From assembly GCA_005884115.1 (NCBI GenBank), contig VAXW01000005.1:248001-312000 (forward strand): DNA of 64,000 bases. The letters run 5' to 3'. A program made the position numbers and the translations under genes. This DNA is from Actinomycetota bacterium (GTDB taxonomy: Bacteria > Actinomycetota > Thermoleophilia > Solirubrobacterales > Solirubrobacteraceae). Shown in pieces: positions 1 through 64,000 of this stretch (positions within the stretch are counted from its first letter, which is position 1; the number at the start of each line of letters is the position of its first letter). The notes below the pieces were generated by a model. That model was not told the DNA's origin. It did no database searches and worked only from the letters and a program-made list of their open reading frames with translations.

Positions 1-285
1 GGAGAGCAGGTAGCGGTAGCGCTCGTTGGACTCCTTCGCGGAGGCGTAGCCCGCGTACTGGCGCATCGTCCATGTCTGCCTGCGGTACATCCCGGCATGG
101 ATGCCGCGGGTGTACGGGAACTCTCCCGGCTCGCCGAGGTCGAGCTGCGCCGGCACGTCGGCATCGGTGTAAAGCTCAGCGATCTCGATCCCCGAGTCGG
201 TGAAGCGACGCGGGTCGTCGGGCCCGACAATCGGCGCCACGGTCAGCCGAGAGGAGTCTTGAGGGGCTGTGCCCGCGCGAGCCAT
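1..285 (-). CDS. Methylmalonyl-CoA mutase large subunit, N-terminal part (runs off left edge)
   Basis: Reading leftwards from an ATG at 285, 95 codons stay open to base 1. The protein has the start typical of B12-dependent acyl-CoA mutases: [14 protein letters not shown] near residues 30-43, then [18 protein letters not shown] (about 51-68), [12 protein letters not shown] (71-82) and SNERYRYLL at the edge. In this family the FPYTRG..MYR and WTMRQYAG stretches line the substrate channel of the (beta/alpha)8 domain. The enzyme interconverts methylmalonyl-CoA and succinyl-CoA (or an isobutyryl-type substrate) in the cytoplasm. The B12 domain and the rest of the gene lie outside the window. It is divergent from the intein-bearing gene, separated by about 76 bp. 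Substrate specificity cannot be told from this part. Confidence 0.9.
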
Positions 286-349
286 CAGCCCTGATGATAT
301 GGACCTGGCCAGGCCGCTTGCACAGCCGGGACTGGCTGGCGGCCTGGGG

Positions 350-355
350 TATCCT
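350..355 (+). promoter_or_regulatory. -10 hexamer TATCCT, leaderless start
   Basis: TATCCT ends 6 bases before the GTG at 362. There is no Shine-Dalgarno sequence, so transcription would begin at or next to the start codon. This supports GTG 362 over ATG 269 or 299. No good -35 box was seen. Confidence 0.4.
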
Positions 356-361
356 GCCAGC

Positions 362-2782
362 GTGGCAACCTGCCTGGTCACGGGAGGCGCGGGCTTTCTC
401 GGCTCGCACCTATGCGACGAGCTGCTCGCGCGCGGAAACAGGGTCATCTGCGTGGACAACCTGGAGACGGGCTCGCTCGCGAACATCGCGCACATCCGCG
501 ACCGCGACGTCTTCGTTCACCTCGGCCTGGACATCATCGATCCCTACGTCGTCGACGAGCCGGTGGACTTCGTCTACCACCTCGCCTCGCCGGCGTCGCC
601 GATCGACTACCTGCGGCTTCCCCTGCACACGCTGAAGGTCGGCTCCTACGGGACCCACCACACACTCGGGCTCGCCAAGGCCAAGCGCGCCCGCTTCCTG
701 CTTGCATCCACCAGCGAGGTGTACGGCGATCCCAAGGAGCACCCGCAGTCGGAGAGCTACTGGGGGCACGTGAACCCGATCGGGCCGCGCGGCGTCTACG
801 ACGAGGCCAAGCGCTACGCCGAGGCGCTGACCATGGCCTACCACCGACAGCAGGGGGTGGACACGGCGATCGTGCGCATCTTCAACTCGGTGCTCGCCGA
901 CGAGCAGCTCCTCTACGACGACGGAACCGAGCTGCGCCGGGAGACGGCCGAGCAGGCCGCGGCGCGCCTGTTGCCATACGCGTTCGCCGCCGGCTACGCT
1001 CCGCGGCGCGCGCCGGCGCCGGCCGGCGCACCCCCAGCCGCGGTATTGGAGCCGGCGCTCGAGTATCCGCTGCACGGCTACAGCGTGCCCGCGTTTGAGC
1101 GGGATGGCCGGATGGTCGCTGCCCTCGCCACGCATCTGATCGCGCATCCCACCGCGTCCCGCTGCTTTGAGGTACGGACCCGCTACGGGCGCTCGATTCG
1201 CGTCACCGGAGACCACTCGATCTTCGTCGAGGGCGCGGGCGGCGAGCCGCGGCCGTGTCCGGTGGAGCAGCTGGAGATCGGCGACCGGGTGGCGATCGCC
1301 AGACGCATCGAGGTGCCCGAGCGCGACCGCTACGCGATCAGGATGCTGGACGTCTGGCGCCACGCCGAGGAGGATGAGTGGAACCTCGAGGTCGAGGCAG
1401 AGGGCTTGGGCGAGCTCGTGTGGGCTAAGCGTCGCGAGCTGTTTGGCATTCTCGTATCGCAGCGACGTAACAACGGGCCCAATTGGCGCAATGGCGCCTG
1501 GACCAAGCTCATCAGGATGCGGCACGCCAATCGGGCGCCGATGCCGATCCTGCGACGCGTCCTCGACGATCTTCCGCAGGGCGCTCGCGTGCGCAGGCGT
1601 CGTCCCGGCAAGTCCTCCACGCTCCCCGCCCGGATCGAGATAACCGATGAGTTGCTGTGGCTGCTCGGCCTGTGGGTCGCCGAGGGCTCGAGGTACGCGG
1701 GGCGCAAGGGCGGTTACTTGACGATCTCATGTGAGGAGCCGGTGCTTCGCCGCGCCGCGAAGATCATCGAGGACCAGCTCGGGCTGCACGTGGTGCACGC
1801 GCCCGCGAGTGACGCTCGCGCCGCAGCGATCTACGTCCACTCGTACCTGCTGCTGGCGCTCATGGGTCACCTGGGTTTCGAAGCAAACCGCAAGCGGATC
1901 CCCGGGTGGATCCTCGGCCTGCCGCTGAGCCGGTTGAAGTGGTTCATCGAGGGCTACCGGGAGGGCGATGGTGTGCACTCGGGACGACGCCTGCAAGACG
2001 GCGTCCACCACGTGTTCGCGACGACCAGCGACGAGCTGAAGGACGATCTCATCGTCGCGCTCGCGCGCTTCGGCATCCTCCCGTCGGTCGGCCGTTATTC
2101 GTCGCGCATCAAGAAAAGGACCGGCGACCGACGCTATCCGTTCTGGACGTTGACCCTGTCCAGTGTCCGGCCGTGGAGCCCGCTGGAATGGGATTCCGGT
2201 GTGACGCAAGCGCTTAACGCACGTCTCAGCGGCGATCTGGTGTGGGCTTCAGTCACGGGGATCGAAGAGATCGAGGCCACGCCGCTCGTGTACGACTTCT
2301 CGGTACCTGGCCGTGAAAACTTCTGGGCGGGGACGGGCGTGCTTGCCAAGAACACCTACGGGAGCCGCATGCGTCCACACGATGGACGCGCGATACCGAC
2401 GTTCCTGCGCCAGGCGCTGGCGAGCCGGCCCGTGACCGTGTTCGGCGACGGCAGCCAGACGCGTTCCTTCTGCTACGTCAGCGACTTGGTCCGGGGCATC
2501 ATCGCGCTGGCCGAGTCCGGCTACCACGACCCCGTCAACATCGGCAACCCCGATGAGTTCACGCTGCTCGAACTCGCAGAAGTCGTCAGAGAGCTGACGG
2601 GCTCGAGCTCGGAGATCGTCTACGAGGCGCTCCCCGTCGACGACCCCAAGCAGCGCCGGCCCGACATCACGCTCGCGCGCGAGCTGCTCGGCTGGTCGCC
2701 CGAGGTCCCGCTGCGCGAGGGCTTGCAGCGCACGATCGAGGAGTCCGGCATCGAACTGCTGGTGGGGCGCAGCTCGGGCTGA
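362..2782 (+). CDS. UDP-glucuronate decarboxylase (UDP-xylose synthase) interrupted by an intein
   Basis: A short-chain dehydrogenase/reductase that converts UDP-glucuronate to UDP-xylose with bound NAD. The N-terminal extein (175 residues) has the Rossmann motif [11 protein letters not shown], the family block [14 protein letters not shown] and the catalytic YDEAK (Tyr-x3-Lys). The conserved RIFN|TYG motif is split by an intein, after which the C-extein (142 residues) continues [18 protein letters not shown]. The spliced product would be about 317 residues, the usual size of bacterial UXS, so splicing should give a normal enzyme. GTG 362 was chosen because the family begins only a few residues before the Gly-rich loop and a -10 hexamer lies just upstream; ATG 269 is in frame but adds 31 atypical residues. 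UDP-xylose would be a sugar donor for the polysaccharide made by this locus. Confidence 0.9.
887..2353 (+). other. Intein with LAGLIDADG homing endonuclease in UDP-glucuronate decarboxylase
   Basis: This is a 489-residue in-frame insertion between Asn of RIFN and Thr of TYG. It begins with Ser ([13 protein letters not shown]) in place of the commoner Cys. Block B is [12 protein letters not shown] with the Thr/His pair. Two LAGLIDADG helices, [13 protein letters not shown] (about bases 1651-1690) and [13 protein letters not shown] (about 1933-1970), each keep an acidic residue, so the endonuclease may be active. Block F reads [17 protein letters not shown] and the element ends AKN, followed by Thr as +1 nucleophile. 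The penultimate residue is Lys where most inteins have His. Known biology: such elements self-splice after translation and home into intein-free alleles. Boundaries follow from restoring the host motif exactly. Confidence 0.92.
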
Positions 2783-2877
2783 GCTCGCGCGCGAGCGCCG
2801 AGCGCCCCGAGCGCCGCGAGGCGCCGCGACGCCGGCCAAACGTCAATCGACCGCTACATCTGAGAGGCTAAAACGTT

Positions 2878-4515
2878 GTGAGCACAGAGATGGGACCGCG
2901 CCTGACGCAAACGTCCGCTCCGTCCGCCCCATCGGCTCGTGAGGCCTCCTCCCCGCAATCGGCGCCCGCGCGCGCTCAGCAGCGCCTCGGCCGCGTCACC
3001 TCGGCTCCGCTGAGCTCGGCCGCGCTGCGCCCGTCCCTGCCCGCGGCGATCGAGCGCAGGTTGCATTCCGAGCACGATATGCGCCGCAAGCGCCCCCCGG
3101 CGCTCTCCTTCGCTCTGCGTGTGGCCACCCTCCGACGCCTCGCGCGAGTGGTGTCGCTGCTCGCCCTCGACTTCGTCGGCGTCGCGCTTGCCATCTTCAC
3201 CGCGTTGATGCTGAAGGCGATCGTGCTCGACCACGTCGACGTAAGCGCCGCCGTGCATGAAACCGAACGCATCCTCGCGTTTGCCTACCTGCTGACCGCG
3301 CTCCTGTTCGCGCGCTCGGGCCTGTATGCAGAGCGCGCGCAGCGCCCCGGCCTCTCGCGGATCGTCGGCTCGCTGTTTCAGGTCGCGTTCGTCGCCCTGA
3401 TCTTCGCGGTCGTCTCCGGCGAACACTTCTCCAGCTACTACCTCTTCTACGGATCGCTGGCCTTCGCCCTGCTGTACGTCTCCTCGATGCGCGCGGCGTA
3501 CGAGTGGCTGACCGGCGCCGCGCTGCGCGCGGCCGGCTATCGCCGGCGCGCGGTGCTCGTCGGGGACGCGAAGCACATCGGCGATCTCGCGCGGGCGCTC
3601 GGCGACGCCGCGCACGCCCCCGTCGAGGTCGTCGGCTATCTCTCCGCGGATCTGCGGCCAGCGAGCGGCGTGCGCCCGCTGGGCTCGCTCGATGACCTCG
3701 ACGGAGTGCTCGCGCGCGAGCGGATCGACGAGGTCATCATCGCCGGGCCCGACTTCCCGCAGGTGGAGGCCGTCGAGCTGGTCGACCGTTGCCACCAGCG
3801 CGGCGTGCGCGTGCGCTTGGCGCCGTCGACGATGGAGATCCTGATCCACCGTGCGGAGTTCGTGCCCGGCCACTCGGTGCCCCTGTTCGAGCTCGGTCCG
3901 CCCGTTTTCGAGGGCGTCGACTTCGCGCTCAAGCGCAGCTTCGACATCGTCGGAGCGACGCTCCTCCTGGTGCTGCTGAGCCCGCTTCTGCTCGCGATCG
4001 TGATCGCCGTGCGCGTCTCCTCGCGTGGCCCCGTCGTATTCCGCTCGCTGCGCCGCGGCATCGGCCAGCGCCCGTTCGAGTGCCTGAAGTTCCGCACCAT
4101 GCACACCGACGCTGAGCAGCGCCAGGTCGAGCTCGAAGAGCTCAACGAGGCCACCGGCGCGCTCTTTAAGATTCGCGAGGACCCGCGGCTCACGCACGTG
4201 GGGCGCCTGCTGCGCCGCTTCTCGCTCGACGAGCTGCCGCAGCTGATCAACGTGCTGCGGGGGGAGATGTCGCTCGTCGGACCCCGCCCGCTGCCCCAGC
4301 GCGACTACGAGATGCTCGCCGACTGGCACCGCAAGAGGTATCTGGTGCTGCCCGGGATCACAGGCCTGTGGCAGGTCTCAGGCCGCTCTGAGCTCGACTT
4401 CGACGATCTCGTGCATCTCGACTTCATCTATCTCGAGCACTGGTCGCTGGCGCTGGATCTCACGATCCTGCTGAAGACGATTCCCGCCGTACTGTCTCGT
4501 CGCGGCGCCTACTGA
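2878..4515 (+). CDS. Polyprenyl-phosphate sugar-1-phosphate transferase (WbaP/ExoY type), copy 1
   Basis: A 545-residue initiating transferase that moves a hexose-1-phosphate from a nucleotide sugar to undecaprenyl phosphate at the inner membrane face. The N-terminal half has several hydrophobic helices and a CoA-binding-like region. A membrane helix starting KRSFDIVGATLLLVLLSP (near residue 352) precedes the catalytic domain with RRGIGQRPFECLKFRTMH, SLDELPQLINVLRGEMSLVG (from residue 451), GPRPLP and the closing PGITGLWQVSGR block. The first 60 or so residues are Ser/Pro/Ala-rich and look disordered. The GTG at 2878 has TAAAAC at 2869-2874 and no ribosome-binding site. It follows the xylose synthase by 95 bp and probably shares its operon. 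A second, different copy lies at 30968-32506. Confidence 0.92.
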   Translation: MSTEMGPRLTQTSAPSAPSAREASSPQSAPARAQQRLGRVTSAPLSSAALRPSLPAAIERRLHSEHDMRRKRPPALSFALRVATLRRLARVVSLLALDFVGVALAIFTALMLKAIVLDHVDVSAAVHETERILAFAYLLTALLFARSGLYAERAQRPGLSRIVGSLFQVAFVALIFAVVSGEHFSSYYLFYGSLAFALLYVSSMRAAYEWLTGAALRAAGYRRRAVLVGDAKHIGDLARALGDAAHAPVEVVGYLSADLRPASGVRPLGSLDDLDGVLARERIDEVIIAGPDFPQVEAVELVDRCHQRGVRVRLAPSTMEILIHRAEFVPGHSVPLFELGPPVFEGVDFALKRSFDIVGATLLLVLLSPLLLAIVIAVRVSSRGPVVFRSLRRGIGQRPFECLKFRTMHTDAEQRQVELEELNEATGALFKIREDPRLTHVGRLLRRFSLDELPQLINVLRGEMSLVGPRPLPQRDYEMLADWHRKRYLVLPGITGLWQVSGRSELDFDDLVHLDFIYLEHWSLALDLTILLKTIPAVLSRRGAY

Positions 4516-5510
4516 GGCCGCGCCAGGGCCGTTCCCGGAGGCGGCGCGGCGGGGCGGCGCAGCCGGCGGAAGAGCGGACGCGGGCCCTGAAGCTGAGCAA
4601 GCGCCTGCTCGTAAACGTTCCAGGTGGCCTGTGCGGCGTCCGTCCACGTCCAGCGCGGTGGCGCCGGGGCGGGACGCTGCGCGCGCTGGGCGGCGTCGAC
4701 CAGGGCATTCAAGTCGCCTGCCGCGACGAACGTCGCACGGCCCTGGAGCACCTCGCGGCGGGCGCGTGCGTCGCAGACGACGACGGGTGTCCCGCACGAC
4801 AGCGCCTCCACCGCGGTCAGCCCGAAGCCCCCGTCCTCCGAGGGGATGAGCAGCGCGCGCGCGCCGCTGTAGATCGCCGCCAGGTGCTCGTCGGGGACGT
4901 GCCCGGTGACGATCACGCCGGGAAGCTCGTACGCCCACGGGCGCGCCGGGCCGACGAGCACGAGCGCCATCTCGCGCGCCGTCGCTGCGAGCTCGGCGAC
5001 GTGCTTGCTGGGGTCAGGGTGCTCGAGGCTGCCGACCCACAGGAGGTAGCGCTCGGGTAGCCGGTAGCGCGCTCGCGCCTCGGCGACCAGAGGCGCCGAG
5101 CGCGGGTACATGACCGGGTCGGACGCCTCGGGGATCACGACCACGCCCTCCTCGGCGAGCCCCAGCCGCTCGACGGCGTCACGCGCGAGCGCTTTGGTCG
5201 GCACGATCACGCGAACGGCGCGCTGGACGGCGAGCTGGCGCAGGCGCATGCGCGCTCCGGCGCGCAGGTGCTCGCTGCGCCTCTTCAGCGCCGCGAGGTC
5301 GTGCACGGTCACGACCATCGGGCATGGGCAGTGGAGCATCGCGCCGTCCATCCACGGCGAGTGAAAGACGTCTGCCGACACCGGCCTGTGGGTCTCGAGG
5401 ATCTCCGCACCGGCGTCGGCTGTCTCGCGCAACGCTCCAAGCAGGCACCGTGCGTAGCGTCCAACTCCCCGCGCGTCGGGGAGCGGGCGGCTGTCGAAGG
5501 CCACCCTCAC
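4509..5510 (-). CDS. Glycosyltransferase family 4 (GT-B fold)
   Basis: A 333-residue retaining glycosyltransferase. It begins MRVAFDSRPLPDARGVGRYA, the donor-independent N-domain start seen in GT4 enzymes. The C-domain has LPERYLLWVGSLEHPDPSKH (donor phosphate loop region) and the EX7E-type motif SEDGGFGLTAVEALSCGTPV. Start is GTG at 5510. Its stop overlaps the stop of the initiating transferase by 7 bp (convergent). An AT-rich perfect inverted repeat lies just upstream at 5542-5565, between this gene and the divergent methyltransferase. The sugar transferred cannot be inferred. Confidence 0.88.
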   Translation of the reverse strand: MRVAFDSRPLPDARGVGRYARCLLGALRETADAGAEILETHRPVSADVFHSPWMDGAMLHCPCPMVVTVHDLAALKRRSEHLRAGARMRLRQLAVQRAVRVIVPTKALARDAVERLGLAEEGVVVIPEASDPVMYPRSAPLVAEARARYRLPERYLLWVGSLEHPDPSKHVAELAATAREMALVLVGPARPWAYELPGVIVTGHVPDEHLAAIYSGARALLIPSEDGGFGLTAVEALSCGTPVVVCDARARREVLQGRATFVAAGDLNALVDAAQRAQRPAPAPPRWTWTDAAQATWNVYEQALAQLQGPRPLFRRLRRPAAPPPGTALARPQ

Positions 5511-5541
5511 CTACCGCCCACCGTCCTCCCGCGCGCGCATT

Positions 5542-5565
5542 CCCGCAAAATAGTCGTTTTGCGGG
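5542..5565. promoter_or_regulatory. Perfect 9-bp inverted repeat, candidate operator
   Basis: CCCGCAAAA, spacer TAGTCG, TTTTGCGGG. It sits in the divergent gap between the genes starting at 5510 (-) and 5640 (+). It is an AT-rich island in GC-rich DNA and no terminator is expected in this position, so binding of a dimeric regulator is the simplest reading. Confidence 0.4.
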
Positions 5566-5639
5566 GTCTTGTGCAGAGATGGTCCCCAAGTTGCGCTCGA
5601 ATGAGCGGGCTGCGGCGCTCGCGTAGCCTTGGGCTCGCG

Positions 5640-6326
5640 ATGGGCTCGCGCGAGACCAGCAGGGCCGGCAGCCGGCATGAGCGGATCTGGGAGAGGGTCC
5701 CCGAGGGCTTGAATCCTCCGGACCTCGAGCTGCGCAAGCGCTTCCTGCTCGATCGCGCCGCGCAGGTGCCGGCCGCGGAGCCGGGACCGACGCGCGTGCT
5801 CGACGTCGGCTGTGGCGAAGGACAGCTCACGGCAGCGCTCGCCGACGCGGGCTTCGCCGTCACCGGGCTCGACGTGGCCGAGGAGCCGCTGCGCCGAGCG
5901 CGCGCGCTGCGTCCTGAGCTCGACCTTCGCCTCGCGCCCCCCGAGGGGGCCTGGCCGATCGACGATGCGAGCGTCGATGTGGTGTGGGCCGGCGAGACCA
6001 TCGAGCACGTCGCCGATACCGCCGGCTGGCTCTCGGAGGTGCGCCGCGTGCTGCGTGCGGGCGGCGCCCTGCTGCTGAGCACGCCCGCGCACGGGCGCGC
6101 GCTGCTCCTCAGCTTCGCCCTGCGCCCGGCGCGCTTCGACGCCCACTTCGATCCGCGCTCGGACCATCTGCGCTTCTACACCCGCCGCTCTCTCACATGC
6201 ATGCTGCGCGACTTCCGCTTCGAGTCGATCGACGTGCGAGAAGCGGGCGGCGCGATCCCCGGCACGCGCACCCTCAGGGGCACAGGCAGGCTGCTGCTCG
6301 CCTCGGCGCGGCGCTCGCGCTTCTGA
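5640..6326 (+). CDS. Class I SAM-dependent methyltransferase
   Basis: A 228-residue enzyme with the SAM-binding motif I VLDVGCGEGQLTAALADAGF, an acidic residue ending strand 2 (VTGLDVAEEPL), and WAGETIEHVADTAGWL, the acidic/His block typical of the type 11/type 12 methyltransferase family. Start ATG 5640 lies 10 bases after TAGCCT (5624-5629), with no ribosome-binding site; the frame is open further upstream but that part crosses the intergenic inverted repeat. It ends 8 bp from the convergent ligase gene. A role in O-methylation of a sugar or of a glycan terminus is inferred from context only. Confidence 0.85.
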   Translation: MGSRETSRAGSRHERIWERVPEGLNPPDLELRKRFLLDRAAQVPAAEPGPTRVLDVGCGEGQLTAALADAGFAVTGLDVAEEPLRRARALRPELDLRLAPPEGAWPIDDASVDVVWAGETIEHVADTAGWLSEVRRVLRAGGALLLSTPAHGRALLLSFALRPARFDAHFDPRSDHLRFYTRRSLTCMLRDFRFESIDVREAGGAIPGTRTLRGTGRLLLASARRSRF

Positions 6327-6334
6327 GCGCGCGG

Positions 6335-8989
6335 CTACCTCTTGGTGGTCGATGAGGATCGCGTCGCCCTGCCGGTGCGGCCGGCAGGGCTCCTGGGAGT
6401 GGGGCGTGGGGTTGCGCCCGCGCGGGCTGCGGCACGCCTGCGGCCGGCGCACCCTCTGGGGCACACCCGAGCGGGCACAGGCGGGCGGGCCGCGCGCTTG
6501 GGCGCCCCAAGGGCGCCGCGCGGCTTCACGGGAGCGCTAGCCGAGGCCCGCAGCGCCCGCACGTAGTCGTTCTGGATCGCGATCGCTTCTGGGTCTCCGC
6601 GCGCGATCAGCTCGGGTGCGATCGACTCGGGGTTCAGGTAGATCGCAGCCGAGAGCGCACCCAGGGCCGATCGCGGGCTGCCTGCCCCCGCGAGGGTGAG
6701 CGCTAGCTCGTCTTCGCCGAGCGCCAGCCAGGTCTCGGGGTTCGACGGCTGCAGGCGCACCGCCCGCTGGAGCGTCTTGGTGGCGAGGCCCTGGCGACCC
6801 GAGAGCTGCTGTGCCCGCGCGACCGCGAACAGCGCCTGGGCCGACAGCGGATCGCGATCCACGGCGCTCTGCGCTCGCGCGAGCGCAGCGCGCGGATCGT
6901 GCGCCAGCAGCGCCAGCGCGCTCTGGCGAGCGTCCTCGGAGCGCTGCGGCTGCCACTCCGCCCACGCAGCCAGCAGGGCAGCCGCGAGCGCGACGCCGGC
7001 GAGCGACAGTGCTCGCGGACGCGCCTGAAGGCTCTCGCGCCACGCGCCCGCGAGGGCGCTGCTCGTCGCGCGCAGCCGCGCGCGGGCATCCGCCCTCCCG
7101 AAGGCGAGCCCGCGCAGCCTCGCGACGGCGGCCGCGCTCGAGGACCGTTGCCACCCGAGCGGAGCTGGGCCGCCTGTGCCCCAGAGGGTGCGCCGGCCGC
7201 GACGGCGCGCGACCTCCTCGCCTGGGGCCTCGCCGGGGTGCGCGCCGGGCAGCGCCGGCGTGAGCGGCCCGCGGCCGGCGAGCCACCCCGCGCACAGAAG
7301 CGCGACGCAGGCGTCGCCAGGCACGTACCAGGTCCAGTCGGCGAAGGAGTGGATGCCGAACACCACGACCAGGCAGAACAGCGTCAACATCCCCACCCGC
7401 TCGGCGCTGTAGGGCTCCGGCCCCCGGTCCGGCAGCCTGCCGCCGAGCTGGCCCAGGTAGGGCCACCGGCTCGACCACCGCGACGTCCGCGCAGCGCCTC
7501 GCGCGAGCAGCCGCGATCCGCGTCCGTCGAGGGGCATCGCGCAGCGCGACGCCGCGGCCATGAACGCCGCGAACAGCGTCAGCACGAGCGCAAGGCCGAT
7601 CAGCCCGAGGTCGGCCATGGTCTGCACGATGAACCCGTGCGCGTGCCGGACGTCGAGCGTCTCGGTGCGGTAGCGCAGGCGTGCCGTCGCATAGCCTTCG
7701 GCGCCGGCGCCCACCCAGGGGTGGGCCTGGAAGACCTTGAGCGCCTCGTTCCAGTAGCGCGCGCGCACGCTGCCGACGGCGGTGAGGCGACCGGGGGTGT
7801 TGGAGGGGACGGGTGCGTGCGGGTCGGTCAGGGTGTGCAGCCCGTGGCCAATCGTCCCGGTGAACCCGCGATGGCTCGCCGCGAGCGCTCCGGCGACGGC
7901 GAGCGCGGATAGAGCCAGCATCGCAAGCAGCACCGCGCCGGCACGCCTGCGCGCCGCCTGCGAGGGAGGGCGCCGGGCGGTGAGGAATCCGACCGCCAGG
8001 CCCGTGAGGCAGAGCAGCATCAGCATCGCCGCCGCCAGCACCCCGAGACGGTGCCCCGCGGCCGTGCGCGCGCCGAGCGCCACGCCGTCACTGCTCAGTG
8101 CGTGCGTCGAGAAGTCCCATGCGACCACAGCGCCCGCGCCGGCCGCGCCGGCGATCAGCACCGCAGCGCCGCGCAGCCGCAGCGGCACCATCGACAGCCA
8201 CAGCGCCACGCCCAGCGCGAGTGCGACCAGGGCGCCGCGCGAGTAGGCGAGCATGAGCGTCAACAGCATCAGGCCCATCGCGGGATAGGCCAGCGCGCTG
8301 AGAAGCGCGTGCCCGCTGCGCCGCGCGCCCAGCCACATGCAGCCGATCGCGCCCATCGCTGCAGTCAGGCCGATCGCATTCCAGTAGCTGTATGGCGCGC
8401 GCAGGCGTGCGTAGACGTCATTCGCGTCGAGCTGATCGGGAAAGATCTTCGTCAGCAGCGCGTATCCGCACACCACGACCGCCGCGATGACGGCTCCCCC
8501 GAGCACGGCCGGCCAGCGCACGGGCAGCGCGCGCGCAAGGGCCACCGAGGCGCCGAAGAACGCCGTGTAGGCGAGCATGCGGCCCGCGTCCCGGTAGGAG
8601 TCGTCCGGCTGCACCGACCACACGATCGAGAGCGCAGTCAGGACCGCGAGCGCCGCGAGCAGCGCGAAGGTCGTCAGCCCGTAGCGGGCGCTCAAGCGCG
8701 GAGCGCTGCGCAACAGAAGCAGCGCGACGGCCGCGCCGGACCCCAGCGTGAGCGCCATCTCGACCCCCGTCATGCGGCCCAGCATCAGGCCGCCGCCGGC
8801 GAAGAAGACGATCAGGCACAGGCCCCCCGCAACCACGAGGGCAGGCGCCCAGGAGGAGAGGACCGACGCGCCCTGCGCGGGAGGTGGGGCGGAGGCCGAG
8901 CCCGCGGGCATCCGCGGGCCGGCGACGCGGCCGGCGGCGCGCGGGAGCACCGCAATCGGCGGGTCAGCTGGGGCGACGGGCGCGGACAC
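6335..8989 (-). CDS. O-antigen ligase/polymerase family membrane protein with C-terminal TPR region
   Basis: An 884-residue Wzy/WaaL-type protein. Roughly a dozen hydrophobic helices start near residue 46 (WAPALVVAGGLCLIVFFAGG). The large periplasmic loop contains RARYWNEALKVFQAHPWVGA and TLDVRHAHGFIVQ, close to the H/R motifs of the Wzy_C (O-antigen ligase) family. After the last helix comes a soluble tail with TPR-like helices (SALALLAHDPRAALARAQSA, GRQGLATKTLQRAVRLQPSN), then about 60 Arg/Ala/Pro-rich residues. Such proteins polymerise or transfer lipid-linked glycans outside the membrane. Start GTG 8989 overlaps the upstream secreted-protein gene by 26 bp, implying translational coupling. 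The same ligase-TPR architecture recurs at 28173-30227. Confidence 0.85.
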   Translation of the reverse strand: MSAPVAPADPPIAVLPRAAGRVAGPRMPAGSASAPPPAQGASVLSSWAPALVVAGGLCLIVFFAGGGLMLGRMTGVEMALTLGSGAAVALLLLRSAPRLSARYGLTTFALLAALAVLTALSIVWSVQPDDSYRDAGRMLAYTAFFGASVALARALPVRWPAVLGGAVIAAVVVCGYALLTKIFPDQLDANDVYARLRAPYSYWNAIGLTAAMGAIGCMWLGARRSGHALLSALAYPAMGLMLLTLMLAYSRGALVALALGVALWLSMVPLRLRGAAVLIAGAAGAGAVVAWDFSTHALSSDGVALGARTAAGHRLGVLAAAMLMLLCLTGLAVGFLTARRPPSQAARRRAGAVLLAMLALSALAVAGALAASHRGFTGTIGHGLHTLTDPHAPVPSNTPGRLTAVGSVRARYWNEALKVFQAHPWVGAGAEGYATARLRYRTETLDVRHAHGFIVQTMADLGLIGLALVLTLFAAFMAAASRCAMPLDGRGSRLLARGAARTSRWSSRWPYLGQLGGRLPDRGPEPYSAERVGMLTLFCLVVVFGIHSFADWTWYVPGDACVALLCAGWLAGRGPLTPALPGAHPGEAPGEEVARRRGRRTLWGTGGPAPLGWQRSSSAAAVARLRGLAFGRADARARLRATSSALAGAWRESLQARPRALSLAGVALAAALLAAWAEWQPQRSEDARQSALALLAHDPRAALARAQSAVDRDPLSAQALFAVARAQQLSGRQGLATKTLQRAVRLQPSNPETWLALGEDELALTLAGAGSPRSALGALSAAIYLNPESIAPELIARGDPEAIAIQNDYVRALRASASAPVKPRGALGAPKRAARPPVPARVCPRGCAGRRRAAARAGATPRPTPRSPAGRTGRATRSSSTTKR

Positions 8990-9533
8990 GGTCGCGAAGT
9001 GCCCGCCCGCCGAACGCGAGCGCGCACGCGAGGGTCAGGGCGAGGATCGCAAGCAGCGGGCTGGGCAGCGAGCTGAATGCCGATGAGATGTTGGCGTGCA
9101 CCACGCCTGGGTGCACGACGTCGTTGCCTACGCGCAACGGCGAGGCGCCGGTGCGCGGCAGGCGTGAGATCGCGTTGCGCTCGGCCGGGGTGAGGGGAGT
9201 CGGGGTCGGCGCGGGCGCTCCGGTGCCGGCTGAGCCGCTCCGAGACGACGCGCCGCCCGCGGCCGCGAGCTGCGCGCGGCGGATCATGCTGGCGCAGTCG
9301 GAATACTCTTCGACGTCCGTCGGGAGCTCCTGCAGGGCGCGCCTGTATGCCTGCTGGCTGAAGCCGCTGAGCGATTGGCCGTGCGTGCAGCGGTTGATGA
9401 TCGTCGCGCCCACGTCGGCGCCAGCGGGAGCCGCCGTCACCAGCAGGGCGAGCGCGGTCGTGATCCCCAGACGCCCCCAGCAAGAGGCTCGCCTTGCGCG
9501 GATCTGCCGGATCTGGTGGCGGGCGGATCTCAT
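8964..9533 (-). CDS. Small secreted bitopic protein with C-terminal membrane helix (unknown function)
   Basis: A 189-residue protein of unknown function. Residues about 20-39 form a signal peptide (GRLGITTALALLVTAAPAGA). The mature part has two Cys (NRCTHG and YSDCAS) that could form a disulfide, then a Gly/Ser/Ala/Pro/Thr-rich linker, an LPRTG pentapeptide, and about 30 residues later a hydrophobic helix (LLAILALTLACALAFGG) ending in an Arg-rich cytoplasmic tail. The LPRTG is too far from the helix for a canonical sortase signal. The gene is 17 bp after the upstream glycosyltransferase and overlaps the downstream ligase by 26 bp, so it is part of that operon. A protein of similar layout (30444-30911) neighbours the second TPR ligase. 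Confidence 0.75.
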   Translation of the reverse strand: MRSARHQIRQIRARRASCWGRLGITTALALLVTAAPAGADVGATIINRCTHGQSLSGFSQQAYRRALQELPTDVEEYSDCASMIRRAQLAAAGGASSRSGSAGTGAPAPTPTPLTPAERNAISRLPRTGASPLRVGNDVVHPGVVHANISSAFSSLPSPLLAILALTLACALAFGGRALRDRVRARRPS

Positions 9534-9550
9534 CGCTGAGCGCTAGAACG

Positions 9551-10654
9551 CTAGCAACGCCCGCGGGAGAGCCCCAGCGTCGCGAGGGCTTCGCTGAAGC
9601 CGCGCGCCCATGCATCGTGGTCGTAAGCGCGCACGTCTGCTGCCGCGGCCGCGCCCAAGCGCGCGCGCAGCGATTCATCGCGGGCAAGCCGCGCGATCGC
9701 CGCCGCCAGCGCATCGGCGTCGCCGGCGGGAACGACAAGCCCGTTGCGTCCGTCTATCACCAGGCCTCCGGCAGCGGCGCCGACAGCGTCGCTGGCGATC
9801 ACGGGGAGGCCGCGATTCATGGCCTCGTTGACGACCAGCCCCCACGGCTCGAGGAAGGTGCGGGTGGCGATCGACGGCAGCACAAGCACATCCGCGGCCG
9901 CGTAGATGCTGCGCAGCTGCACCGCGGGCAGCGCCTCGAGGCGACGGACGCCGGCCTCCTCCTGCGCGAGCCCCTCCGCTGCGCGGCTGCCGAGTGATTC
10001 CGTGCCCACGCCCACGAGCACGAGCGCGGCCTCCGGCGGGCGAAGGCCGCTGCCGTGCCACGCCTCGAGCAGCACCTGCAGCCCCTTCTCGCGCGCTGGG
10101 CGGCCCACGTACAGGACCCTCAGGGCCGTGTCGAGCGGCCATCCGCGCTCGCTCGGCGGCGCCACCCCGCTCGAGCGCCAGAAGTCGTTGTCGACCGATT
10201 GCCTGGCGATATGCACGTTTTGCGCCCCGCGGCGACGAACGTATGCGCTCACGTGCGGCCCGTACGTCACGACCGCGTCGGCAGAGCGATACAGCCGCCG
10301 CAGCGGCAGATAGCTGAGGGCGTGCGCCGCCGTGCGCGGATGCGCCCACAGCGAGGCCCACAGCAGCAGCGGTTTGCGCGACGCGCGCGCCCCGGCCCAC
10401 GTCGCGATCAGCGCCGCACGCCCGCCGGTAGAGCACACCACGGCGCGGTAGCGACCCCGCGCCGCGAGCAGTGCGAGCTCGCGGGGAGGAAGGTGACGAT
10501 GCGGAAAGGGCATCACGCCTTCGAACACATCGCCGCCATGTTTGGCCCGCCCGCCGAAGAGCGCGACATCGATGTCCTCGAGCTCGTGCAGGCGTGTGAG
10601 CGCACCCACGCGATATGCGGGCGCGTGCCCGGTCACGAACAGCAGGGGCCTCAC
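9551..10654 (-). CDS. Glycosyltransferase family 4/1 (GT-B fold)
   Basis: A 367-residue transferase with donor-site block VLYVGRPAREKGLQVLLEAW and the EX7E motif LEPWGLVVNEAMNRGLPVIA. The N-domain has VRPLLFVTGHAPAYRVGALT. Start GTG 10654 overlaps the upstream stop (GTGA), giving 367 residues; an in-frame ATG at 10705 lies inside the upstream gene and is unlikely. It belongs to a tightly coupled leftward operon (13607 to 6335) of three transferases, a secreted protein and a ligase. Confidence 0.88.
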   Translation of the reverse strand: MRPLLFVTGHAPAYRVGALTRLHELEDIDVALFGGRAKHGGDVFEGVMPFPHRHLPPRELALLAARGRYRAVVCSTGGRAALIATWAGARASRKPLLLWASLWAHPRTAAHALSYLPLRRLYRSADAVVTYGPHVSAYVRRRGAQNVHIARQSVDNDFWRSSGVAPPSERGWPLDTALRVLYVGRPAREKGLQVLLEAWHGSGLRPPEAALVLVGVGTESLGSRAAEGLAQEEAGVRRLEALPAVQLRSIYAAADVLVLPSIATRTFLEPWGLVVNEAMNRGLPVIASDAVGAAAGGLVIDGRNGLVVPAGDADALAAAIARLARDESLRARLGAAAAADVRAYDHDAWARGFSEALATLGLSRGRC

Positions 10655-11850
10655 CGCAGCGCGCGCTCGTATGCGGCGAGTGTCTGGCGCCCGCAGCTCT
10701 CCCACGTGAAGTGCGTGGCCACGGTCTTACGAGCGTGCGCCCTCGCTTCGCGCAGGCGCTGCCCATCGCGCAGCAGCTCGTCGATGCGCTGCGTCAGGCG
10801 CTCGATGTCGCCCGGCGGCACGAGCACCATGCCGCCGCCTGCCGCAGCTATCTCCTCGGGCCCTGGCTCGCCACGACAGCCGATCGCGGGCACCCCGCCG
10901 GCCATCGCCTCTACATAGGCGACGCCGAACGCCTCCTCGGTCGAGGGCATCACGAACAGGGTGCAGCGGTGAGCGCGCTCGATCGCTGCGGCGGGCTCAA
11001 GCTGCCCAAGGAAGTCGACTCGCTCTGCGACACCCAGGCGTAGAGCTAGCCGCTCGAGCTCAGCCCGCTCCGGGCCCTCACCGATGACGGCGTAGCGCAT
11101 TGTCGGATAGCGATCCCCGAGCACCGCGAGGGCGCGCAGCACGTCCGCGTGGCGCTTGCGCGCGACCAGGTGCGCGACCGTGACGAGCGCCGGCGGCACC
11201 TCACGGCCGGGGCTGCGCGGCGATGCGGGGAGATCCGCCCCGAGGTGCACCACGCGCGACTCACGCGCGCCGTGCGAGGTGCACAGCTCGGCGACGCCCT
11301 CGCTGTTGGCCAGCACCAGGCGCGCAGCGCCGAGGCTGCGGGCAACGGCACGGGCGCCCGCGGGGACCCGTTCGGCCGTGTAGAAGACGTCTCCGCCGTG
11401 CACCGAGACCACCAGGGGCGCGCGCCTGCACAGCCCTGCGGCGCTGGCGCGCCGCGCTGCGTCGCCTGCCGGAACGGCATTGTGCGCGTGGATCAGCTCG
11501 TACGGAAACGCTCGCGCGATGCTCCTGAGCGCGAGCGCGAGCGGTACCGCCGCCCAGGCGCCCCAGTTGGCGTATGAGCGCCGCCGCGCGGGCGAGACGT
11601 AGGGCACGTACGTGACCGGCAGCCCGTCCCGAAGCTGGTGCCGAGGCTCGCGCAGCCGCTCCATCATCGCGTCCAGCGCTCCGCGCAGCCCACCCGCGAG
11701 GGATGCGCGCGGAGGGATGAGCCTGTGCAGGACGAGCACCCGCACCTCCGCTCCTGCATCGCGCGCGGCGAGCGCCTGGCGATGAGCCCAGACCCCGAGC
11801 ACGGGATCGCGCCGGCTCGGGTAGAACTCGGCGACGACGAGGACCTTCAC
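10651..11850 (-). CDS. Glycosyltransferase family 4 (GT-B fold)
   Basis: A 399-residue transferase that begins VKVLVVAEFYPSRRDPVLGV. The middle has APLVVSVHGGDVFYTAERVP, the C-domain ALVTVAHLVARKRHADVLRA, VIGEGPERAELERLA, and the motif PSTEEAFGVAYVEAMAGGVP, all standard for the GT4 family. GTG 11850 overlaps the upstream stop by 4 bp (GTGA), which fixes the start; 134 further codons are open upstream but antisense-like in composition and inside the neighbouring gene. Sugar specificity is unknown. Confidence 0.9.
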   Translation of the reverse strand: MKVLVVAEFYPSRRDPVLGVWAHRQALAARDAGAEVRVLVLHRLIPPRASLAGGLRGALDAMMERLREPRHQLRDGLPVTYVPYVSPARRRSYANWGAWAAVPLALALRSIARAFPYELIHAHNAVPAGDAARRASAAGLCRRAPLVVSVHGGDVFYTAERVPAGARAVARSLGAARLVLANSEGVAELCTSHGARESRVVHLGADLPASPRSPGREVPPALVTVAHLVARKRHADVLRALAVLGDRYPTMRYAVIGEGPERAELERLALRLGVAERVDFLGQLEPAAAIERAHRCTLFVMPSTEEAFGVAYVEAMAGGVPAIGCRGEPGPEEIAAAGGGMVLVPPGDIERLTQRIDELLRDGQRLREARAHARKTVATHFTWESCGRQTLAAYERALR

Positions 11851-13607
11851 CAGTGGCGATGGGTCGCGAGTGTGCGCCTTGCCTCCTCGGCCCTGACGTA
11901 GGGGCGCTCGGCGAGGAACGCGCGCGCCTCTGCCACCGCCGCCTCGCGCGAGTAGGCCGCGGCAGCCGGCGCCGAGCGGTGGGCGATGGCGACGGCGTCG
12001 ATCACTCCGCAGCGCCAGCCGCGCTCGCGCGCGAGCGCGGCCCAGTGGGCGTCCAATCCCCAACCCATGCGCAGGCCCGGGAAGGGGAGGAGCGTCGTGA
12101 AGGTCTCGCGTGCGAAAGCCGTCACTGGGCCGATCTCGACGAAGGCGACCTCGTGCGCGACGCTTCCGCGCCGCCGCCGCGTGTGAGGCCAGGCCGCGTG
12201 AGAGTCCAGCCGGTGCGCCGGCTGCGCGAGCTGCAGCGCGAAGCGCTCGCACAGGAAGATGAAGCGATCGAGGAAGCCGCCGGGCAGGCGCACATCGTCG
12301 TCGAGAACCACCAGCCAGTCATATGCCTCGGGGGGATGGTCTGCGAGCAGCAGGTTGAGCGTCTCGAACTTGCCCCTGCCCTCGGGCTCGCGGGTGTGCA
12401 GCGCCAGCTCGTGGTGGGAGCGCTCGAGCTCCAACCTGGCGCGCTCGCTGAGCGCACGGTGCTCGGGGCGCACGACCCCGATCGCGAGCACGCGTCGCAT
12501 CTGGGCAGCACGCGACGCGTTCCGCAGCCGCGTGCGCTTGGCCGTGAGGATCTCCCACACATCGATCGCAGCGTCCCCGGCGCGGCGGCGCATGGCATCG
12601 AGCCCCCCCACGGTCCCGCTGCTGCCGGACAGGAAGTCAGCTTGCGCCGGCGTGCCGGGGGCAGCCTCATGTGCCGCGCGCGCGCCTTGCGCGCTCCCAC
12701 TCGTCCCCGAGGGGGTGCTCAGGCCGGGCGAGCTCGCGCCGGCGCCGCGGCGTTCGGCCAAGCACTGGCGCACGCGGCCCGCGCTGTGCGCAGCCAGCGT
12801 GAGCCCGGCTGCACAGCGACGGCGAACCACGTGTCCCACACAGCGCGCCAGCGTCATCAGCTCCGCTGACAGGCTCGGCGCACGCCCGGCACGCGCATCC
12901 AGCCGGCGGGCGGCGCGCCCGCGCGCGTGTGCGGTTCGTGACAGCGAGATCAGTCGAGCGTCCTTGCCGCTGCGGCGGTGCTCGAGCGCAGCCGCAGCCA
13001 CGTACAGGACCGGGGTGGCGGCGGGCGCCGGCGCGAGTGCCGCGAGCCGGTCCTGCCACTCCTGCTCATCGCCGCCGTGCTCCAGCGAGACGTCGAATTC
13101 GCCCGCGCGGTCGAACGCGCCGCGGCGCACCGCCATGTTCGCGCCCCACGCGTAGCGGGCGGGTGTGTCGTGCGGTCCGAGATCGAGGGCCGTGATCAGC
13201 GCGCCCTCGCGCCCGCAGCCGCGTACCCGAGCCCCCTCCATGCGAGGCCGAATGGGGCCCGTGAACACGTCGACCTCGGGATGCTCGCGCGCCGCGCGCA
13301 GGAGGGCCGTGAGCCAGCCAGGCTCGACCCGAACGTCGTCATCGACGAACACGATCATCTCCCCGCGAGTGCACGCCAGGCCCGTGTTGCGCGCCGCGTT
13401 GAGCCCGCGCGGGCGCTCGTGCGGCTCATAGCGCGCCCCGAAGCGAGCCGCGAGCTCGCGCGCGGCGAGCGAGGGCCCGGCATCGTCGACCACGAGCATC
13501 TCGGCCGCCGCCTGCGCCGCCTGCGGGGCGATCGACTCCAGCGCGACCTCCAGATATGCCAGGCGATCGCGCGTCGGTATCACGATCGAGGCGCTCGGTG
13601 GGATCAT
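11847..13607 (-). CDS. Two-domain glycosyltransferase: family 2 domain fused to a second GT-A-like domain
   Basis: A 586-residue fusion. Residues about 5-260 are a GT2 domain: ASIVIPTRDRLAYLEVALES, the DxD-type MIVFVDDDVRVEPGW, and YAWGANMAVRRGAFDRAGEF. A Ser/Gly/Ala/Pro-rich linker follows (about 280-335). The C-terminal part (about 355-586) looks like a second GT-A fold with RRVLAIGVVRPEHRALSE, its own acidic motif WLVVLDDDVRLPGGFLDRF, and GLRMGWGLDAHWAALARERG; it resembles DUF707-type putative transferases. Two active sites on one chain suggest two successive additions. ATG 13607 lies 9 bases after TAGACT (13617-13622, minus strand) and heads a leftward operon. Assignment of the second domain is tentative. 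Confidence 0.8.
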   Translation of the reverse strand: MIPPSASIVIPTRDRLAYLEVALESIAPQAAQAAAEMLVVDDAGPSLAARELAARFGARYEPHERPRGLNAARNTGLACTRGEMIVFVDDDVRVEPGWLTALLRAAREHPEVDVFTGPIRPRMEGARVRGCGREGALITALDLGPHDTPARYAWGANMAVRRGAFDRAGEFDVSLEHGGDEQEWQDRLAALAPAPAATPVLYVAAAALEHRRSGKDARLISLSRTAHARGRAARRLDARAGRAPSLSAELMTLARCVGHVVRRRCAAGLTLAAHSAGRVRQCLAERRGAGASSPGLSTPSGTSGSAQGARAAHEAAPGTPAQADFLSGSSGTVGGLDAMRRRAGDAAIDVWEILTAKRTRLRNASRAAQMRRVLAIGVVRPEHRALSERARLELERSHHELALHTREPEGRGKFETLNLLLADHPPEAYDWLVVLDDDVRLPGGFLDRFIFLCERFALQLAQPAHRLDSHAAWPHTRRRRGSVAHEVAFVEIGPVTAFARETFTTLLPFPGLRMGWGLDAHWAALARERGWRCGVIDAVAIAHRSAPAAAAYSREAAVAEARAFLAERPYVRAEEARRTLATHRHW

Positions 13608-13616
13608 GTTCGGGAC

Positions 13617-13622
13617 AGTCTA
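13617..13622 (-). promoter_or_regulatory. -10 hexamer TAGACT, leaderless start of leftward operon
   Basis: On the minus strand TAGACT ends 9 bases before ATG 13607. On the plus strand TAGGTT (13621-13626) overlaps it and could serve the divergent gene at 13678, so the two promoters may compete. Confidence 0.4.
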
Positions 13623-13677
13623 GGTTTGCGGCTGTCGTCTGCCGTGGGCTGCCGAGCGCGGACCGGGCGCTACCGCG

Positions 13678-14895
13678 ATGGTCCTCTTCCTTCACAACCG
13701 CTACCGCACCACGGGCGGAGAGGAGCGAGTAGTCGACGACCTGGCCTGGCTCGTCCGCGAGCGTCTTGGCGAGCCCGCGCGCGTGCTCGCGATCTCCTCG
13801 GCCGCCCTCAGCCGGCGGCAGGCGGCTGCGGGACTGCTGCGCGGCGGGCTGAATCCCGAGCGGGTCGAGCACGCGGTCCGCGGCGCGGGAGCACGCATCG
13901 TGCATGCGCACAATCTGCAGCCCGCCTTCGGCTGGCGCGCGCTGGCTGCTGCCCGCGGCGCCGGAGCGCGGACGATCCTTCACCTCCACCAGTACCGGCT
14001 CGTTTGCGCTATCGGCGTGTGCTTCACGCGCGGCGCCGAATGCACGCGCTGCCACGGACGCAACACGCTTCCCGGAGTCCGCTTGAACTGCCGCGGCAGC
14101 TCGGCCGAGGCGGTCCTCTACGGCGCCTCCCTGGCCCTGTGGCAGCGGCGCGTTCTCGAGCAGGCCGACGCGGTGATCGTGCCGAGCGCCTTCGCCCGCG
14201 AGCATCTGCGCGCGCTTGGTGCGCCGCTGCCGTGGGAGCGCGTGCACGTGGTTGCGCCAGCTGTGCGTGCCCTCGATGGCGACGGGAGAGGAGGGCACGA
14301 GCTCGTTGCTCCTCGGGGCTCCGGTGCTGCGCCGAGCGAGCGGCGCGGGGCGGCCGGCGGTCCGCCGGCCACGACCAGGCCGTACGCGCTCGTGGTCTCA
14401 CGCCTGGCGCCGGAGAAGGGCGTAGATACGGCGATCGACGCCTGCGCGCTGGCGGGCATCGAGCTGGTCATCGCCGGCGACGGACCGCAGTCGGACGAGT
14501 TGCGCCTGAGGGCCGAGGCAAGCGGCGGCGCCGTGCGGTTCGTCGGCCGCGTCGGCGCGTCCGAGCTCGATCGCCTGCGCGCCGGCGCCGCGCTCGCGCT
14601 GGCGCCGTCGCGCTCGCCCGAGACCTTCGGGCTGGCGCTGGCCGAGGCGATGGCCGCCGGCGTGCCCGTCGCCGCCAGCCGCGTGGGTGCGCTGCCCGAG
14701 CTCGTCGAGGAGGCTGGTCTTGCCCCAGCGGGCGATGCCCGCGCGCTCGCCGCGCTGATCGCCCAGCGCGCGGGGGATCGAGCCGCGGGCGAGCGCGGCC
14801 GTGAGCGGGTCCGCTCCGTATGTGCTCCCGGCGTCGTCGCGAGGAGCCTGGCTGAGGTGTACGGGCGCAACGGCACGCGCGGGCTCACCACGTAA
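13678..14895 (+). CDS. Glycosyltransferase family 4 with Cys-rich insertion
   Basis: A 405-residue GT-B transferase starting MVLFLHNRYRTTGGEERVVD, as in many capsule GT4 enzymes. The C-domain has YALVVSRLAPEKGVDTAIDA, ELVIAGDGPQSDELRLRAEA and the EX7E motif SRSPETFGLALAEAMAAGVP. In the N-domain a four-Cys element (CFTRGAECTRCHGRNTLPGV and a fourth Cys soon after) could bind a metal; this insertion is seen in a subset of such transferases. It starts a rightward operon with the next three genes. Confidence 0.88.
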   Translation: MVLFLHNRYRTTGGEERVVDDLAWLVRERLGEPARVLAISSAALSRRQAAAGLLRGGLNPERVEHAVRGAGARIVHAHNLQPAFGWRALAAARGAGARTILHLHQYRLVCAIGVCFTRGAECTRCHGRNTLPGVRLNCRGSSAEAVLYGASLALWQRRVLEQADAVIVPSAFAREHLRALGAPLPWERVHVVAPAVRALDGDGRGGHELVAPRGSGAAPSERRGAAGGPPATTRPYALVVSRLAPEKGVDTAIDACALAGIELVIAGDGPQSDELRLRAEASGGAVRFVGRVGASELDRLRAGAALALAPSRSPETFGLALAEAMAAGVPVAASRVGALPELVEEAGLAPAGDARALAALIAQRAGDRAAGERGRERVRSVCAPGVVARSLAEVYGRNGTRGLTT

Positions 14896-14898
14896 GCT
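14893..14898 (+). promoter_or_regulatory. -10 hexamer TAAGCT, leaderless start
   Basis: TAAGCT overlaps the stop codon of the preceding gene and ends 6 bases before GTG 14905; no ribosome-binding site is present. The same hexamer precedes the gene at 47021. Confidence 0.4.
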
Positions 14899-14904
14899 GC
14901 CACG

Positions 14905-15906
14905 GTGCTCGCTGACCGCGCGGGGGGCGACGCGCCCAGGGCGCTCATCACCGGCTTCACCGGTCAGGACGGGTCGTTCCTGGCCGAGCTGCTGCTGGAG
15001 AGGGGATACGAGGTGACCGGCCTGGTGCGCCGCGGCGCCGGCGATCCGCTCGGCTGCGCCGAGCACCTGCGCGAGCGGGTGGAGCTCGTGCGCGGTGAGC
15101 TGCTGCAACCGACGACGCTGCGAGCCGCCATAGAGCAGGTTCGCCCGCACGAGATCTACCACCTGGCCGCTCCATCGTTCGTTCCCGCCTCATGGCAGCG
15201 GCCGGCTGAGACGATCGACGCGATCGTGGGCTCGGCCACGGCGATCCTCGAAGCCGTGCGTGACGGCGATCGCGAGGCACGCGTGCTGATCGCTGCTTCG
15301 GGCTCGATCTATGGCGAGACGCTGGAGAGCCCGCAGAACGAGCGGACACCTGCCCGCCCGACGACGCCGTACGCGATCGCCAAGCTCGCCGCACATCAGC
15401 TCGCGGGCGCCATGCGCGCCCGCTCGGGCCTGCATGTGAGCTCGGCGATCACCTTCAACCACGAGTCCGAGCGGCGTCCCGAGCGGTTCGTCACGCGCAG
15501 GATCACGCGCGGCGCGGCCGCGATCTCACTCGGCCTGCAGAGCGAGCTCGCGCTGGGCTCGCTCGAGGCGGTGCGCGACTGGTCGTTCGCCGGCGACGTC
15601 GTGCGCGGCGAGTGGTCGATGCTCCAGCAGGACGACCCGGACGATTACGTTCTGGCGAGCGGCGTGGGACGTACCGTGGGGGAGTTCGCGGCGGCGGCGT
15701 TCGCATGCCTGGATCTGGACGCCGAGCGCTTCCTGCGCGTCGATCCCTCGCTCGTGCGTCCGCCGGAGCGCACGCCGAGCGTGGGCGACCCCAGCAAGGC
15801 GAGAGACAGGCTCGGCTGGGAGCCGCAGGTGTCGTTCCAGGCGCTCGTCGAGCGAATGGTGGACGCCGACCTGCGCGCGCTGCACGCGGCGCACGTCCGC
15901 TCCTGA
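14905..15906 (+). CDS. GDP-mannose 4,6-dehydratase-like SDR protein with altered catalytic triad
   Basis: A 333-residue protein of the Gmd subfamily: ALITGFTGQDGSFLAELLLE (NADP loop, residues about 14-33), EIYHLAAPSFVPASW, YAIAKLAAHQLAG (Tyr-x3-Lys), FNHESERRPERFVTRRIT and ending LGWEPQVSFQALVERMV. True Gmd enzymes have a Ser/Thr-Ser-Glu block before Tyr; here that block reads AASGSIYGE, so the catalytic Glu appears replaced by Ser. Compare the intact SSSEMFG of the paralog at 18035-19006. It may therefore be a reductase or epimerase acting after Gmd, or a weak dehydratase. It is followed 36 bp later by the dehydrogenase. Confidence 0.82.
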   Translation: MLADRAGGDAPRALITGFTGQDGSFLAELLLERGYEVTGLVRRGAGDPLGCAEHLRERVELVRGELLQPTTLRAAIEQVRPHEIYHLAAPSFVPASWQRPAETIDAIVGSATAILEAVRDGDREARVLIAASGSIYGETLESPQNERTPARPTTPYAIAKLAAHQLAGAMRARSGLHVSSAITFNHESERRPERFVTRRITRGAAAISLGLQSELALGSLEAVRDWSFAGDVVRGEWSMLQQDDPDDYVLASGVGRTVGEFAAAAFACLDLDAERFLRVDPSLVRPPERTPSVGDPSKARDRLGWEPQVSFQALVERMVDADLRALHAAHVRS

Positions 15907-15929
15907 GGAGGACGGTCCAGGACAGGCCG

Positions 15930-15935
15930 TACACT
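15930..15935 (+). promoter_or_regulatory. -10 hexamer TACACT, leaderless TTG start
   Basis: TACACT ends 7 bases before TTG 15943. No ribosome-binding site lies between them. It supports a leaderless transcript and the unusual TTG start. Confidence 0.45.
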
Positions 15936-15942
15936 GGCGGCG

Positions 15943-17196
15943 TTGGCGAACACGGTCGGAATCATCGGGCTCGGCTATGTCGGCCTCCCGCTCGCTGTGG
16001 CCTTTGCGCAGGCCGGCTGCGACGTGGTCGCCGTCGACGTGGACGCGCGCAAGACAGAGGCGATCGCGGCCGGCGACTCCTACATCGAGGACGTCTCCTC
16101 CGAGCTGTTGCGCGAAGTCTCCTCGCGCATCCACGCCAGCACCCGCTACGCGCGTCTGGCCAAGGCCGAAGCCGTGCTGGTGTGCGTCCCGACCCCGCTG
16201 ACGCCCAACCGCGAGCCCGACCTGGGCCCGCTGCTGGACTCCGTGCGGGCCCTCGCCGAGGTGCTCCAGACCGACCAGCTGGTCGTGCTCGAGTCCACGA
16301 CATACCCGGGCACGACCCGCGGGCGCGTCGCTCCGCTGCTCGAGGAGTCCGGTCTGGCCGCGGGACGCGACTTCAACCTCGCCTTCTCGCCCGAGCGCGT
16401 CGATCCAGGGCGCACCGACTTCACGCTGCGCAGCACGCCCAAGGTCGTCGGAGGCCTGACGCAAGCCTGCCTCGAGCGCGCGGCCTCGGTGTACGAGCTC
16501 GTGTGCGACCACGTCGTGCGGGTCTCGAGCCCCGAGGCCGCTGAGCTGACGAAGCTCCTGGAGAACATCTTCCGCTCGGTGAACATCGCCCTCGTCAACG
16601 AACTGGCGATGCTCACCGATCGCATGGGCATCGACATCTGGGAGGTGGTAGACGCCGCTGCGACCAAGCCATACGGCTTCATGCGCTTCGAGCCCGGTCC
16701 CGGGATGGGCGGGCACTGCCTGCCCGTGGACCCCTTCTACCTGAGCTGGCGAGCGCGGGAGTTCGACATGGCGACCGAGTTCATCGAGCTGGCCGGCAAG
16801 GTCAACCAGCAGATGCCCTATCACTGCGTGACGAAGGTTCAGCGCGCGCTCAATGCCGCCGGGCTGTCCGTCAAAGGCGCGCGCGTCGGGGTCGTCGGCG
16901 TGAGCTACAAGCCCGGCGTCGGCGACGTCCGCGAGTCCCCAGCTCTGAAGATCATCTCGCTGCTGAGCGAGATGGGAGCCGAGGTCTCCTACCACGATCC
17001 GCACGTGCCGGCGCTGAGCGAGCCCGCGCTCTCTTGCGAATCGCTGGAGCAGCTAACCCGCGGGTCGGACCTCGTGCTGATCGTGACCGCGCACCCCAAC
17101 GTCGACCATGACCTGATCGCCAAGCGCGCCCGTCTGGTCGTCGATCTGCGCGGGGTCACGCGCTCCTCGGGCGTCGCAGACGTCGTTCGCCTGTGA
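15943..17196 (+). CDS. UDP-HexNAc/UDP-glucose 6-dehydrogenase family (WbpA-like)
   Basis: A 417-residue NAD-dependent dehydrogenase oxidising C6 of a UDP-sugar to the uronate. It has VGIIGLGYVGLPLAVAFAQA (Rossmann), VCVPTPLTPNREPDL, LESTTYPGTTRGRV, FNLAFSPERVDPG, and the active-site Cys in GPGMGGHCLPVDPFYLSW. The last block is characteristic of the UDP-GlcNAc 6-dehydrogenase (WbpA/TviB) branch rather than Ugd. Start is TTG, just after a -10 hexamer. Its stop overlaps the next gene's GTG by 4 bp, so acyltransferase and dehydrogenase are coupled, as in WbpA-WbpD type amino-uronate pathways. Confidence 0.9.
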   Translation: MANTVGIIGLGYVGLPLAVAFAQAGCDVVAVDVDARKTEAIAAGDSYIEDVSSELLREVSSRIHASTRYARLAKAEAVLVCVPTPLTPNREPDLGPLLDSVRALAEVLQTDQLVVLESTTYPGTTRGRVAPLLEESGLAAGRDFNLAFSPERVDPGRTDFTLRSTPKVVGGLTQACLERAASVYELVCDHVVRVSSPEAAELTKLLENIFRSVNIALVNELAMLTDRMGIDIWEVVDAAATKPYGFMRFEPGPGMGGHCLPVDPFYLSWRAREFDMATEFIELAGKVNQQMPYHCVTKVQRALNAAGLSVKGARVGVVGVSYKPGVGDVRESPALKIISLLSEMGAEVSYHDPHVPALSEPALSCESLEQLTRGSDLVLIVTAHPNVDHDLIAKRARLVVDLRGVTRSSGVADVVRL

Positions 17197-17942
17197 GCAT
17201 GGCGCCGAGCGAGGCGAGCGGAGCTTCGCCTTCGACGCTGAGGGCCGATCCGCGCGCGCCCGGCCTGCTGCTTGGCGAGGACGTGCTGATCGGCTCCGGC
17301 GTGCAGTTCGGAGCAAACGTCGTGATTCACGCGGGCACGACCGTGGGCGACGGCTGCGTGATCGACGACAACGCCGTGCTCGCAAAGCGCCCGCGCCTCG
17401 CCAGCAGCTCCTCGGCGCGGGGCGACGCCGGCCGCCTGGAGCTGGGCGAGCGAGTGACGGTCTGCGCCGCCGCAGTCGTTTGCGCGGGTGCGAACGTCGG
17501 CACTGAGGTCATCCTCGGAGATCAGTCATTCGTCCGCGAGCGCGCCTCGATCGGCGCGGGGTCGGTGATCGGTCGCGGCAGCGTCGTCGACAACGACGTC
17601 GTCGTCGGCGCGCGCGTGCGCGTGCAGACGAACGTCTACCTGACGGCATTCACGCTCATCGAGGACGACGCGTTCCTCGGACCCGGGGTCACGACCACCA
17701 ACGATCACACGATGGCGCGCCACGCGCCCGGGGCGCAGCTTCGCGGTGCGACGCTGCGCCGGGCATGCCGCATCGGGGGCGGCGCCGTGCTCACCCCTGG
17801 CATCGAGATCGGCGAGGAGGCGTTCGTGGCGGCGGGCGCGGTCGTTACAAACGACGTGCCCGCGCGCGCGGTCGTCATGGGCGTGCCCGCGCGCGTCGTC
17901 CGCGAGGTGCCCGACGCAGACCTGCTCGCGCGCTGGCGCTGA
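17193..17942 (+). CDS. Left-handed beta-helix (hexapeptide) acyltransferase, WbpD-like
   Basis: A 249-residue protein made largely of hexapeptide repeats: VLIGSGVQFGANVVIHAG, LGERVTVCAAAVVCAGANVG, LGDQSFVRERASIGAGSVIG, GRGSVVDNDVVVGARVRV, and closing IGEEAFVAAGAVVTNDVP, VVMGVPARVV. These trimeric enzymes transfer acetyl or acyl groups to sugar amines. GTG 17193 overlaps the dehydrogenase stop (GTGA). Acting after oxidation and amination of a UDP-HexNAc is plausible; the aminotransferase needed might be the one at 50283, but that is inference. Confidence 0.87.
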   Translation: MSMAPSEASGASPSTLRADPRAPGLLLGEDVLIGSGVQFGANVVIHAGTTVGDGCVIDDNAVLAKRPRLASSSSARGDAGRLELGERVTVCAAAVVCAGANVGTEVILGDQSFVRERASIGAGSVIGRGSVVDNDVVVGARVRVQTNVYLTAFTLIEDDAFLGPGVTTTNDHTMARHAPGAQLRGATLRRACRIGGGAVLTPGIEIGEEAFVAAGAVVTNDVPARAVVMGVPARVVREVPDADLLARWR

Positions 17943-18034
17943 GCTCACTCACAGCCCCGTGCCGGGCGAGGACCCCTTCGGCCTGGATCCCGCGAGCATC
18001 GAGGCGACGTCGAACGGGGGGAGCGGAAACCCGC

Positions 18035-19075
<1,041 letters not shown>

Positions 19076-20062
19076 TCATCCGCGGGCGTGCGCTCGCTGC
19101 GGCTCGCGCAGGGGTTGCTCGCGCAGCCATCTGACCGTCGCCGCGATGCCGTCCTCGACCTCGATCCGAGCCTGCCAGCCCAGCCGCTCGCGCGCCTTCT
19201 CGACGGACGGCCAGCGCCGCTGGACGTCCACCGCGAAGCTCGGCAGGTGCTCGAGGGCTAGATCCTCCGGGTCCTCGCCGCAAGCCTCCCACACGATGCG
19301 TGCGATCTCCGCCACCGTCAGCTCGCGTGAGGCGGAGATGTTGAAGTCCTCGTTCAGGCCGGCAGGCGAGCCCATCGCCGTGACGATCCCGTCGGCGATG
19401 TCGTCGACGTGCGTCAGCGTCCGCGTCTGTTCGCCCGAGCCGAAGATCTGCAGCGGACGCTGCCCCGAGAGAACCTTGTGAATGAGGTCGGGCACCGCAT
19501 GGGCAAGGCCCGGCTCGCGGTCCGGAAGCTCGCCGGCTCCGTACGCGTTGAACGGGCGGCAGATCGTGTACGGGAGGCCGTGCTCCTCGCCCGCGGCGCG
19601 GCAGTACACCTCGCCCATGAGCTTTGAGAAGCCGTAGGCCGAGCGCGGCGCCGGGCACTCGTCGAGGTGCTCCTCGGGGGTAGGGAAGACCTGCGCGCGC
19701 TCGAAGACCATCGACGAGGAGACGTACACGAAGCGCTCCACCCCAAGGTCCAGCGAGGCGCGGATGACCGAGTTGTAGAGCGCGTTGTTGGCCTCCGTGA
19801 GCGTGTGCGGCAGGCGGTGGAAGTTGGCGATGCCACCGACTATCGCCGCGAGATGGATCACGTGCGAGCAGCCCTTCGTCGCGGCACGCGCGTGTGAGCG
19901 CTCGCGCAGGTCGCCAGTGTGGACCGCGCAGCTCTCTCGCATCCACTGCGGGGCGGGGCGCTGGTCGCACACGCGCACCTCATAGGCAGGATCCGCGAGC
20001 AGCCGACGGACGACGGCGGCGCCAATCGTCCCGGCGCCCCCGGTGACGAGCACGTGGCTCAT
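19076..20062 (-). CDS. NAD-dependent nucleotide-sugar epimerase/dehydratase
   Basis: A 328-residue extended SDR. It has MSHVLVTGGAGTIGAAVVRR, HLAAIVGGIANFHRLP, VYVSSSMVFERAQVF, YGFSKLMGEVYCRAA (Tyr-x3-Lys) and RPFNAYGAGELPDREPG. The IVGG..N pattern after HLAA recalls GDP-fucose synthase and GDP-mannose 3,5-epimerase families, but the exact reaction cannot be fixed. ATG 20062 overlaps the stop of the upstream dehydrogenase (ATGA), so it is translationally coupled. An in-frame extension to 20131 lies inside that gene and was rejected. With gmd downstream it could complete a GDP-deoxysugar. Confidence 0.85.
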   Translation of the reverse strand: MSHVLVTGGAGTIGAAVVRRLLADPAYEVRVCDQRPAPQWMRESCAVHTGDLRERSHARAATKGCSHVIHLAAIVGGIANFHRLPHTLTEANNALYNSVIRASLDLGVERFVYVSSSMVFERAQVFPTPEEHLDECPAPRSAYGFSKLMGEVYCRAAGEEHGLPYTICRPFNAYGAGELPDREPGLAHAVPDLIHKVLSGQRPLQIFGSGEQTRTLTHVDDIADGIVTAMGSPAGLNEDFNISASRELTVAEIARIVWEACGEDPEDLALEHLPSFAVDVQRRWPSVEKARERLGWQARIEVEDGIAATVRWLREQPLREPQRAHARG

Positions 20063-21333
20063 CCGCTCGCGACCAGCGCCGTGATCTCCGAGCTGTACGC
20101 GAACACCTGTGCCGCACCCCAGCAGTTCCACGGGTCCACGATCAGACAGCTCGCACCGGCGCGCTCCGCGATCGCTGCGAGCGAGCGCGCGGTGCAGAAC
20201 TCGGAGTGGTTGGTCGCCACGACAACGACGTCTGCTCCATCGACGGCCTCCTCGAAGGACATCGTCGGCGTCGTCACGCGCGGGTCATGAACGGCGACAT
20301 CGGCCAGCTCGCGCTCCAGCAGGCGGATGAGCTTGTGTGCCAGCGAGTCGCGCTCGTCGTCGGTGTCCGCCTTGAAGGCGACGCCCAGCACGGCCACCTT
20401 GCGGTGCGCCAGCTCGCCCAGGCGGCGCTTGATCCCTTCCACCAGGAACAGGGGGACGGTCTCGTTCACCCGCGATACCGCCAGCAGCATGCCCGGGGCA
20501 GGTGATCGCTCCTCCGAGAAGGTGAAGTCCTTGCGCAGGCACGTCCCCGCCGTCAGGCCGGGAAGCGCGATCCCGCCGCGGGGATAGTCGCGGTTGATGA
20601 GGTCGATTACCTCGAACACGTTTGCGCCGTGGCGCTCGCAGTCCATCATCAGCAGGTTCGGCAGGGCGAAGTTCGTGTAGCGCAGGATGTTCGTCCAGAT
20701 CTTGGCCAGCTCGGCCTGCACCGGACTCGTCTGCACGACCGGCGCGCGAAAGACGTTGAACAGCTCTGCCGCCACCTCGCCCGAGCGCGCTCCGACGCCG
20801 CCGATGATGCAGGGGAGCGTGTCGATCTCCTCCAGGAAGCGGCCCGCCGCGATGCGCTCCGGCGCGTGCGCGACAAACACCTCCTCGCCGATCTGAAAGC
20901 CGCGGTGCTTGGCCAGGTAGCCGGCGACGAAGTCGGTGGTGCCGGGCGCGATCGTCGAGCGCAGGATCAGGCAGTGCCCCTGCGCGAGCACGCCCAGCAG
21001 GTCATCGAGCGCCGAGCGGATGTCGCGCATGTCGATCTCGATGTGCGAGAACGACGGCGTACCGAGCGTGATCACTATGTGCCGGGCTCGCGCCCCGTCG
21101 GCGACGCGCTCGCACAGCGACATGCGCCCGCCGGCTCGCACGCGATCGAGTAGCTCCTGGGCGCCGGTCTCCGCGAACGGCATCCTGCCCTCGCGCACCG
21201 CCTCCAGGCGTGCAGGGTCGCCGTCGATGCCGAGCACCTCGAGCCCGCGGTCGGCGAGGGACAGCGCCAGCGGGAGCCCAACGCGACCAAGGCCGACTAC
21301 CGACACGTCGGCGGTGCTCTGCGTCCTGGTCAT
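20059..21333 (-). CDS. UDP-glucose/GDP-mannose dehydrogenase family (WecC-like)
   Basis: A 424-residue dehydrogenase. Motifs: VSVVGLGRVGLPLALSLADR, ITLGTPSFSHIEIDMRDI, LRSTIAPGTTDFVAGYL, FVAHAPERIAAGRFLEEI, and the catalytic Cys in LTAGTCLRKDFTFSEE. The C-domain has VAVLGVAFKADTDDERDS. It differs clearly from the enzyme at 15943 and the Cys loop (GTCLRKD) is of the Ugd/WecC kind. ATG 21333 (MTRTQSTADV) was preferred to the in-frame ATG 21369. It shares an operon with the epimerase. Likely makes a UDP-uronate (glucuronate or ManNAcA); glucuronate would be the substrate for the xylose synthase. Confidence 0.85.
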   Translation of the reverse strand: MTRTQSTADVSVVGLGRVGLPLALSLADRGLEVLGIDGDPARLEAVREGRMPFAETGAQELLDRVRAGGRMSLCERVADGARARHIVITLGTPSFSHIEIDMRDIRSALDDLLGVLAQGHCLILRSTIAPGTTDFVAGYLAKHRGFQIGEEVFVAHAPERIAAGRFLEEIDTLPCIIGGVGARSGEVAAELFNVFRAPVVQTSPVQAELAKIWTNILRYTNFALPNLLMMDCERHGANVFEVIDLINRDYPRGGIALPGLTAGTCLRKDFTFSEERSPAPGMLLAVSRVNETVPLFLVEGIKRRLGELAHRKVAVLGVAFKADTDDERDSLAHKLIRLLERELADVAVHDPRVTTPTMSFEEAVDGADVVVVATNHSEFCTARSLAAIAERAGASCLIVDPWNCWGAAQVFAYSSEITALVASG

Positions 21334-21393
21334 CCAACGGCAGAGGTTAGCTGGCGGTGCGCCCAACACTCGAGCGCGCGAGCGCTCGACTAT

Positions 21394-22239
21394 TCATCCC
21401 TTCAAACGCCCGCGGTCTCGACGATGTGCGGCGTACTGCCGCGCGAAGCCCGCGACGAACATCGGGTTGTAGCGCGCGTAGCGACGCCACAGCCGGCGCG
21501 GCTCGCGTGCGAGGCGGTAGGCCCACTCCAGGCCGCTTCGCTGCATCCAGGCAGGCGCCTGCGGGACGAGCCCCGCGTGGAAGTCGAACGCGGCCCCCAC
21601 GCCCACCAGCATCGGCGGACGCAGATGGGGGCGCATCGCCAGCATCCACTTCTCCTGCTTCGGCTGCCCGGTTCCCACCCATACGACCTCCGCGCCCGAG
21701 GCGTTGATCGCCTCGATCGAGCTCCGCTCCTCAGCGGCGTCCAACGGGCGGAACGGCGGTGCGAAGCCGCCCGCGATTCGCAGGCCAGGAAAGCGCTCGC
21801 GCAGCCTGCGCTCGAGCAGCGCGAGCGCCTCACGAGTGCGACCTCCATAGAGGTAGATCGGGGTGCCGCGCTCGGCTGCTCGCTCGCAGAAGCGCAGCAT
21901 GAGGTCAGGGCCATAGATACGCCGCGCGCGCCGGTGGCCGAGCGCGCGCAGCGCCCACACGAGCGGCTGCCCGTCGGGCACCGCCAGGCTCGCGCCGAGC
22001 ACGGCGGTGCGCACGAGGCTGTCCTCGCGTGCGCTCATCACGAGGTTGACAGCGGCGGCCGTCACGTAGCCGCGCTCGCCCGAGGCGATCACCTGCTCCA
22101 TCCATGCGATCACCTGCTCGTAGTCGCAGATCGCGAGCGGGATCCCCAGCACCTCGGCGGTCGGCGGAGCGGCCGGCGCGTGCGCGGGGGGCAAGGCTGC
22201 TGCGGAGTCTGCGATTGCGTGAAGATACTCGCCGGCCAT
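21394..22239 (-). CDS. WecG/TagA/CpsF family glycosyltransferase (GT26)
   Basis: About 281 residues. It has the family signatures VLGIPLAICDYEQVIAWMEQ, AAAVNLVMSAREDSLVRTAV, VPDGQPLVWALRALG, YGPDLMLRFCERAAERG, GTGQPKQEKWMLAMR and VGVGAAFDFHAGLVPQAPAW. These enzymes add ManNAc or ManNAcA as the second sugar on undecaprenyl-PP-GlcNAc, so it would act just after an initiating transferase. The start is uncertain: ATG 22239 overlaps the divergent ATG 22238 in a shared CATG; a downstream GTG within AEVLGIP is possible. It is 60 bp downstream of the dehydrogenase start region, on the same strand. Confidence 0.85.
   Translation of the reverse strand: MAGEYLHAIADSAAALPPAHAPAAPPTAEVLGIPLAICDYEQVIAWMEQVIASGERGYVTAAAVNLVMSAREDSLVRTAVLGASLAVPDGQPLVWALRALGHRRARRIYGPDLMLRFCERAAERGTPIYLYGGRTREALALLERRLRERFPGLRIAGGFAPPFRPLDAAEERSSIEAINASGAEVVWVGTGQPKQEKWMLAMRPHLRPPMLVGVGAAFDFHAGLVPQAPAWMQRSGLEWAYRLAREPRRLWRRYARYNPMFVAGFARQYAAHRRDRGRLKG
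22224..22229 (+). promoter_or_regulatory. -10 hexamer GATACT, leaderless start of CDP-glucose dehydratase gene
   Basis: GATACT ends 8 bases before ATG 22238. Overlapping it on the minus strand is TATCTT (22222-22227), a possible -10 for the WecG-like gene. Starts and promoters of the two genes overlap in under 20 bp. Confidence 0.4.
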
Positions 22240-23299
22240 GGCGATCGATGCCGAGTTCTGGGCGCACCGGCGCGTCCTCATCACCGGCCACACCGGCTTC
22301 AAGGGCGCGTGGCTGTCGCTCTGGCTGCAGTCGCTCGGCGCCGAGCTGAGCGGCCTCGCTCCCGGTGCGCCGACGCGGCCCTCGCTGTACGAGCTCGCAT
22401 GCGTGGGAGCTGGCATGAGCGAGTACTCGGTCGATGTTCGCGATGCAGGGGCAGTGCGCGACGCGCTCGCGCGCGCCCGCCCCGAAGTCGTCCTGCACAT
22501 GGCCGCCCAGCCGATCCTGAGGCGCTCCCTTGTCGAGCCCGCGGAGACCTATGAGGTCAACGTGCTCGGGACCGTCAACGTGCTCGAGGGCGTGCGCCAG
22601 GCTCCCGGCGAAGTGCGGGCTGTGGTCGTCGTGACCTCCGACAAGTGCTACGCGCATCAGCCCGAGCAGCCCCGGCGGCGATTCGCCGAGGGCGATCCTC
22701 TCGGGGGAGCCGATCCGTACTCGAGCTCGAAGGCCTGCGCAGAGCTCGTCGCGGCCGCGTATCGCAGCTCGCTCTTCGGCGGCGAGCGCGGCCCGCGGGT
22801 CGCCACCGCCCGAGCGGGCAACGTGATCGGCGGTGGCGACTGGGGCCAGGACAGGCTGATCGCAGACGCCGCGCGCGCAATCGCCAGCGGCGATCCCGTG
22901 CGGGTGCGCAATCCCCACGCCGTGCGCCCGTGGCAGCACGTGCTGAACCCGCTCAGCGGTTACCTGCTCCTCGCGCAGGAGCTCTCGCGCACGGCGGCCG
23001 TCGCGCGAGCCTGGAACTTCGGGCCCGGCCAGGAGGATGAGCAGACGGTCAGCTGGCTGCTCGAGCGGCTGTGCGCCCTGTGGGGCGAGGGTCTCAGCTG
23101 GGAGGCGGACGAAGCCGAGGGCCCGCCTGAGGCCGCTCACCTCGCACTCGACTCGAGCGCGGCTGAACGCGAGCTCGGATGGCGCTCGCGGTGGAGCCTG
23201 CCGCAGGCGCTCGAGAGGATCGTCGAGTGGCACCGGGCCGAGCGCGCCGGCGCCGACATGCGCACATTCAGCCTGAGCCAGATCGAAGCATTCGCCTAA
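22238..23299 (+). CDS. rfbG: CDP-glucose 4,6-dehydratase
   Basis: A 353-residue SDR, the usual length of RfbG. It has FWAHRRVLITGHTGFKGAWL (family-specific N-terminus), VVLHMAAQPILRRSLVEP, VVTSDKCYAHQPEQP, YSSSKACAELVAAAYR (Tyr-x3-Lys), ARAGNVIGGGDWGQDRLIAD, and RPWQHVLNPLSGYLLLAQEL. It makes CDP-4-keto-6-deoxyglucose, the precursor of 3,6-dideoxyhexoses and related sugars. The partner glucose-1-phosphate cytidylyltransferase (RfbF) and the dehydrase RfbH are not in the window. ATG 22238 is 8 bases after a -10 hexamer. Confidence 0.92.
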   Translation: MAIDAEFWAHRRVLITGHTGFKGAWLSLWLQSLGAELSGLAPGAPTRPSLYELACVGAGMSEYSVDVRDAGAVRDALARARPEVVLHMAAQPILRRSLVEPAETYEVNVLGTVNVLEGVRQAPGEVRAVVVVTSDKCYAHQPEQPRRRFAEGDPLGGADPYSSSKACAELVAAAYRSSLFGGERGPRVATARAGNVIGGGDWGQDRLIADAARAIASGDPVRVRNPHAVRPWQHVLNPLSGYLLLAQELSRTAAVARAWNFGPGQEDEQTVSWLLERLCALWGEGLSWEADEAEGPPEAAHLALDSSAAERELGWRSRWSLPQALERIVEWHRAERAGADMRTFSLSQIEAFA

Positions 23300-23357
23300 C
23301 GGCGTACGGCCACGGGCGAGCCTCGTGCCGGCGATGCCGCCGCGCGCCTGCAGTATC

Positions 23358-23363
23358 CATAAT
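23358..23363 (+). promoter_or_regulatory. -10 hexamer CATAAT, leaderless start of sigma-fusion gene
   Basis: CATAAT ends 8 bases before GTG 23372, with only CCCGCCCA between. No ribosome-binding site is present. Confidence 0.45.
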
Positions 23364-23371
23364 CCCGCCCA

Positions 23372-24766
23372 GTGAGCCCATGGTTTCTGCGTCGCTACCG
23401 CGCCGAGCGCCTGCTGCGCGAGGAGTTCGAGCGATTGCAGCAGTGCGTCACCGCTCGGGTCGCCGGGCGCCTGCGCCGGCGCGGGGTGCACCTCGACGGC
23501 AGCGACCTCGGCGCCTGCTACGCGCAGGCCTTCCAGGGCCTCTACGCGGCCGCGCTCGACGGCGAGGAGGTCGCCGATCCGAGCGCGTGGCTGACGCTCG
23601 TGACCTTCCGCCGCGCGATCGACGAGCACCGCGCGCGCGTCCGCGGGCGGGAGCTCTGCGCGCCCGGCGCGGAGGAGCACGGCGACCTTGCGGCCGCGCT
23701 CGACGACCGAGCGCGTCTGCGCCAACTTTTCGAGGGGCTGCGCGTGCGCCTCAGCTCGCGCGAGCTGCAGGCGGCATCGCTCTGCTACCTGCAGGGCCTT
23801 ACGCGCGCCGAGGCCGCAGCGCGGATGGGCGTCAGTCAGGCGCGCATGCGCAAGCTGATGGACGGCCGCCCTGGGCGCCCCGGCGTGGCAGCGAAGGTGG
23901 GCTCGCTGCTGCACACGATCAGCACCGGCGCCTGGTGCCATGAGCAGGCGTCGCTGATGCGCGGTCTCGCCTACGGCGTCCTCGACCCCGCGGGCGAGCG
24001 CTACCAGCTCGCCGTCATGCACCGCCGCGAGTGCCCCGCATGCCGCGCCTATGTGCTCTCGCTGCGCGGTCTCGCCGCCGCGCTGCCGCCAGCTCCGCTC
24101 GCCCTGCACCTGGCGCTCGGTGCCGGCACCGCCGGGGGTGCGCTGCATGGATTGAGCGCCGGGGCCAGCGACGCGGTCCGAGCCGGCGTCGGCCAGGGCG
24201 CGAGCAGCGGCAGCACGATCGGCGCCGCGCCGGCGGCGACGACGGGCGCCGTCTCCGCGAGCGGCGCTTTCGGCGCCGGAGCCGGCGGCGGCTGGCTGCT
24301 CGCGGGCGGGCCCGCGGCGAAGCTGGCTGCCGGATGCCTGCTCGCGCTCGGTGTCGGCGCCGGCTGCATCGCGCTGGGCACCTCGACACCAAGCGTTCGC
24401 CGTCAAGCCGCCGGTGCGGCTCACCGCGCAAGCCATGCGGCGCACGTGGCCCGGCTGCGCCTGCCTCCCGGTGCGGCTGCCAGGCAGCGAGCCGCGCAGC
24501 TGGGCTCAAGCACGCTCGCGAGCGCGAGGCCGGCGCTCTCGCCATCCGCCCACGCCACGCGCGAGTTCGGCCTCGAGCCCGACGCGCCAGGCAGCCCATC
24601 TGGCTCCAGCGCGCCGCGGAGCAGCCCGGCGCGCAGCCGCTCCTCTCCCACCGCAATCGTGGCCTCGCCCTCACGCCTGAACGCGTCCCCGGATCGCTCG
24701 CCGCAAGCAAGCGCCACCCCTGGGGCGGCTGGCGTCGCCGCCGCGCGAGAGTTCTCGCCCGGCTGA
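23372..24766 (+). CDS. Sigma-70-like factor fused to anti-sigma zinc finger and membrane anchor
   Basis: A 464-residue single chain. Residues 1-100 resemble sigma region 2 (FERLQQCVTARVAGRL; SAWLTLVTFRRAIDEHRARV). A helix-turn-helix like sigma region 4 follows (RLSSRELQAASLCYLQGL; TRAEAAARMGVSQARMRKLM). Then comes HRRECPACRAYVLSLRGLA, matching the H-x3-C-x2-C zinc-binding pattern of ZAS anti-sigma factors, a Gly/Ala/Ser-rich stretch, a hydrophobic helix (LAAGCLLALGVGAGCIALG, about 330-350) and a Ser/Ala/Pro-rich tail that would be outside. This puts sigma and anti-sigma on one membrane-tethered protein. Known: the parts normally are separate genes. Function as an extracytoplasmic stress switch is inferred. 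Neighbouring genes give no clear target. Confidence 0.75.
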   Translation: MSPWFLRRYRAERLLREEFERLQQCVTARVAGRLRRRGVHLDGSDLGACYAQAFQGLYAAALDGEEVADPSAWLTLVTFRRAIDEHRARVRGRELCAPGAEEHGDLAAALDDRARLRQLFEGLRVRLSSRELQAASLCYLQGLTRAEAAARMGVSQARMRKLMDGRPGRPGVAAKVGSLLHTISTGAWCHEQASLMRGLAYGVLDPAGERYQLAVMHRRECPACRAYVLSLRGLAAALPPAPLALHLALGAGTAGGALHGLSAGASDAVRAGVGQGASSGSTIGAAPAATTGAVSASGAFGAGAGGGWLLAGGPAAKLAAGCLLALGVGAGCIALGTSTPSVRRQAAGAAHRASHAAHVARLRLPPGAAARQRAAQLGSSTLASARPALSPSAHATREFGLEPDAPGSPSGSSAPRSSPARSRSSPTAIVASPSRLNASPDRSPQASATPGAAGVAAAREFSPG

Positions 24767-24799
24767 GAACGAGCCGGGGTTTGCACCCGGTCAGGCCTC

Positions 24800-24819
24800 G
24801 CAGCTCAGCGCTGAGCTGC
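24800..24819. terminator. 20-bp perfect palindrome between convergent genes
   Basis: GCAGCTCAGC followed by GCTGAGCTGC. It lies in the 81-bp gap between the convergent sigma-fusion and R2-like genes, so a bidirectional factor-assisted terminator is likely. No T-run follows. A protein-binding site is the alternative. Confidence 0.4.
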
Positions 24820-24847
24820 CAGCGCCTGAAGCCCTGGGCGGCCTTCT

Positions 24848-26158
24848 CTAGGCCCGCGGGAAGACCTTGCCCAAGCGCGCCAGCGCCAGCGGGTTTCCGC
24901 GCGGGCGCAGCCTGCCCGTGGCCACAGCGCGCAGCGGGTTAAGGCGCTCGCCGACGATGTCCACCCAGTCCTGGTAGCTAAGGCGCAGGCGCAGGTCCGG
25001 TCTCGCCGCTGCGCCTTCGGCGACCGCGCTCGAGCCGTTCTCGACGGTCAGGTGCCAGGTCGCCACGTCGGGGTCCGTGAACTCCCACTGGAACGTCGTC
25101 GGCCGCCGCAGGCCGTGGTTCGGGTTCACCTGGCGGCGAATCGTGTCGAACAGCAGCGCGACGGTCTCAGGGTCACGAGCCGAAGGCCCTTCTCGCACGC
25201 CGATCACGCCCGCTTTGGCGAGCGCTCGCCCGCGCTGGGAGACCTCCAGCGGCGAGAGCCCCAGAGGCAGCAGGGGCGGCCCGGGAAGCGACTCCAGCGG
25301 CAGGCCCGCGGAGCGCAGCTTGGTGGTCATCGAGGTCAGGCCCTCGACGCCGACGCTGTCGAAGGTGGCGTTGAAGACCGTTATGTAGCGCTCGTCCCAA
25401 CCCGGCGGCATGAGCACCTGGGAGGTGAAGCGGGTGACTTCGCGCAGCGTCTGCGCCACCGCCTTGGGCACGTCGACCGGGTCTTCGCGGTGGAGGTCCG
25501 AGAGCAGCTTGACGCCGAACCCGATGTGGCGCTGCTCGTCAGCCGCGATGTTCTCCATCCCCTCGCGGAAAGCCGGCAGCTGGTCGCGTTCCTCGAGGTA
25601 GCTGCAGATGAAGTGCTGGCCCGGCTGCGCGAGCGCGGCCTCGATCACGACGTGGTAGAGCGTCACGGCCGCCGCCAGCTTGGCGCGCGAGCGGTCGCCG
25701 CGCAGCTCATCGGCCATGCCGTCCAGGCGATCGAAGATCTTTCGGAATCCCGGCGTGAGCTGCGGCTTGATCGTGCTCAGCCCGCTCGACATCGAGCCGT
25801 CGCCGACTCCGCAAACCTCCTGCATGAAGCGCTTGAAGAAGACGGCGTGCCGCGCCTCGTCGACCTGCTGCGTGGCGAGGAAGTACTTCTGCTCCTCAAG
25901 CGGCGCCGCGTCGATGTAGGGGGAGAGGTTGTCCGCGACGGCATCCTCGCCCCAGAAGAACAGGCAGTAGTTCCACAGCGCGGCCTGGCGCTCGAACTCG
26001 CTGAACTCCTCACGCCACTGTCGCGCGTCCTCGGTGAAGTCGAGCTCGGTTGCACGCCAGTTGCCGCGCTCCCAGCGCGCGTACAGGTCGGCGTACGTGA
26101 TCGCATCGGTGGGGAGGGTCGCGTCTGCCATCGCGGCGGTGGGGCTGGCGATCGCCAT
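24848..26158 (-). CDS. R2-like ferritin-fold di-iron protein fused to SCP2 sterol-carrier domain
   Basis: A 436-residue protein. The N-terminal ~290 residues form a ribonucleotide-reductase-R2-like helical bundle with di-metal ligands: Glu in WGEDAVADNLSPYI, the ExxH of TQQVDEARHAVFFKRFMQ, Glu in VTLYHVVIEAALAQ, and a second ExxH in ENIAADEQRHIGFGVK. The last ~110 residues (FQWEFTDPDVATWHLTVENG, SYQDWVDIVGERLNPLRAVA, LARLGKVF) match the SCP2 lipid-binding family. An oxidase acting on a lipid held by the SCP2 domain is inferred. ATG 26158 is preceded by GAGAGGAG, a clear ribosome-binding site, unlike most genes here; longer in-frame starts were rejected. It is divergent from a TetR regulator. 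Confidence 0.82.
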   Translation of the reverse strand: MAIASPTAAMADATLPTDAITYADLYARWERGNWRATELDFTEDARQWREEFSEFERQAALWNYCLFFWGEDAVADNLSPYIDAAPLEEQKYFLATQQVDEARHAVFFKRFMQEVCGVGDGSMSSGLSTIKPQLTPGFRKIFDRLDGMADELRGDRSRAKLAAAVTLYHVVIEAALAQPGQHFICSYLEERDQLPAFREGMENIAADEQRHIGFGVKLLSDLHREDPVDVPKAVAQTLREVTRFTSQVLMPPGWDERYITVFNATFDSVGVEGLTSMTTKLRSAGLPLESLPGPPLLPLGLSPLEVSQRGRALAKAGVIGVREGPSARDPETVALLFDTIRRQVNPNHGLRRPTTFQWEFTDPDVATWHLTVENGSSAVAEGAAARPDLRLRLSYQDWVDIVGERLNPLRAVATGRLRPRGNPLALARLGKVFPRA

Positions 26159-26253
26159 GGGCTGCTCCTCTCGACAAAGCGCCCGACGGGGCTCTGTTTC
26201 GGGGTCCTGGCCGCATTCGGGCACGCCTCCCGAAGGCGCGGCGACTTCATACG

Positions 26254-26269
26254 GATAACGAACGTTATC
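26254..26269. promoter_or_regulatory. Operator palindrome GATAACG-AA-CGTTATC
   Basis: A perfect 7-bp inverted repeat with AA centre lies between the divergent R2-like/SCP2 gene and the TetR gene. It covers the -10 region (TAACGT, 26262-26267) of the leftward promoter whose -35 is TTGACA at 26286-26291 (minus strand, 18-bp spacing). Binding of the adjacent TetR protein would block that promoter. Confidence 0.65.
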
Positions 26270-26285
26270 GTAATAGCGATCACTC

Positions 26286-26298
26286 TGTCAAGTACAAT
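26286..26298. promoter_or_regulatory. Back-to-back promoter elements of R2-like gene and tetR
   Basis: On the minus strand, bases 26291-26286 read TTGACA, a perfect -35 box for the leftward gene. On the plus strand TACAAT (26293-26298) is a near-consensus -10 ending 7 bases before ATG 26306. The two promoters face away from each other within 50 bp and share the operator at 26254-26269. Confidence 0.6.
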
Positions 26299-26305
26299 GG
26301 CCGCG

Positions 26306-27013
26306 ATGAGGAGCGCACCGCCGGCGAGCGCGAGGGTCACCGAGGCGCCTGAGCCCGGTTCCGAGCTCGCGCGCAACGACGCGCCGCGCGCGGGCGCGCG
26401 CATGACGCGCGAGCAGAGCAAGGCCCAAACGCGCGAGCGCCTGCTCGAAGCTGCGCGCAGCGTCTTCGCGAGCAGCGGCTTCCACGGGGCCTCCGTCGAG
26501 GAGATCGCCGCCGCCGCCGGGTTCTCGACCGGTGCCCTGTACTCGAACTTCGACGGCAAGGAGGACCTGTTCCTGGTCCTCATGGAGCGCGAGATCGACG
26601 ACCACGCGCGCGAGATCGCGGCGGCGGTGGGCAAGCGACCCTCGGTCGCCGAGCGCGCCGCCGGCGGAGCGCGCCAGTGGATGACGATGATCGAGCGCGA
26701 GCCCGAGCTGCTGCTGCTGTTCATGGAGTTCTGGGCCTATGGCGTGCGCGAGGCGCAGGTGCGGCCCAAGGTGGCAGCGCGCTTCGCCCAGGTGCGCGAG
26801 CTGCTCACGCGCCTGATCGCAGACGGCGTGCGAGAGCTCGACCTCGAGCTCGAGCTTCCGGCGGAGCAGCTCGCGGTGGCGATCGACGCGCTCGCAGACG
26901 GCATCGCGCGGCAGAAGCTCACCGATCCAGACGCGGTGCCCGACGAGCTCATGGGAAAGGTGCTCTCGCTGCTGCTGGCGGGCGCCACGCGGCCCGCCCG
27001 CGCCTCTTCCTGA
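26306..27013 (+). CDS. TetR family transcriptional regulator
   Basis: A 235-residue regulator. The DNA-binding domain is TREQSKAQTRERLLEAARSV, FASSGFHGASVEEIAAAAGF and STGALYSNFDGKEDLFLVLM, the standard TetR helix-turn-helix; the C-terminal helices (REPELLLLFMEFWAYGVREA) form the ligand/dimer domain. ATG 26306 fits a leaderless transcript from TACAAT; ATG 26297 overlaps that hexamer and is less likely. It probably represses the divergent R2-like/SCP2 gene and itself through the palindrome at 26254-26269, responding to a lipophilic ligand (inference). Confidence 0.9.
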   Translation: MRSAPPASARVTEAPEPGSELARNDAPRAGARMTREQSKAQTRERLLEAARSVFASSGFHGASVEEIAAAAGFSTGALYSNFDGKEDLFLVLMEREIDDHAREIAAAVGKRPSVAERAAGGARQWMTMIEREPELLLLFMEFWAYGVREAQVRPKVAARFAQVRELLTRLIADGVRELDLELELPAEQLAVAIDALADGIARQKLTDPDAVPDELMGKVLSLLLAGATRPARASS

Positions 27014-27087
27014 GCACGCCCGACGGCGCTTGAGGAGTGCCTGAGGCCGCGCGGCGCGCCAACTGAATCCCCGCCGGCACCTCTAGC

Positions 27088-27897
27088 TCAGCTCTTCGAT
27101 GGCGGCTGCGTGCCGCCGCCCTGCACCGCCAGGCACAGGCACGCGTAGTGCAGCGTGAACAGGCGGCGAGCGAGAGCCGGCGCAGCGCCATGGAGCGCGC
27201 TCCTCAGCGCCCACTTGGCTGCTGCGCGAATGCGCGCGGAGGGCGTCTGCGCGTGGAATAGGTGGACCTTCAGCGGCAGCGGATCCTCGAGCTCGCACGC
27301 GATGCGCATGCCGGCGCCGCGTACCAGCTCTCGGACTGAGCGACGGTCAAACCTTTGAAGGTGACCCACAGCGGCAGATCCGCCTCGCTTGCCTGCTCGG
27401 CTCGCCGAGAGGTTGGCCTCGAGCGGAACCTCGACGAGCACCGCGCAGGACGTGCGCGCTACCTCCCCCAACAGCGAGGCCGGGTCGGGGACGTGCTCGA
27501 GCACATGTGAAAGGAGCCCAAGCTCGTAGCTCGCGTCCGCGAACGGCAGCTGGACGCCGTCGAAGACTGCGACGGTTTCGATCTCCGGCCGGGCGCGCGC
27601 GATCGCGGCCGCAGCCTCCGTGATCTCGGCGCCGGCGAGCCTGCCGCCGAAATCGCGCCGGTGCAGCTCGCACAGCAGCGCGCCGTCCCCACACCCGACC
27701 TCCAGCGTGCTCGCTGGATCCAGGCCCGCCCGCGCGCACAGCGCGACCACATGATCGGCCTTGCCGACTGCCCCCAGCGCGCGCCAGCGCCCGTACACCG
27801 CCGACTCCGCGGGCTCGCGCGTGTACGCCTGCTCGTAGAAGGAGCTCAACTGTTCGGCGCCGTGCGCCTGCTCGCCGGGCATCGTGGTCAAGGTCAC
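27088..27897 (-). CDS. SAM-dependent methyltransferase (type 11/12)
   Basis: A 269-residue enzyme with LEVGCGDGALLCELHRRDF (motif I), AGAEITEAAAAIARARP, and GLLSHVLEHVPDPASLLGEV, the acidic-His block common to this family. GHLQRFDRRSVRELVRGAGM is the usual late motif. Start is GTG 27897 or ATG 27882; neither has a strong ribosome-binding site. It converges with the TetR gene across a 74-bp gap and is divergent from the ligase at 28173. Substrate unknown; a glycan or lipid target is inferred from the neighbourhood. Confidence 0.82.
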   Translation of the reverse strand: MTLTTMPGEQAHGAEQLSSFYEQAYTREPAESAVYGRWRALGAVGKADHVVALCARAGLDPASTLEVGCGDGALLCELHRRDFGGRLAGAEITEAAAAIARARPEIETVAVFDGVQLPFADASYELGLLSHVLEHVPDPASLLGEVARTSCAVLVEVPLEANLSASRAGKRGGSAAVGHLQRFDRRSVRELVRGAGMRIACELEDPLPLKVHLFHAQTPSARIRAAAKWALRSALHGAAPALARRLFTLHYACLCLAVQGGGTQPPSKS

Positions 27898-28172
27898 CCC
27901 GCTGGCTCGGCGCCCAGACGGCGCACGAGTGGGACGTGGGAGAGTACCGCGAGCGCCTCGCCGGACTTCAGCTCTCCGCTCACGCGCGGGACGAGCAGGA
28001 GGCCGAAAGCCCCGACGACGCCGCCGAGCACCACGTGCCCGGCTTCGTCCAGCGGGCTGCCGACGCGCAGCAGTCGCTCGAGGCAGCTCCTGCGCGGGTG
28101 GTCGAGTTCCTCGCGGCGGCTCCTTGAGCGTCAGCGGGCGGCGAGCGTGCCGCCGGTGAGTAGTCTCAGCGC
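27898..28172. other. 275-bp divergent gap with weak coding signs
   Basis: A short rightward frame (about 27897-28130, ending AARVVEF-like acidic/Ala-rich protein with no convincing start) and the in-frame upstream extension of the leftward methyltransferase both have high GC at third positions, so neither can be preferred. The -10 hexamer of the next gene lies at its right end. Possibly a gene remnant. Confidence 0.25.
28161..28166 (+). promoter_or_regulatory. -10 hexamer TAGTCT, leaderless start
   Basis: TAGTCT ends 6 bases before GTG 28173 with CAGCGC between; no ribosome-binding site. Confidence 0.4.
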
Positions 28173-30227
28173 GTGTCGTCCAGGGCCTCGCCGACCGCCT
28201 CGCTCATGCGGGTCCTGCGCGAGTCGCCGACGACGCTCGCATGCCTGGCGGCGCTCGTCTTGTTCGTGATCTGGGCGAGCGACCAAGCGGGCTATCCCGC
28301 GACGCACTGGGAGCCCGGCGCGTTGATCGTGCTCGCGCTGTTGGTGACCGGCCTGGTCAGCGTGCCGATTCGGCTCGGCCAGCTGCCGGCGGCTGTACGC
28401 CTGGCGCTTGCGTGCCTGGCGGCGATCACGCTTCTGGGGTTCCTCTCGATCCTGTGGGCGAGCGTGCGCGCGGACGCCTGGGAAGGCGCTGATCGCTCGC
28501 TGCTTTACCTGCTCGTGTTCGCGCTGTTCGCGCTCTGGCCGAGGCGTGGTTCGAGCGCTGCGCTGCTGCTCGGCGCGTGGGTGCTCGCGATGATCGGGCT
28601 GGCGGCCTTCGTGCTGCTTCATCTGGACACGCGCTCCAGCCTGCAGGGCTTCTTCAAGGGAGACCGGCTCGCCTACCCCGGCGGATACGAAAACGCGAGC
28701 GCCGCCACGTGGGCAATGGTCATGTGGCCCGCGTGGCTGCTCGCGGCGGGGAGGAGCCTGCCGTGGGCGATTCGCGGCGCACTCGCCGGCGGGATCGTGC
28801 TGCTCGGGGACCTGGCGCTTCTGGGCCAGAGTCGAGGCACGCTCTTCAGCACGCCCGTAATGCTCGCGCTGGTGTTTGCCTTCTACCCCGCCCGCGTGCG
28901 GGCCTTCGCCCTGCTCGTGCCGGTCGCCGGCGGACTCGCTGCCACGGCGCCCGCGGTGTTGTCGGTCGGGGACCGCATCGAGCAGGGCGGGGATGTCCTG
29001 GGCGCGCTGCACTCGGCCGTGGGCCTCGCCTTCGCGGTGGCCGTGGCCGTGGGACTGGTCGTGGCCGCGGGGGCGGCGATCGAGAGCCGGGGCAGCTTCT
29101 CGGCCAGCGCTGCGCGCCAGGTGCGCCGCGGCGTGGGCGCGCTGGCGCTCGCGAGCCTCATCGCCGTGCCGGCGGCTGGCCTGGCTGCCGTCGGCGATCC
29201 AGTGGCCCGCGTGCGCCACGCCTGGAACACGTTCACGAGCGGCAAGGGCTACGGCGCGAACAGCTCAGGCAACCGGCTGCTGAGCGGGTTTGGCAGCAAT
29301 AGATACGACTTTTACCGCGTCGCCTTTGACGAGTTCCTGGATCACCCGGTGCTCGGCATCGGCGCCGACAACTTCCAGCAGGAGTACCTCGCCCGCGGCC
29401 ACAGCGACGAGACCCCACGCTATCCCCACAGCCTCGAGCTGCGCGCGCTCTCGCAGTCCGGCGTGGCGGGCACGCTGTTCGCTCTGGCAGGCCTGGCTGC
29501 CGCCGTGTTCGCAGGCACGGCCGCCGTGCGCGCCCGCGCGCGCTCGCGCAGGGATCCGCTGGCGGCCACGGTCGCATGCGCGGCGCTGGCGGGGTTTGGC
29601 TACTGGATCGTGCACGGCTCGTTTGACTGGTTCTGGGAGTTCGCCGGCTTGGGTGCGCCCGCCTTCGCGCTGCTCGGGCTCGCGTGCTCGCTCGCGCCGC
29701 GGGCGCGTTCACAGCCACCTCCGCCCGTCGCGGCTCGCTCGCCCGTCCGTCTGGGCCTGCGGATGGCGGCCAGCTTCCTCCTCGTCATGGCGCTGGCGGC
29801 GTCGCTGCTTGCCCCGTGGCTGAGCCAGCTCAAGCTCCAGGAAGCGGCCCGCATATGGACCGTCACGCCGCAGGACGCCTATTCCGCTCTGAACGAAGCG
29901 GCCGACCTGAACCCGCTCAGCGACCAGCCCTACCTGCTCGCGGGCAGCATCGCCCTGCGTTTCAACGACCTCGCCCGCGCCGACCGGGAGTTCTCGCGGG
30001 CCCTGCGACGGTCATCGCGCGATGCCTATGCCACGCTCGAGCGCGGGGCGATCGCCTCCGCGCGGGGCGAACGGGCGCGCGCCCTGCAGCTGCTCGGGAG
30101 GGACCTGCGCCTGGACCCCCGAGATCCGCGCGGGCGCGCGGCGCTGGCGCTTACGCGAAGGGGTGGGCGGGTAGATCTGCAGCAACTCAACCAATCGATC
30201 CTGGCTGCCGCGCGGCCTTTCAGATAG
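28173..30227 (+). CDS. O-antigen ligase/polymerase family membrane protein with C-terminal TPR region, copy 2
   Basis: A 684-residue membrane protein with about twelve hydrophobic helices (TTLACLAALVLFVIWASD; AVRLALACLAAITLLGFLSI). The Wzy_C signature region is NRYDFYRVAFDEFLDHPVLG followed by GADNFQQEYLARG and RYPHSLELRALSQSGVAG. After the last helix a soluble tail carries TPR-like helices (YLLAGSIALRFNDLARADRE; FSRALRRSSRDAYATLERGA). The layout matches the protein at 6335-8989 but is shorter and lacks the basic tail. It heads a rightward set with a small secreted protein and the second initiating transferase. Confidence 0.87.
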   Translation: MSSRASPTASLMRVLRESPTTLACLAALVLFVIWASDQAGYPATHWEPGALIVLALLVTGLVSVPIRLGQLPAAVRLALACLAAITLLGFLSILWASVRADAWEGADRSLLYLLVFALFALWPRRGSSAALLLGAWVLAMIGLAAFVLLHLDTRSSLQGFFKGDRLAYPGGYENASAATWAMVMWPAWLLAAGRSLPWAIRGALAGGIVLLGDLALLGQSRGTLFSTPVMLALVFAFYPARVRAFALLVPVAGGLAATAPAVLSVGDRIEQGGDVLGALHSAVGLAFAVAVAVGLVVAAGAAIESRGSFSASAARQVRRGVGALALASLIAVPAAGLAAVGDPVARVRHAWNTFTSGKGYGANSSGNRLLSGFGSNRYDFYRVAFDEFLDHPVLGIGADNFQQEYLARGHSDETPRYPHSLELRALSQSGVAGTLFALAGLAAAVFAGTAAVRARARSRRDPLAATVACAALAGFGYWIVHGSFDWFWEFAGLGAPAFALLGLACSLAPRARSQPPPPVAARSPVRLGLRMAASFLLVMALAASLLAPWLSQLKLQEAARIWTVTPQDAYSALNEAADLNPLSDQPYLLAGSIALRFNDLARADREFSRALRRSSRDAYATLERGAIASARGERARALQLLGRDLRLDPRDPRGRAALALTRRGGRVDLQQLNQSILAAARPFR

Positions 30228-30274
30228 CCACGCGGCGGTCTCTACGGCCGCGCCGAGAAGCTTTCCGATTCGGC

Positions 30275-30303
30275 TCGACAGCGTCTCCGGGGTCGTGTAC
30301 AGT
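30275..30303 (+). promoter_or_regulatory. Promoter TCGACA-17-TACAGT
   Basis: -35 TCGACA (30275-30280) and -10 TACAGT (30298-30303) are separated by 17 bp. Transcription would start near 30310 and give a leader of about 134 bases before ATG 30444, in contrast to the leaderless genes nearby. Confidence 0.55.
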
Positions 30304-30309
30304 TTCCTC

Positions 30310-30443
30310 CGGCCCCGTCATCTCGTCGGGCCAAGTAGCTGGGGTGAGGATCTCGGTGGCTTGGCGTGGCGCGCTGGCGTGGCGTAGGCAAGGAGAGTTG
30401 ACGGTGCGTTGCTCGAGCCGGGGGGAACCCAAGGTAGGGATAC
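30310..30443 (+). promoter_or_regulatory. Long 5' leader, possibly structured
   Basis: The leader contains GGGGTGAGGATC, then GGGGGGAACCCAAGG and GTAGGGATAC just before ATG 30444. The last two strings recall parts of the ydaO (cyclic di-AMP) riboswitch core, but the rest of that fold is not evident and the order differs. Regulatory role is speculative. Confidence 0.2.
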
Positions 30444-30911
30444 ATGACTAGTTTTCGTAGCATCACCCCCCATGTCGCGGTGCTCCTTGGGCTGTGCCTC
30501 GGAGCGCCAGCAGGTGCGCTCGCCAGCCCGTTGCTGAGCGGCTACGGCGGGCCAGGCGCGGGCAGTCAGGTGATCCTGGGCTCCGCGCTCGTGAACGGAC
30601 CACGGGGCGGCGGCGGGCCGACCGCGGCGGCTACCAGCGCCCGCGGCGACAGCGCCCCGACGCGCGTCACGAGCGCAAGGGGGACGCCTGCCCGCGGCAG
30701 CGAGGCGCACCGCTCCGGCACCGTCTCGGGCAGCGCGGCGCGCGAAGCACCTGTCTCGGTGCAGGGGAGGACCGTGTCCCACTCCGAGGCGCTGGGTTTG
30801 TCCTCACGGGACCTCGCGCTCATCATCGTGGTTGCGTGCGCGCTCGTGGTGATCGGGTTCATGACCGGACGCCTTGCGCGGGCCCCGTGGCGTGAAGGCC
30901 CAGCGGCCTAG
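30444..30911 (+). CDS. Small secreted bitopic protein beside TPR ligase (unknown function)
   Basis: A 155-residue protein I do not recognise. It has a signal peptide (HVAVLLGLCLGAPAGALA, cut near residue 28), a Gly/Ser/Ala/Thr/Arg-rich low-complexity middle, and a C-terminal helix (DLALIIVVACALVVIGFMTG) with a short basic tail. No Cys or catalytic motif is seen in the middle. It sits between the TPR ligase and the second initiating transferase and has its own promoter with a long leader. Its layout parallels the 189-residue protein at 8964-9533, which also neighbours a TPR ligase; sequence similarity is low by eye. Confidence 0.72.
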   Translation: MTSFRSITPHVAVLLGLCLGAPAGALASPLLSGYGGPGAGSQVILGSALVNGPRGGGGPTAAATSARGDSAPTRVTSARGTPARGSEAHRSGTVSGSAAREAPVSVQGRTVSHSEALGLSSRDLALIIVVACALVVIGFMTGRLARAPWREGPAA

Positions 30912-30967
30912 AGGACCGGACCGCGCAAGTCGACTGATTGCCTAGGGAGAAAGGACGCCCCCTCGAT

Positions 30968-32506
30968 ATGGCCCGACCGCCCGTAACCCAACAGACCACA
31001 ACCACCCTGCCGCTTCACGCCGAACTCGCGCGCATCGCGCCGCGCCCACGGACGCTCGCCGCCACGCGCTTCTCCGGGCTGCTGCAGTGGGCGCTCGAGG
31101 GCAGAGGCTGGGGCATTCTGCGGCCGGCGCTGGACTCGGCGATGCTGGTCGTCGCGGTTGCGCTCGCGCGCCAGGGAACGGCAAGCGGGCACCAGGCCTC
31201 CACGCTTGCCGCCCCGATTCTGGCGTTGCCGCCGATCGTCCTGCTGCTCTTCTACCTGCGCGGCCTCTATCGCTCGCGGCTGCGCGCCTTGCTGCTCGAC
31301 GGCGCCGTGCCTGTCCTCAGCGCGATCTCGGTGGGCGTGATGGCCACGGCCATGCTCGGACTGTTGCTGCACGGCCAAGCTCCTTCCGAGCAACTCGAGC
31401 TGAGGGCGTGGGTGTTCTCGCTGATCGCGGTGGGCGCGGGGCGCATCACGCTGGCCACGACTCAGAGCTGGGCGCGAGCGCGCCGGCTCGTCGGAAAGCC
31501 GGTGCTGATCATGGGCGCCGGGATGGTCGGGGCCCAGGTCGCGCGCAGGCTCGAAGGCCACCCCGAGTACGGGCTCGTGCCCGTCGGCTTCCTCGACACG
31601 GACCCGCGCTCGGTTGCGGAGGTCGGAGGCAGGGACCTGCCGGTGCTCGGAACGATCGAGGACCTCGACGACACCGTTGACAAGACCGGCGTCAAGAACC
31701 TGATCGTCGCCTTCTCGTCGGTCGCCGATGCTCGCGTCAGCCGGCTGTTTCAGCGCTGCCAGGAGCTCGGCGTGGAGGTGTCGGTGGTGCCGCGCATGTT
31801 CGACACGATCAACAACCGCGTGGGCTACGACACCGTCGGGGGTCTGCCCCTCATGTCCTTCACGATGATCGACCCGCGCGGCGCGCAGTTCATGATCAAG
31901 CATGCGCTTGACCGCGTCCTCGCAGTCGTGCTGCTCGTGGTGCTGGCGCCGCTCATCATCTGCGCGGCGATCGCCGTGGCGCTCACCTCGAAGGGCCCAG
32001 TGCTGTTCCGCCAGCGCCGCGTGGGCCGCGACGGCAAGGCGTTCGATCTATACAAGTTCCGCTCCATGCGCATGAAGCCGGGCCAGACCGATCCTGGCGA
32101 GGACGACGCCGGCCCGATCGAGCACCTCTTGAGCAGGGACATCGCGCCTGGCGGCGTCGAGGGAGAAGATCGCCGGACCGCGGTAGGACGTGTCCTGCGG
32201 CGCTGCTCGCTGGACGAGCTCCCGCAGCTCGTGAACGTGCTGCGCGGCGAGATGAGCCTCATCGGCCCGCGTCCCGAGCGCCCCGAGTTCGTCGAGCTCT
32301 TCGGGCAGGACATAGTGCGCTACGGCGACCGCCACCGTGTGAAGTCGGGCATCACCGGTTGGGCTCAGGTCCATGGGCTGCGCGGCCAGACCTCGCTCGA
32401 CGAACGCGTCGAGTGGGACAACTACTACATCGCCCACTGGTCGCTCGGGCTGGACATGAAGATCCTGGCGCTGACGATCTTCGCGCTCTTCCACAGCGTC
32501 GAGTAG
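30968..32506 (+). CDS. Polyprenyl-phosphate sugar-1-phosphate transferase (WbaP/WcaJ type), copy 2
   Basis: A 512-residue initiating transferase. Four or five N-terminal helices (PALDSAMLVVAVALARQG; TLAAPILALPPIVLLLFYLR) precede a Rossmann-like domain (GKPVLIMGAGMVGAQVARRL) and the catalytic domain: KHALDRVLAVVLLVVLAPLI (near residue 310), LFRQRRVGRDGKAFDLYKFR, SLDELPQLVNVLRGEMSLIG, GPRPERPEF, and SGITGWAQVHGLRGQTSLDE. ATG 30968 was preferred to the in-frame TTG 30938; GGAGAAAGGA lies about 12 bases upstream. It differs from copy 1 (2878-4515), so the locus can start two different glycans or one glycan from two donors. Confidence 0.92.
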   Translation: MARPPVTQQTTTTLPLHAELARIAPRPRTLAATRFSGLLQWALEGRGWGILRPALDSAMLVVAVALARQGTASGHQASTLAAPILALPPIVLLLFYLRGLYRSRLRALLLDGAVPVLSAISVGVMATAMLGLLLHGQAPSEQLELRAWVFSLIAVGAGRITLATTQSWARARRLVGKPVLIMGAGMVGAQVARRLEGHPEYGLVPVGFLDTDPRSVAEVGGRDLPVLGTIEDLDDTVDKTGVKNLIVAFSSVADARVSRLFQRCQELGVEVSVVPRMFDTINNRVGYDTVGGLPLMSFTMIDPRGAQFMIKHALDRVLAVVLLVVLAPLIICAAIAVALTSKGPVLFRQRRVGRDGKAFDLYKFRSMRMKPGQTDPGEDDAGPIEHLLSRDIAPGGVEGEDRRTAVGRVLRRCSLDELPQLVNVLRGEMSLIGPRPERPEFVELFGQDIVRYGDRHRVKSGITGWAQVHGLRGQTSLDERVEWDNYYIAHWSLGLDMKILALTIFALFHSVE

Positions 32507-32527
32507 TCGCGCGAGCCGCGGGGTTGG

Positions 32528-32569
32528 GGCCCCCTTACCTAGGCCCCCTTACCTAGGCCCCCTTACCTA
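32528..32569. repeat. Three perfect tandem copies of a 14-bp unit
   Basis: The unit GGCCCCCTTACCTA is repeated without change at 32528, 32542 and 32556, right after the initiating transferase gene. Each junction makes a CCTAGG palindrome. It may be an operator array or a slippage product. Confidence 0.85.
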
Positions 32570-32589
32570 CGTGAAGTCCGAGCCCGTGC

Positions 32590-32618
32590 TTGGCTCACGA
32601 CCCCGCGTGCCCTAACGT
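32590..32618 (+). promoter_or_regulatory. Promoter TTGGCT-17-TAACGT of microprotein gene
   Basis: -35 TTGGCT (32590-32595) and -10 TAACGT (32613-32618) are exactly 17 bp apart, and the -10 ends 9 bases before ATG 32628, so the transcript would be leaderless. Confidence 0.55.
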
Positions 32619-32627
32619 GGGTGTGGC

Positions 32628-32714
32628 ATGTCGCCGACCTGGGTGTGGATGCAGATCGCGATCATCGTGTTCGTGGTGGCGGGGATGATCATCGCGGTAA
32701 CGAAGCTCGCCTGA
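32628..32714 (+). CDS. 28-residue single-helix membrane microprotein
   Basis: ATG 32628 to TGA 32714 encodes 28 residues: a short polar start with two Trp (MSPTWVWMQ), one hydrophobic helix of about 17 residues (IAIIVFVVAGMIIAV) and a positive end (TKLA). That pattern, plus a promoter with ideal spacing placed for a leaderless start, supports a real gene. It follows the initiating transferase and overlaps the 3' end of the convergent phosphatase gene by 26 bp. Function unknown; small helices of this kind often bind larger membrane proteins, here perhaps the transferase or ligase. Confidence 0.6.
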   Translation: MSPTWVWMQIAIIVFVVAGMIIAVTKLA

Positions 32715-33489
32715 GGGGGCCGCGCCGCCACCATCGCCGCGTGGTCCGTGTTGCCAGCGGGATGGCGGTGGCAGGCCGGGCGGGGATCGTCTCCTCACCC
32801 CGGAGGATCGCGCCGGGCACCTCGCTCGTGAGCCACTCGAGCACAGGACTCAGGCCGGCGCGGTGCAGGTGCGCGGCCAGCTCGGGGCTGCGATCGTGGG
32901 AGTCGTGGGCGTCGGAGGCGACGTTGTGAACGAGCTCAGCCTCCACCAGGTCGCGCGCGAAGCGTCGAACCGTGGTTCCGAACCTGCCCGTGAGCGAGCC
33001 GGCGGTGATGGAGGTAAGCGCTCCGCCGCCGACGAGTGTCGCCAGCAGCCGCGGGTCGCGCTGGAAAGCCGCGCTGCGCTCGGGGTGTGCGAGCACGACG
33101 CGATGGCCTCGCTCTTGCAAGTCGGCGAGCACCTCCTCCAATCCCGACAGCGCGGGGGTGAACGGTGCCTCGACGAGCAGCCAAGGGCCGCCTCCGAGAC
33201 CCATCGGCGCGAGCTGATCGGCTTTCATGTCGATCAGTCGCGTGATCGCGAGCTCGGCTCCCTCGCGCAGCTCGAGCTCGACGCCATCGGCCCTTAGACG
33301 CTGCGCCAGCTGCTCGACCAGACGGGCTATCACCTGGTGCTCGTTCGGGTAGCGCACGCTGACATGCGGCGTCGCAACCAGCATCTTGGTCCCCGCCGCC
33401 ACCGCCGCCCGAGCGAGCTCGACCGAGCCCTCGATGGTGTCCGGCCCGTCGTCGATCCCGGGCAGGACGTGGCAGTGCAGGTCGATCAC
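32689..33489 (-). CDS. CpsB/CapC-type PHP-fold tyrosine-protein phosphatase, copy 1
   Basis: A 266-residue metal-dependent phosphatase. Metal ligands: DLHCHVLPGIDDGP (residues 3-16), ATPHVSVRYPNEHQ, GAELAITRL, LAHPERSAAF and ASDAHDSHDR. Known relatives dephosphorylate the BY-kinase that controls capsule chain length, here probably the Wzz/kinase at 35606-37192. The C-terminus (RRWWRRGPLRRASLPR) is basic and unusual. Start GTG 33489 is 9 bases after TATTCT (33499-33504, minus strand). It is divergent from the universal stress protein gene. Confidence 0.9.
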   Translation of the reverse strand: MIDLHCHVLPGIDDGPDTIEGSVELARAAVAAGTKMLVATPHVSVRYPNEHQVIARLVEQLAQRLRADGVELELREGAELAITRLIDMKADQLAPMGLGGGPWLLVEAPFTPALSGLEEVLADLQERGHRVVLAHPERSAAFQRDPRLLATLVGGGALTSITAGSLTGRFGTTVRRFARDLVEAELVHNVASDAHDSHDRSPELAAHLHRAGLSPVLEWLTSEVPGAILRGEETIPARPATAIPLATRTTRRWWRRGPLRRASLPR

Positions 33490-33498
33490 TCAAGCTGC

Positions 33499-33504
33499 AG
33501 AATA
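33499..33504 (-). promoter_or_regulatory. -10 hexamer TATTCT, leaderless start of phosphatase gene
   Basis: On the minus strand TATTCT ends 9 bases before GTG 33489. No ribosome-binding site is present. Confidence 0.4.
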
Positions 33505-33521
33505 GTGAAGGCCACCGGTGC

Positions 33522-33551
33522 GGCTCACGCGCGACGTGGCGCGCGTGAGCC
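33522..33551. promoter_or_regulatory. 12-bp perfect inverted repeat in divergent gap
   Basis: GGCTCACGCGCG, spacer ACGTGG, CGCGCGTGAGCC. It lies between the divergent phosphatase and stress-protein genes and upstream of the latter's -10 (TATGAT, 33580-33585). It may be an operator for either gene. Confidence 0.45.
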
Positions 33552-33579
33552 CGGCGAGACATCGCACGGAGCGCCCGGA

Positions 33580-33613
33580 TATGATCGCCGCGCTCGCTGA
33601 AGCGAGCGCGGCG
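33580..33613 (+). promoter_or_regulatory. -10 TATGAT with abutting 28-bp palindrome
   Basis: TATGAT (33580-33585) is followed directly by CGCCGCGCTCGCT-GA-AGCGAGCGCGGCG (33586-33613). The palindrome covers the expected start of transcription and would also form a hairpin at the mRNA 5' end, just before a strong AGGAGG ribosome-binding site (33625-33630). Confidence 0.5.
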
Positions 33614-33633
33614 AGGAAAGGCCGAGGAGGAGC

Positions 33634-34077
33634 ATGTTCAAGTCGATCGTGTTGGGCACCGACGGTTCGGATACAGCGACCGAGGCAGTGCGGCAGGCGG
33701 TTGGACTGGCGCGCGCGATCGGCGCGAAGGTCCAGCTCGTGAGCGCATACGAGCCGGTCTCCGACCAGCGTCTAAAGGAGGAGCGCAGGAACGCGCCCGA
33801 GGATCTGCAGTGGACGGTCGGTCCGCGGGAGGATGTCGACGCCACGCTCGAGGCAGCCGCGTCGCTGGCGCGAGAGGCGTCGGTACCGGTCGAGCTGTAT
33901 GCCCGGCAGGGCGATCCGGCCGACGCGATCCTCGATGTGGCCGAGGAGCAGGGAGCAGATCTGATCGTCGTCGGCAACAAGGGCATGACCGGGGCCAAGC
34001 GCTTTCTGCTCGGCTCGGTGCCCAACAAGATCTCGCACCACGCGCCCTGCTCGGTGCTGATCATCCGAACCACCTGA
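33634..34077 (+). CDS. Universal stress protein (UspA domain)
   Basis: A 147-residue single UspA domain, the family's usual size. It starts MFKSIVLGTDGSDTATEAVR with the conserved Asp, and ends with the nucleotide-binding loop VVGNKGMTGAKRFLLGSVPN followed by HHAPCSVLIIR. The G-x2-G-x9-G-S pattern predicts ATP binding. AGGAGG stands just before the ATG, so unlike its neighbours it has a leader and ribosome-binding site. The strong palindromes upstream suggest stress control. A link to polysaccharide control is not shown. Confidence 0.93.
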   Translation: MFKSIVLGTDGSDTATEAVRQAVGLARAIGAKVQLVSAYEPVSDQRLKEERRNAPEDLQWTVGPREDVDATLEAAASLAREASVPVELYARQGDPADAILDVAEEQGADLIVVGNKGMTGAKRFLLGSVPNKISHHAPCSVLIIRTT

Positions 34078-34211
34078 GCAGCGGGCGGCTCCCGGCGCCT
34101 CTGGCGCGCTCGATGCTCTGCGCTCGGCCTTCGCGTTCGAAGTCTGCGCCCAGGGGACGCGGGGGCGGGGTACCGGCGCGGCGCAGCGCGTAGCGGCGCG
34201 ACGCTGCGCGC

Positions 34212-35570
34212 TCAGATCGTGCGCACCGCCGCTCGCCGCGGCCCGGCCCAGAGCTGGTAGACGCGGACGCGCAGGTGGCGTGTGCCGAGCACGTGGGGGA
34301 GGCTGATCGAGTAGCGGTTGAAGCGATCGAGCGTGAACAGCGCTCGGTAGCGGAGCACGCCGCCGATGAACGCTTCAAGCTGCATGTAATCACCGACCGG
34401 CGCCGAGCCGCTGGCGAGCACCCGGCCTCCACGCCGGCGCAAGCCGAGCCTGACCGGCCGTGGGTTGCCGAAGGGGGAGGAGAGCACCCGCGAGAGCGCG
34501 GCGAAAGCGGGCTTGCGCGCGCCGGACCCGTTGAGAAGGCCGAAATCCTCCTGGCCGGAGTTCCGTAGGTTGTAGACGACCGCTGCCGCCACGTATGGCG
34601 TTCGCCTGAGTGAGCGGAAGATATCGACGAGGTTCGCCGCTTGCGTGCGCGGCGTCACGCACGCCTGTTCCTCCTGGAGCTTGCGCCTCGGGTAGCAGCT
34701 GCTCCACCCGAACTCATCGAGCCACAACGGCTTGGCGTCGCCGTTGGCCAGCTGCGTTTCGTGGATTGCGCGCAGCGAGCCCAGCACCAAGTTGTAGAAG
34801 TGCACCGCCAGACCGTCGTAGTAGCCCTTGATGCCTGCGGCATACAGGGCGCGGAGGAACACCCCGTTGGAGCCGACGAGTGAGCCGGCGAGCACGGGCA
34901 CGTTTGGGTCGGCTTGCTTGATCGCGCTGTAGGCGCTACGCAGGATGGTCGCGTAGCGCTGCGCCTTGTTCGGCCCGTCGAAGTAGAGCTGGTTGCTTTG
35001 ATCGGGCTCATTCCAGATCTCGATCGCTGCCAGATGGGTGCCGTAGCGCCGGGCCAAGTAGGCGACCACGGAGGCATAGTCAGCGGGATTAATCGGGGGC
35101 CATGCGTTGGCTTGCGTGGACATCGAGGGCACGCACCGTCGCAGCAGCTGGGCAGGCGCCGAGGAAGCCCAGCAAGGCGTGTTGTCGACCGCCAGGATCA
35201 CGCCGATGTGCGCCGCGGCGGCATCTCGCACGAGGCGGTCTGTGAAGGCCAGCGCGTGGGCGTCGATCTGGCCTGCCTGCAGGGGCTCGAGTGCCGACCA
35301 CCTGACCTCCGCCCGCACGACGCGGGAGTGAAGCCTGCGCGCCGCGGCGATCTGGAAATCCGCCACGGCCGGGCTCACACCAGTGGAGACGCCGGTGACG
35401 TTTACGCCCCCAAGCATCGCCGCGACCGCCGGGCGCGCGCGGGGAGAGCCGCTGGCTTCGCCCACCAATAGGGGTAGGGTCGCTACGCACAGACCCAGCG
35501 ACAGCCCGATGAGGAGCGCCGCGATCAGCCTGGTCGGGCGTCCTGCCCCCGTCTGTGGGCATCCTGCCAT
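34212..35570 (-). CDS. Secreted GH-A clan glycoside hydrolase (GH5/GH39-like)
   Basis: A 452-residue protein with an N-terminal signal or anchor helix (RLIAALLIGLSLGLCVATLP). The catalytic (beta/alpha)8 barrel has the acid/base Glu in IEIWNEPDQSNQLYF (about residue 188) and the nucleophile Glu in PLWLDEFGWSSCYPR (about residue 286), the paired glutamates of clan GH-A. The last ~90 residues look like a beta-rich accessory domain. ATG 35570 fits TATGGT ending 6 bases upstream. It lies 35 bp downstream of the Wzz/kinase gene on the same strand, so it may trim or release the polymer during export. The substrate is unknown. Confidence 0.82.
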   Translation of the reverse strand: MAGCPQTGAGRPTRLIAALLIGLSLGLCVATLPLLVGEASGSPRARPAVAAMLGGVNVTGVSTGVSPAVADFQIAAARRLHSRVVRAEVRWSALEPLQAGQIDAHALAFTDRLVRDAAAAHIGVILAVDNTPCWASSAPAQLLRRCVPSMSTQANAWPPINPADYASVVAYLARRYGTHLAAIEIWNEPDQSNQLYFDGPNKAQRYATILRSAYSAIKQADPNVPVLAGSLVGSNGVFLRALYAAGIKGYYDGLAVHFYNLVLGSLRAIHETQLANGDAKPLWLDEFGWSSCYPRRKLQEEQACVTPRTQAANLVDIFRSLRRTPYVAAAVVYNLRNSGQEDFGLLNGSGARKPAFAALSRVLSSPFGNPRPVRLGLRRRGGRVLASGSAPVGDYMQLEAFIGGVLRYRALFTLDRFNRYSISLPHVLGTRHLRVRVYQLWAGPRRAAVRTI

Positions 35571-35576
35571 GCGCGC

Positions 35577-35582
35577 ACCATA
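35577..35582 (-). promoter_or_regulatory. -10 hexamer TATGGT, leaderless start
   Basis: On the minus strand TATGGT ends 6 bases before ATG 35570. This decides between that start and the in-frame ATG at 35609. Confidence 0.35.
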
Positions 35583-35605
35583 CTGGGTGCTGCTCGCTGC
35601 ACGCG

Positions 35606-37192
35606 TCAACCGACGATGCGGACGGGGGGACCCTCTGTTGCGGACGCCTCCGTTGCCGGCGCCCCCGCTGCGTAGTAGGGGGAGCCACTGGGGCGCGTGC
35701 CGATCACGACCAGCCCGGCCGCGTTCGCCTCGAGGCGGTCCAGCGTCTCGCGAAGATCGACCACATCGGATGCCTTCAGATGGTCAAGGCGCGCGACCAG
35801 GAGCAACTCGTCGCAGTACTGGGCGAACATCTGCGCGTCGGCCACGCTGAGGATCGGCGGTGAGTCGATCAGAATGTAGGCGTAGGAGCTCTGGCGCAAG
35901 GCGCCGATGAAAGACGGAAGCGCGGGCGTGTGCAGCAGCTCTGACGCATCCCCGTCACCGCGACCTGCGGGAAGCACGTCGAGAACGGCGCGGTGGCTAA
36001 TACCCTCGCCGCGAGCCGGCAACACGAGCTGGCGGAGCTCGTCGAAGCGAACGGCTGCATCGTCGGTGTCGTGGGTCAGCAATTCGCGCAACCCCGGGTT
36101 GCCGCTGACTTTGAGGGCGTCGTCGAGCTTGGGCCAGCGCAGGTCGCCGGAAACGAGCAGCGTCGCGTGGCCGGCCTGCGCGAGGACCCGGCCGAGGCGC
36201 GCGGCGACCGTCGTCTTGCCTTCGCCATGGGTCGCGCTCGTGATGAGCATGACGTGCGGCTCCATGCCTGGCTGCAGCGCGAGCCGTAGCGCGGCGGAGA
36301 GGGTCTGGTAGGCCTCGTACTCGGCGCGCGCATATCGCACGTCGACGCGCCGGCGAACGAACGGGATCCCGCTCAGCACGGGCAGCGAGAGCATGTGGCT
36401 GAGCTCACGCTGGCTGGTCACGCGCGGCGTCAGCTGCTCGCGACCCAGCGCGACGAGCACGGCCATGAACAGAGCCGCGAAAAGCGCGATCACGCCGTTG
36501 CGAAACGGGCGCGGCGAACTTGGCCCCGAGGGCACGGCGGTTTCGATGAGCTGCATCTGAGCGCCGGAGCTGGCGCTGGTGGCTTCCACTTCGGCGGCCC
36601 GGGCCTGCAGGGCGCTCAGCTGTGCGGCGACGGCGGGTTCACTGCTCTGCCTGGCGCGCAGGGCCGCGATCTGACTACTGAGGAGCGAGAGTGTGTGCGT
36701 CGTGTTGCTCCGCTGGTCGGTGGCGTGCTGGCTGAGAAACGCCCGCGCGATCGCGGACGCGAGGGCCGCGGCACCCCTGGCGGTGCCGTAGCTGACTTTG
36801 ATATCGATGATGTTCGCGTTTTCCTCCACCGAGGCGGAGACTCGATTGGCAAGATCTGCGCGCGTCTCTCCGTTCACCGATCTGGCGGCTTCAGCGAGGA
36901 CGGCCGATGTGGTTGCGAGCGTCGCGGTCGTCGCGAGGTTCCGCTGGACGGCCTGGGTTTCGTTCGACCCCACGAGGCTTCCGGGGTTGTTGACGACGAT
37001 GTGGGCCGTAGCAACGTAGGTCTTCGGCAGCGTCGCCGAGTATGCGAGAACGACGATCGTGACGATCGTGACGATCGTGACGATCAGCCAGCGGCTTCTC
37101 CGCAACGCCTCGAGGTAACGCTGGACCTCGAGCGGATCCTCTTCCGCGTAGACACCGCGGCCCTGTCGCCGCCCGTTCCCTTCGCTGTTCAT
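35606..37192 (-). CDS. Wzz-type chain-length protein fused to BY-kinase (capsular tyrosine kinase)
   Basis: A 528-residue fusion. The Wzz part has two membrane helices (about 35-51 and 232-249) around a periplasmic coiled-coil-rich region. The cytoplasmic kinase has Walker A SATHGEGKTTVAARLG (about 319-334), Walker A' LLVSGDLRWPKLD and Walker B AYILIDSPPIL. The C-terminal tyrosine cluster is reduced to two adjacent Tyr (SPYYAAG, 506-507). Known relatives use ATP-dependent autophosphorylation to control export and chain length, reversed by CpsB phosphatases, two of which are encoded here. The first helix includes TIVTIVTIV, coded by a 9-bp tandem repeat. ATG 37192 is the best start but lacks a clear ribosome-binding site. 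Confidence 0.9.
   Translation of the reverse strand: MNSEGNGRRQGRGVYAEEDPLEVQRYLEALRRSRWLIVTIVTIVTIVVLAYSATLPKTYVATAHIVVNNPGSLVGSNETQAVQRNLATTATLATTSAVLAEAARSVNGETRADLANRVSASVEENANIIDIKVSYGTARGAAALASAIARAFLSQHATDQRSNTTHTLSLLSSQIAALRARQSSEPAVAAQLSALQARAAEVEATSASSGAQMQLIETAVPSGPSSPRPFRNGVIALFAALFMAVLVALGREQLTPRVTSQRELSHMLSLPVLSGIPFVRRRVDVRYARAEYEAYQTLSAALRLALQPGMEPHVMLITSATHGEGKTTVAARLGRVLAQAGHATLLVSGDLRWPKLDDALKVSGNPGLRELLTHDTDDAAVRFDELRQLVLPARGEGISHRAVLDVLPAGRGDGDASELLHTPALPSFIGALRQSSYAYILIDSPPILSVADAQMFAQYCDELLLVARLDHLKASDVVDLRETLDRLEANAAGLVVIGTRPSGSPYYAAGAPATEASATEGPPVRIVG
37055..37085 (-). repeat. 9-bp tandem repeat coding for TIV units in first membrane helix of Wzz/kinase
   Basis: GATCGTGAC occurs three times in a row plus GATC (plus strand). 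Its length is a multiple of three, so copy-number change would lengthen or shorten the helix without frameshift. Confidence 0.85.
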
Positions 37193-37482
37193 GTTTGTGG
37201 CATCGAGATCGGTTTCAAGAAGCGCCGGCTCTGAGCGTAGCTCAAAGCCCCGCGTATGCATCGACTTCAATCCCGCTTCGAGCAAGGCCGGGCAGCCCGC
37301 TTGCAGACGGTCCGCAGACCGTCCGGCGTACTCCCATGCGTGCGAGTCCAAGAGACGGGGAGATGATCATCTTCGCGCGCTCCTTCGGTAGCCGGATGTC
37401 TGCGAGAAACCCGGCTGCCTCGCAGCGGGTTTGCCTACCTTCGGCGGAGCGCATCTGCGCCCCCAGCTCTTCTCGGCACGGT
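37193..37482. other. 290-bp intergenic region
   Basis: It separates two leftward genes. It holds a terminator-like hairpin (37407-37432) and, presumably, the promoter of the Wzz/kinase operon, for which no clear hexamers were found. No gene was recognised. Confidence 0.5.
37407..37432 (-). terminator. Hairpin downstream of third O-antigen ligase gene
   Basis: Arms AAACCCGGCTGC and GCAGCGGGTTT pair over 11 bp with one bulged base and a CTC loop. On the minus strand the stem ends in TTT. It lies about 50 bases past the stop of the leftward ligase gene. Confidence 0.5.
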
Positions 37483-38952
37483 TCAGGGGAAGGTTGCGGA
37501 GGATCGCCTAGCTACGGACGATCGTCCGAGCAGCGCAGGGGCTGCATCCCGCGCCGGTCCCGCGCGCGCCCGCGGCATGTTCGCGGGAGGTGGGCTACCG
37601 GCTGCGCGACGACGAAGGCTGCTCGCCCAGATGAGCGCCGCGACGAACCACAGGTGGCGCCAGTGGAGGGTATCGACCACGACACTGTTGAAGATCAGAC
37701 CGCACCAGGCCCCGAGCAAAGCGGCCGAGCCGATTCCGTGCGTATCCTGGCCACGCACGACGTTGCGCAAGGCGAGCGTCAGCGTCACCAGCAGAATCGC
37801 CACCCACAACAACAGCCCCGCGGGGCCCTGCTCGGAGAAGACCCGGACGAACGTCGAGTGGCTGTCCACGGGGTAGTGGTAGTGGAACTGACCGGGGCCG
37901 ATCCCGACGGGGTGCGTCCATCCAAGTTCCCAGCCGACGTGCTGCGCGGCGAAGCGCTGCGCGTCATAGGACTGGAGTTTCGCACGGTGCTCGAGGAAGT
38001 TGATCGATCCGGCGGCGCTGAGCACGATCGCCACGATGCCCCCCATGATCAGCAGCGCGGCCACAGTGCGCAGGGCGCGCAAGGCCCTCGCCCGTCGGAG
38101 GCTGGACACGGCCAGCATCACGAACACCGCGATCGCATAGTTCATCCAGGCGGCACGCGAGTAGGAGAACACCACACCGAGGCTAAGCGCGAGCAGCAGC
38201 GCCCACCCCGTGAGGCTGCGCAGCCGAAGCAGCGAGGTAGCGCGCGGTGCGATCCGCTGCTCCAGCAGGATCACGGCGATCGGCACGAGGAACGGCCCGA
38301 ACACGTTTGGGTCCTTGAAGAACCCGCTCGCCCGTTCGCCGTAGTCGACGTTGCCGAGGATTACCGAGCGTCCTGGCAGCGGTAGGTTCAGCGCCAGGAT
38401 GGAGACGACCGCCGAGATGACGGCGATAACGAGCCAGGTCACAACAACCAGTCGAGCGCGAGACGGCGAGTCGACAAAGGTGGTCATCCACAGCGAGAAG
38501 ATCGCCAGATAAGCGGTGATGAACAGGAAGCGCAATGCCGCCGAGAGCACGAGGACATCCATCAGGGACAAGAGGTTGACCATCAACAGCAAGCCCACGA
38601 TCCAGCGGGGCAGCACCGGAACGCGGTTGAGGCGAAAGCGCCCCGTGACCGCCGCGACAGCGATGATCACGGCGAACGCGATGTCGGGCGGCGCCGGCTC
38701 AAACCTCACGATGCCCATCAGCAGCAGCCCGATCGCGATTGCCGTTTCGTAGTGCCTGACGGTGAGCAGGAGGAAGCCAGTGAGAGCCAATCCACCCCCC
38801 AGCGCGAGGGCAAGCGAAACGCTTGCGCTGTTGGAGACGTCGACGAGGCCCACGCCGAGCAGTCCCAGCGACAAGCCGACGGCGCCCCACCGGCCTCCGC
38901 CGAGCAGGGAAGGCCGCGGAACGGGCAGCGCCCGGGCTACGAGTTCGCTCAT
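37483..38952 (-). CDS. O-antigen ligase/polymerase family membrane protein, copy 3
   Basis: A 489-residue protein with about twelve helices (ALRFLFITAYLAIFSLWMTT; SLTGWALLLALSLGVVFSYS). The Wzy_C loop contains SYSRAAWMNYAIAVFVMLAV, HVGWELGWTHPVGIGPGQFH and YPVDSHSTFVRVFSEQGPAG, with the H-S-x-F-x-R pattern typical of ligases/polymerases. Unlike the copies at 6335 and 28173 it lacks a TPR tail and ends in about 40 Ala/Arg/Ser-rich residues. Likely the polymerase for the Wzx/Wzz route because it neighbours the Wzz/kinase. Confidence 0.87.
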   Translation of the reverse strand: MSELVARALPVPRPSLLGGGRWGAVGLSLGLLGVGLVDVSNSASVSLALALGGGLALTGFLLLTVRHYETAIAIGLLLMGIVRFEPAPPDIAFAVIIAVAAVTGRFRLNRVPVLPRWIVGLLLMVNLLSLMDVLVLSAALRFLFITAYLAIFSLWMTTFVDSPSRARLVVVTWLVIAVISAVVSILALNLPLPGRSVILGNVDYGERASGFFKDPNVFGPFLVPIAVILLEQRIAPRATSLLRLRSLTGWALLLALSLGVVFSYSRAAWMNYAIAVFVMLAVSSLRRARALRALRTVAALLIMGGIVAIVLSAAGSINFLEHRAKLQSYDAQRFAAQHVGWELGWTHPVGIGPGQFHYHYPVDSHSTFVRVFSEQGPAGLLLWVAILLVTLTLALRNVVRGQDTHGIGSAALLGAWCGLIFNSVVVDTLHWRHLWFVAALIWASSLRRRAAGSPPPANMPRARAGPARDAAPALLGRSSVARRSSATFP

Positions 38953-39273
38953 ACCGGCATCATCATCGACCCTTCACGGTTCGTAGTAAAGGGGATCCTG
39001 TGGTTCGGCGTGACCGGCGCGATCGGTGTCGCTCGAGAGGCTCTCCGAGCGCCAGCCGGCGCTCGCGGCCCGGCAACGCACCATGTGCAGTTTCTCACGG
39101 CCGATGCCGCCAGGTGCGCGATGATGTTCGCCGCGGTACCTGGCGCGTATTCGACCCCTACCGACGCACTTATCCAAAGCCCACGTCTGCCATCGGTGAG
39201 ATCCGCATCCGAGCCTGATCCGGAGTCGCCTCCCGCGGGGAGCAGCGCCCGCCGCTCACGCGCATCCCTCAGC
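38953..39273. other. 321-bp divergent gap
   Basis: Between the leftward ligase gene and the rightward beta-propeller gene. The frame of the beta-propeller is open upstream (an ATG at 39121 would add 51 residues without similarity to a signal peptide), so part of this gap could be coding. No other element was recognised. Confidence 0.4.
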
Positions 39274-40479
39274 ATGCCTTTGCGTATCGGGCTGACGCTG
39301 CCGTGCGCGGTCGCTGCGCTGGTCGGGCTGGCCTGCTCATCGGGCCTGCGCCCGGCGGGCACGCTTCCGCCGGGCCCGCGCGCTGCCGCTCCGCCGCCCG
39401 CAGCAAGCGCCGGCGCTCGCCGCATCCACCACTACGAGTACGTCTTTCCCGACGGCGCGATGTACGTATATGACATTGACGCGCACCAGAGACTCGTCCA
39501 GCGAGTGAATCTGCCGATGGCGAGGGCCATAAGGGGCGTCGTGGCGAGCCCGCCCACGCACACGCTGTACGTCAGCTATGGAGGCGACGGTGGCCCCCGC
39601 GGGGGCGGGTCGCTGCTGGCCTACGACCTCCTCCGCGGACGCGTGCTGTGGCGGCGTTCATACCGGACGGGCATTGACAGCATGGCGATCAGCCCCGATG
39701 GAAGTCGCATCTACATGCCCAGCGGGGAGCTCGACCCGAGCGGCCTGTGGCTGGTACTCAGCGCGCGCGATGGAAGCCCGATCGGAATGATTCAGGGTGG
39801 CGCTGGAGCGCACAACACGGTCATGAGCCTGAACGGGCAGCACGTGTATCTCGGCGGGCGCGAACACGACTATCTCGAGGTCGCCGACACACACAACGAC
39901 CGCGTGCTCAGGACCATTGGACCGCTGCGCAGCGGAGTGAGGCCGTTTTCGATCAACGGGCGCGAGACACTCGCCTACACGACAGCCACCGGCTTCCTCG
40001 GTTTTCAGGTGAGCAGCATTACCTCGGGTCGGGTCCTCTACACACAGAGCTTTCCCGGCTTCTCATGGAATCCCAGCAGCTTCGCGCCCAGCGCTCCTAG
40101 CCACGGAATCTCGCTCTCCCCAGACGAGCGTCAGGTGTGGGTGATGGACGCCCCGAACAGCTACGTGCACGTGTTCGACGTCTCACATGTGCCCGCTGGC
40201 CCGCCGCGGCTGATCGCGAACGTGCGCCTGCCACATGCGATGAGAGGTGAAGAGAGCCCGTGCGCCTACGACTGCGGTCGTGACGGATGGCTTCAGCACA
40301 GTCGTGACGGTCGCTTTGTGTACGTCGGTGACTCAGGCGATGTGATTAGCGCCCGTACTCTTCGCCCCATCGCCTACCTGCCCACGCTGCGAAACACCCG
40401 CAAGATGCTCGAGATCGACTGGCGCGACGGTCTGCCTGTGGGGACGACGTCAAGGCAGGGACTCGGCTATGTCCGCTGA
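39274..40479 (+). CDS. Lipoprotein with YncE/PQQ-like beta-propeller
   Basis: A 401-residue protein. It starts with a lipoprotein signal (PLRIGLTLPCAVAALVGLAC; lipobox LxGLA-C), then a Pro/Ala-rich spacer and about six or seven blades with YVFPDGAMYVYDIDAHQRL, DSMAISPDGSRIYMPSGE, GISLSPDERQVWVMDAPN and HSRDGRFVYVGDSGDVIS, the SPDG-type turns of YncE-like propellers. It would be anchored outside the membrane. Start ATG 39274 was chosen for the lipobox. A scaffold or glycan-binding role in the export machinery is possible; no catalytic residues were identified. Confidence 0.75.
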   Translation: MPLRIGLTLPCAVAALVGLACSSGLRPAGTLPPGPRAAAPPPAASAGARRIHHYEYVFPDGAMYVYDIDAHQRLVQRVNLPMARAIRGVVASPPTHTLYVSYGGDGGPRGGGSLLAYDLLRGRVLWRRSYRTGIDSMAISPDGSRIYMPSGELDPSGLWLVLSARDGSPIGMIQGGAGAHNTVMSLNGQHVYLGGREHDYLEVADTHNDRVLRTIGPLRSGVRPFSINGRETLAYTTATGFLGFQVSSITSGRVLYTQSFPGFSWNPSSFAPSAPSHGISLSPDERQVWVMDAPNSYVHVFDVSHVPAGPPRLIANVRLPHAMRGEESPCAYDCGRDGWLQHSRDGRFVYVGDSGDVISARTLRPIAYLPTLRNTRKMLEIDWRDGLPVGTTSRQGLGYVR

Positions 40480-40548
40480 GGGCTGCAGCATGATGAGGCT
40501 GGACGCGTGAATTACGGCGCCACGTGCGGCTAATCTGGGCGCACTACC

Positions 40549-40571
40549 CCGGCGGGCGTCAAGCCCGCCGG
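40549..40571. terminator. 9-bp perfect hairpin between convergent genes
   Basis: CCGGCGGGC, loop GTCAA, GCCCGCCGG, in the 131-bp gap between convergent genes ending at 40479 and 40611. It has no T-run, as is common in high-GC actinobacteria. Confidence 0.55.
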
Positions 40572-40610
40572 CGGCGGCGCTGACATGTCTGCGCCCCGCG
40601 GTGTTCTCTC

Positions 40611-41447
40611 TCACCTACCGGGCGCCTTGTGCGCGCTCACCAGATAGTGCCAGCCACTCGAGCGAAAAACGGGAACGCCGTGGTCAGCGAGCCGCTGAAG
40701 GCGCTCGTGCAGCGCGATCCCGGAGCTGTCTGGTAGCAGGGGCTGGCTCCAGAAGGAGAACGGACCAAAGCCGACGGTGGATCTGGCGTCGAGCTGGAAG
40801 CCAGCCGCTCGCAGGAGTGAGTTGACGTGCGATGGGAAATGCAGACGGGAGCTGGCGCCCGCGGAGGGCCCCCTGCGCAAGCGTCTGCGTACCCGTTTGA
40901 GGGGTGCCAGCAGCAGGCTCGCGCGCGGGTCGACCCACGTGTTGAGCCGCGCTCGGTTATCTGCCGTGAGCAGGAGTCGCCCCGCCGGCTCCAGCACCCG
41001 TGCTATCTCCTCAAGCGCCTGAGCCGGCCTGTGCAACCACGGCAGCAGGCCGACTGCAACGACAAGCGTGAAAGCGCCGTTCCCGAACGGGAGGCGATGT
41101 ACATCGCCCACCTGGGCCCGCACGCGCGCGGCCAGATCCATCTGCTGCGCGCGGCGGGCCGTGAGGTCAACCATTGCCTGGCTGGCGTCCACTGCTTGAA
41201 TCGCGTAGCCGCTGCGCGCAAGCTCGACCGTCAGGAATCCGGCCCCACAGCCGATCTCTAACACCCGCGCGTCGCTCGGAAGCGCAAGCTCGACGACCTG
41301 CGCCAGGACCGCGCGCTGGCGGTCGCGGTAGATGACGCCCTGCAGGCTGGGATCATCGTAAACCGCCTGCCAATACGACGCTTCCGCGTCGAAGTGTGCA
41401 TTTACCTGCTTCTGCTGGTCTGTCCTCGGCACATCTGCAGCCGCCAC
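40611..41447 (-). CDS. SAM-dependent methyltransferase (type 11)
   Basis: A 278-residue enzyme with VLEIGCGAGFLTVELARSGY (motif I), IQAVDASQAMVDLTARRAQQ, VGDVHRLPFGNGAFTLVVAV and LEEIARVLEPAGRLLLTADN, the UbiE/type 11 order. GTG 41447 is preceded by GGAGAGGAGG about 11 bases upstream, a real ribosome-binding site. It is 153 bp downstream of the flippase gene and on the same strand. Methylation of a sugar or lipid carrier is inferred. Confidence 0.88.
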   Translation of the reverse strand: MAAADVPRTDQQKQVNAHFDAEASYWQAVYDDPSLQGVIYRDRQRAVLAQVVELALPSDARVLEIGCGAGFLTVELARSGYAIQAVDASQAMVDLTARRAQQMDLAARVRAQVGDVHRLPFGNGAFTLVVAVGLLPWLHRPAQALEEIARVLEPAGRLLLTADNRARLNTWVDPRASLLLAPLKRVRRRLRRGPSAGASSRLHFPSHVNSLLRAAGFQLDARSTVGFGPFSFWSQPLLPDSSGIALHERLQRLADHGVPVFRSSGWHYLVSAHKAPGR

Positions 41448-41600
41448 AGGTTCGGATCCTCCTCTCCTGAACTCACCGGACTGTTTTCGTCATCCTGCCA
41501 GTCAAACCGGCCGACATCGATCGTGTGGTCCGAGATGTGCTGTCTAGCTGCCGTCGAAAGGCGGTGCCGGCAATCGTAGCGGCCGAGCAGCGCCCGATCA

Positions 41601-43100
41601 TCAGGCCGAGCGAGAGGGCAAGAGACGGCGCACCATGCTGGTGACGAGCTCCACGTCGATCGGGCTGACCAGTCGCTCGACGGCGATCAGGCCCAGCAGG
41701 TAGGCGCCGCCGCCGAGCGCCAGCCCGAGCCACGGGCTGCCGTTCAGCAGAAGCGTCACCGCGACCATGCCGGCCGCGCCGGCACCAGCGCCCGCGACGG
41801 TCGTGCGCCCGCCGAGGCGTCCAACCGCCCCGGTGCTCATCCGCAATATGCACGCCGCGTAGACGAGCTCCGTCGCGAGCATCGCGGCCGCCGCGCCGGC
41901 GTCGCTGAAGAGCGGAATCAGGATCAGGTTCAGCACCACGTTGACGCCGGCCATCGCTGCCGCGAGCGAGACCATCTGCCTCGGGTTCTCGCGCGAGAGC
42001 ATCAACGAGTTGGAAAGCGTCACGATCGCCATCAGTAGGACCGCGGGGGCGAGGATCCGCAGCGGCAGGCTCGCCGCGCTGAAGCCCGAGCCGTAGATCA
42101 GACGGCAGATCGGTCGCGCCAGGACCGCGAAGGCGACCGCGACGGGTGCGAGCAAGACGAGCGAGAGCTTGATCGAGCGCTGAAAGACCGCACGGAGCGG
42201 AGGGTCGCTGTCGGGACCGAGATACGTGAACATCGCCGCGAACGCGCCCGCGATGGCAGCCGTGATGAGCAGCGTCGATTCGAAGAGACGGTATGCCGCC
42301 CCGTAGCGTCCGACCGCCGCCTGGGTCGCGATCGCGGCAAGGATCAGCGTGTCGGCGCGCGCGAGCAGAACCGCGAAGGTGTCCTGCGCGGCGAAGGGAA
42401 GGCTGCGTGCCGCGAGGCCGCGCCACCTGCCAGAGTTCACGGTCAGCCGCGGCACACCGATCGTGCGCGCTAGCAGGACGAAGCCGATGATGACGCCGAT
42501 CATCGAGCCGGCGGAGTATGTGACGCCGACCGAGACGACGCCGTAGCCGGCCCTGAGCGCAGCGATTCCAAGTGCGGCGGAGCAGACGCGCTGGATCGCG
42601 TCGGCAAACGAGGGGGGGCCGGCGCGCTCGTGTGAGAGAAAGAACGAAAGTTGCGTGCGGGCCACCGAATCGCTGAAAACACCAGGCGCGAGCGCCCAGG
42701 TCGTGGCCTGCGCCTGGTGGCCGTAGCCGACCTCGTGCAGCACCAGAAACCCGACCGCGAACAGCGGCAATGCGAGCGCGAGCTTTAGCCCCAGCACGTT
42801 GAAGAACAACGCGCGGCCCTCGGCGCGCGCGCGCGCGCCCGCGCGCAGCAGGTAACGGTCGAGCCCGATGTCGACCCACACCATCACGAATCCCATGTAC
42901 GCGACCGCGAAGACGAACGCACCGAGCCCGTTGGTCCCCAGCGTGCGCCCGGCCTCGACGAACAGCAGCAACGAGGCGAGGCGCCCTACCACCTCCCCGC
43001 CGCTTCGGTAGAGCGTGTTCATGATCGCGCGCTCGCCCACCGCGACGGTATTGGAGCTGGCCGCGTTGCGTCCCGGTGCGGGCGTGGAGGCTTTGGACAC
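41601..43100 (-). CDS. Polysaccharide flippase (Wzx, MOP superfamily)
   Basis: A 499-residue membrane protein with about 13-14 helices (GLGAFVFAVAYMGFVMVWVD; LILAAIATQAAVGRYGAAYR; VAMAFVLARPI-like LVLLAPVAVAFAVLARPICR). The N-terminal EVVGRLASLLLFVEAGRTLG and mid TLSNSLMLSRENPRQM blocks fit the PST/Wzx family. It would move lipid-linked repeat units across the membrane. It is the only flippase in the window although there are two initiating transferases. GTG 43100 follows GATAAT by 9 bases. Confidence 0.9.
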   Translation of the reverse strand: MSKASTPAPGRNAASSNTVAVGERAIMNTLYRSGGEVVGRLASLLLFVEAGRTLGTNGLGAFVFAVAYMGFVMVWVDIGLDRYLLRAGARARAEGRALFFNVLGLKLALALPLFAVGFLVLHEVGYGHQAQATTWALAPGVFSDSVARTQLSFFLSHERAGPPSFADAIQRVCSAALGIAALRAGYGVVSVGVTYSAGSMIGVIIGFVLLARTIGVPRLTVNSGRWRGLAARSLPFAAQDTFAVLLARADTLILAAIATQAAVGRYGAAYRLFESTLLITAAIAGAFAAMFTYLGPDSDPPLRAVFQRSIKLSLVLLAPVAVAFAVLARPICRLIYGSGFSAASLPLRILAPAVLLMAIVTLSNSLMLSRENPRQMVSLAAAMAGVNVVLNLILIPLFSDAGAAAAMLATELVYAACILRMSTGAVGRLGGRTTVAGAGAGAAGMVAVTLLLNGSPWLGLALGGGAYLLGLIAVERLVSPIDVELVTSMVRRLLPSRSA

Positions 43101-43109
43101 GATGCTCGT

Positions 43110-43115
43110 ATTATC
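43110..43115 (-). promoter_or_regulatory. -10 hexamer GATAAT, leaderless start of flippase gene
   Basis: On the minus strand GATAAT ends 9 bases before GTG 43100; no ribosome-binding site is seen. Confidence 0.45.
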
Positions 43116-43211
43116 GTCGGGGCAAGGCGGGTCTTCAGATGCGAGGTGCCGCTAATCTGACCGCGCGTTGCCAGTTCCGGAGCCTGCCTGCACCGACACC
43201 ACGCGAGCGGC

Positions 43212-43985
43212 GTGATGCGTCCCGCGCTCGTCCTCGCCTACCACGGGCTGGGTACTTTTCCGAAGACGCTCGACCCGCACAACTTGATGCTCGACCCCGC
43301 CCGCTTCCGCCGACAGGTGCTTACCCTCATGCGACGGCGCTATGGCTTCGTCACTCTGTCAGAGCTCGTGGAGCACCTCGATCGCGGCACACCGCCAGAC
43401 GGGGTCTGCGCGCTGACCTTCGACGACGGAACGGCGGACAACGTCGAGCTACTCGCGCCCTTGCTGGAAGAGCTCGAGATACCTGCCACGGTGTTCGCCT
43501 GTCCCGGCCTGCTCGGTGCCGATCACTTCGCGATGCCTGCCGCAGCGCGCGTCCGCCTCATGGATGCGGGTCAGCTGCGCGCGCTGGCCTGCTCACCTTT
43601 GGTTGACATTGGCTCTCATACGAGCACACACGTCGATCTCTCCTCGGCCACAGGCGAGGAGGCGTATGAGGAGATGGCAAGCTCCAAGCGCGCGCTGGAG
43701 GATTTGCTGCAACGTCCCGTGAACTTCTTCGCATATCCGAAATGCGGCTATTCCCCATCCTGCCCGGACGCCGCCCGCCGAGCTGGGTACCTGGCGGCGG
43801 TCACGTGTGCCGGACTGGGAGGCTGGCGTCGCTTTGAGCTCACACGCGTGAGCATCGACTCGCTTGACCGGCGCCTGAGCTTCGCGCTGAAGTCACGCGG
43901 CCTGTTCGCGCCACTACGCAACTCCCCGCCAGGGAAGCTTGCTCGGGCGCTAGCTCGCCCGCTGCGCCATCACGGCGCCGACTAG
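43212..43985 (+). CDS. Polysaccharide deacetylase (CE4, NodB fold), copy 1
   Basis: A 257-residue enzyme. It has ALVLAYHGLGTFPKTLDP, the metal/catalytic motif CALTFDDGTADNVELLAP (Asp-Asp), and GSHTSTHVDLSSATGEEAYE with the two metal-binding His, then FFAYPKCGYSPSCPDAARRA. No signal peptide, so it either acts in the cytoplasm on lipid-linked sugars or is exported another way. Start GTG 43212 or ATG 43215. It would remove N- or O-acetyl groups from the glycan. Confidence 0.9.
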   Translation: MMRPALVLAYHGLGTFPKTLDPHNLMLDPARFRRQVLTLMRRRYGFVTLSELVEHLDRGTPPDGVCALTFDDGTADNVELLAPLLEELEIPATVFACPGLLGADHFAMPAAARVRLMDAGQLRALACSPLVDIGSHTSTHVDLSSATGEEAYEEMASSKRALEDLLQRPVNFFAYPKCGYSPSCPDAARRAGYLAAVTCAGLGGWRRFELTRVSIDSLDRRLSFALKSRGLFAPLRNSPPGKLARALARPLRHHGAD

Positions 43986-44058
43986 CTCAGACGGAGCCAG
44001 CGTGGCCGGCTCGCCCGAACGTGGCGCGTGCGGCCGGATACGAACGACTGCTTGCCTC

Positions 44059-45474
44059 TCATTCCACGAGCACTGCTCCCTGCCGTGGGGCAAGGGTGAT
44101 TGATTCGACGCTACCCCACTCGGCGCTGTGCAGACGCCGTCCGAGGGCGATTGTCTGCGTGGAGGCACCCGGCTCGACGGTATAGACCACGCCCCGTGAG
44201 AACCTCCGCGTCCACACGCCGCTCGCCGAGCGTTCCCGGGGACCAAGTGCTTCTCCGAGGTTGACGTTGAACCCGCTCCACCAGTTCAGCGGCGTCTGAT
44301 TGACACCACTGACGAAGTCATCGCCGTTGTTGATGAGGAAGTAGGTGGCAAGGTTGTATTCCATCGTCGGCACGTTGTTGTTGTGGTAGTCCCCGGTCAG
44401 GACCGTCTGAATGCCCTTCGCGTGCAGCGCGTCGACGTAGTGCGTGAATTCGAGGTAGTCCTGCGCTGTACTGATCCCGGCGCTCGGGCCGACGCCGAAC
44501 TCCTTGGTCACGACATCGACCAGGCGCAACGCGCGTTCTACATCGGGATCGTGCGCCTTCATCAGCGGCCATATGTCGTGGTACTGGCTGTTGATCTCGA
44601 TTTCCGCGTTCGGCTCAGCCGCGCGAATCGCTGCGAGCAGGGTGGCGAGCTCGTGCTTTTCCGGTTCAAGCGTTCTTGACTGTCCACCGTCGCGGTACCC
44701 GACCGACCAGTTCACGTCGTCGACGAACGGGCCCGCGTAGCCCACGCCAGCATCGCGTTTGACTTTCAGGATGTAGCGTTCGATGTTCGCAGCGTTGAGC
44801 GGCGAGAAGCCTTCCGTCGAGGGATCGTGGTAGCTGACCGTCGGGCGGACCTTGACATAGCGATCACCGAACGACGGGTACGCCAGGACGCCCGAGACGT
44901 GGTTCTCGAGCCATGGCACGTACAGTGGGATGCCAAAGGGATCGAAGTAGGTGGCAGCATCCAGGCGGTATTTCGGGCGGCCAACTCCGGCGCCGGTCGG
45001 TTCTTCTGGGGGTTCTTCTTCACTAGGTGGTTCGCCTTCTTCAGGCGGTTCTTCGCTGCTGGGATACTCGATCGAGACGGCGTTCGACCAGACGCTTTCG
45101 TTGTACGCGGCTTTGACGCGGTAGGTGATTGTCGCGCCAGGGACCGCGGGCGGCGTGTAGGTCCTACCGACCACGATGATTGAGAACTGTATGCCCGGAC
45201 CTTTGGTGGACAGCCTGTAGGTGTTACGGGTGCCCGACACCGTCCATTTGAGCGTTTCGCCGGTTTCACCTGCCACACGCAGGACCGGCGGTTCATCGGC
45301 CTCGACGGTCCTAGGCGCTAGCGCGCACGCGAGCAGCGCGATCGCGAGCAGCGAGATGAAGACGCGAGGCCGGCGTGGTCGCGCGTCGGAAACCTCTGTT
45401 CTGCAGCCCATCCCAAATGCCCGGTTGGAGCACCCGGCCACAAGCCGAAACATGCCATCCCTTTCCATGGGCAC
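44059..45474 (-). CDS. Secreted putative glycoside hydrolase with Fn3-like N-terminus and acidic linker
   Basis: A 471-residue protein. A signal peptide (RVFISLLAIALLACALAPRT) is followed by an Fn3-like domain (LKWTVSGTRNTYRLSTKG; YRVKAAYNESVWSNAVSIEY), a Pro/Glu-rich linker, and a large C-terminal domain with YAGPFVDDVNWSVGYRDGG, EIEINSQYHDIWPLM, LVDVVTKEFGVGPSAGIST and YLINNGDDFVSGVNQTPLNW-like segments. The C-terminal domain resembles putative glycoside hydrolases of the GHL15/DUF type; catalytic residues are not certain (Asp-Asp of FVDDVNW and Glu of TKEFG are candidates). Start GTG 45474 or ATG 45468. Could process or bind the exported polymer. Confidence 0.65.
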   Translation of the reverse strand: MPMERDGMFRLVAGCSNRAFGMGCRTEVSDARPRRPRVFISLLAIALLACALAPRTVEADEPPVLRVAGETGETLKWTVSGTRNTYRLSTKGPGIQFSIIVVGRTYTPPAVPGATITYRVKAAYNESVWSNAVSIEYPSSEEPPEEGEPPSEEEPPEEPTGAGVGRPKYRLDAATYFDPFGIPLYVPWLENHVSGVLAYPSFGDRYVKVRPTVSYHDPSTEGFSPLNAANIERYILKVKRDAGVGYAGPFVDDVNWSVGYRDGGQSRTLEPEKHELATLLAAIRAAEPNAEIEINSQYHDIWPLMKAHDPDVERALRLVDVVTKEFGVGPSAGISTAQDYLEFTHYVDALHAKGIQTVLTGDYHNNNVPTMEYNLATYFLINNGDDFVSGVNQTPLNWWSGFNVNLGEALGPRERSASGVWTRRFSRGVVYTVEPGASTQTIALGRRLHSAEWGSVESITLAPRQGAVLVE

Positions 45475-45504
45475 TCTGAGTACTCGACAACGCGAGGTAC
45501 GTCA

Positions 45505-45526
45505 GGGTCGCGCAGCCACGCGACCC
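45505..45526 (-). terminator. 8-bp perfect hairpin after glycosyltransferase gene
   Basis: GGGTCGCG, loop of six, CGCGACCC. It lies 52-73 bases past the stop of the leftward transferase (45578-46738) and upstream of the next leftward gene. No T-run. Confidence 0.45.
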
Positions 45527-45577
45527 TAACAGAAAGCCTGCGGACAAGCTACTCAGAAGTACGCAAACCTCGCTGGG

Positions 45578-46738
45578 CTAATACCCGTCCGCGAGGGTCC
45601 CAAACCGCCCCCTCGGAGGCGGCGCACCGGGCGGTGGCGAGGAGCGCGCCGCGCACTCTTCGTACAACTCCGACAAGCGGTCGATCATCTTCTCCCGCGT
45701 GAAGTCTCGACGCACTCGGCGCAGAGCTATGTCACCCAAGCGTGTGGCCTTGTTGGAGTTGTCGAGTAGGTCTATGAGCGCCCGAGCAAGCGCCCGCTCG
45801 TCGCGAGGAGGGATCAACACCCCGCTTTCGCCGTCGGTTATCGCCTCCCCGATGCCGCCCACATCGCTGGCGACGATCGGCAGAGAGAGCGACATCGCCT
45901 CCAGGACGACGTAGGGGAAGGCCTCCGCCCACGACGGGTGCACAAACAATCCCATACCTCGCAGCGCGCTGAGCGGGTCCGCGCGTGCGCCAATGAAGCA
46001 CACGGCGCGTGCTACACCGAGCGTCCGAGCTTGCGCTTGGAGGTCGGCGAGATCCGGTCCCTCGCCGACGATCGCCACCTGGGCGCGGGGGTGTCTCGCG
46101 ACCACGTGCGGAACGGCGGCGATCAACGTCTCGAGGCCCTTGCCGGGGCGCAGGAGGGTGAGCGCTCCGATCACCGGCCCCTGGCGTGAAAGCTCGCCGA
46201 TGAGCGGGTCGACCGCGCCGGCGCCAGCCGGAGCGATCCCGTTGTGGTTGACACGGACCCGACTGGGCGGGCCGATCGAGCGCGCCAGACGCGCCTCGGC
46301 CTCGCATACGCACACCACGCGGCTGGCGATAGGTGCCAGAGCGCGCTCGACCGCGAGATATGCGAGCCGCTCGGGCGAGCGCGAGAAATACCCGGCGAAC
46401 GCGTACCCGTGCGGCGTATAGAGCACAGGAACGCGCGGAGAGATCAGCTTGGCCAAGCGCGCGATTGCCCCGGCCTTCGAGCTGTGGGCGTGAACGACAT
46501 CCGGATGCAGGCTCCGAACGATCCGAGCAAACCGCCCGCACGCGACGATGTCGGCGCGAGGCGCGACCGCGCGCTCAAGATCGACACGTACGTGGAAGAC
46601 CGACCGCCTCGCGCCATCCGGAATCGCCGGTGAGCAGAGAACGACTTCGTGGCCCTTCCCGTCCAGCCCATCGATCAGGTCGCAGACATGCCGCGCGACT
46701 CCGCCATCGGTCGGCTGGTGGCAGAGCAGGACTCGCAT
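45578..46738 (-). CDS. Glycosyltransferase family 4 (GT-B fold)
   Basis: A 386-residue transferase starting MRVLLCHQPTDGGVARHVCD. It contains VVHAHSSKAGAIARLAKLIS and VLYTPHGYAFAGYFSRSPER (typical of capsular GT4 enzymes such as WbpH/PelF relatives), VIGALTLLRPGKGLETLIAA, VAIVGEGPDLADLQAQARTL and the EX7E motif SWAEAFPYVVLEAMSLSLPI. TAGGGT lies 12 bases before ATG 46738. Donor and acceptor are unknown. Confidence 0.9.
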   Translation of the reverse strand: MRVLLCHQPTDGGVARHVCDLIDGLDGKGHEVVLCSPAIPDGARRSVFHVRVDLERAVAPRADIVACGRFARIVRSLHPDVVHAHSSKAGAIARLAKLISPRVPVLYTPHGYAFAGYFSRSPERLAYLAVERALAPIASRVVCVCEAEARLARSIGPPSRVRVNHNGIAPAGAGAVDPLIGELSRQGPVIGALTLLRPGKGLETLIAAVPHVVARHPRAQVAIVGEGPDLADLQAQARTLGVARAVCFIGARADPLSALRGMGLFVHPSWAEAFPYVVLEAMSLSLPIVASDVGGIGEAITDGESGVLIPPRDERALARALIDLLDNSNKATRLGDIALRRVRRDFTREKMIDRLSELYEECAARSSPPPGAPPPRGRFGTLADGY

Positions 46739-46774
46739 CGCTCGGGTTTCACCCTACACGTCACCGCGAGTTGC

Positions 46775-46985
46775 TCAGCGAGCACCAAGCAAGACCACGC
46801 GAAAGCCCGAACGCGAGGGTAGGTAGCCTGCGGCGCCCGCGTATATCGCGCGCACGCGGCAGCGAAGGGCGGCTCGCAGATAGAGCCGGTCCAGGTAGCG
46901 CCCGCCCGAGCTGACCCGCGGTCAGGTGCCGCAGGGTGATCCAGCGGCTACGCGGCAGGGCTGCGCGGGAGGCGCCGCCACGCTT
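46775..46985 (-). pseudogene. Possible frameshifted gene remnant
   Basis: On the minus strand one frame reads SRWITLRHLTAGQLGR and, after a shift near base 46900, another continues RYLDRLYLRAALRCRVRAIY and GFRVVLLGAR before a stop at 46775-46777. Both parts use codons like the neighbours but no intact start was found. It might be the 3' end of a decayed transferase. Identity unknown; the rest of the 282-bp gap (46739-47020) holds the promoter of the next gene. Confidence 0.3.
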
Positions 46986-47006
46986 GGGTCCATGTGATCC
47001 CACCTC

Positions 47007-47012
47007 TAAGCT
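47007..47012 (+). promoter_or_regulatory. -10 hexamer TAAGCT, leaderless start
   Basis: TAAGCT ends 8 bases before GTG 47021. It supports that start over the in-frame ATG at 46994, which would lie upstream of the hexamer. Confidence 0.4.
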
Positions 47013-47020
47013 TCCCCGGG

Positions 47021-47926
47021 GTGCGCATTTCCCTGATCATCGCGACGAAGGGACGCCCCGCCGTGCTCGCTGCGGCTCTGGAGAGCTCGGCCAGGGCGCT
47101 CCCGCCAGACGGCGAGGTGATCGTCGTCGACGGCGATCCCGAGCGCTCGGCTGAGCCGGTAGTGGCGGAGCTGCGAAGCCGATATCCGGACCTCACGGCG
47201 CTCTATATCTCGAGTGAATCGGGAGCGTCCCTACAGCGCAACATGGGCATCGATGCGGCGGGGGGCGAGGTGCTCGTCTTCATTGACGATGACTGCACGT
47301 TCGAGCCGGGCGTGTTCGAGGCCTTGATCGCCCCCTACCGGGACCCGACCGTCGTCGGAGCCACCGGGCGCATAGAAGAATCGCATTCTGACAGGCTAGG
47401 AACGAACCCCCATTCGAGGTTGCGCTGGCTGCTCGTGGGCGGCGGGCGCCAGGGCCAGATGAGCAGCTTCGGGTTCCGCCGCCCGATCGTCGACCTCGAG
47501 CGTGCGCGCGACGTCGAGTACATGCCGGGAACGCTCATGTCAGCTCGTCGCGAGGTCGCTGCCGAGGTCCGCTTCGATGAGCAGCTGACCAACTACAGCT
47601 TGGGCGAGGACGACGATTTCTCCTATCGAGTATCCCGTCGCGGGCGGATCCGCTATGAGCCCTCCGCCGTCGTCCACCACCGTCGACTCGGCTCCCGTCA
47701 GATGGATCGGCGCAAGCTGGACCGCCTGCGGGTGATCAACCTCACCTACCTGTTTCGCAAGAACTTCCCCCAGACGCTCAGGGCGAGAGCCGGGTTCGCG
47801 GCGATGCTCGTGATTCTCTGCGTGCATCGCGTGCTCAACCGCGAGTGGTCGGGCCTGTATGGCCTGCTAGAAGGGATCAGGCACGTGCGCAGGTCGGGCC
47901 CTTGGCATCCCGGCTCTCCCGCATAG
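47021..47926 (+). CDS. Glycosyltransferase family 2 (GT-A fold)
   Basis: A 301-residue inverting transferase. It has VRISLIIATKGRPAVLAAAL, the Asp-rich EVLVFIDDDCTFEPGVFEAL (DxD metal site), YMPGTLMSARREVAAEV, and YSLGEDDDFSYRVSRRGRIR with the catalytic ED block. A short hydrophobic stretch near the end (FAAMLVILCVHRVLN) may associate with the membrane. GTG 47021 was chosen for its -10 hexamer and because the strand-1 motif begins right after it. Sugar unknown. Confidence 0.9.
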   Translation: MRISLIIATKGRPAVLAAALESSARALPPDGEVIVVDGDPERSAEPVVAELRSRYPDLTALYISSESGASLQRNMGIDAAGGEVLVFIDDDCTFEPGVFEALIAPYRDPTVVGATGRIEESHSDRLGTNPHSRLRWLLVGGGRQGQMSSFGFRRPIVDLERARDVEYMPGTLMSARREVAAEVRFDEQLTNYSLGEDDDFSYRVSRRGRIRYEPSAVVHHRRLGSRQMDRRKLDRLRVINLTYLFRKNFPQTLRARAGFAAMLVILCVHRVLNREWSGLYGLLEGIRHVRRSGPWHPGSPA

Positions 47927-48207
47927 CAGAACGCAGGAGGATGAGGACAGGGCGGGTAGCCGGTGTTCCTGCGGATGAACACGAGACCGCGACCGCCTGC
48001 ACAACTCCCCTGATCACGACGCGAACAACGGGCCAGCGAGGTATGGGGATAGCGGTTATCGTTGCCGGCTGTACAGGCAGTCTCGCGCGCGAGGCGTAAG
48101 CCGAGGCGATCGTCCACACAACCGCACCGACTTGACTCTCGACTTGCCTCCCGACTTGTCAAACCCACCTGCCCCCGCACTCAGTCCTGATCGCGCGACC
48201 CGTCGCA
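47927..48207. other. 281-bp intergenic region with 12-bp direct repeats
   Basis: Between two rightward genes. Apart from the repeat array at 48128-48163 no gene, terminator or clear promoter was recognised. Confidence 0.5.
48128..48163. repeat. Three 12-bp direct repeats, CGACTTG core
   Basis: CGACTTG recurs at 48128, 48140 and 48152, exactly 12 bp apart, within units CGACTTGACTCT, CGACTTGCCTCC and CGACTTGTCAAA. The array ends 44 bp before the deacetylase start. Helical phasing of about one turn suggests a regulator-binding array. Confidence 0.6.
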
Positions 48208-49041
48208 GTGAGCGTGCCCAGCGCTGACGGGCATGGGCTCTGGATGGGTCGCCTGGAGGCGCTCCGCCGCCGCCGGTCGGTGATATTGGGCTATCACGGC
48301 ATCGCACGATCCCCCTTACGGCGCGACCTGAGCCGGCTGCAAGTTCCACCGTCACGGTTTCGCGCACAGATCGAGGCGCTGGTGGACGCGGGTTTCAAGT
48401 TCGTGACCGTCGCCGAGCTGGCGCGCTTGGCGGCCGGGCGAGAGCCGCCTCCGGGATACGCGGCGATCTCGTTCGACGATGCGATGCGCTCAACGTTCAC
48501 CGCCGCATGGCCCGCCCTGCGCAAGTACGACATCCGTGCCACGGTCTACGTGACGATCGGGTTCATCGGGGGTGTAAGCCCATGGATCGGCCAGCCGCCC
48601 GAAAACGGCATCATGAGCGAGCATGAGCTGCTGGAGTTAGCCGCGGCGGGTTGGGAGCTCGGCGCGCACACCATGAGCCACCCGAATCTCGCGTTGCTCG
48701 ACTACGAGTCTTGTCGCCGTGAGATCGAGGACAGCAAGACCGCGCTCGAGCAGATCAGCGGCGGCCAAGTCGAGACGTTCGCCTACCCCTTTGGAAGCTA
48801 CGGTCCCGCCAGCGTGCAGGCGACCCGGGACAGCGGATTCATCGCTGCGGTGAGCACCGGGGGCGGAAGCTGGGATCCCTTCCAACTGACACGCGCGATG
48901 ATCGGGAGGCTCGACCCGATGCCGCTGATCGTCCTCAAGCTTGATGACCGCTACGAGCCTCTCTTTCAATCGCCTCCCCTTAGGATCTTGCGCCAGGGAA
49001 GCAAGCGCATACGCAGGTGGGCGGGACAGCGCAGTGGCTAG
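48208..49041 (+). CDS. Polysaccharide deacetylase (CE4), copy 2, altered TFDDG motif
   Basis: A 277-residue NodB-fold protein: SVILGYHGIARSPLRRDL, AAISFDDAMRSTFTAAWPAL, ELGAHTMSHPNLALLDYESC (two metal His) and ETFAYPFGSYGPASVQATRD. The usual TFDDG is SFDDA; both Asp remain, so activity is likely. No signal peptide is seen. Start GTG 48208 is uncertain. It opens a rightward group with an acyltransferase and an aminotransferase. Confidence 0.88.
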   Translation: MSVPSADGHGLWMGRLEALRRRRSVILGYHGIARSPLRRDLSRLQVPPSRFRAQIEALVDAGFKFVTVAELARLAAGREPPPGYAAISFDDAMRSTFTAAWPALRKYDIRATVYVTIGFIGGVSPWIGQPPENGIMSEHELLELAAAGWELGAHTMSHPNLALLDYESCRREIEDSKTALEQISGGQVETFAYPFGSYGPASVQATRDSGFIAAVSTGGGSWDPFQLTRAMIGRLDPMPLIVLKLDDRYEPLFQSPPLRILRQGSKRIRRWAGQRSG

Positions 49042-49156
49042 CGCAGGCCAACGCACTCGCCTAGTGTGGCTCTGACGTGGCGGCGGGTGGCGGTCTGCAC
49101 AGGCCTGACCGCGAAGGGCCTTGAACCGGCGTCGTCACTAAACTGCGACAGCCGCC

Positions 49157-50224
49157 ATGAAGATATCGGTTGTCCGTCCGGAGGAGCTCGGCAGTGACGA
49201 GCTAGCGTCGTGGCGCGCAATGCAGGGATCTAACCCGGCGCTTGCCAACCCGTTCCTGTCAACTGGTTTCACCCTGGCGGTTGGCCGCGTTCGTCCGAGC
49301 ACGAGGGTTGCGGTACTCGAAGAAGGACAGCACGTGGTCGGCTTCTTCCCCTTCGACCAAGGCCGCTTTCGAGTCGGTAGGCCGATGGCGCCTGGAGTCT
49401 CGGACTGCCAAGCAATCGTCCACGCCCCCGGGTTCGAGTGGAATGCCAAGGATCTGCTCAAGGGGTGCCACCTCGATGTCTGGGAATTCGCCCATCTGAT
49501 CGCGGAGCAGATTCCTGCGGCCGGTCAGAATGTCTCCCCTCACAACTCAGCGATCATCGAGATGCGGCATGGCTACGAGGCATATCTCGCCGAGCGCCAG
49601 CGGACCTCGAAGAAGATATTCAAGTCCACCTTCTCCAAGCTGCGCAAGCTCGATCGCGACCTGGGAGAGACATGCTTCGAGTTCGACGCCCAGGATCCAC
49701 AAGCGCTTGCTGTCCTTATGCGTTGGAAGTCGGCCCAGTACCGGCGCACGGGGCACCGTGACCGATTCGGGGTCCCCTGGATCGAGCGTCTGGTGTGGGA
49801 GCTTTTTGAGGCACGCTCAGACGGGTGCTCGGGCACGCTATCGGCCCTCCGCGCGGAGGAGCGCGTCGTTGCGGTCCATTTCGGCCTGCGATCTGAGTCC
49901 TCCCTCTCCTGCTGGTTCCCCGCGTACGACGTGCGGCTGGCGAAATACTCGCCAGGCCTCTCGCTGCATCTAAAGATGGCCGAGGCAGCCGCTGCCGCTG
50001 GCATCCACTACCTGGATCTGGGCAAGGGCGATGAGGACTACAAGCAGTCGCTCAAGAATGGTGACTTGATCGTCGGAGAAGGCTGGATCGACCGGCCCTC
50101 CGCGCCGGCGCTCGCGCGCAGAGTCCAGCAGGCGCCGCGCCGATTCGTCATGAGCCATCCGCCGCTTCGGCGCGCGGTGCGCAGCGTGCTGAAGCAGGTC
50201 GCGAACATGCGGGATACAACGTGA
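49157..50224 (+). CDS. GNAT/FemAB-like acyltransferase of the CelD/BcsL family
   Basis: A 355-residue protein with a tandem GNAT fold. It has NPALANPFLSTGFTLAVGRV, VAVLEEGQHVVGFFPFDQGR (N-terminal GNAT), QRTSKKIFKSTFSKLRKLDR, then VVAVHFGLRSESSLSCWFPA, YSPGLSLHLKMAEAAAAAGI and YLDLGKGDEDYKQSLKNGD, which is the signature of the Acetyltransf_6 (CelD/BcsL) family found in exopolysaccharide loci. Relatives acylate polysaccharide or add amino acids. It lies between the deacetylase and the aminotransferase. TAAACT lies 12 bases before the ATG. Confidence 0.85.
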   Translation: MKISVVRPEELGSDELASWRAMQGSNPALANPFLSTGFTLAVGRVRPSTRVAVLEEGQHVVGFFPFDQGRFRVGRPMAPGVSDCQAIVHAPGFEWNAKDLLKGCHLDVWEFAHLIAEQIPAAGQNVSPHNSAIIEMRHGYEAYLAERQRTSKKIFKSTFSKLRKLDRDLGETCFEFDAQDPQALAVLMRWKSAQYRRTGHRDRFGVPWIERLVWELFEARSDGCSGTLSALRAEERVVAVHFGLRSESSLSCWFPAYDVRLAKYSPGLSLHLKMAEAAAAAGIHYLDLGKGDEDYKQSLKNGDLIVGEGWIDRPSAPALARRVQQAPRRFVMSHPPLRRAVRSVLKQVANMRDTT

Positions 50225-50282
50225 GCCGGTGGCGGACGGGAATCCGCCACCACCCGATTTCTTTTGATCCCAGGGCAATCTC

Positions 50283-51431
50283 GTGAGCCGCCGGCTGGAG
50301 CGCAAGATCGAGGCGGTCCTGGCGTCACGACTGAAACGTCCTTGCCTGTTTTTCCCGTCTGGTCGGCTGGCGCTTTACGCGGCCCTGCAGACGTGGCTCG
50401 AGCCCGGCAACAGGATCCTGATGTCACCAGTCACCGACGACGTCATCTTCTTCACGGTCCTCGCAGCGGGCCTGCGGCCGGTGATGGCTCCGCTCTCACC
50501 AGATGACGGCAACATCGAGCCCAGCCTTCTTCAGGACGGCGCGTGGAAGAGCCTAGACGGAGTCCTTACCACCAATCTCTACGGCCTACCAGATCGCGTT
50601 CTGGATCTTCGATCGCGGTGCGACCGACTAGGTATTCCGCTGATCGAGGATGCCGCGCATGCGATCCAGACAGTGGTTGACGGCCGCCCCATCGGGACGT
50701 TTGGCGAGGTTGCAGCCTTCAGCCTCTCCAAGCAGGTGGGTGCCGCCTGTGGCGGCATCCTCGCATTCAGCGATGAGGCGGACCGCGCGGAGCTCGAACG
50801 ACTGCGCGACGCGGCAATCGTCGCGGGCGAACGGCGTGAGCGCCGCATCCGAGTCGCAGCGGTCTACGCCGAGGCGCTGGTGGTCGGGCTCCACCTGATC
50901 TGGCCGGTACGGTGGCTCCGCCGCAGGCTCGGCTTGGTGGAGCGTCGGACACACAGGATGCCGTTGCGCCCCGTTGAGCTGGAACGTGCAGTCGCCGCCG
51001 GACAAGGTCTTTCGGGCTTTCACGCATGGATGCGGGTCGATCGCCATGACTACCGCGTGCAACCGTCGCCGATCCTGCTTGAGCGCGCGTTGCGGCGCTT
51101 GCGCCATCTCGACGCCGACGAGGCGCGCCGTGTCGAAGCCGTTGACAGGCTGCGCGCTCTTCCGATGGTCGCCCCGGCGGTGTGCAAGGGCGATCCCCAG
51201 CCATTATTTCGCGTCCCTTTCCTGGTGGAGGACCGCGTGTCGTTGATCGCTAAGTTGGAGCGGCGCATCCGGAGCGTTGGCTACATCTTTGACCCGCCGC
51301 TCGATGATTACGCAGGGCCGCAGTTCGCCGAGCCCAGTCCCTCCCCGGATGTGGCGCGCTCGTGGGCACGCCAGGTCTTCCCAGTCGATCCGCTGGCTGC
51401 CGACAAGGTCATGCCCACCTTGCTCGAATGA
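50283..51431 (+). CDS. DegT/DnrJ/EryC1-type PLP aminotransferase
   Basis: A 382-residue protein. It has CLFFPSGRLALYAALQTWLE, IPLIEDAAHAIQTVVDGRPI (Asp that contacts PLP nitrogen), and FGEVAAFSLSKQVGAACGGI, where Lys is in the place of the PLP-binding Lys of sugar aminotransferases. Substitutions around it (SLSKQVGAACGG) make it a divergent member. It could aminate a keto-sugar such as the products of Gmd, RfbG or the UDP-HexNAc dehydrogenases. It is 58 bp after the acyltransferase gene and converges with the next transferase. Confidence 0.82.
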   Translation: MSRRLERKIEAVLASRLKRPCLFFPSGRLALYAALQTWLEPGNRILMSPVTDDVIFFTVLAAGLRPVMAPLSPDDGNIEPSLLQDGAWKSLDGVLTTNLYGLPDRVLDLRSRCDRLGIPLIEDAAHAIQTVVDGRPIGTFGEVAAFSLSKQVGAACGGILAFSDEADRAELERLRDAAIVAGERRERRIRVAAVYAEALVVGLHLIWPVRWLRRRLGLVERRTHRMPLRPVELERAVAAGQGLSGFHAWMRVDRHDYRVQPSPILLERALRRLRHLDADEARRVEAVDRLRALPMVAPAVCKGDPQPLFRVPFLVEDRVSLIAKLERRIRSVGYIFDPPLDDYAGPQFAEPSPSPDVARSWARQVFPVDPLAADKVMPTLLE

Positions 51432-51552
51432 GCCGACGGCAAGCCACGCGAGGCTGCTTGATCGCGCGAACCGATGCCGGCCAGGTGGCCTTGAGGGCTG
51501 GCCCGAGGGAGCGCGGCTGATCTGCCGCCGCAGGCCCCCTTGCCGTCGCCAG

Positions 51553-52647
51553 CTAGCGCGTCGAGGCCACCTGTTCGAGTGCCGCAAAGAGCCGTGGGGC
51601 GAGGACCTCCGGCGAGAAGCGCTCCCGCGCGAAGCGCCGCCCTGCCTCGCCGGTCTTGCGGGCGAGCTCGCGGTCGCGCAGGTAGGGCGCGATCGCCGCC
51701 GCCAGGGCAGGCGGATCGGCCGGATTGGCGAGCGTTCCCGTGACGCCGTCTCGAAGCCCCTCGCGTGTCCCTCCGCCGCTGGTAGCCACGACGGGAAGAC
51801 CGGCCCAGCTCGCCTCGAGCATCGCACCGCTAAGCCCCTCCATTCCGAACCCCCGCTCGTCGCGAAAGGTAGCGTTGACGAACACCGTCAGGCGCGCGAG
51901 CACCGTGCTGACGTCGGCAACAAAGTCCAGGAGCTCGAGCCGGTTGCCGATACCGAGGCCGCCCGCGAGCTCGCGCAGCTCCTGCGGGTAACCGGGGTCA
52001 TCCAGCGTGGGGGCACCGGCGAGCACGATTCGCAGGTCTGGGAACTCCTCAGAGAGCAGGGCGGCCGCCTCCACGATGTGCCGCTGGCCCTTGATCGGAC
52101 TCAGGGTCGCGAGCGTCCCGATCGCGAGACGCTCGCTCGGGGCTATGTGCAGCTCAGGTGGAAGCCGTACGGGGGGTCCGATCACCGCGAGCAGCCTGTG
52201 ACGGCGCAGCGATCTGAGCGCCTCCGCGACGCTCTCACTGACGCTCACGACGCCGTTCACGGCCGCCGCCAGTGGGTAGGTCAGGATGGCATCGAGCGAG
52301 AAGTCGACCTTGTGCCAGACGATCGGCACGCGCGCGATGCGACTCGCTGGCGCCGCCATGTACGCGGCCTTCAGGCCCGTGGCCCACACGACATCGGGTC
52401 GCTCGCGCTCGAGCAGGCGCAGCAGCGATCGCGTAAAGCGAACCGACTGCGCGGGTGTCGGGCGCCCGTCGTAGCCGTGCGCGGCGCAGCTCGGCACCCC
52501 CCGCTGGCTGAGGTGGGCTCTCAGCGGCCCGTCCTCGATCAGCAGGGCCGACGCCTGGACACCGGGCGGCCGATGGTCCAGAAACACGCCGAGCGAGAGC
52601 TCGGCGCCCCCTAATACACCGTATGAGGAGACGGCCAAGACCTTCAT
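51553..52647 (-). CDS. Glycosyltransferase family 4 (GT-B fold)
   Basis: A 364-residue transferase: MKVLAVSSYGVLGGAELSLG, VVWATGLKAAYMAAPASRIA, VPIVWHKVDFSLDAILTYPL, LAIGTLATLSPIKGQRHIVE, LRIVLAGAPTLDDPGYPQEL and GFGMEGLSGAMLEASWAGLP in the nucleotide-binding C-domain. ATG 52647 follows TAGGGT by 9 bases on the minus strand. It converges with the aminotransferase gene over a 121-bp gap that has a 10-bp inverted repeat (CGACGGCAAG at 51434, CTTGCCGTCG at 51539). Confidence 0.88.
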   Translation of the reverse strand: MKVLAVSSYGVLGGAELSLGVFLDHRPPGVQASALLIEDGPLRAHLSQRGVPSCAAHGYDGRPTPAQSVRFTRSLLRLLERERPDVVWATGLKAAYMAAPASRIARVPIVWHKVDFSLDAILTYPLAAAVNGVVSVSESVAEALRSLRRHRLLAVIGPPVRLPPELHIAPSERLAIGTLATLSPIKGQRHIVEAAALLSEEFPDLRIVLAGAPTLDDPGYPQELRELAGGLGIGNRLELLDFVADVSTVLARLTVFVNATFRDERGFGMEGLSGAMLEASWAGLPVVATSGGGTREGLRDGVTGTLANPADPPALAAAIAPYLRDRELARKTGEAGRRFARERFSPEVLAPRLFAALEQVASTR

Positions 52648-52656
52648 CGACCGCTC

Positions 52657-52662
52657 ACCCTA
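52657..52662 (-). promoter_or_regulatory. -10 hexamer TAGGGT, leaderless start
   Basis: On the minus strand TAGGGT ends 9 bases before ATG 52647; no ribosome-binding site. Confidence 0.35.
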
Positions 52663-52715
52663 GCGGGAGCTACGTCCTGCGAATCTGGCAACCAGCAGTA
52701 GCCGTTCGCAAGGGG

Positions 52716-54122
52716 TTACTCGTCAGCCTGAACCCGCGCCGGCCCGCGGGCAGCGCCTCGCGCGGCGGCGCGGCGCAGACGGTCTAGCAGCAGCAGCGCC
52801 AGCATCTTTACCGCGGGACGGGGATCCTTCCAGGACAGCCACGCTGTCTCCTGAACGTGACGGAAGGAGCGCGCCCACTCGCCGAGAGTGATGTCGCCGC
52901 GCCGCAGGTAGACCAGAGAGGACCTTAGGTCGCGCGGCTCAACGAGCCAGCGACGACCGTCCTGCGTGTGCGCCTCGGGAACGGGACGGCCGGTGAAATC
53001 GAAGTACATCGCTCGTAGCACATCCATCCCGCTCGCGTCGACGAACAAGCGGAACGTCGTTCCGATCCTGGGGTTAACGTCGAGCAGCTTGTACTGGCCG
53101 TCACGCGCGTCGAAGCGATAGCCGATGTCGAGGATCCCGCGGTATCCAAGCGCCTTCGCGAGGCGCTTCGTGTGCTGCTCGACCGTCGCGTTGGTCACGC
53201 ACACGCCGAGCGTTGTCATGCCCGTGTACGGCGGCGACTGACGAAGCTTGCGGCCCGTGAACCCAACCTTGCACTCGGAGTCCGCATCGAAGTAACCGTT
53301 GAACATCCAGATCGTGTCCGGCCGGCCGGGCACGTATTCCTGCAGCATCACGTTCGGTTCCAGCGGCGACTCCATCGCTTCGTAGGCCGTGAGCAGCTCG
53401 CGCGGGTTGGCGGCAATCAGGACGCTCGGTGGACGCTCCCGTACAGCGGCGCCCTCGGCTCTGTTGCCCGCGCCCGACTGCTGTGCCCGAGCGGGCTGCG
53501 AGCCGTCGATGCGCTTTGCCACGACCGGAAAGGTCATCTGCTCAGCGCACGAGAGCACCTCCTCCTCGGAGCTCGGGAACATCGACAGCGGCGTGGGGAT
53601 GGCGTGCTCGCGGCAGAGCTCGTGCATGGCGCGCTTGCTCGCGAGCGTTCGCGCGAGTCCCTCCGGCTGGCGCGGAAACAGGAAGGAAGCATCCGCGAGC
53701 GCGTCTGCGTGATCGCCGATGAACATCGCGCTAGCGTCGTCGACCGCGACGAGCACGCTTGGCCCGTGCTCCTCAGTGAACGCACGAAGGCGCGCGAGCG
53801 TGTCCTCGGTATTTTTGTCCGGGGGCAGCCGCACTCCCCGCCGGCAATAGCGCGACAGGCATCCTCGCGTCCTGCGCCCGGGGTGCGCATCGTAGACATC
53901 TACGCCGAGCCTCCCGGCGCTGCGCGCGATGCCGAGCGCTCCGTGATGCAACGCGAGCTCGACGAAGCCGAGCAGAAGTATCGGCCTGGCCTTGCGTGGC
54001 TCCTCCGTCGGGGCGTAGCTCGGCTGATGTGCCCGATCTTGCGGGCGGCCGCCACGGCTAGGCTGCGCGGCGTAAGCACCAGGGGCGTGCTCTGACCAAA
54101 CAGATAAATCGCGTGCGTTCAT
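52716..54122 (-). CDS. ATP-grasp carboxylate ligase (D-aspartate ligase-like)
   Basis: A 468-residue ATP-grasp enzyme. After a disordered ~45 residues it has ARPILLLGFVELALHHGALG, TLASKRAMHELCREHAIPTP (central-domain Lys and start), FPVVAKRIDGSQPARAQQSG (ATP-binding Lys), NVMLQEYVPGRPDTIWMFNG and QYKLLDVNPRIGTTFRLFVD, the metal-binding Asp/Asn of ATP-grasp ligases. Family members join carboxylates to amines. In a polysaccharide locus it could attach an amino acid to an amino sugar or uronate (inference). ATG 54122 was preferred to the in-frame start at 54164. It lies 68 bp upstream of the transferase on the same strand. Confidence 0.83.
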   Translation of the reverse strand: MNARDLSVWSEHAPGAYAAQPSRGGRPQDRAHQPSYAPTEEPRKARPILLLGFVELALHHGALGIARSAGRLGVDVYDAHPGRRTRGCLSRYCRRGVRLPPDKNTEDTLARLRAFTEEHGPSVLVAVDDASAMFIGDHADALADASFLFPRQPEGLARTLASKRAMHELCREHAIPTPLSMFPSSEEEVLSCAEQMTFPVVAKRIDGSQPARAQQSGAGNRAEGAAVRERPPSVLIAANPRELLTAYEAMESPLEPNVMLQEYVPGRPDTIWMFNGYFDADSECKVGFTGRKLRQSPPYTGMTTLGVCVTNATVEQHTKRLAKALGYRGILDIGYRFDARDGQYKLLDVNPRIGTTFRLFVDASGMDVLRAMYFDFTGRPVPEAHTQDGRRWLVEPRDLRSSLVYLRRGDITLGEWARSFRHVQETAWLSWKDPRPAVKMLALLLLDRLRRAAARGAARGPARVQADE

Positions 54123-54255
54123 CGGCGTATCCCGGCGACAGTGTCCGTGAGGCGGTAAGGCCACACCCCGCCCTCCCGGATCTGCCTACGGCGGCTTGTA
54201 TCTGATCGGTCGGCCGGACTCAGCACAGCGGGCCCGCGTCGTACTAGCTGGCGAA

Positions 54256-57200
54256 CTAACCCGGGGTGTACGTCGCGTACAGCGAGGTCTGCTCGGCATC
54301 GGTCTTAAAGGAGCCGAACGTGCTCGTGGGCCCGGAGCTGAAGGAGTTGTTGTTGTAGTCGCGCGAGGCGGCGACGGTGTCGTAGCGGAACCCGGCCACA
54401 CCGGCGTTCTGACCCGTGATCACACCGATCCAGTAGGAGCCCGCGGGGAGATTCACCGACGAGGCGAACGGCAGGTCGTACCAGCCGGTGGCGCTCGAGC
54501 TGGTGAAGGTGATCGGCTGGCTCACGCCCAGCAGCGCGTTCGGCGAGCCCGCGGAGTCCGAGTAGATCAGCCCCTCGAGCACCTGCTGCCCCGAGACCCC
54601 CCCGGGCCTCAGATAGATGCTGAGCTTGGTCACCGACCCCTGCGTGGGCAGTTCATAGCGGTTGACGCGCTTGCGTTCAGCCAGGAACCTGTCCGGGGAG
54701 GACCCCACGGTCGTCTTGCCGAACGTCGCGTTGGGCGCCTGCACGACGGCAGTGGCGCTCGAGGTCGCGGGGCTGCCCGCGCCGCCTTCATTACTCGCCG
54801 TCTCCTGGACCGCGAGCGTGTGGCCTACGTCAGCCGCGACCGGTGAGTAGCTCTGGGCGGTGGCCCCGGAGATGGGCAGACAGCTCGTGCCAAAGGCATC
54901 GCACTGCAGCCACTGGTAGGCATAGCTCGTCGGGCTGTTCGTCCACGTGCCATGGGCCTCCGTTAGCGTTTGACCCTCCTGGGCGGTGCCACTGATCGTT
55001 GGCGGTGAGGTGTTGGTCGGTGGCAACGGCAGCACAGAAGCGGTGGGGCTCGACGTCGCTGGGCTACTAGAGCCCCATGTGTTGGTCGCTACTTCCTGCA
55101 CCTCGATCGTATGGCCCACGTCAGAGCTCGTGAGCAGATACGTTTGTGCGGTGGCGCCGGATATCGCGGTGCAGCTGCCGCCCGAGCTGTCGCACTGCAG
55201 CCACTGGTAGGAGAAGCTGGTCGGTTCGTTGTCCCACGACCCGCTGTGCTCGGTCAGCGTCTGGCCCTGCTGGGTCGTTCCCGTTATCGTCGGGGCTGCC
55301 GTGCTCGCAGGGACTGGCCCGCCCAGGAGCACGACGCTCGTCGGTTCTGAGGTGGCCGGATCGCCGGAGCCGCCGGCGTTGCTCGCCGTCTCCTGGACTC
55401 TCAGCGTGTGGCCCACATCGTTGAATTCCGGCACGTACGTCTGCGCCGTGGCGCCCGATATCGGCAGACAGCCCAATCCGAGGATGTCGCATTGCAGCCA
55501 CTGATAGGCGTAGCTTGTGGGTTCGTTCGTCCAGGACCCATGCTGCTCGGTGAGGGTGCGGCCCTGCTGAGGGGTCCCGGTGATCGTCGGCGGCGAAGTG
55601 TTGGAGGGGGGCTGCGGCGCGACCGCCGCGGTGGCGGCCGACGTGGACGGGCCGCTCGTCCCGCTCGCGTTGCTGGCGGTCTCTTGCACCTTGAGCGTAT
55701 GGCCGACGTCAGCGGCAGCGAGCACGTAGGTCTGAGCCGTTGCGCCGAAGATCGCCGCGCAGCCCGAGCCGTTGCTTTCGCAGCGCAGCCACTGGTAGGC
55801 ATAGCTCGTGGGTTCGTTGGTCCACGTGCCGTGGACCTCGGTGAGCGTCTGGCCCTGCTGCGCGGTGCCGGTGATCGTGGGCGGCGAGGTATTCACGGGC
55901 GGCGAGGGGAGCACGACCGCTGTCGCCGACGAGGTGGCGGGGCTGCTGGAGCCGCCTGAGTTGCTGGCGGTCTCCTGCACCTTGAGCGTATGGCCGACGT
56001 CGGCGGCGGCGAGCACGTAGGTCTGAGCCGTGGCGCCGGAGATCGCCGCGCAGCCCGAGCCGTTGCTTTCGCAGCGCAGCCACTGGTAGGCATAGCTGGT
56101 GGGGCTGTTGGTCCACGTGCCGTGGACCTCGGTGAGCGTCTGGCCCTGCTGCGGGGTGCCGGTGATCGTGGGTGGCGAGGTGTTCACGGGCGGCGTCGTG
56201 TAGGCGGCGAACAGTGAGGTCTGCTCGCTGTCGGTGCTGAACGAGCCGAACGGGTTGCTGGGCCCGGAGGCGTAGCTGTTGGCGTTGTAATCGCGGGCTC
56301 CGCTGACGCTGTCGTAGCGGAATCCGGCTACCCCGAGGGTGGCACCGGTGATGATCCCGATCCAGTAATTGCCGGCGGTGAGTTTTAGAGGCGTGGAGAA
56401 AGGAAGGTCATACCAGCCGGCCACGCTGGTGCTCGTGAAGGCCAGCTGTTCGGAGACGCCGAGCAGGGCTTCCGGTTTGCCACTGGCGTCGGAGTAGACG
56501 ACGCCCTTCATCACCTGCTGCCCCGAGACGCTCGTGGGCGCAAGATAGATGCTCAGCTTGGTGACCGCTCCGGACGTGGGAAGCGAGTAGCGACTCACTC
56601 GCTTGCGTTCGCTCGAGAAGCTGTCCGACGAGGCGCCCACGGTGGTCTTGCCGAAGGTCAGCGGAGCCGGCGCCGACACGCATCCGGGCATCGCCTTGCA
56701 CACGTTCAGGCGCCCGCCCGTGATGACCTTGCCTTCCAGTGAGGGCATCTTGTCGACGTTTTCGAGGATGTCGGACCTCAGCGATGTGGTCGAGAGGGAG
56801 GGCGAGGCGGACAGGATCAGGGCGGCAGCGCCGGCGACCTGCGGTGATGCCATCGAACCGCCGGTGAGGTAGCCGTACCTGCCTCCTCGAAGCGTGGAGT
56901 AGATGCTGACACCGGGCGCGCCGAGCTGCACCGTGTGGGGTCCATAGTTGGCCCAGCTAGGCAGCTGATCGTTGTTGTTGGTCGCGGTCACGCAAATCTC
57001 GTTCGCGCGCTCGTAGCTGCACGGGTAGCGCTGCACGGACACTTCGTCGTTGTTGTTGCCGGTGTTCCCGGCCGCGGTCACAAACAGAATGTTGTTGGCG
57101 CCGAGGGTGTCGATCTCGTTGGAGAGTGCTTCAGAGCGGGCGGTCCCGAAGAAGGTGTCCGAATCATTGACCACGCGTACGTTCACGCCGGCCTGCTTGG

Positions 57201-58230
57201 CGGCGACCAGCCACTGCAGGGCTTCGACAAGCGCGCTCGTTTCGCCGCTGCTGGCGTTCTGCATCCACTTGACGGGGAGGATGCTCGTCTGCCAGTTGAT
57301 GCCGGCGATGCCGGTGGCGTTGTTGCCCACGGCGCCCAGGATTCCGCCGACGTGCGTGCCGTGACCACCGAAGGTGGCGTCTTGGTCGAGCGGATCGCAC
57401 GTCTTGCCCACCACGTTGTAGCCGTGGGTGCCGGCCGCGCAGCCATTGATGCCACCAGGGTTGGACCAGATGTTTCCTGCGAGGTCGGGGTGGGCGTAAT
57501 CGACGCCCGTGTCGACCTCCCCGATCACGACCGTGCGGCTGCCAGTGGTGATGCCCCACGCCTGCAGAGCGCGGTCGTCGGCTCCAGCCGTTCCTTTGGC
57601 CGAGGGGCCGAGCACCTCTTCCTGGTTCTGTGTGGGGATGCTCTGGCCGGTGTTGTTGTCAGCCCACTGCAACGGGAACGAGGGGTCGTTCGGCGTCGCG
57701 TCTGCGTGCTGCAGATAATCGGGCTCCGCGTAGGCGACCGCTGGGTTGGCCAGCAGCCTGCGTACGACCGAGAGCTCCTGTGAATCGGGTACCCGCAGCT
57801 TGAGAGGGGCGAGGAACTCACGGCCGCTGGTGGGTCCCTTCTTGACGGGCCTGATTGGCGGCCCGAGCTGCCTGGCCCCTTCGCCGCCCGCCGCCCGCTC
57901 GATCGCGTAGCGCTGCCCGGCCGAGACGCCCGAATGGAAGCCGAGCAACACTGCACCCAACCTGTACGGACCGCGCGCCGAGAACCCGACACGTTCGGAG
58001 GCAGCGAGTCCTTCGGAGGAAGCGCGCGCGGGCGCCGAGGGACCTGGCCCGAGCGCGTAGCTAGGTGCGCGCGTTGCGCGCCGGGCGTTCACGGCGCGCC
58101 CGAGCTGGCCACCGTGTGCGAACGGGACCCCGACCGCAAGCGCGGCCACGATCGCGACAGCGATTACCGGCCCTCGTCTTGGGTCGCGCCGCCGTCGGGG
58201 ATCGCGCCGCCCCTCACTGCCTCCATGCAC
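54256..58230 (-). CDS. Giant secreted S8 subtilase with five Ig-like repeats
   Basis: A 1324-residue secreted protease. A basic start and hydrophobic helix (PVIAVAIVAALAVGVPFAHG) form the signal; a propeptide-like region follows. The S8 domain has Asp240 in VIGEVDTGVDYAHPDL, His290 in FGGHGTHVGGILGA, Asn in FVTAAGNTGNNNDE, and Ser459 in YLTGGSMASPQVAGAA. Then a ~155-residue beta domain (TFGKTTVGASSDSFSSERKR), five ~97-residue repeats (PPTITGTPQQGQTLTE, SYAYQWLRCESNGSGCAAIS, TAQTYVLAAADVGHTLKVQE) and a second copy of the beta domain. The repeats each carry a Cys pair. It may process surface proteins or stalk the polymer layer. It has a promoter with 17-bp spacing upstream. Confidence 0.92.
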   Translation of the reverse strand: MHGGSEGRRDPRRRRDPRRGPVIAVAIVAALAVGVPFAHGGQLGRAVNARRATRAPSYALGPGPSAPARASSEGLAASERVGFSARGPYRLGAVLLGFHSGVSAGQRYAIERAAGGEGARQLGPPIRPVKKGPTSGREFLAPLKLRVPDSQELSVVRRLLANPAVAYAEPDYLQHADATPNDPSFPLQWADNNTGQSIPTQNQEEVLGPSAKGTAGADDRALQAWGITTGSRTVVIGEVDTGVDYAHPDLAGNIWSNPGGINGCAAGTHGYNVVGKTCDPLDQDATFGGHGTHVGGILGAVGNNATGIAGINWQTSILPVKWMQNASSGETSALVEALQWLVAAKQAGVNVRVVNDSDTFFGTARSEALSNEIDTLGANNILFVTAAGNTGNNNDEVSVQRYPCSYERANEICVTATNNNDQLPSWANYGPHTVQLGAPGVSIYSTLRGGRYGYLTGGSMASPQVAGAAALILSASPSLSTTSLRSDILENVDKMPSLEGKVITGGRLNVCKAMPGCVSAPAPLTFGKTTVGASSDSFSSERKRVSRYSLPTSGAVTKLSIYLAPTSVSGQQVMKGVVYSDASGKPEALLGVSEQLAFTSTSVAGWYDLPFSTPLKLTAGNYWIGIITGATLGVAGFRYDSVSGARDYNANSYASGPSNPFGSFSTDSEQTSLFAAYTTPPVNTSPPTITGTPQQGQTLTEVHGTWTNSPTSYAYQWLRCESNGSGCAAISGATAQTYVLAAADVGHTLKVQETASNSGGSSSPATSSATAVVLPSPPVNTSPPTITGTAQQGQTLTEVHGTWTNEPTSYAYQWLRCESNGSGCAAIFGATAQTYVLAAADVGHTLKVQETASNASGTSGPSTSAATAAVAPQPPSNTSPPTITGTPQQGRTLTEQHGSWTNEPTSYAYQWLQCDILGLGCLPISGATAQTYVPEFNDVGHTLRVQETASNAGGSGDPATSEPTSVVLLGGPVPASTAAPTITGTTQQGQTLTEHSGSWDNEPTSFSYQWLQCDSSGGSCTAISGATAQTYLLTSSDVGHTIEVQEVATNTWGSSSPATSSPTASVLPLPPTNTSPPTISGTAQEGQTLTEAHGTWTNSPTSYAYQWLQCDAFGTSCLPISGATAQSYSPVAADVGHTLAVQETASNEGGAGSPATSSATAVVQAPNATFGKTTVGSSPDRFLAERKRVNRYELPTQGSVTKLSIYLRPGGVSGQQVLEGLIYSDSAGSPNALLGVSQPITFTSSSATGWYDLPFASSVNLPAGSYWIGVITGQNAGVAGFRYDTVAASRDYNNNSFSSGPTSTFGSFKTDAEQTSLYATYTPG
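54740..56196 (-). repeat. Five ~290-bp coding repeats (Ig-like domains) in the subtilase gene
   Basis: Five units of about 97 codons, each with the order TITGT..QGQTLTE, YQWL.C...G..C, GATAQTY, DVGHTL.VQE. Units 1 and 2 are closest at the DNA level, suggesting recent duplication. The array is flanked by two copies of a ~155-residue module (56197-56664 and 54262-54732). Confidence 0.85.
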
Positions 58231-58626
58231 GGTCTCGAGCCTTTCCCCTCTTTATACGGATACGCGCCTCCGGCCACTGCTGCCCCCGACCGCCGCCGGG
58301 ACTCGTCCGCAAGACCGATAGACGGGCTCAGAAGTGTAAAGGCAGGCAGCTCAAATGGCAAAGCTCGATTGAGATTTCGACGATGCTTGGCGGCAAACTG
58401 CGAAGAACCGGATCATCGCGCGGCTGCGCCGCGCAGCCCGGCGAGGCTTGCCAGGCCACATGCCTGGCTCGGTCGGTAGTGTGCCTCCCCTTCGGTTAGC
58501 GAGAGTCGCCCAGGAGCATGCAGCTCACACCCCGCGAGAGATCAATCCACGTCGAGTGCCGCAGGACGAGCGCACCGGTGCAGGCGAGCACCGGATGACG
58601 CCGTAGCGGTACGGCGCCCGCTGAGC
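58231..58626. other. 396-bp divergent gap
   Basis: Between the leftward subtilase and rightward comA. It holds the subtilase promoter (58333-58361) and a leader of about 95 bases for that gene. The half next to comA (58450-58626) shows no recognised promoter, riboswitch or gene. Confidence 0.5.
58333..58361 (-). promoter_or_regulatory. Promoter TTGCCA-17-TACACT of subtilase gene
   Basis: On the minus strand -35 TTGCCA (58361-58356) and -10 TACACT (58338-58333) are 17 bp apart. Transcription would start near 58326, giving a leader of about 95 bases before ATG 58230. Confidence 0.6.
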
Positions 58627-59445
58627 GTGATGGTGCGGTCAGACAGCTCAAGCTGCGAGCGCTACCTCGCGCAGATCGGGGTTCGTGACACGCCCCGCGC
58701 CACGTGTCCATTCGATCCGGGCTACGACCCGGCCACACTCGAAGGTCACATGGAGCAAAGCGGCCACCTGGTGGCCACCGTGAAGATCTCGATGGCGTGC
58801 TGGATGGTCGCGGCGGAAGCGGCCACACGTCAAAAGATCAGCGCCGTCACGCGGCTGGGCATCCCGGCGGTTGCGGGGGGAGGGCCCTTCGAGGTCGCCG
58901 TCGCGCAGCGGGCGCTCCCGGAGTACCTGGACCTATGCGCCGATGTCGGCCTCACGCGGATCGAGTGCGGCGAAGGATTCACCGAACTGACGCTTGCGCC
59001 CGGGGAGGTCGTGCGTCAAGCGGGTGAGCGCGGGCTGGAGGTGGAGTTCGAGCTGGGAGAGAAGCATTCCGGACGCTTCACCGAGGAGCAGACCGAGGAG
59101 CTGATCGCCGTCGGTCACCGCTGGCTTGAGGCTGGAGCGGTCCGCCTGGTTGTCGAGGCTCGCGAGAGCGCGGAGGATGTTGGCCTGTTCTCGGCGCCGG
59201 GAGAGCTCGATCCTCGCCAGGCCGACCGCCTCGCCGACGCCTTCGGGCTTGAGCGGCTGCTGTTCGAGGCGCCCAACAAGGCCAGCCAGTTTGCCCTCAT
59301 CGATCACTTCGGCCCCTCGGTCCAGCTGGGGAACGTGCGGCTCGAGGAGATCCTGCGCGTCGAGATCTACAGACGCGGCCTGCATTCCGACGCGTTTCGC
59401 CGCAATAACCTGCGTCCGCGTCCACCCGCTGGCAAGTCCTCCTGA
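58627..59445 (+). CDS. comA: Phosphosulfolactate synthase
   Basis: A 272-residue TIM-barrel enzyme joining sulfite to phosphoenolpyruvate to give (R)-2-phospho-3-sulfolactate. Motifs: MEQSGHLVATVKISMACWMV (helix with the Lys), QKISAVTRLGIPAVAGGGPF, YLDLCADVGLTRIECGEGF, GLEVEFELGEKHSGRF, and FEAPNKASQFALIDHFGPSV with QLGNVRLEEILRVEIYRRG, all as in the ComA family. GTG 58627 and ATG 58630 are both possible starts. comB follows after 5 bp, forming a two-gene unit. No comC or comDE, needed for coenzyme M, is in the window, so sulfolactate itself may be the product. Confidence 0.9.
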   Translation: MMVRSDSSSCERYLAQIGVRDTPRATCPFDPGYDPATLEGHMEQSGHLVATVKISMACWMVAAEAATRQKISAVTRLGIPAVAGGGPFEVAVAQRALPEYLDLCADVGLTRIECGEGFTELTLAPGEVVRQAGERGLEVEFELGEKHSGRFTEEQTEELIAVGHRWLEAGAVRLVVEARESAEDVGLFSAPGELDPRQADRLADAFGLERLLFEAPNKASQFALIDHFGPSVQLGNVRLEEILRVEIYRRGLHSDAFRRNNLRPRPPAGKSS

Positions 59446-59450
59446 GCTCA

Positions 59451-60170
59451 ATGCCCTCCCTCTCGATCGGCTGCTTTCACGAGCACCTGCCAACGGTCGC
59501 CCCTGAGTGCGCGGTGGTGGCGATCGACGTGATTCGAGCCAGCACGACCGCGGTTACCGCGGTGGCGGCAGGCCAGCGCCTGTATCCGGCCGGCTCGATC
59601 GAGGCCGCGGTGAGGCTTGCGGCGGATCTTGACCGTCCGCTGCTCGCCGGCGAGCTTGGGGGCGTGCAGCCATACGGCTTCGACATGCAGAACAGCCCGG
59701 CCGAGATGGAGGGGCTGCAGGGGTCATACCGCCCGATCATCCTGCTCTCGACCTCGGGTACGCGCCTGATGATGGAGGCGGCGGGCCGGGGCGTATGCCA
59801 CGTCAGTTGCCTGCGCAACGCCGGCGCGGAGGCAAGGCGCCTGGCGCAAGCGGGAACGCACGCGCTGATCCTGGGCGCCGACAGCCGCGGAGATTTCCGC
59901 GAGGAGGACCAGCTCTGCGCAGCGCGGATCGGGCGCGTGCTCGTGGAGTGCGGCTACAGCGTCGCTGACCGGCTGACCGAGGAAGTGCTCGAGCGCTGGG
60001 GCGACGCTCCCGACGACGCGTTCCTGGAGGGACGCAGCGCGCGCTACCTGCGCGAGACCTCCCAAGAGCGCGACCTCGAGTTCGTGCTCGCGCACGTCGA
60101 AGATCTCACGTCGGTGTTCGTAATCGAGGATCGTCAGGTGCGCGAGATCCCCGGGCCATCACCACGCTGA
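59451..60170 (+). CDS. comB: 2-phosphosulfolactate phosphatase
   Basis: A 239-residue enzyme that removes phosphate from 2-phosphosulfolactate. It has the family motifs CAVVAIDVIRASTTAVTAVA, GELGGVQPYGFDMQNSPAEM, ILLSTSGTRLMMEAAGRGV, CHVSCLRNAGAEARRLAQAG and LGADSRGDFREEDQLCAARI. Start ATG 59451, 5 bp after comA. Its 3' end overlaps the convergent phosphatase gene by 12 bp. With ComA it predicts sulfolactate formation from PEP and sulfite. Confidence 0.92.
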   Translation: MPSLSIGCFHEHLPTVAPECAVVAIDVIRASTTAVTAVAAGQRLYPAGSIEAAVRLAADLDRPLLAGELGGVQPYGFDMQNSPAEMEGLQGSYRPIILLSTSGTRLMMEAAGRGVCHVSCLRNAGAEARRLAQAGTHALILGADSRGDFREEDQLCAARIGRVLVECGYSVADRLTEEVLERWGDAPDDAFLEGRSARYLRETSQERDLEFVLAHVEDLTSVFVIEDRQVREIPGPSPR

Positions 60171-60926
60171 GTCACGCCACGCCGAGTCGCCGCGGGGCGG
60201 TCGAGGCGGCAGCGGATCTCCGGCGAGTATCGCGGCCGGTGCGAGCGTAGTGAGCCAGCGTTGCTGAGCGGCGATTCCAGGCAGCTCGTGCTCGGCGCGT
60301 GCGAGCGCATCGGCCAGGCCGGGCGGCCGTTGCCGGTCGTCGTGGCAGTCAGATGCGAGATCGTGCACCAGACCCTCACGCAGCAGCTCGATCGTGAAGC
60401 GCCGGACCGACTCGCCGAACTGACCCAGTAGGGATCCGGTCGTGATCGAGCACAAAAAGCCCGCCTCGACCAGACGGATCAGGCGCTCGGGCTCCTGTTG
60501 AAACAGCGGACACCGCTCTGGGTGAGCGAGCACGATCGGCTCACCGCGTGCGTGAATCGTGAGCAGGAGCATGTCGAAGTCGCCCGCCATAGGGCTCAGG
60601 GGGCTCTCGAGGAGGAGATAGGGACCGCCGCCCAGGCGCAGCCCATCGAGCTCCTCGGGGCGAAGGTCGGCCAAACGCGAAAGCGCGATCTCTCCACCGA
60701 TGTGAAGCTCGAGCTCGATCCCCTCCTGCTGTAACGCTTGGCTGAAGGCGGCCGCGCGCCTGGGTAGATCGACCGGATTCACGCGCCAGTGAACATCTAT
60801 GTGCGGGGTGGCCACGAGCGTGGTCGTGCCGGACGCGACAGCGATCCTGGCCATGGCCAGCGCCTGGAACGTGCTGGTCGGACCGTCGTCGAGGCCGGGC
60901 AGCACGTGGCAATGCAGGTCGATCAC
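60159..60926 (-). CDS. CpsB/CapC-type PHP-fold tyrosine-protein phosphatase, copy 2
   Basis: A 255-residue metal-dependent phosphatase: DLHCHVLPGLDDGPTST, LVATPHIDVHWRVNPVDL, IGGEIALSRLADL, VLAHPERCPLFQQEPER and LASDCHDDRQRPPGLADA give the PHP metal ligands. It is a paralog of the enzyme at 32689-33489. It ends with a small repeat (GDSAWRDSAW). Start GTG 60926 is 9 bases after TAGCTT (60936-60941, minus strand). It would dephosphorylate the Wzz/BY-kinase or another tyrosine-phosphorylated capsule protein; two copies suggest different partners. Confidence 0.9.
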   Translation of the reverse strand: MIDLHCHVLPGLDDGPTSTFQALAMARIAVASGTTTLVATPHIDVHWRVNPVDLPRRAAAFSQALQQEGIELELHIGGEIALSRLADLRPEELDGLRLGGGPYLLLESPLSPMAGDFDMLLLTIHARGEPIVLAHPERCPLFQQEPERLIRLVEAGFLCSITTGSLLGQFGESVRRFTIELLREGLVHDLASDCHDDRQRPPGLADALARAEHELPGIAAQQRWLTTLAPAAILAGDPLPPRPPRGDSAWRDSAW

Positions 60927-60935
60927 GCTGGCAAT

Positions 60936-60941
60936 AAGCTA
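60936..60941 (-). promoter_or_regulatory. -10 hexamer TAGCTT, leaderless start of phosphatase gene
   Basis: On the minus strand TAGCTT ends 9 bases before GTG 60926. No ribosome-binding site. Confidence 0.4.
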
Positions 60942-61015
60942 GCCCGTCGCGGGGAGGAGGTTCCCGCTGCCTGCCAGCTGGCGACGGACGCTACCAGCGC
61001 GATCGAAGCCTCTGT

Positions 61016-61052
61016 CCTCGCGCCTGAACGACGCTTCATCCTCGCGCCTGAA
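61016..61052. repeat. 13-bp direct repeat at end of oxidase gene
   Basis: CCTCGCGCCTGAA occurs at 61016-61028 and 61040-61052. The second copy encodes the last residues of the leftward oxidase; the first lies past its stop. It looks like a small tandem duplication of the gene end. Confidence 0.7.
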
Positions 61053-62298
61053 GGTGCTCCAAACCAAAGGCTTGGCCCGCCTGACCGACTACGTGGCGGG
61101 CGATCGCGAGCGATGCGCTAGCCGCCGGGGAGGGCGCGTTGCGCACATGCAGGGCGCGCTCGGTGTAGGAGAACATGAAGTCGTCCAGCAGGCGCCCGTC
61201 CCGGGCCAGGGCCTGCGCGCGCACGCCCGCGAAGGCGGGCTCCACATCGCTCACCCGCAGCTCGGGCACGTAGCGCGCGGCTGCACGGACGAACGCAGAC
61301 CTTAGCCCCGCGCGACGCAGCTCGCCCAGGCCCGTGGGCCACCAATGGCGCAGCATCCTCCACGTTCCGGGCCAGGCGAGCGTCTCGAGCGCGTCCCTGG
61401 GGCGCCACTCCCGAAGGCGGTAGGCGTTGCGGCCAGGGGCGATCAGGGCTGTGGGACCGATCGACACCTCACCGTCGATATGCCGTGTGAGATGCAGTCC
61501 CAGGAAGGGCAGCGACGGGTCGGGCACGGGATAGATGAGGGCGCGAACCAGATGACGTCGCTCGGGCTTCAGTCGAAGGAACGTGCCACGGAAGGGGACG
61601 ATGCGGGGATCTGGGGTCGCGCCCGCCGCGACGGCGAGTCGATCCGACCACGCGCCGGCGCAGAAGATCGCGTGGCTGGCTTCGGTCGCCCCATGCCGGT
61701 GAACAAGGCGAAGCGCACGTCTCCCGAGGCGCACCTCGCTGACCTCGCTGCCTGTGGCGATCGTGCCGCCGCCGGCGAGCACGTCCTCCGCGTAGGCGCG
61801 CGCCACAGTCCGAAAATCCACGATCCCGGTGCCGGGCGAGTGCAGGGCCGCGATCGCCCTGGCGTGTGGCTCGATCTGCGCCAGGCCGGCGGTATCGATG
61901 CGGCGCAGGCCGCACACGCCGTTGCTCTTGCCGCGGCGCTCGAGCTCCTCCAGCCGGGAGAGCTCGGAGATCTCGGTGGCGAGGAGCACCTTTCCGCACC
62001 GCTCGTTCGGGATGCCCCGCTCGCCGCAGTACGCGAACAGCTCACGAGCTCCCTGCACGCACAGGCGTGCCTTCAACGAGCCGGGCCGGTAGTAGATCCC
62101 GGCGTGTATCACGCCCGAGCTGTGGCTGGTTTGATGCGCTGCCAGGTCGCTCTCGCGCTCGACTATGCATACCGACGCTCGTGGACTGCGGTGGATCAGC
62201 TCGCGAGCCACGGCAAGCCCTACGATGCCCCCGCCGACGACCGCGAGATCGCACGTTGCGGGCGGCTGGGGTTGCCCGGGGCGGGGGGCGGCCGACAC
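61036..62298 (-). CDS. lhgO: FAD-dependent L-2-hydroxyglutarate oxidase family
   Basis: A 420-residue flavoprotein of the DAO fold. It has CDLAVVGGGIVGLAVARELI (FAD loop), AHQTSHSSGVIHAGIYYRPG and SLKARLCVQGARELFAYCGE, the LhgO signature, and FLGLHLTRHIDGEVSIGPTA and RNAYRLREWRPRD later. It would oxidise L-2-hydroxyglutarate to 2-oxoglutarate, passing electrons to the membrane. Another 2-hydroxy acid, such as sulfolactate from the nearby comAB, is conceivable but unproven. It follows the subtilase stop by 11 bp and is likely in one operon with it. Two direct-repeat copies mark its end. Confidence 0.88.
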   Translation of the reverse strand: MSAAPRPGQPQPPATCDLAVVGGGIVGLAVARELIHRSPRASVCIVERESDLAAHQTSHSSGVIHAGIYYRPGSLKARLCVQGARELFAYCGERGIPNERCGKVLLATEISELSRLEELERRGKSNGVCGLRRIDTAGLAQIEPHARAIAALHSPGTGIVDFRTVARAYAEDVLAGGGTIATGSEVSEVRLGRRALRLVHRHGATEASHAIFCAGAWSDRLAVAAGATPDPRIVPFRGTFLRLKPERRHLVRALIYPVPDPSLPFLGLHLTRHIDGEVSIGPTALIAPGRNAYRLREWRPRDALETLAWPGTWRMLRHWWPTGLGELRRAGLRSAFVRAAARYVPELRVSDVEPAFAGVRAQALARDGRLLDDFMFSYTERALHVRNAPSPAASASLAIARHVVGQAGQAFGLEHLQARG

Positions 62299-62309
62299 GG
62301 TCGCTGCGG

Positions 62310-63761
62310 CTAGCGGCCGACCGCGCCGGGGCCGCCGCGGGCGGTCGCCGCGGCCGCGTCCACGAGCCCTGCGCCATAGAGGGCTTCGTCGCCACCGCCT
62401 CCGAGCTTGCGGGCGGTGGCACGCAGGCGTGCCGTGACGCCCGCCGGCGTCGGATTGCGGCCGAGAACGCCGCTGGCGACCACGAGCGCTGCGATCGCGG
62501 AGACATGCGGTGCGGCCATCGACGTGCCTTCGTAGCCGGCCGGCAGGCCGAATCGCCGGGGCGAGGAGCCTGCGAACGTGACCTGATAGATGTCGCCCCC
62601 GGCCGGCAGCTCGGGATGGCAGTTGGGATCGCCCGCGAGGCTGGCGTCGGCGCCACCGCCGGGAGCGACGAGCGTGAGCCCCGAGCCGTCGTTGGAGTAG
62701 TCGGCGAGGCAGCCGTGTTCGGTGGTGGCGCCGACCGCAACGACATACGGGGCGCGGGCGGGGTAGGCGATCGCGCCGTGCGCCTCGTTCCCGGCCGCGG
62801 CGACGACGAGGACGTTGTGGCGACGGGCGTAGCGCAGGGCGTCGATCAGCTCGGGAATGTCGGAGGCGGTCACGTTTGGCGAGAACTCGAGGCTGAGGTT
62901 GACGATCCGGGCGCCGTGCCGCACCGCGAAGCGCACTCCTTCGGCGATCGTCGACGCTTCGCCTTCGCCCCCTCTGTCGAGTACGCGAACGGGCATGATG
63001 CGCGCCCCGTACGCCAACCCGGCGAGCCCGAAGCCGTTGTTGGTCTCCTCTGCGATGGTTCCCGCCACAAACGTTCCATGACCGTTGCGGTCCTCCGGGA
63101 GGAGTCCTCGCGCGATGAAGTCATAGCCGCTGACGAACTGGTAGCGCGAGAAGTCCGGCGAGCGCCGAAATCGGCCGTGGTTTGCGTAGGCGACGCCGGT
63201 GTCGAGCACCGCGATCACCACCCCGCGCCCGCCCGGAGCGCCGTCGGCGGCAACATTCGCCCAGGCTTGCGGCGCGTTGACGCCGAACGGGCCGGCGAAG
63301 TTCCACTGCAGCGCTCTCCAATCCCCCGCGGCGCTACCGGCCCCCGGGTCGTTGGGGAACGGCACGTCGGCGACGCGCGCGCGCACATCGGGGACGGCCC
63401 AGGCGACATCGCTCCGACTGCGCAGGCGGCGCAATGTCCCAGCAAGCGATGCTCCGCGCGCGAGCCGCACCACCTCGGTGCGGGCACCAAGACTCGTGTG
63501 ATCCGCGACCCCTCCCGCAGCAGCGGCAGTGGCACGTGCACGCGAAGCGCCGCCGGGCCGGAGCTTGACGACGATCTGCCGCACGCGTTCGCCAGTGCTG
63601 TCGCGGCGCGCGGGCTGCTGCACGGCGCCCCTTGCTGTCGCTGTGGACGGCGAGCTGAGCGCGACCAACAGCGAAAACGCCACGAGCGCGGAGCCGGCGA
63701 GGCGCAGCCCTGCCGTGGGGGCGCGCGGCACGCAGCGTAAATGTTTTGGACTGGAGAGCAT
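62310..63761 (-). CDS. Secreted S8 family serine protease (subtilase)
   Basis: A 483-residue protease. A signal peptide (LRLAGSALVAFSLLVALSSP) is followed by an inhibitor-I9-like propeptide (VRQIVVKLRPGGASRARATA) and the S8 domain with Asp in VVIAVLDTGVAYANHGRF, His in EDRNGHGTFVAGTIAEE, Asn in VVAAAGNEAHGAIAYPAR, and Ser in GYEGTSMAAPHVSAIAAL. It has no C-terminal repeats, unlike the subtilase at 54256. ATG 63761 lies in a short run of A and T. It is coupled with the oxidase gene downstream. Confidence 0.92.
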   Translation of the reverse strand: MLSSPKHLRCVPRAPTAGLRLAGSALVAFSLLVALSSPSTATARGAVQQPARRDSTGERVRQIVVKLRPGGASRARATAAAAGGVADHTSLGARTEVVRLARGASLAGTLRRLRSRSDVAWAVPDVRARVADVPFPNDPGAGSAAGDWRALQWNFAGPFGVNAPQAWANVAADGAPGGRGVVIAVLDTGVAYANHGRFRRSPDFSRYQFVSGYDFIARGLLPEDRNGHGTFVAGTIAEETNNGFGLAGLAYGARIMPVRVLDRGGEGEASTIAEGVRFAVRHGARIVNLSLEFSPNVTASDIPELIDALRYARRHNVLVVAAAGNEAHGAIAYPARAPYVVAVGATTEHGCLADYSNDGSGLTLVAPGGGADASLAGDPNCHPELPAGGDIYQVTFAGSSPRRFGLPAGYEGTSMAAPHVSAIAALVVASGVLGRNPTPAGVTARLRATARKLGGGGDEALYGAGLVDAAAATARGGPGAVGR

Positions 63762-63943
63762 TTCGGGAGCTCAGCGACTCATGATGATGCGCGAGTGCCC
63801 AGCAGGCGCCGCGTTGCTGCCGCCGGGCGTGCGCGGAGCGCGCGCCAGCACAAGTTGTTCCCCACGGCGGCCCGGATTCCTCGATTCTCGAGACGCTAGG
63901 CTTCGCTGCGAGGGATTCAGCTCGCCCCTGCCTGGCAAACGAG

Positions 63944-64000
63944 ATGTTCGACGACAGTCCCCCGGGTGATGGGTACTTCATGCGCTTGGCGCTGCGCGAG
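63944..64000 (+). CDS. TadA-like tRNA adenosine deaminase, N-terminal part (runs off right edge)
   Basis: ATG 63944 opens 19 codons to the edge, ending GYFMRLALRE after an acidic start (MFDDSPPGD). This agrees with the N-terminus of TadA-family deaminases (xxYMRLALxEA), which make inosine at the tRNA wobble base; the RibD deaminase start is similar and cannot be ruled out. TAGGCT at 63897-63902 could be its -10, giving a leader of about 35 bases. It is divergent from the subtilase gene; the 182-bp gap between (63762-63943) shows nothing else recognised. Confidence 0.55.
   Translation, partial: MFDDSPPGDGYFMRLALRE

Follow-up and report, generated by a model that had tools for sequence, protein, structure and literature searches.

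The window analysed here, a stretch of 64,000 nucleotides from an Actinomycetota genome, contains a gene in which a sequence-only reading had recognized an intein with a LAGLIDADG endonuclease. The host was read as an enzyme of nucleotide-sugar metabolism, and the first Ser and the penultimate Lys of the insert were taken as a possible sign of conditional or slow splicing that would gate UDP-xylose supply. Two questions are raised by the locus: (i) whether the insert is a genuine intein that would be able to splice; and (ii) whether it controls the supply of its host enzyme, or is simply a mobile element. We consider it very likely that the insert is a complete intein of class 1, belongs to the Ser1/Thr+1 (oxyester) subgroup and has a LAGLIDADG homing endonuclease, and that it is a selfish homing element moving between actinomycete lineages.

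An intein in a UDP-glucuronate decarboxylase gene

The open frame spans positions 269-2782 (837 codons), with GTG 362 as its probable start. Within it, 489 in-frame residues that begin with Ser (SVLADEQ) and end with Lys-Asn (GVLAKN) lie between the flanking motifs RIFN and TYG, so that Thr is the residue that follows (Table 1). When the insert is removed, 175 + 142 = 317 residues remain, counted from GTG 362. Translation thus bears out the first residue, penultimate Lys, length and remainder given by the sequence-only reading.

Table 1. Features of the interrupted gene, in window positions.
Feature	Position	Strand	Basis
N-extein of UDP-glucuronate decarboxylase, 175 aa, ends RIFN	362..886	+	Pfam Epimerase/GDP_Man_Dehyd; intein-free homologues; start inferred
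Intein, 489 aa, Ser1 to Asn489	887..2353	+	Pfam, family alignment, model, fold match
Ser1, first splicing nucleophile	887..889	+	Ser in 14/14 members with that end; role inferred from class 1 chemistry
His87, candidate NX-region histidine, preceded by Ala86	1145..1147	+	His in 15/15 members; aligned to PI-PkoII
Block B / motif N3, T107-G-D-H110	1205..1216	+	T107 and H110 in 15/15 members
First LAGLIDADG helix, acid E266	1646..1687	+	Glu in 13/15 members; outside PF14528 match
Second LAGLIDADG helix, acid D361	1925..1972	+	Asp in 15/15 members; PF14528 match 352-406
C-terminal splicing region including block F, penultimate Lys488	2288..2353	+	Family alignment
C-extein of UDP-glucuronate decarboxylase, 142 aa, starts Thr+1 (TYG)	2354..2779	+	Intein-free homologues

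Profile searches of the insert alone exceeded both curated Pfam cut-offs, with 44.4 bits for PF14890 (Intein_splicing; cut-off 35.8) and 29.5 bits for PF14528 (LAGLIDADG_3; cut-off 22.5), the latter match being confined to the second repeat. An AlphaFold2 model based on a ten-row family alignment has a mean pLDDT of 82.3 and a pTM of 0.86, with low confidence at residues 39-50, 363-372 and the last nine. In a Foldseek comparison with the PDB, the best match of the model is 2cw7 (PI-PkoII; E 4.7e-25), followed by VMA inteins, PI-PfuI and PI-SceI, and the first 9 of the 56 matches at E 0.001 are inteins with an endonuclease. PI-PkoII is also the best PDB match by sequence (60.1 bits). It has the same Hint and LAGLIDADG layout, the same Glu and Asp acids and a His that aligns with His87, although identity is 17% in the fold alignment; its host is an archaeal DNA polymerase. 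By the PF14890 score and the fold match, then, the insert has the in-frame Hint splicing domain of a class 1 intein, and the proposal of an intein with a LAGLIDADG endonuclease is sustained.

Searched in full, the frame gave a further Pfam match, to the NAD-dependent epimerase/dehydratase family. To name the host more closely, an intein-free congener (L039) was compared with solved enzymes. It matched human UDP-glucuronate decarboxylase 1 (UXS1) with 359 bits, vs 141 for the next solved family; this closeness clearly points to a UXS as the host gene. No second UXS-like gene was found in the window genome, which is 88% complete, the next-best match of the N-extein scoring 78.5 bits vs 397.

The boundaries of the intein can be read from relatives that do not have it. 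The N-extein was searched in 41 genomes, and the host locus was read for 30. The intein is present in two of these loci: L033, which is the locus of the window itself, and L057, from genome G165. In all of the other 28, 18 of which are from the same genus, FNT[YF]G runs unbroken through the site, including a locus in which the motif is changed by one residue to R-T-F-N (L058). An unbroken site in 28 of 28 intein-free loci implies that the boundaries are exact; together with the scores of L039, these alignments confirm both UXS as the host and FN/TYG as the motif that is split.

A trivial explanation would be that the insert is an assembly chimera or a misread. The assembly is incomplete (3.14 Mb, 87.8% complete), and the intein profile matches it in two places (E 0.001), both within the UXS gene. 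However, the insert lies in the interior of a 1.2 Mb contig, and 14 further assemblies, including that of the named strain Virgisporangium aliadipatigenens NBRC 105644, have an insert of this kind at the same position. An artefact is thus exceedingly unlikely. The insert is real, well bounded and ordinary in kind, and its sequence makes it very probable that it can splice like other known inteins.

What is less ordinary is the host. Replication, recombination and repair proteins host 62% of bacterial inteins (PMC5874633), and the sequence-only reading was right to call a sugar-nucleotide enzyme uncommon. It is nonetheless precedented, because UDP-glucose 6-dehydrogenase is among the intein hosts listed for Halobacteria in PMC4071816. 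That enzyme likewise acts on nucleotide sugars, at the step that produces the substrate of UXS; the halobacterial udp intein nevertheless belongs to another enzyme and another domain of life. We also note that the gene downstream of UXS (2878-4515, plus strand) resembles by eye an undecaprenyl-phosphate sugar transferase, in which case UXS would sit in a surface-polysaccharide cluster.

The intein family and its distribution

After copies of the same contigs were merged, the family consists of 15 distinct members: the window intein (W), L063-L071, L074, L075, L076, L078 and L079. All are hosted by UXS as far as their flanks extend and share a single site, every junction present reading RIFN/S and N/T[YF]G. 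The contigs of L067 and L079 stop before the start and the end of the intein, respectively, and end residues are therefore counted over 14 members rather than 15. In L064 (195-1478; 428 aa), the shortest complete member, about 60 residues are deleted in frame where the splicing part adjoins the endonuclease part.

Of 296 phylum genomes searched at the protein level, 44 had a match: the window intein itself, four others at 55-66% identity, and 39 that are far weaker (E 3.7e-11 or worse). A scan of a species-genome collection gave nine loci, with named carriers that include Thermoleophilaceae, Acidimicrobiia, Ilumatobacteraceae, Nitriliruptorales and Virgisporangium. A family profile built from the first ten rows was then run on further genome sets, which overlap. 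It found the intein in 7 of 396 genomes drawn from the phylum, in 7 of 232 genomes (7 of 54 genera) of the window's own order, and in 1 of 3, 1 of 39 and 3 of 4 genomes in groups round known carriers. Such scattered presence over Actinomycetota is as expected of a homing element.

Other hosts in the phylum have inteins that resemble the UXS intein in part. The host of L084 is a dCTP deaminase and that of L082 an anaerobic ribonucleotide reductase (NRDD, 460 bits). Judged by eye, the dCTP deaminase and NrdD inteins (L084; L082 and L083) start with Ser. The dCTP deaminase intein is 36-37% identical to the UXS intein over the two best stretches; in the NrdD inteins, the final 43-44 residues are 50-53% identical to it. 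Their ends are different: the dCTP deaminase intein (L084, 339-2387, plus strand) has Ser-Asn before Thr and is thus another intein that lacks the penultimate His, whereas the NrdD inteins (L082, 1321-5859, plus strand; L083, 735-5603, minus strand) have His-Asn before Ser. At both NrdD loci there seems, by eye, to be a second intein-like stretch upstream that ends in SHN before Cys.

Splicing residues and the penultimate lysine

The nucleophiles, block B residues and terminal Asn of a class 1 intein are present throughout the family: Ser1, Asn489 and Thr+1 occur in every one of the 14 members that include the end concerned, and Thr107 and His110 in all 15. A conventional pathway can thus be proposed. 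After translation, the Asn-Ser bond would be attacked by Ser1 and the chain would then be passed to Thr+1. Cyclization of Asn489, with Lys488 in place of the usual His, would follow, and ligation of the two exteins would give a normal UXS of 317 residues.

The serine at position 1 had been taken as a hint of slow splicing. Instead, it marks an established subgroup: Ser or Thr alone occupies both junctions in about 10% of inteins, and Ser1 inteins are described as a minority class distinguished by an NX His of their own, which invariably follows Arg or Lys (PMC10189870). The 58 Ser1/Ser+1 and Ser1/Thr+1 class 1 inteins aligned there, PolB16 OarG included, have in common with the UXS inteins Ser1, Thr+1, a histidine at the NX position with which His87 aligns and the N3 His110. 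In a sequence alignment with PI-PkoII (2cw7), His87 falls on the His of Ile-Arg-His, and we infer that it is the NX His. The residue before it sets the UXS inteins apart, being Gly in nine members, Ala in five and Glu in one, in contrast to the Arg or Lys that PMC10189870 gives without exception.

A penultimate His is usual in class 1 inteins, although it is not a requirement, and in the window it is replaced by Lys488. Among 14 members, the residue is His in 11, Lys in two (the window and L064) and Arg in one (L063). In the intein tree, the three Lys/Arg members group together at 86/88 (not starred), and a single change, in either direction, would account for them. His is absent from the last 45 residues of all three, so that no block F His substitutes for the missing one; this leaves no evident helper, except the Lys or Arg itself, for the step that the penultimate or a block F His usually assists. 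Besides position 488, columns 24, 86, 296 and 407 differ between the three and the 80% majority of the His members, in a comparison that omits L079, whose end is missing. Column 86, just before His87, is Ala in the three Lys/Arg members and also in 2 of the 11 His members, and is at best a weak candidate for a covarying change tied to the penultimate residue.

Inteins with unusual penultimate residues are already known from mycobacteriophages, where Gly, Lys or Ser is found at this place (PMC5050341). These are class 1 inteins, some with Lys as in the window; those studied differ from the UXS intein in that they start with Cys and are hosted by phage genes. The RDF intein, with a penultimate Gly, splices faster than its own His mutant, and the cited His mutants of such inteins splice more, less or equally, depending on the intein (same paper).

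The sequence-only reading had proposed that the penultimate Lys slows or conditions the last splicing step, such that the intein gates the supply of UDP-xylose. The three Lys/Arg members, with no His near the end, are in keeping with this idea, as is the finding of one UXS-like gene in the genome, which is 88% complete. On the other hand, most members retain the penultimate His, and odd-penultimate inteins given a His become faster, slower or unchanged (PMC5050341). Relatives evidently manage without the intein, 28 of the 30 host loci read being empty, and a Lys/Arg residue that fits one change in the tree may be one lineage's drift. We therefore regard gating as very unlikely and, as the main reading of the locus, it finds no support in sequence, family or context. 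A combined scheme is also very unlikely. In it, the Lys/Arg lineage, with no His in the C-terminal splicing region and an altered NX motif at its Ser1 active site, would use Lys or Arg rather than His to assist Asn cyclization; pH or ions would then govern how fast the intein splices, and so tune UDP-xylose for a surface polysaccharide seemingly made by the neighbouring genes.

The endonuclease and proposed homing

Two LAGLIDADG helices with one acid each can be identified, the second by PF14528 and the first by alignment and by the model, where it forms a helix at residues 254-266; its alignment with PI-PkoII is in a weak stretch only (13.5 bits). Both acids are kept in the window, as had been claimed. 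If the selfish reading is correct, the free intein would cut intein-less UXS alleles at or near the junction of ATCTTCAAC and ACCTACGG, and would be copied into the cut allele by repair. DNA identity is 92% over the 10 bases before the site and 70-78% over the 30 bases after it; since 10-base steps range from 70 to 92% next to the site and from 70 to 93% across all 120 bases, the site does not stand out clearly in conservation from the DNA around it.

The second acid, D361, is invariant, and the first, E266, is replaced by Lys in L079 and by Ala in L076, both of which are probably natural endonuclease-dead forms, judging from their sequences. With the first acid lost in 2 of 15 members, homing may have ceased in parts of the family. 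Such losses fit the cycle of invasion, fixation and loss through which inteins are described as passing (PMC4071816).

It could be argued from these losses that the intein is degenerating: the change to Lys and other losses would make splicing incomplete, and UXS would be crippled or dispensable. The penultimate Lys and the loss of the first endonuclease acid in two relatives can be cited in favour. Against this, the frame of the window gene is open, it retains the two endonuclease acids along with the remaining splice residues, and GC at codon position 3 is 0.84. In addition, all seven pairs tried have dN lower than dS, in the splicing part as well as in the endonuclease part (for L074/L076, 0.16 vs 1.31 and 0.19 vs 1.28, respectively), dS being near saturation in most pairs, which makes the ratio rough. 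The host exteins are 82-91% identical to 18 homologues from the same genus. Degeneration is thus very unlikely.

Descent and proposed transfer

Because the selfish reading involves movement between lineages, the histories of intein and host were compared. The intein tree places W with L063 and L064, whereas the host tree places L063 and L064 with L079 (97/96). The intein data do not reject the host grouping of L063, L064 and L079 (p-AU 0.085), nor a single clade of the seven own-order rows (p-AU 0.38); the host data reject, though only mildly, the group of W, L063 and L064 seen in the intein tree (p-AU 0.032, for a group picked after seeing the tree). By path, the window host is nearest to L075 and L078, of the same family, and the window intein to L064 and L063, which come from another family of the same order. 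The window intein is 65% identical to that of L067, and the hosts are 54% identical, over the C-extein only. The trees and identities suggest transfer of the intein between lineages, the formal tree tests being weak; patchy presence is the better evidence. Vertical descent was rejected on the grounds of that patchiness, the conflict between the intein and host trees being weak.

Carriage by a phage or plasmid was considered as well and set aside, as no vector was seen among the viral contigs or plasmids searched. Two peptide patterns matched 67 stretches of the viral contigs, of which none was confirmed as a relative, and a search of plasmids at E 1e-5 gave no relative. Four phage records match at 26-33% identity, over at most 50% of the query and starting at residue 246 or later.

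Implications

The new points are the UXS host, a Ser1 family with an altered NX motif and a sublineage with Lys or Arg at the penultimate place. No report of an intein in UXS was found among the open-access papers searched, and in that sense the locus adds an intein allele and a host. The UDP-glucuronate/UDP-xylose route now has two enzymes in which inteins are seen. Finally, the 15 natural sequences of the family, all from a single site, have an unusual NX motif and vary between His, Lys and Arg at the penultimate residue; this set is suited to the study of serine activation in Ser1 inteins and of asparagine cyclization without His.
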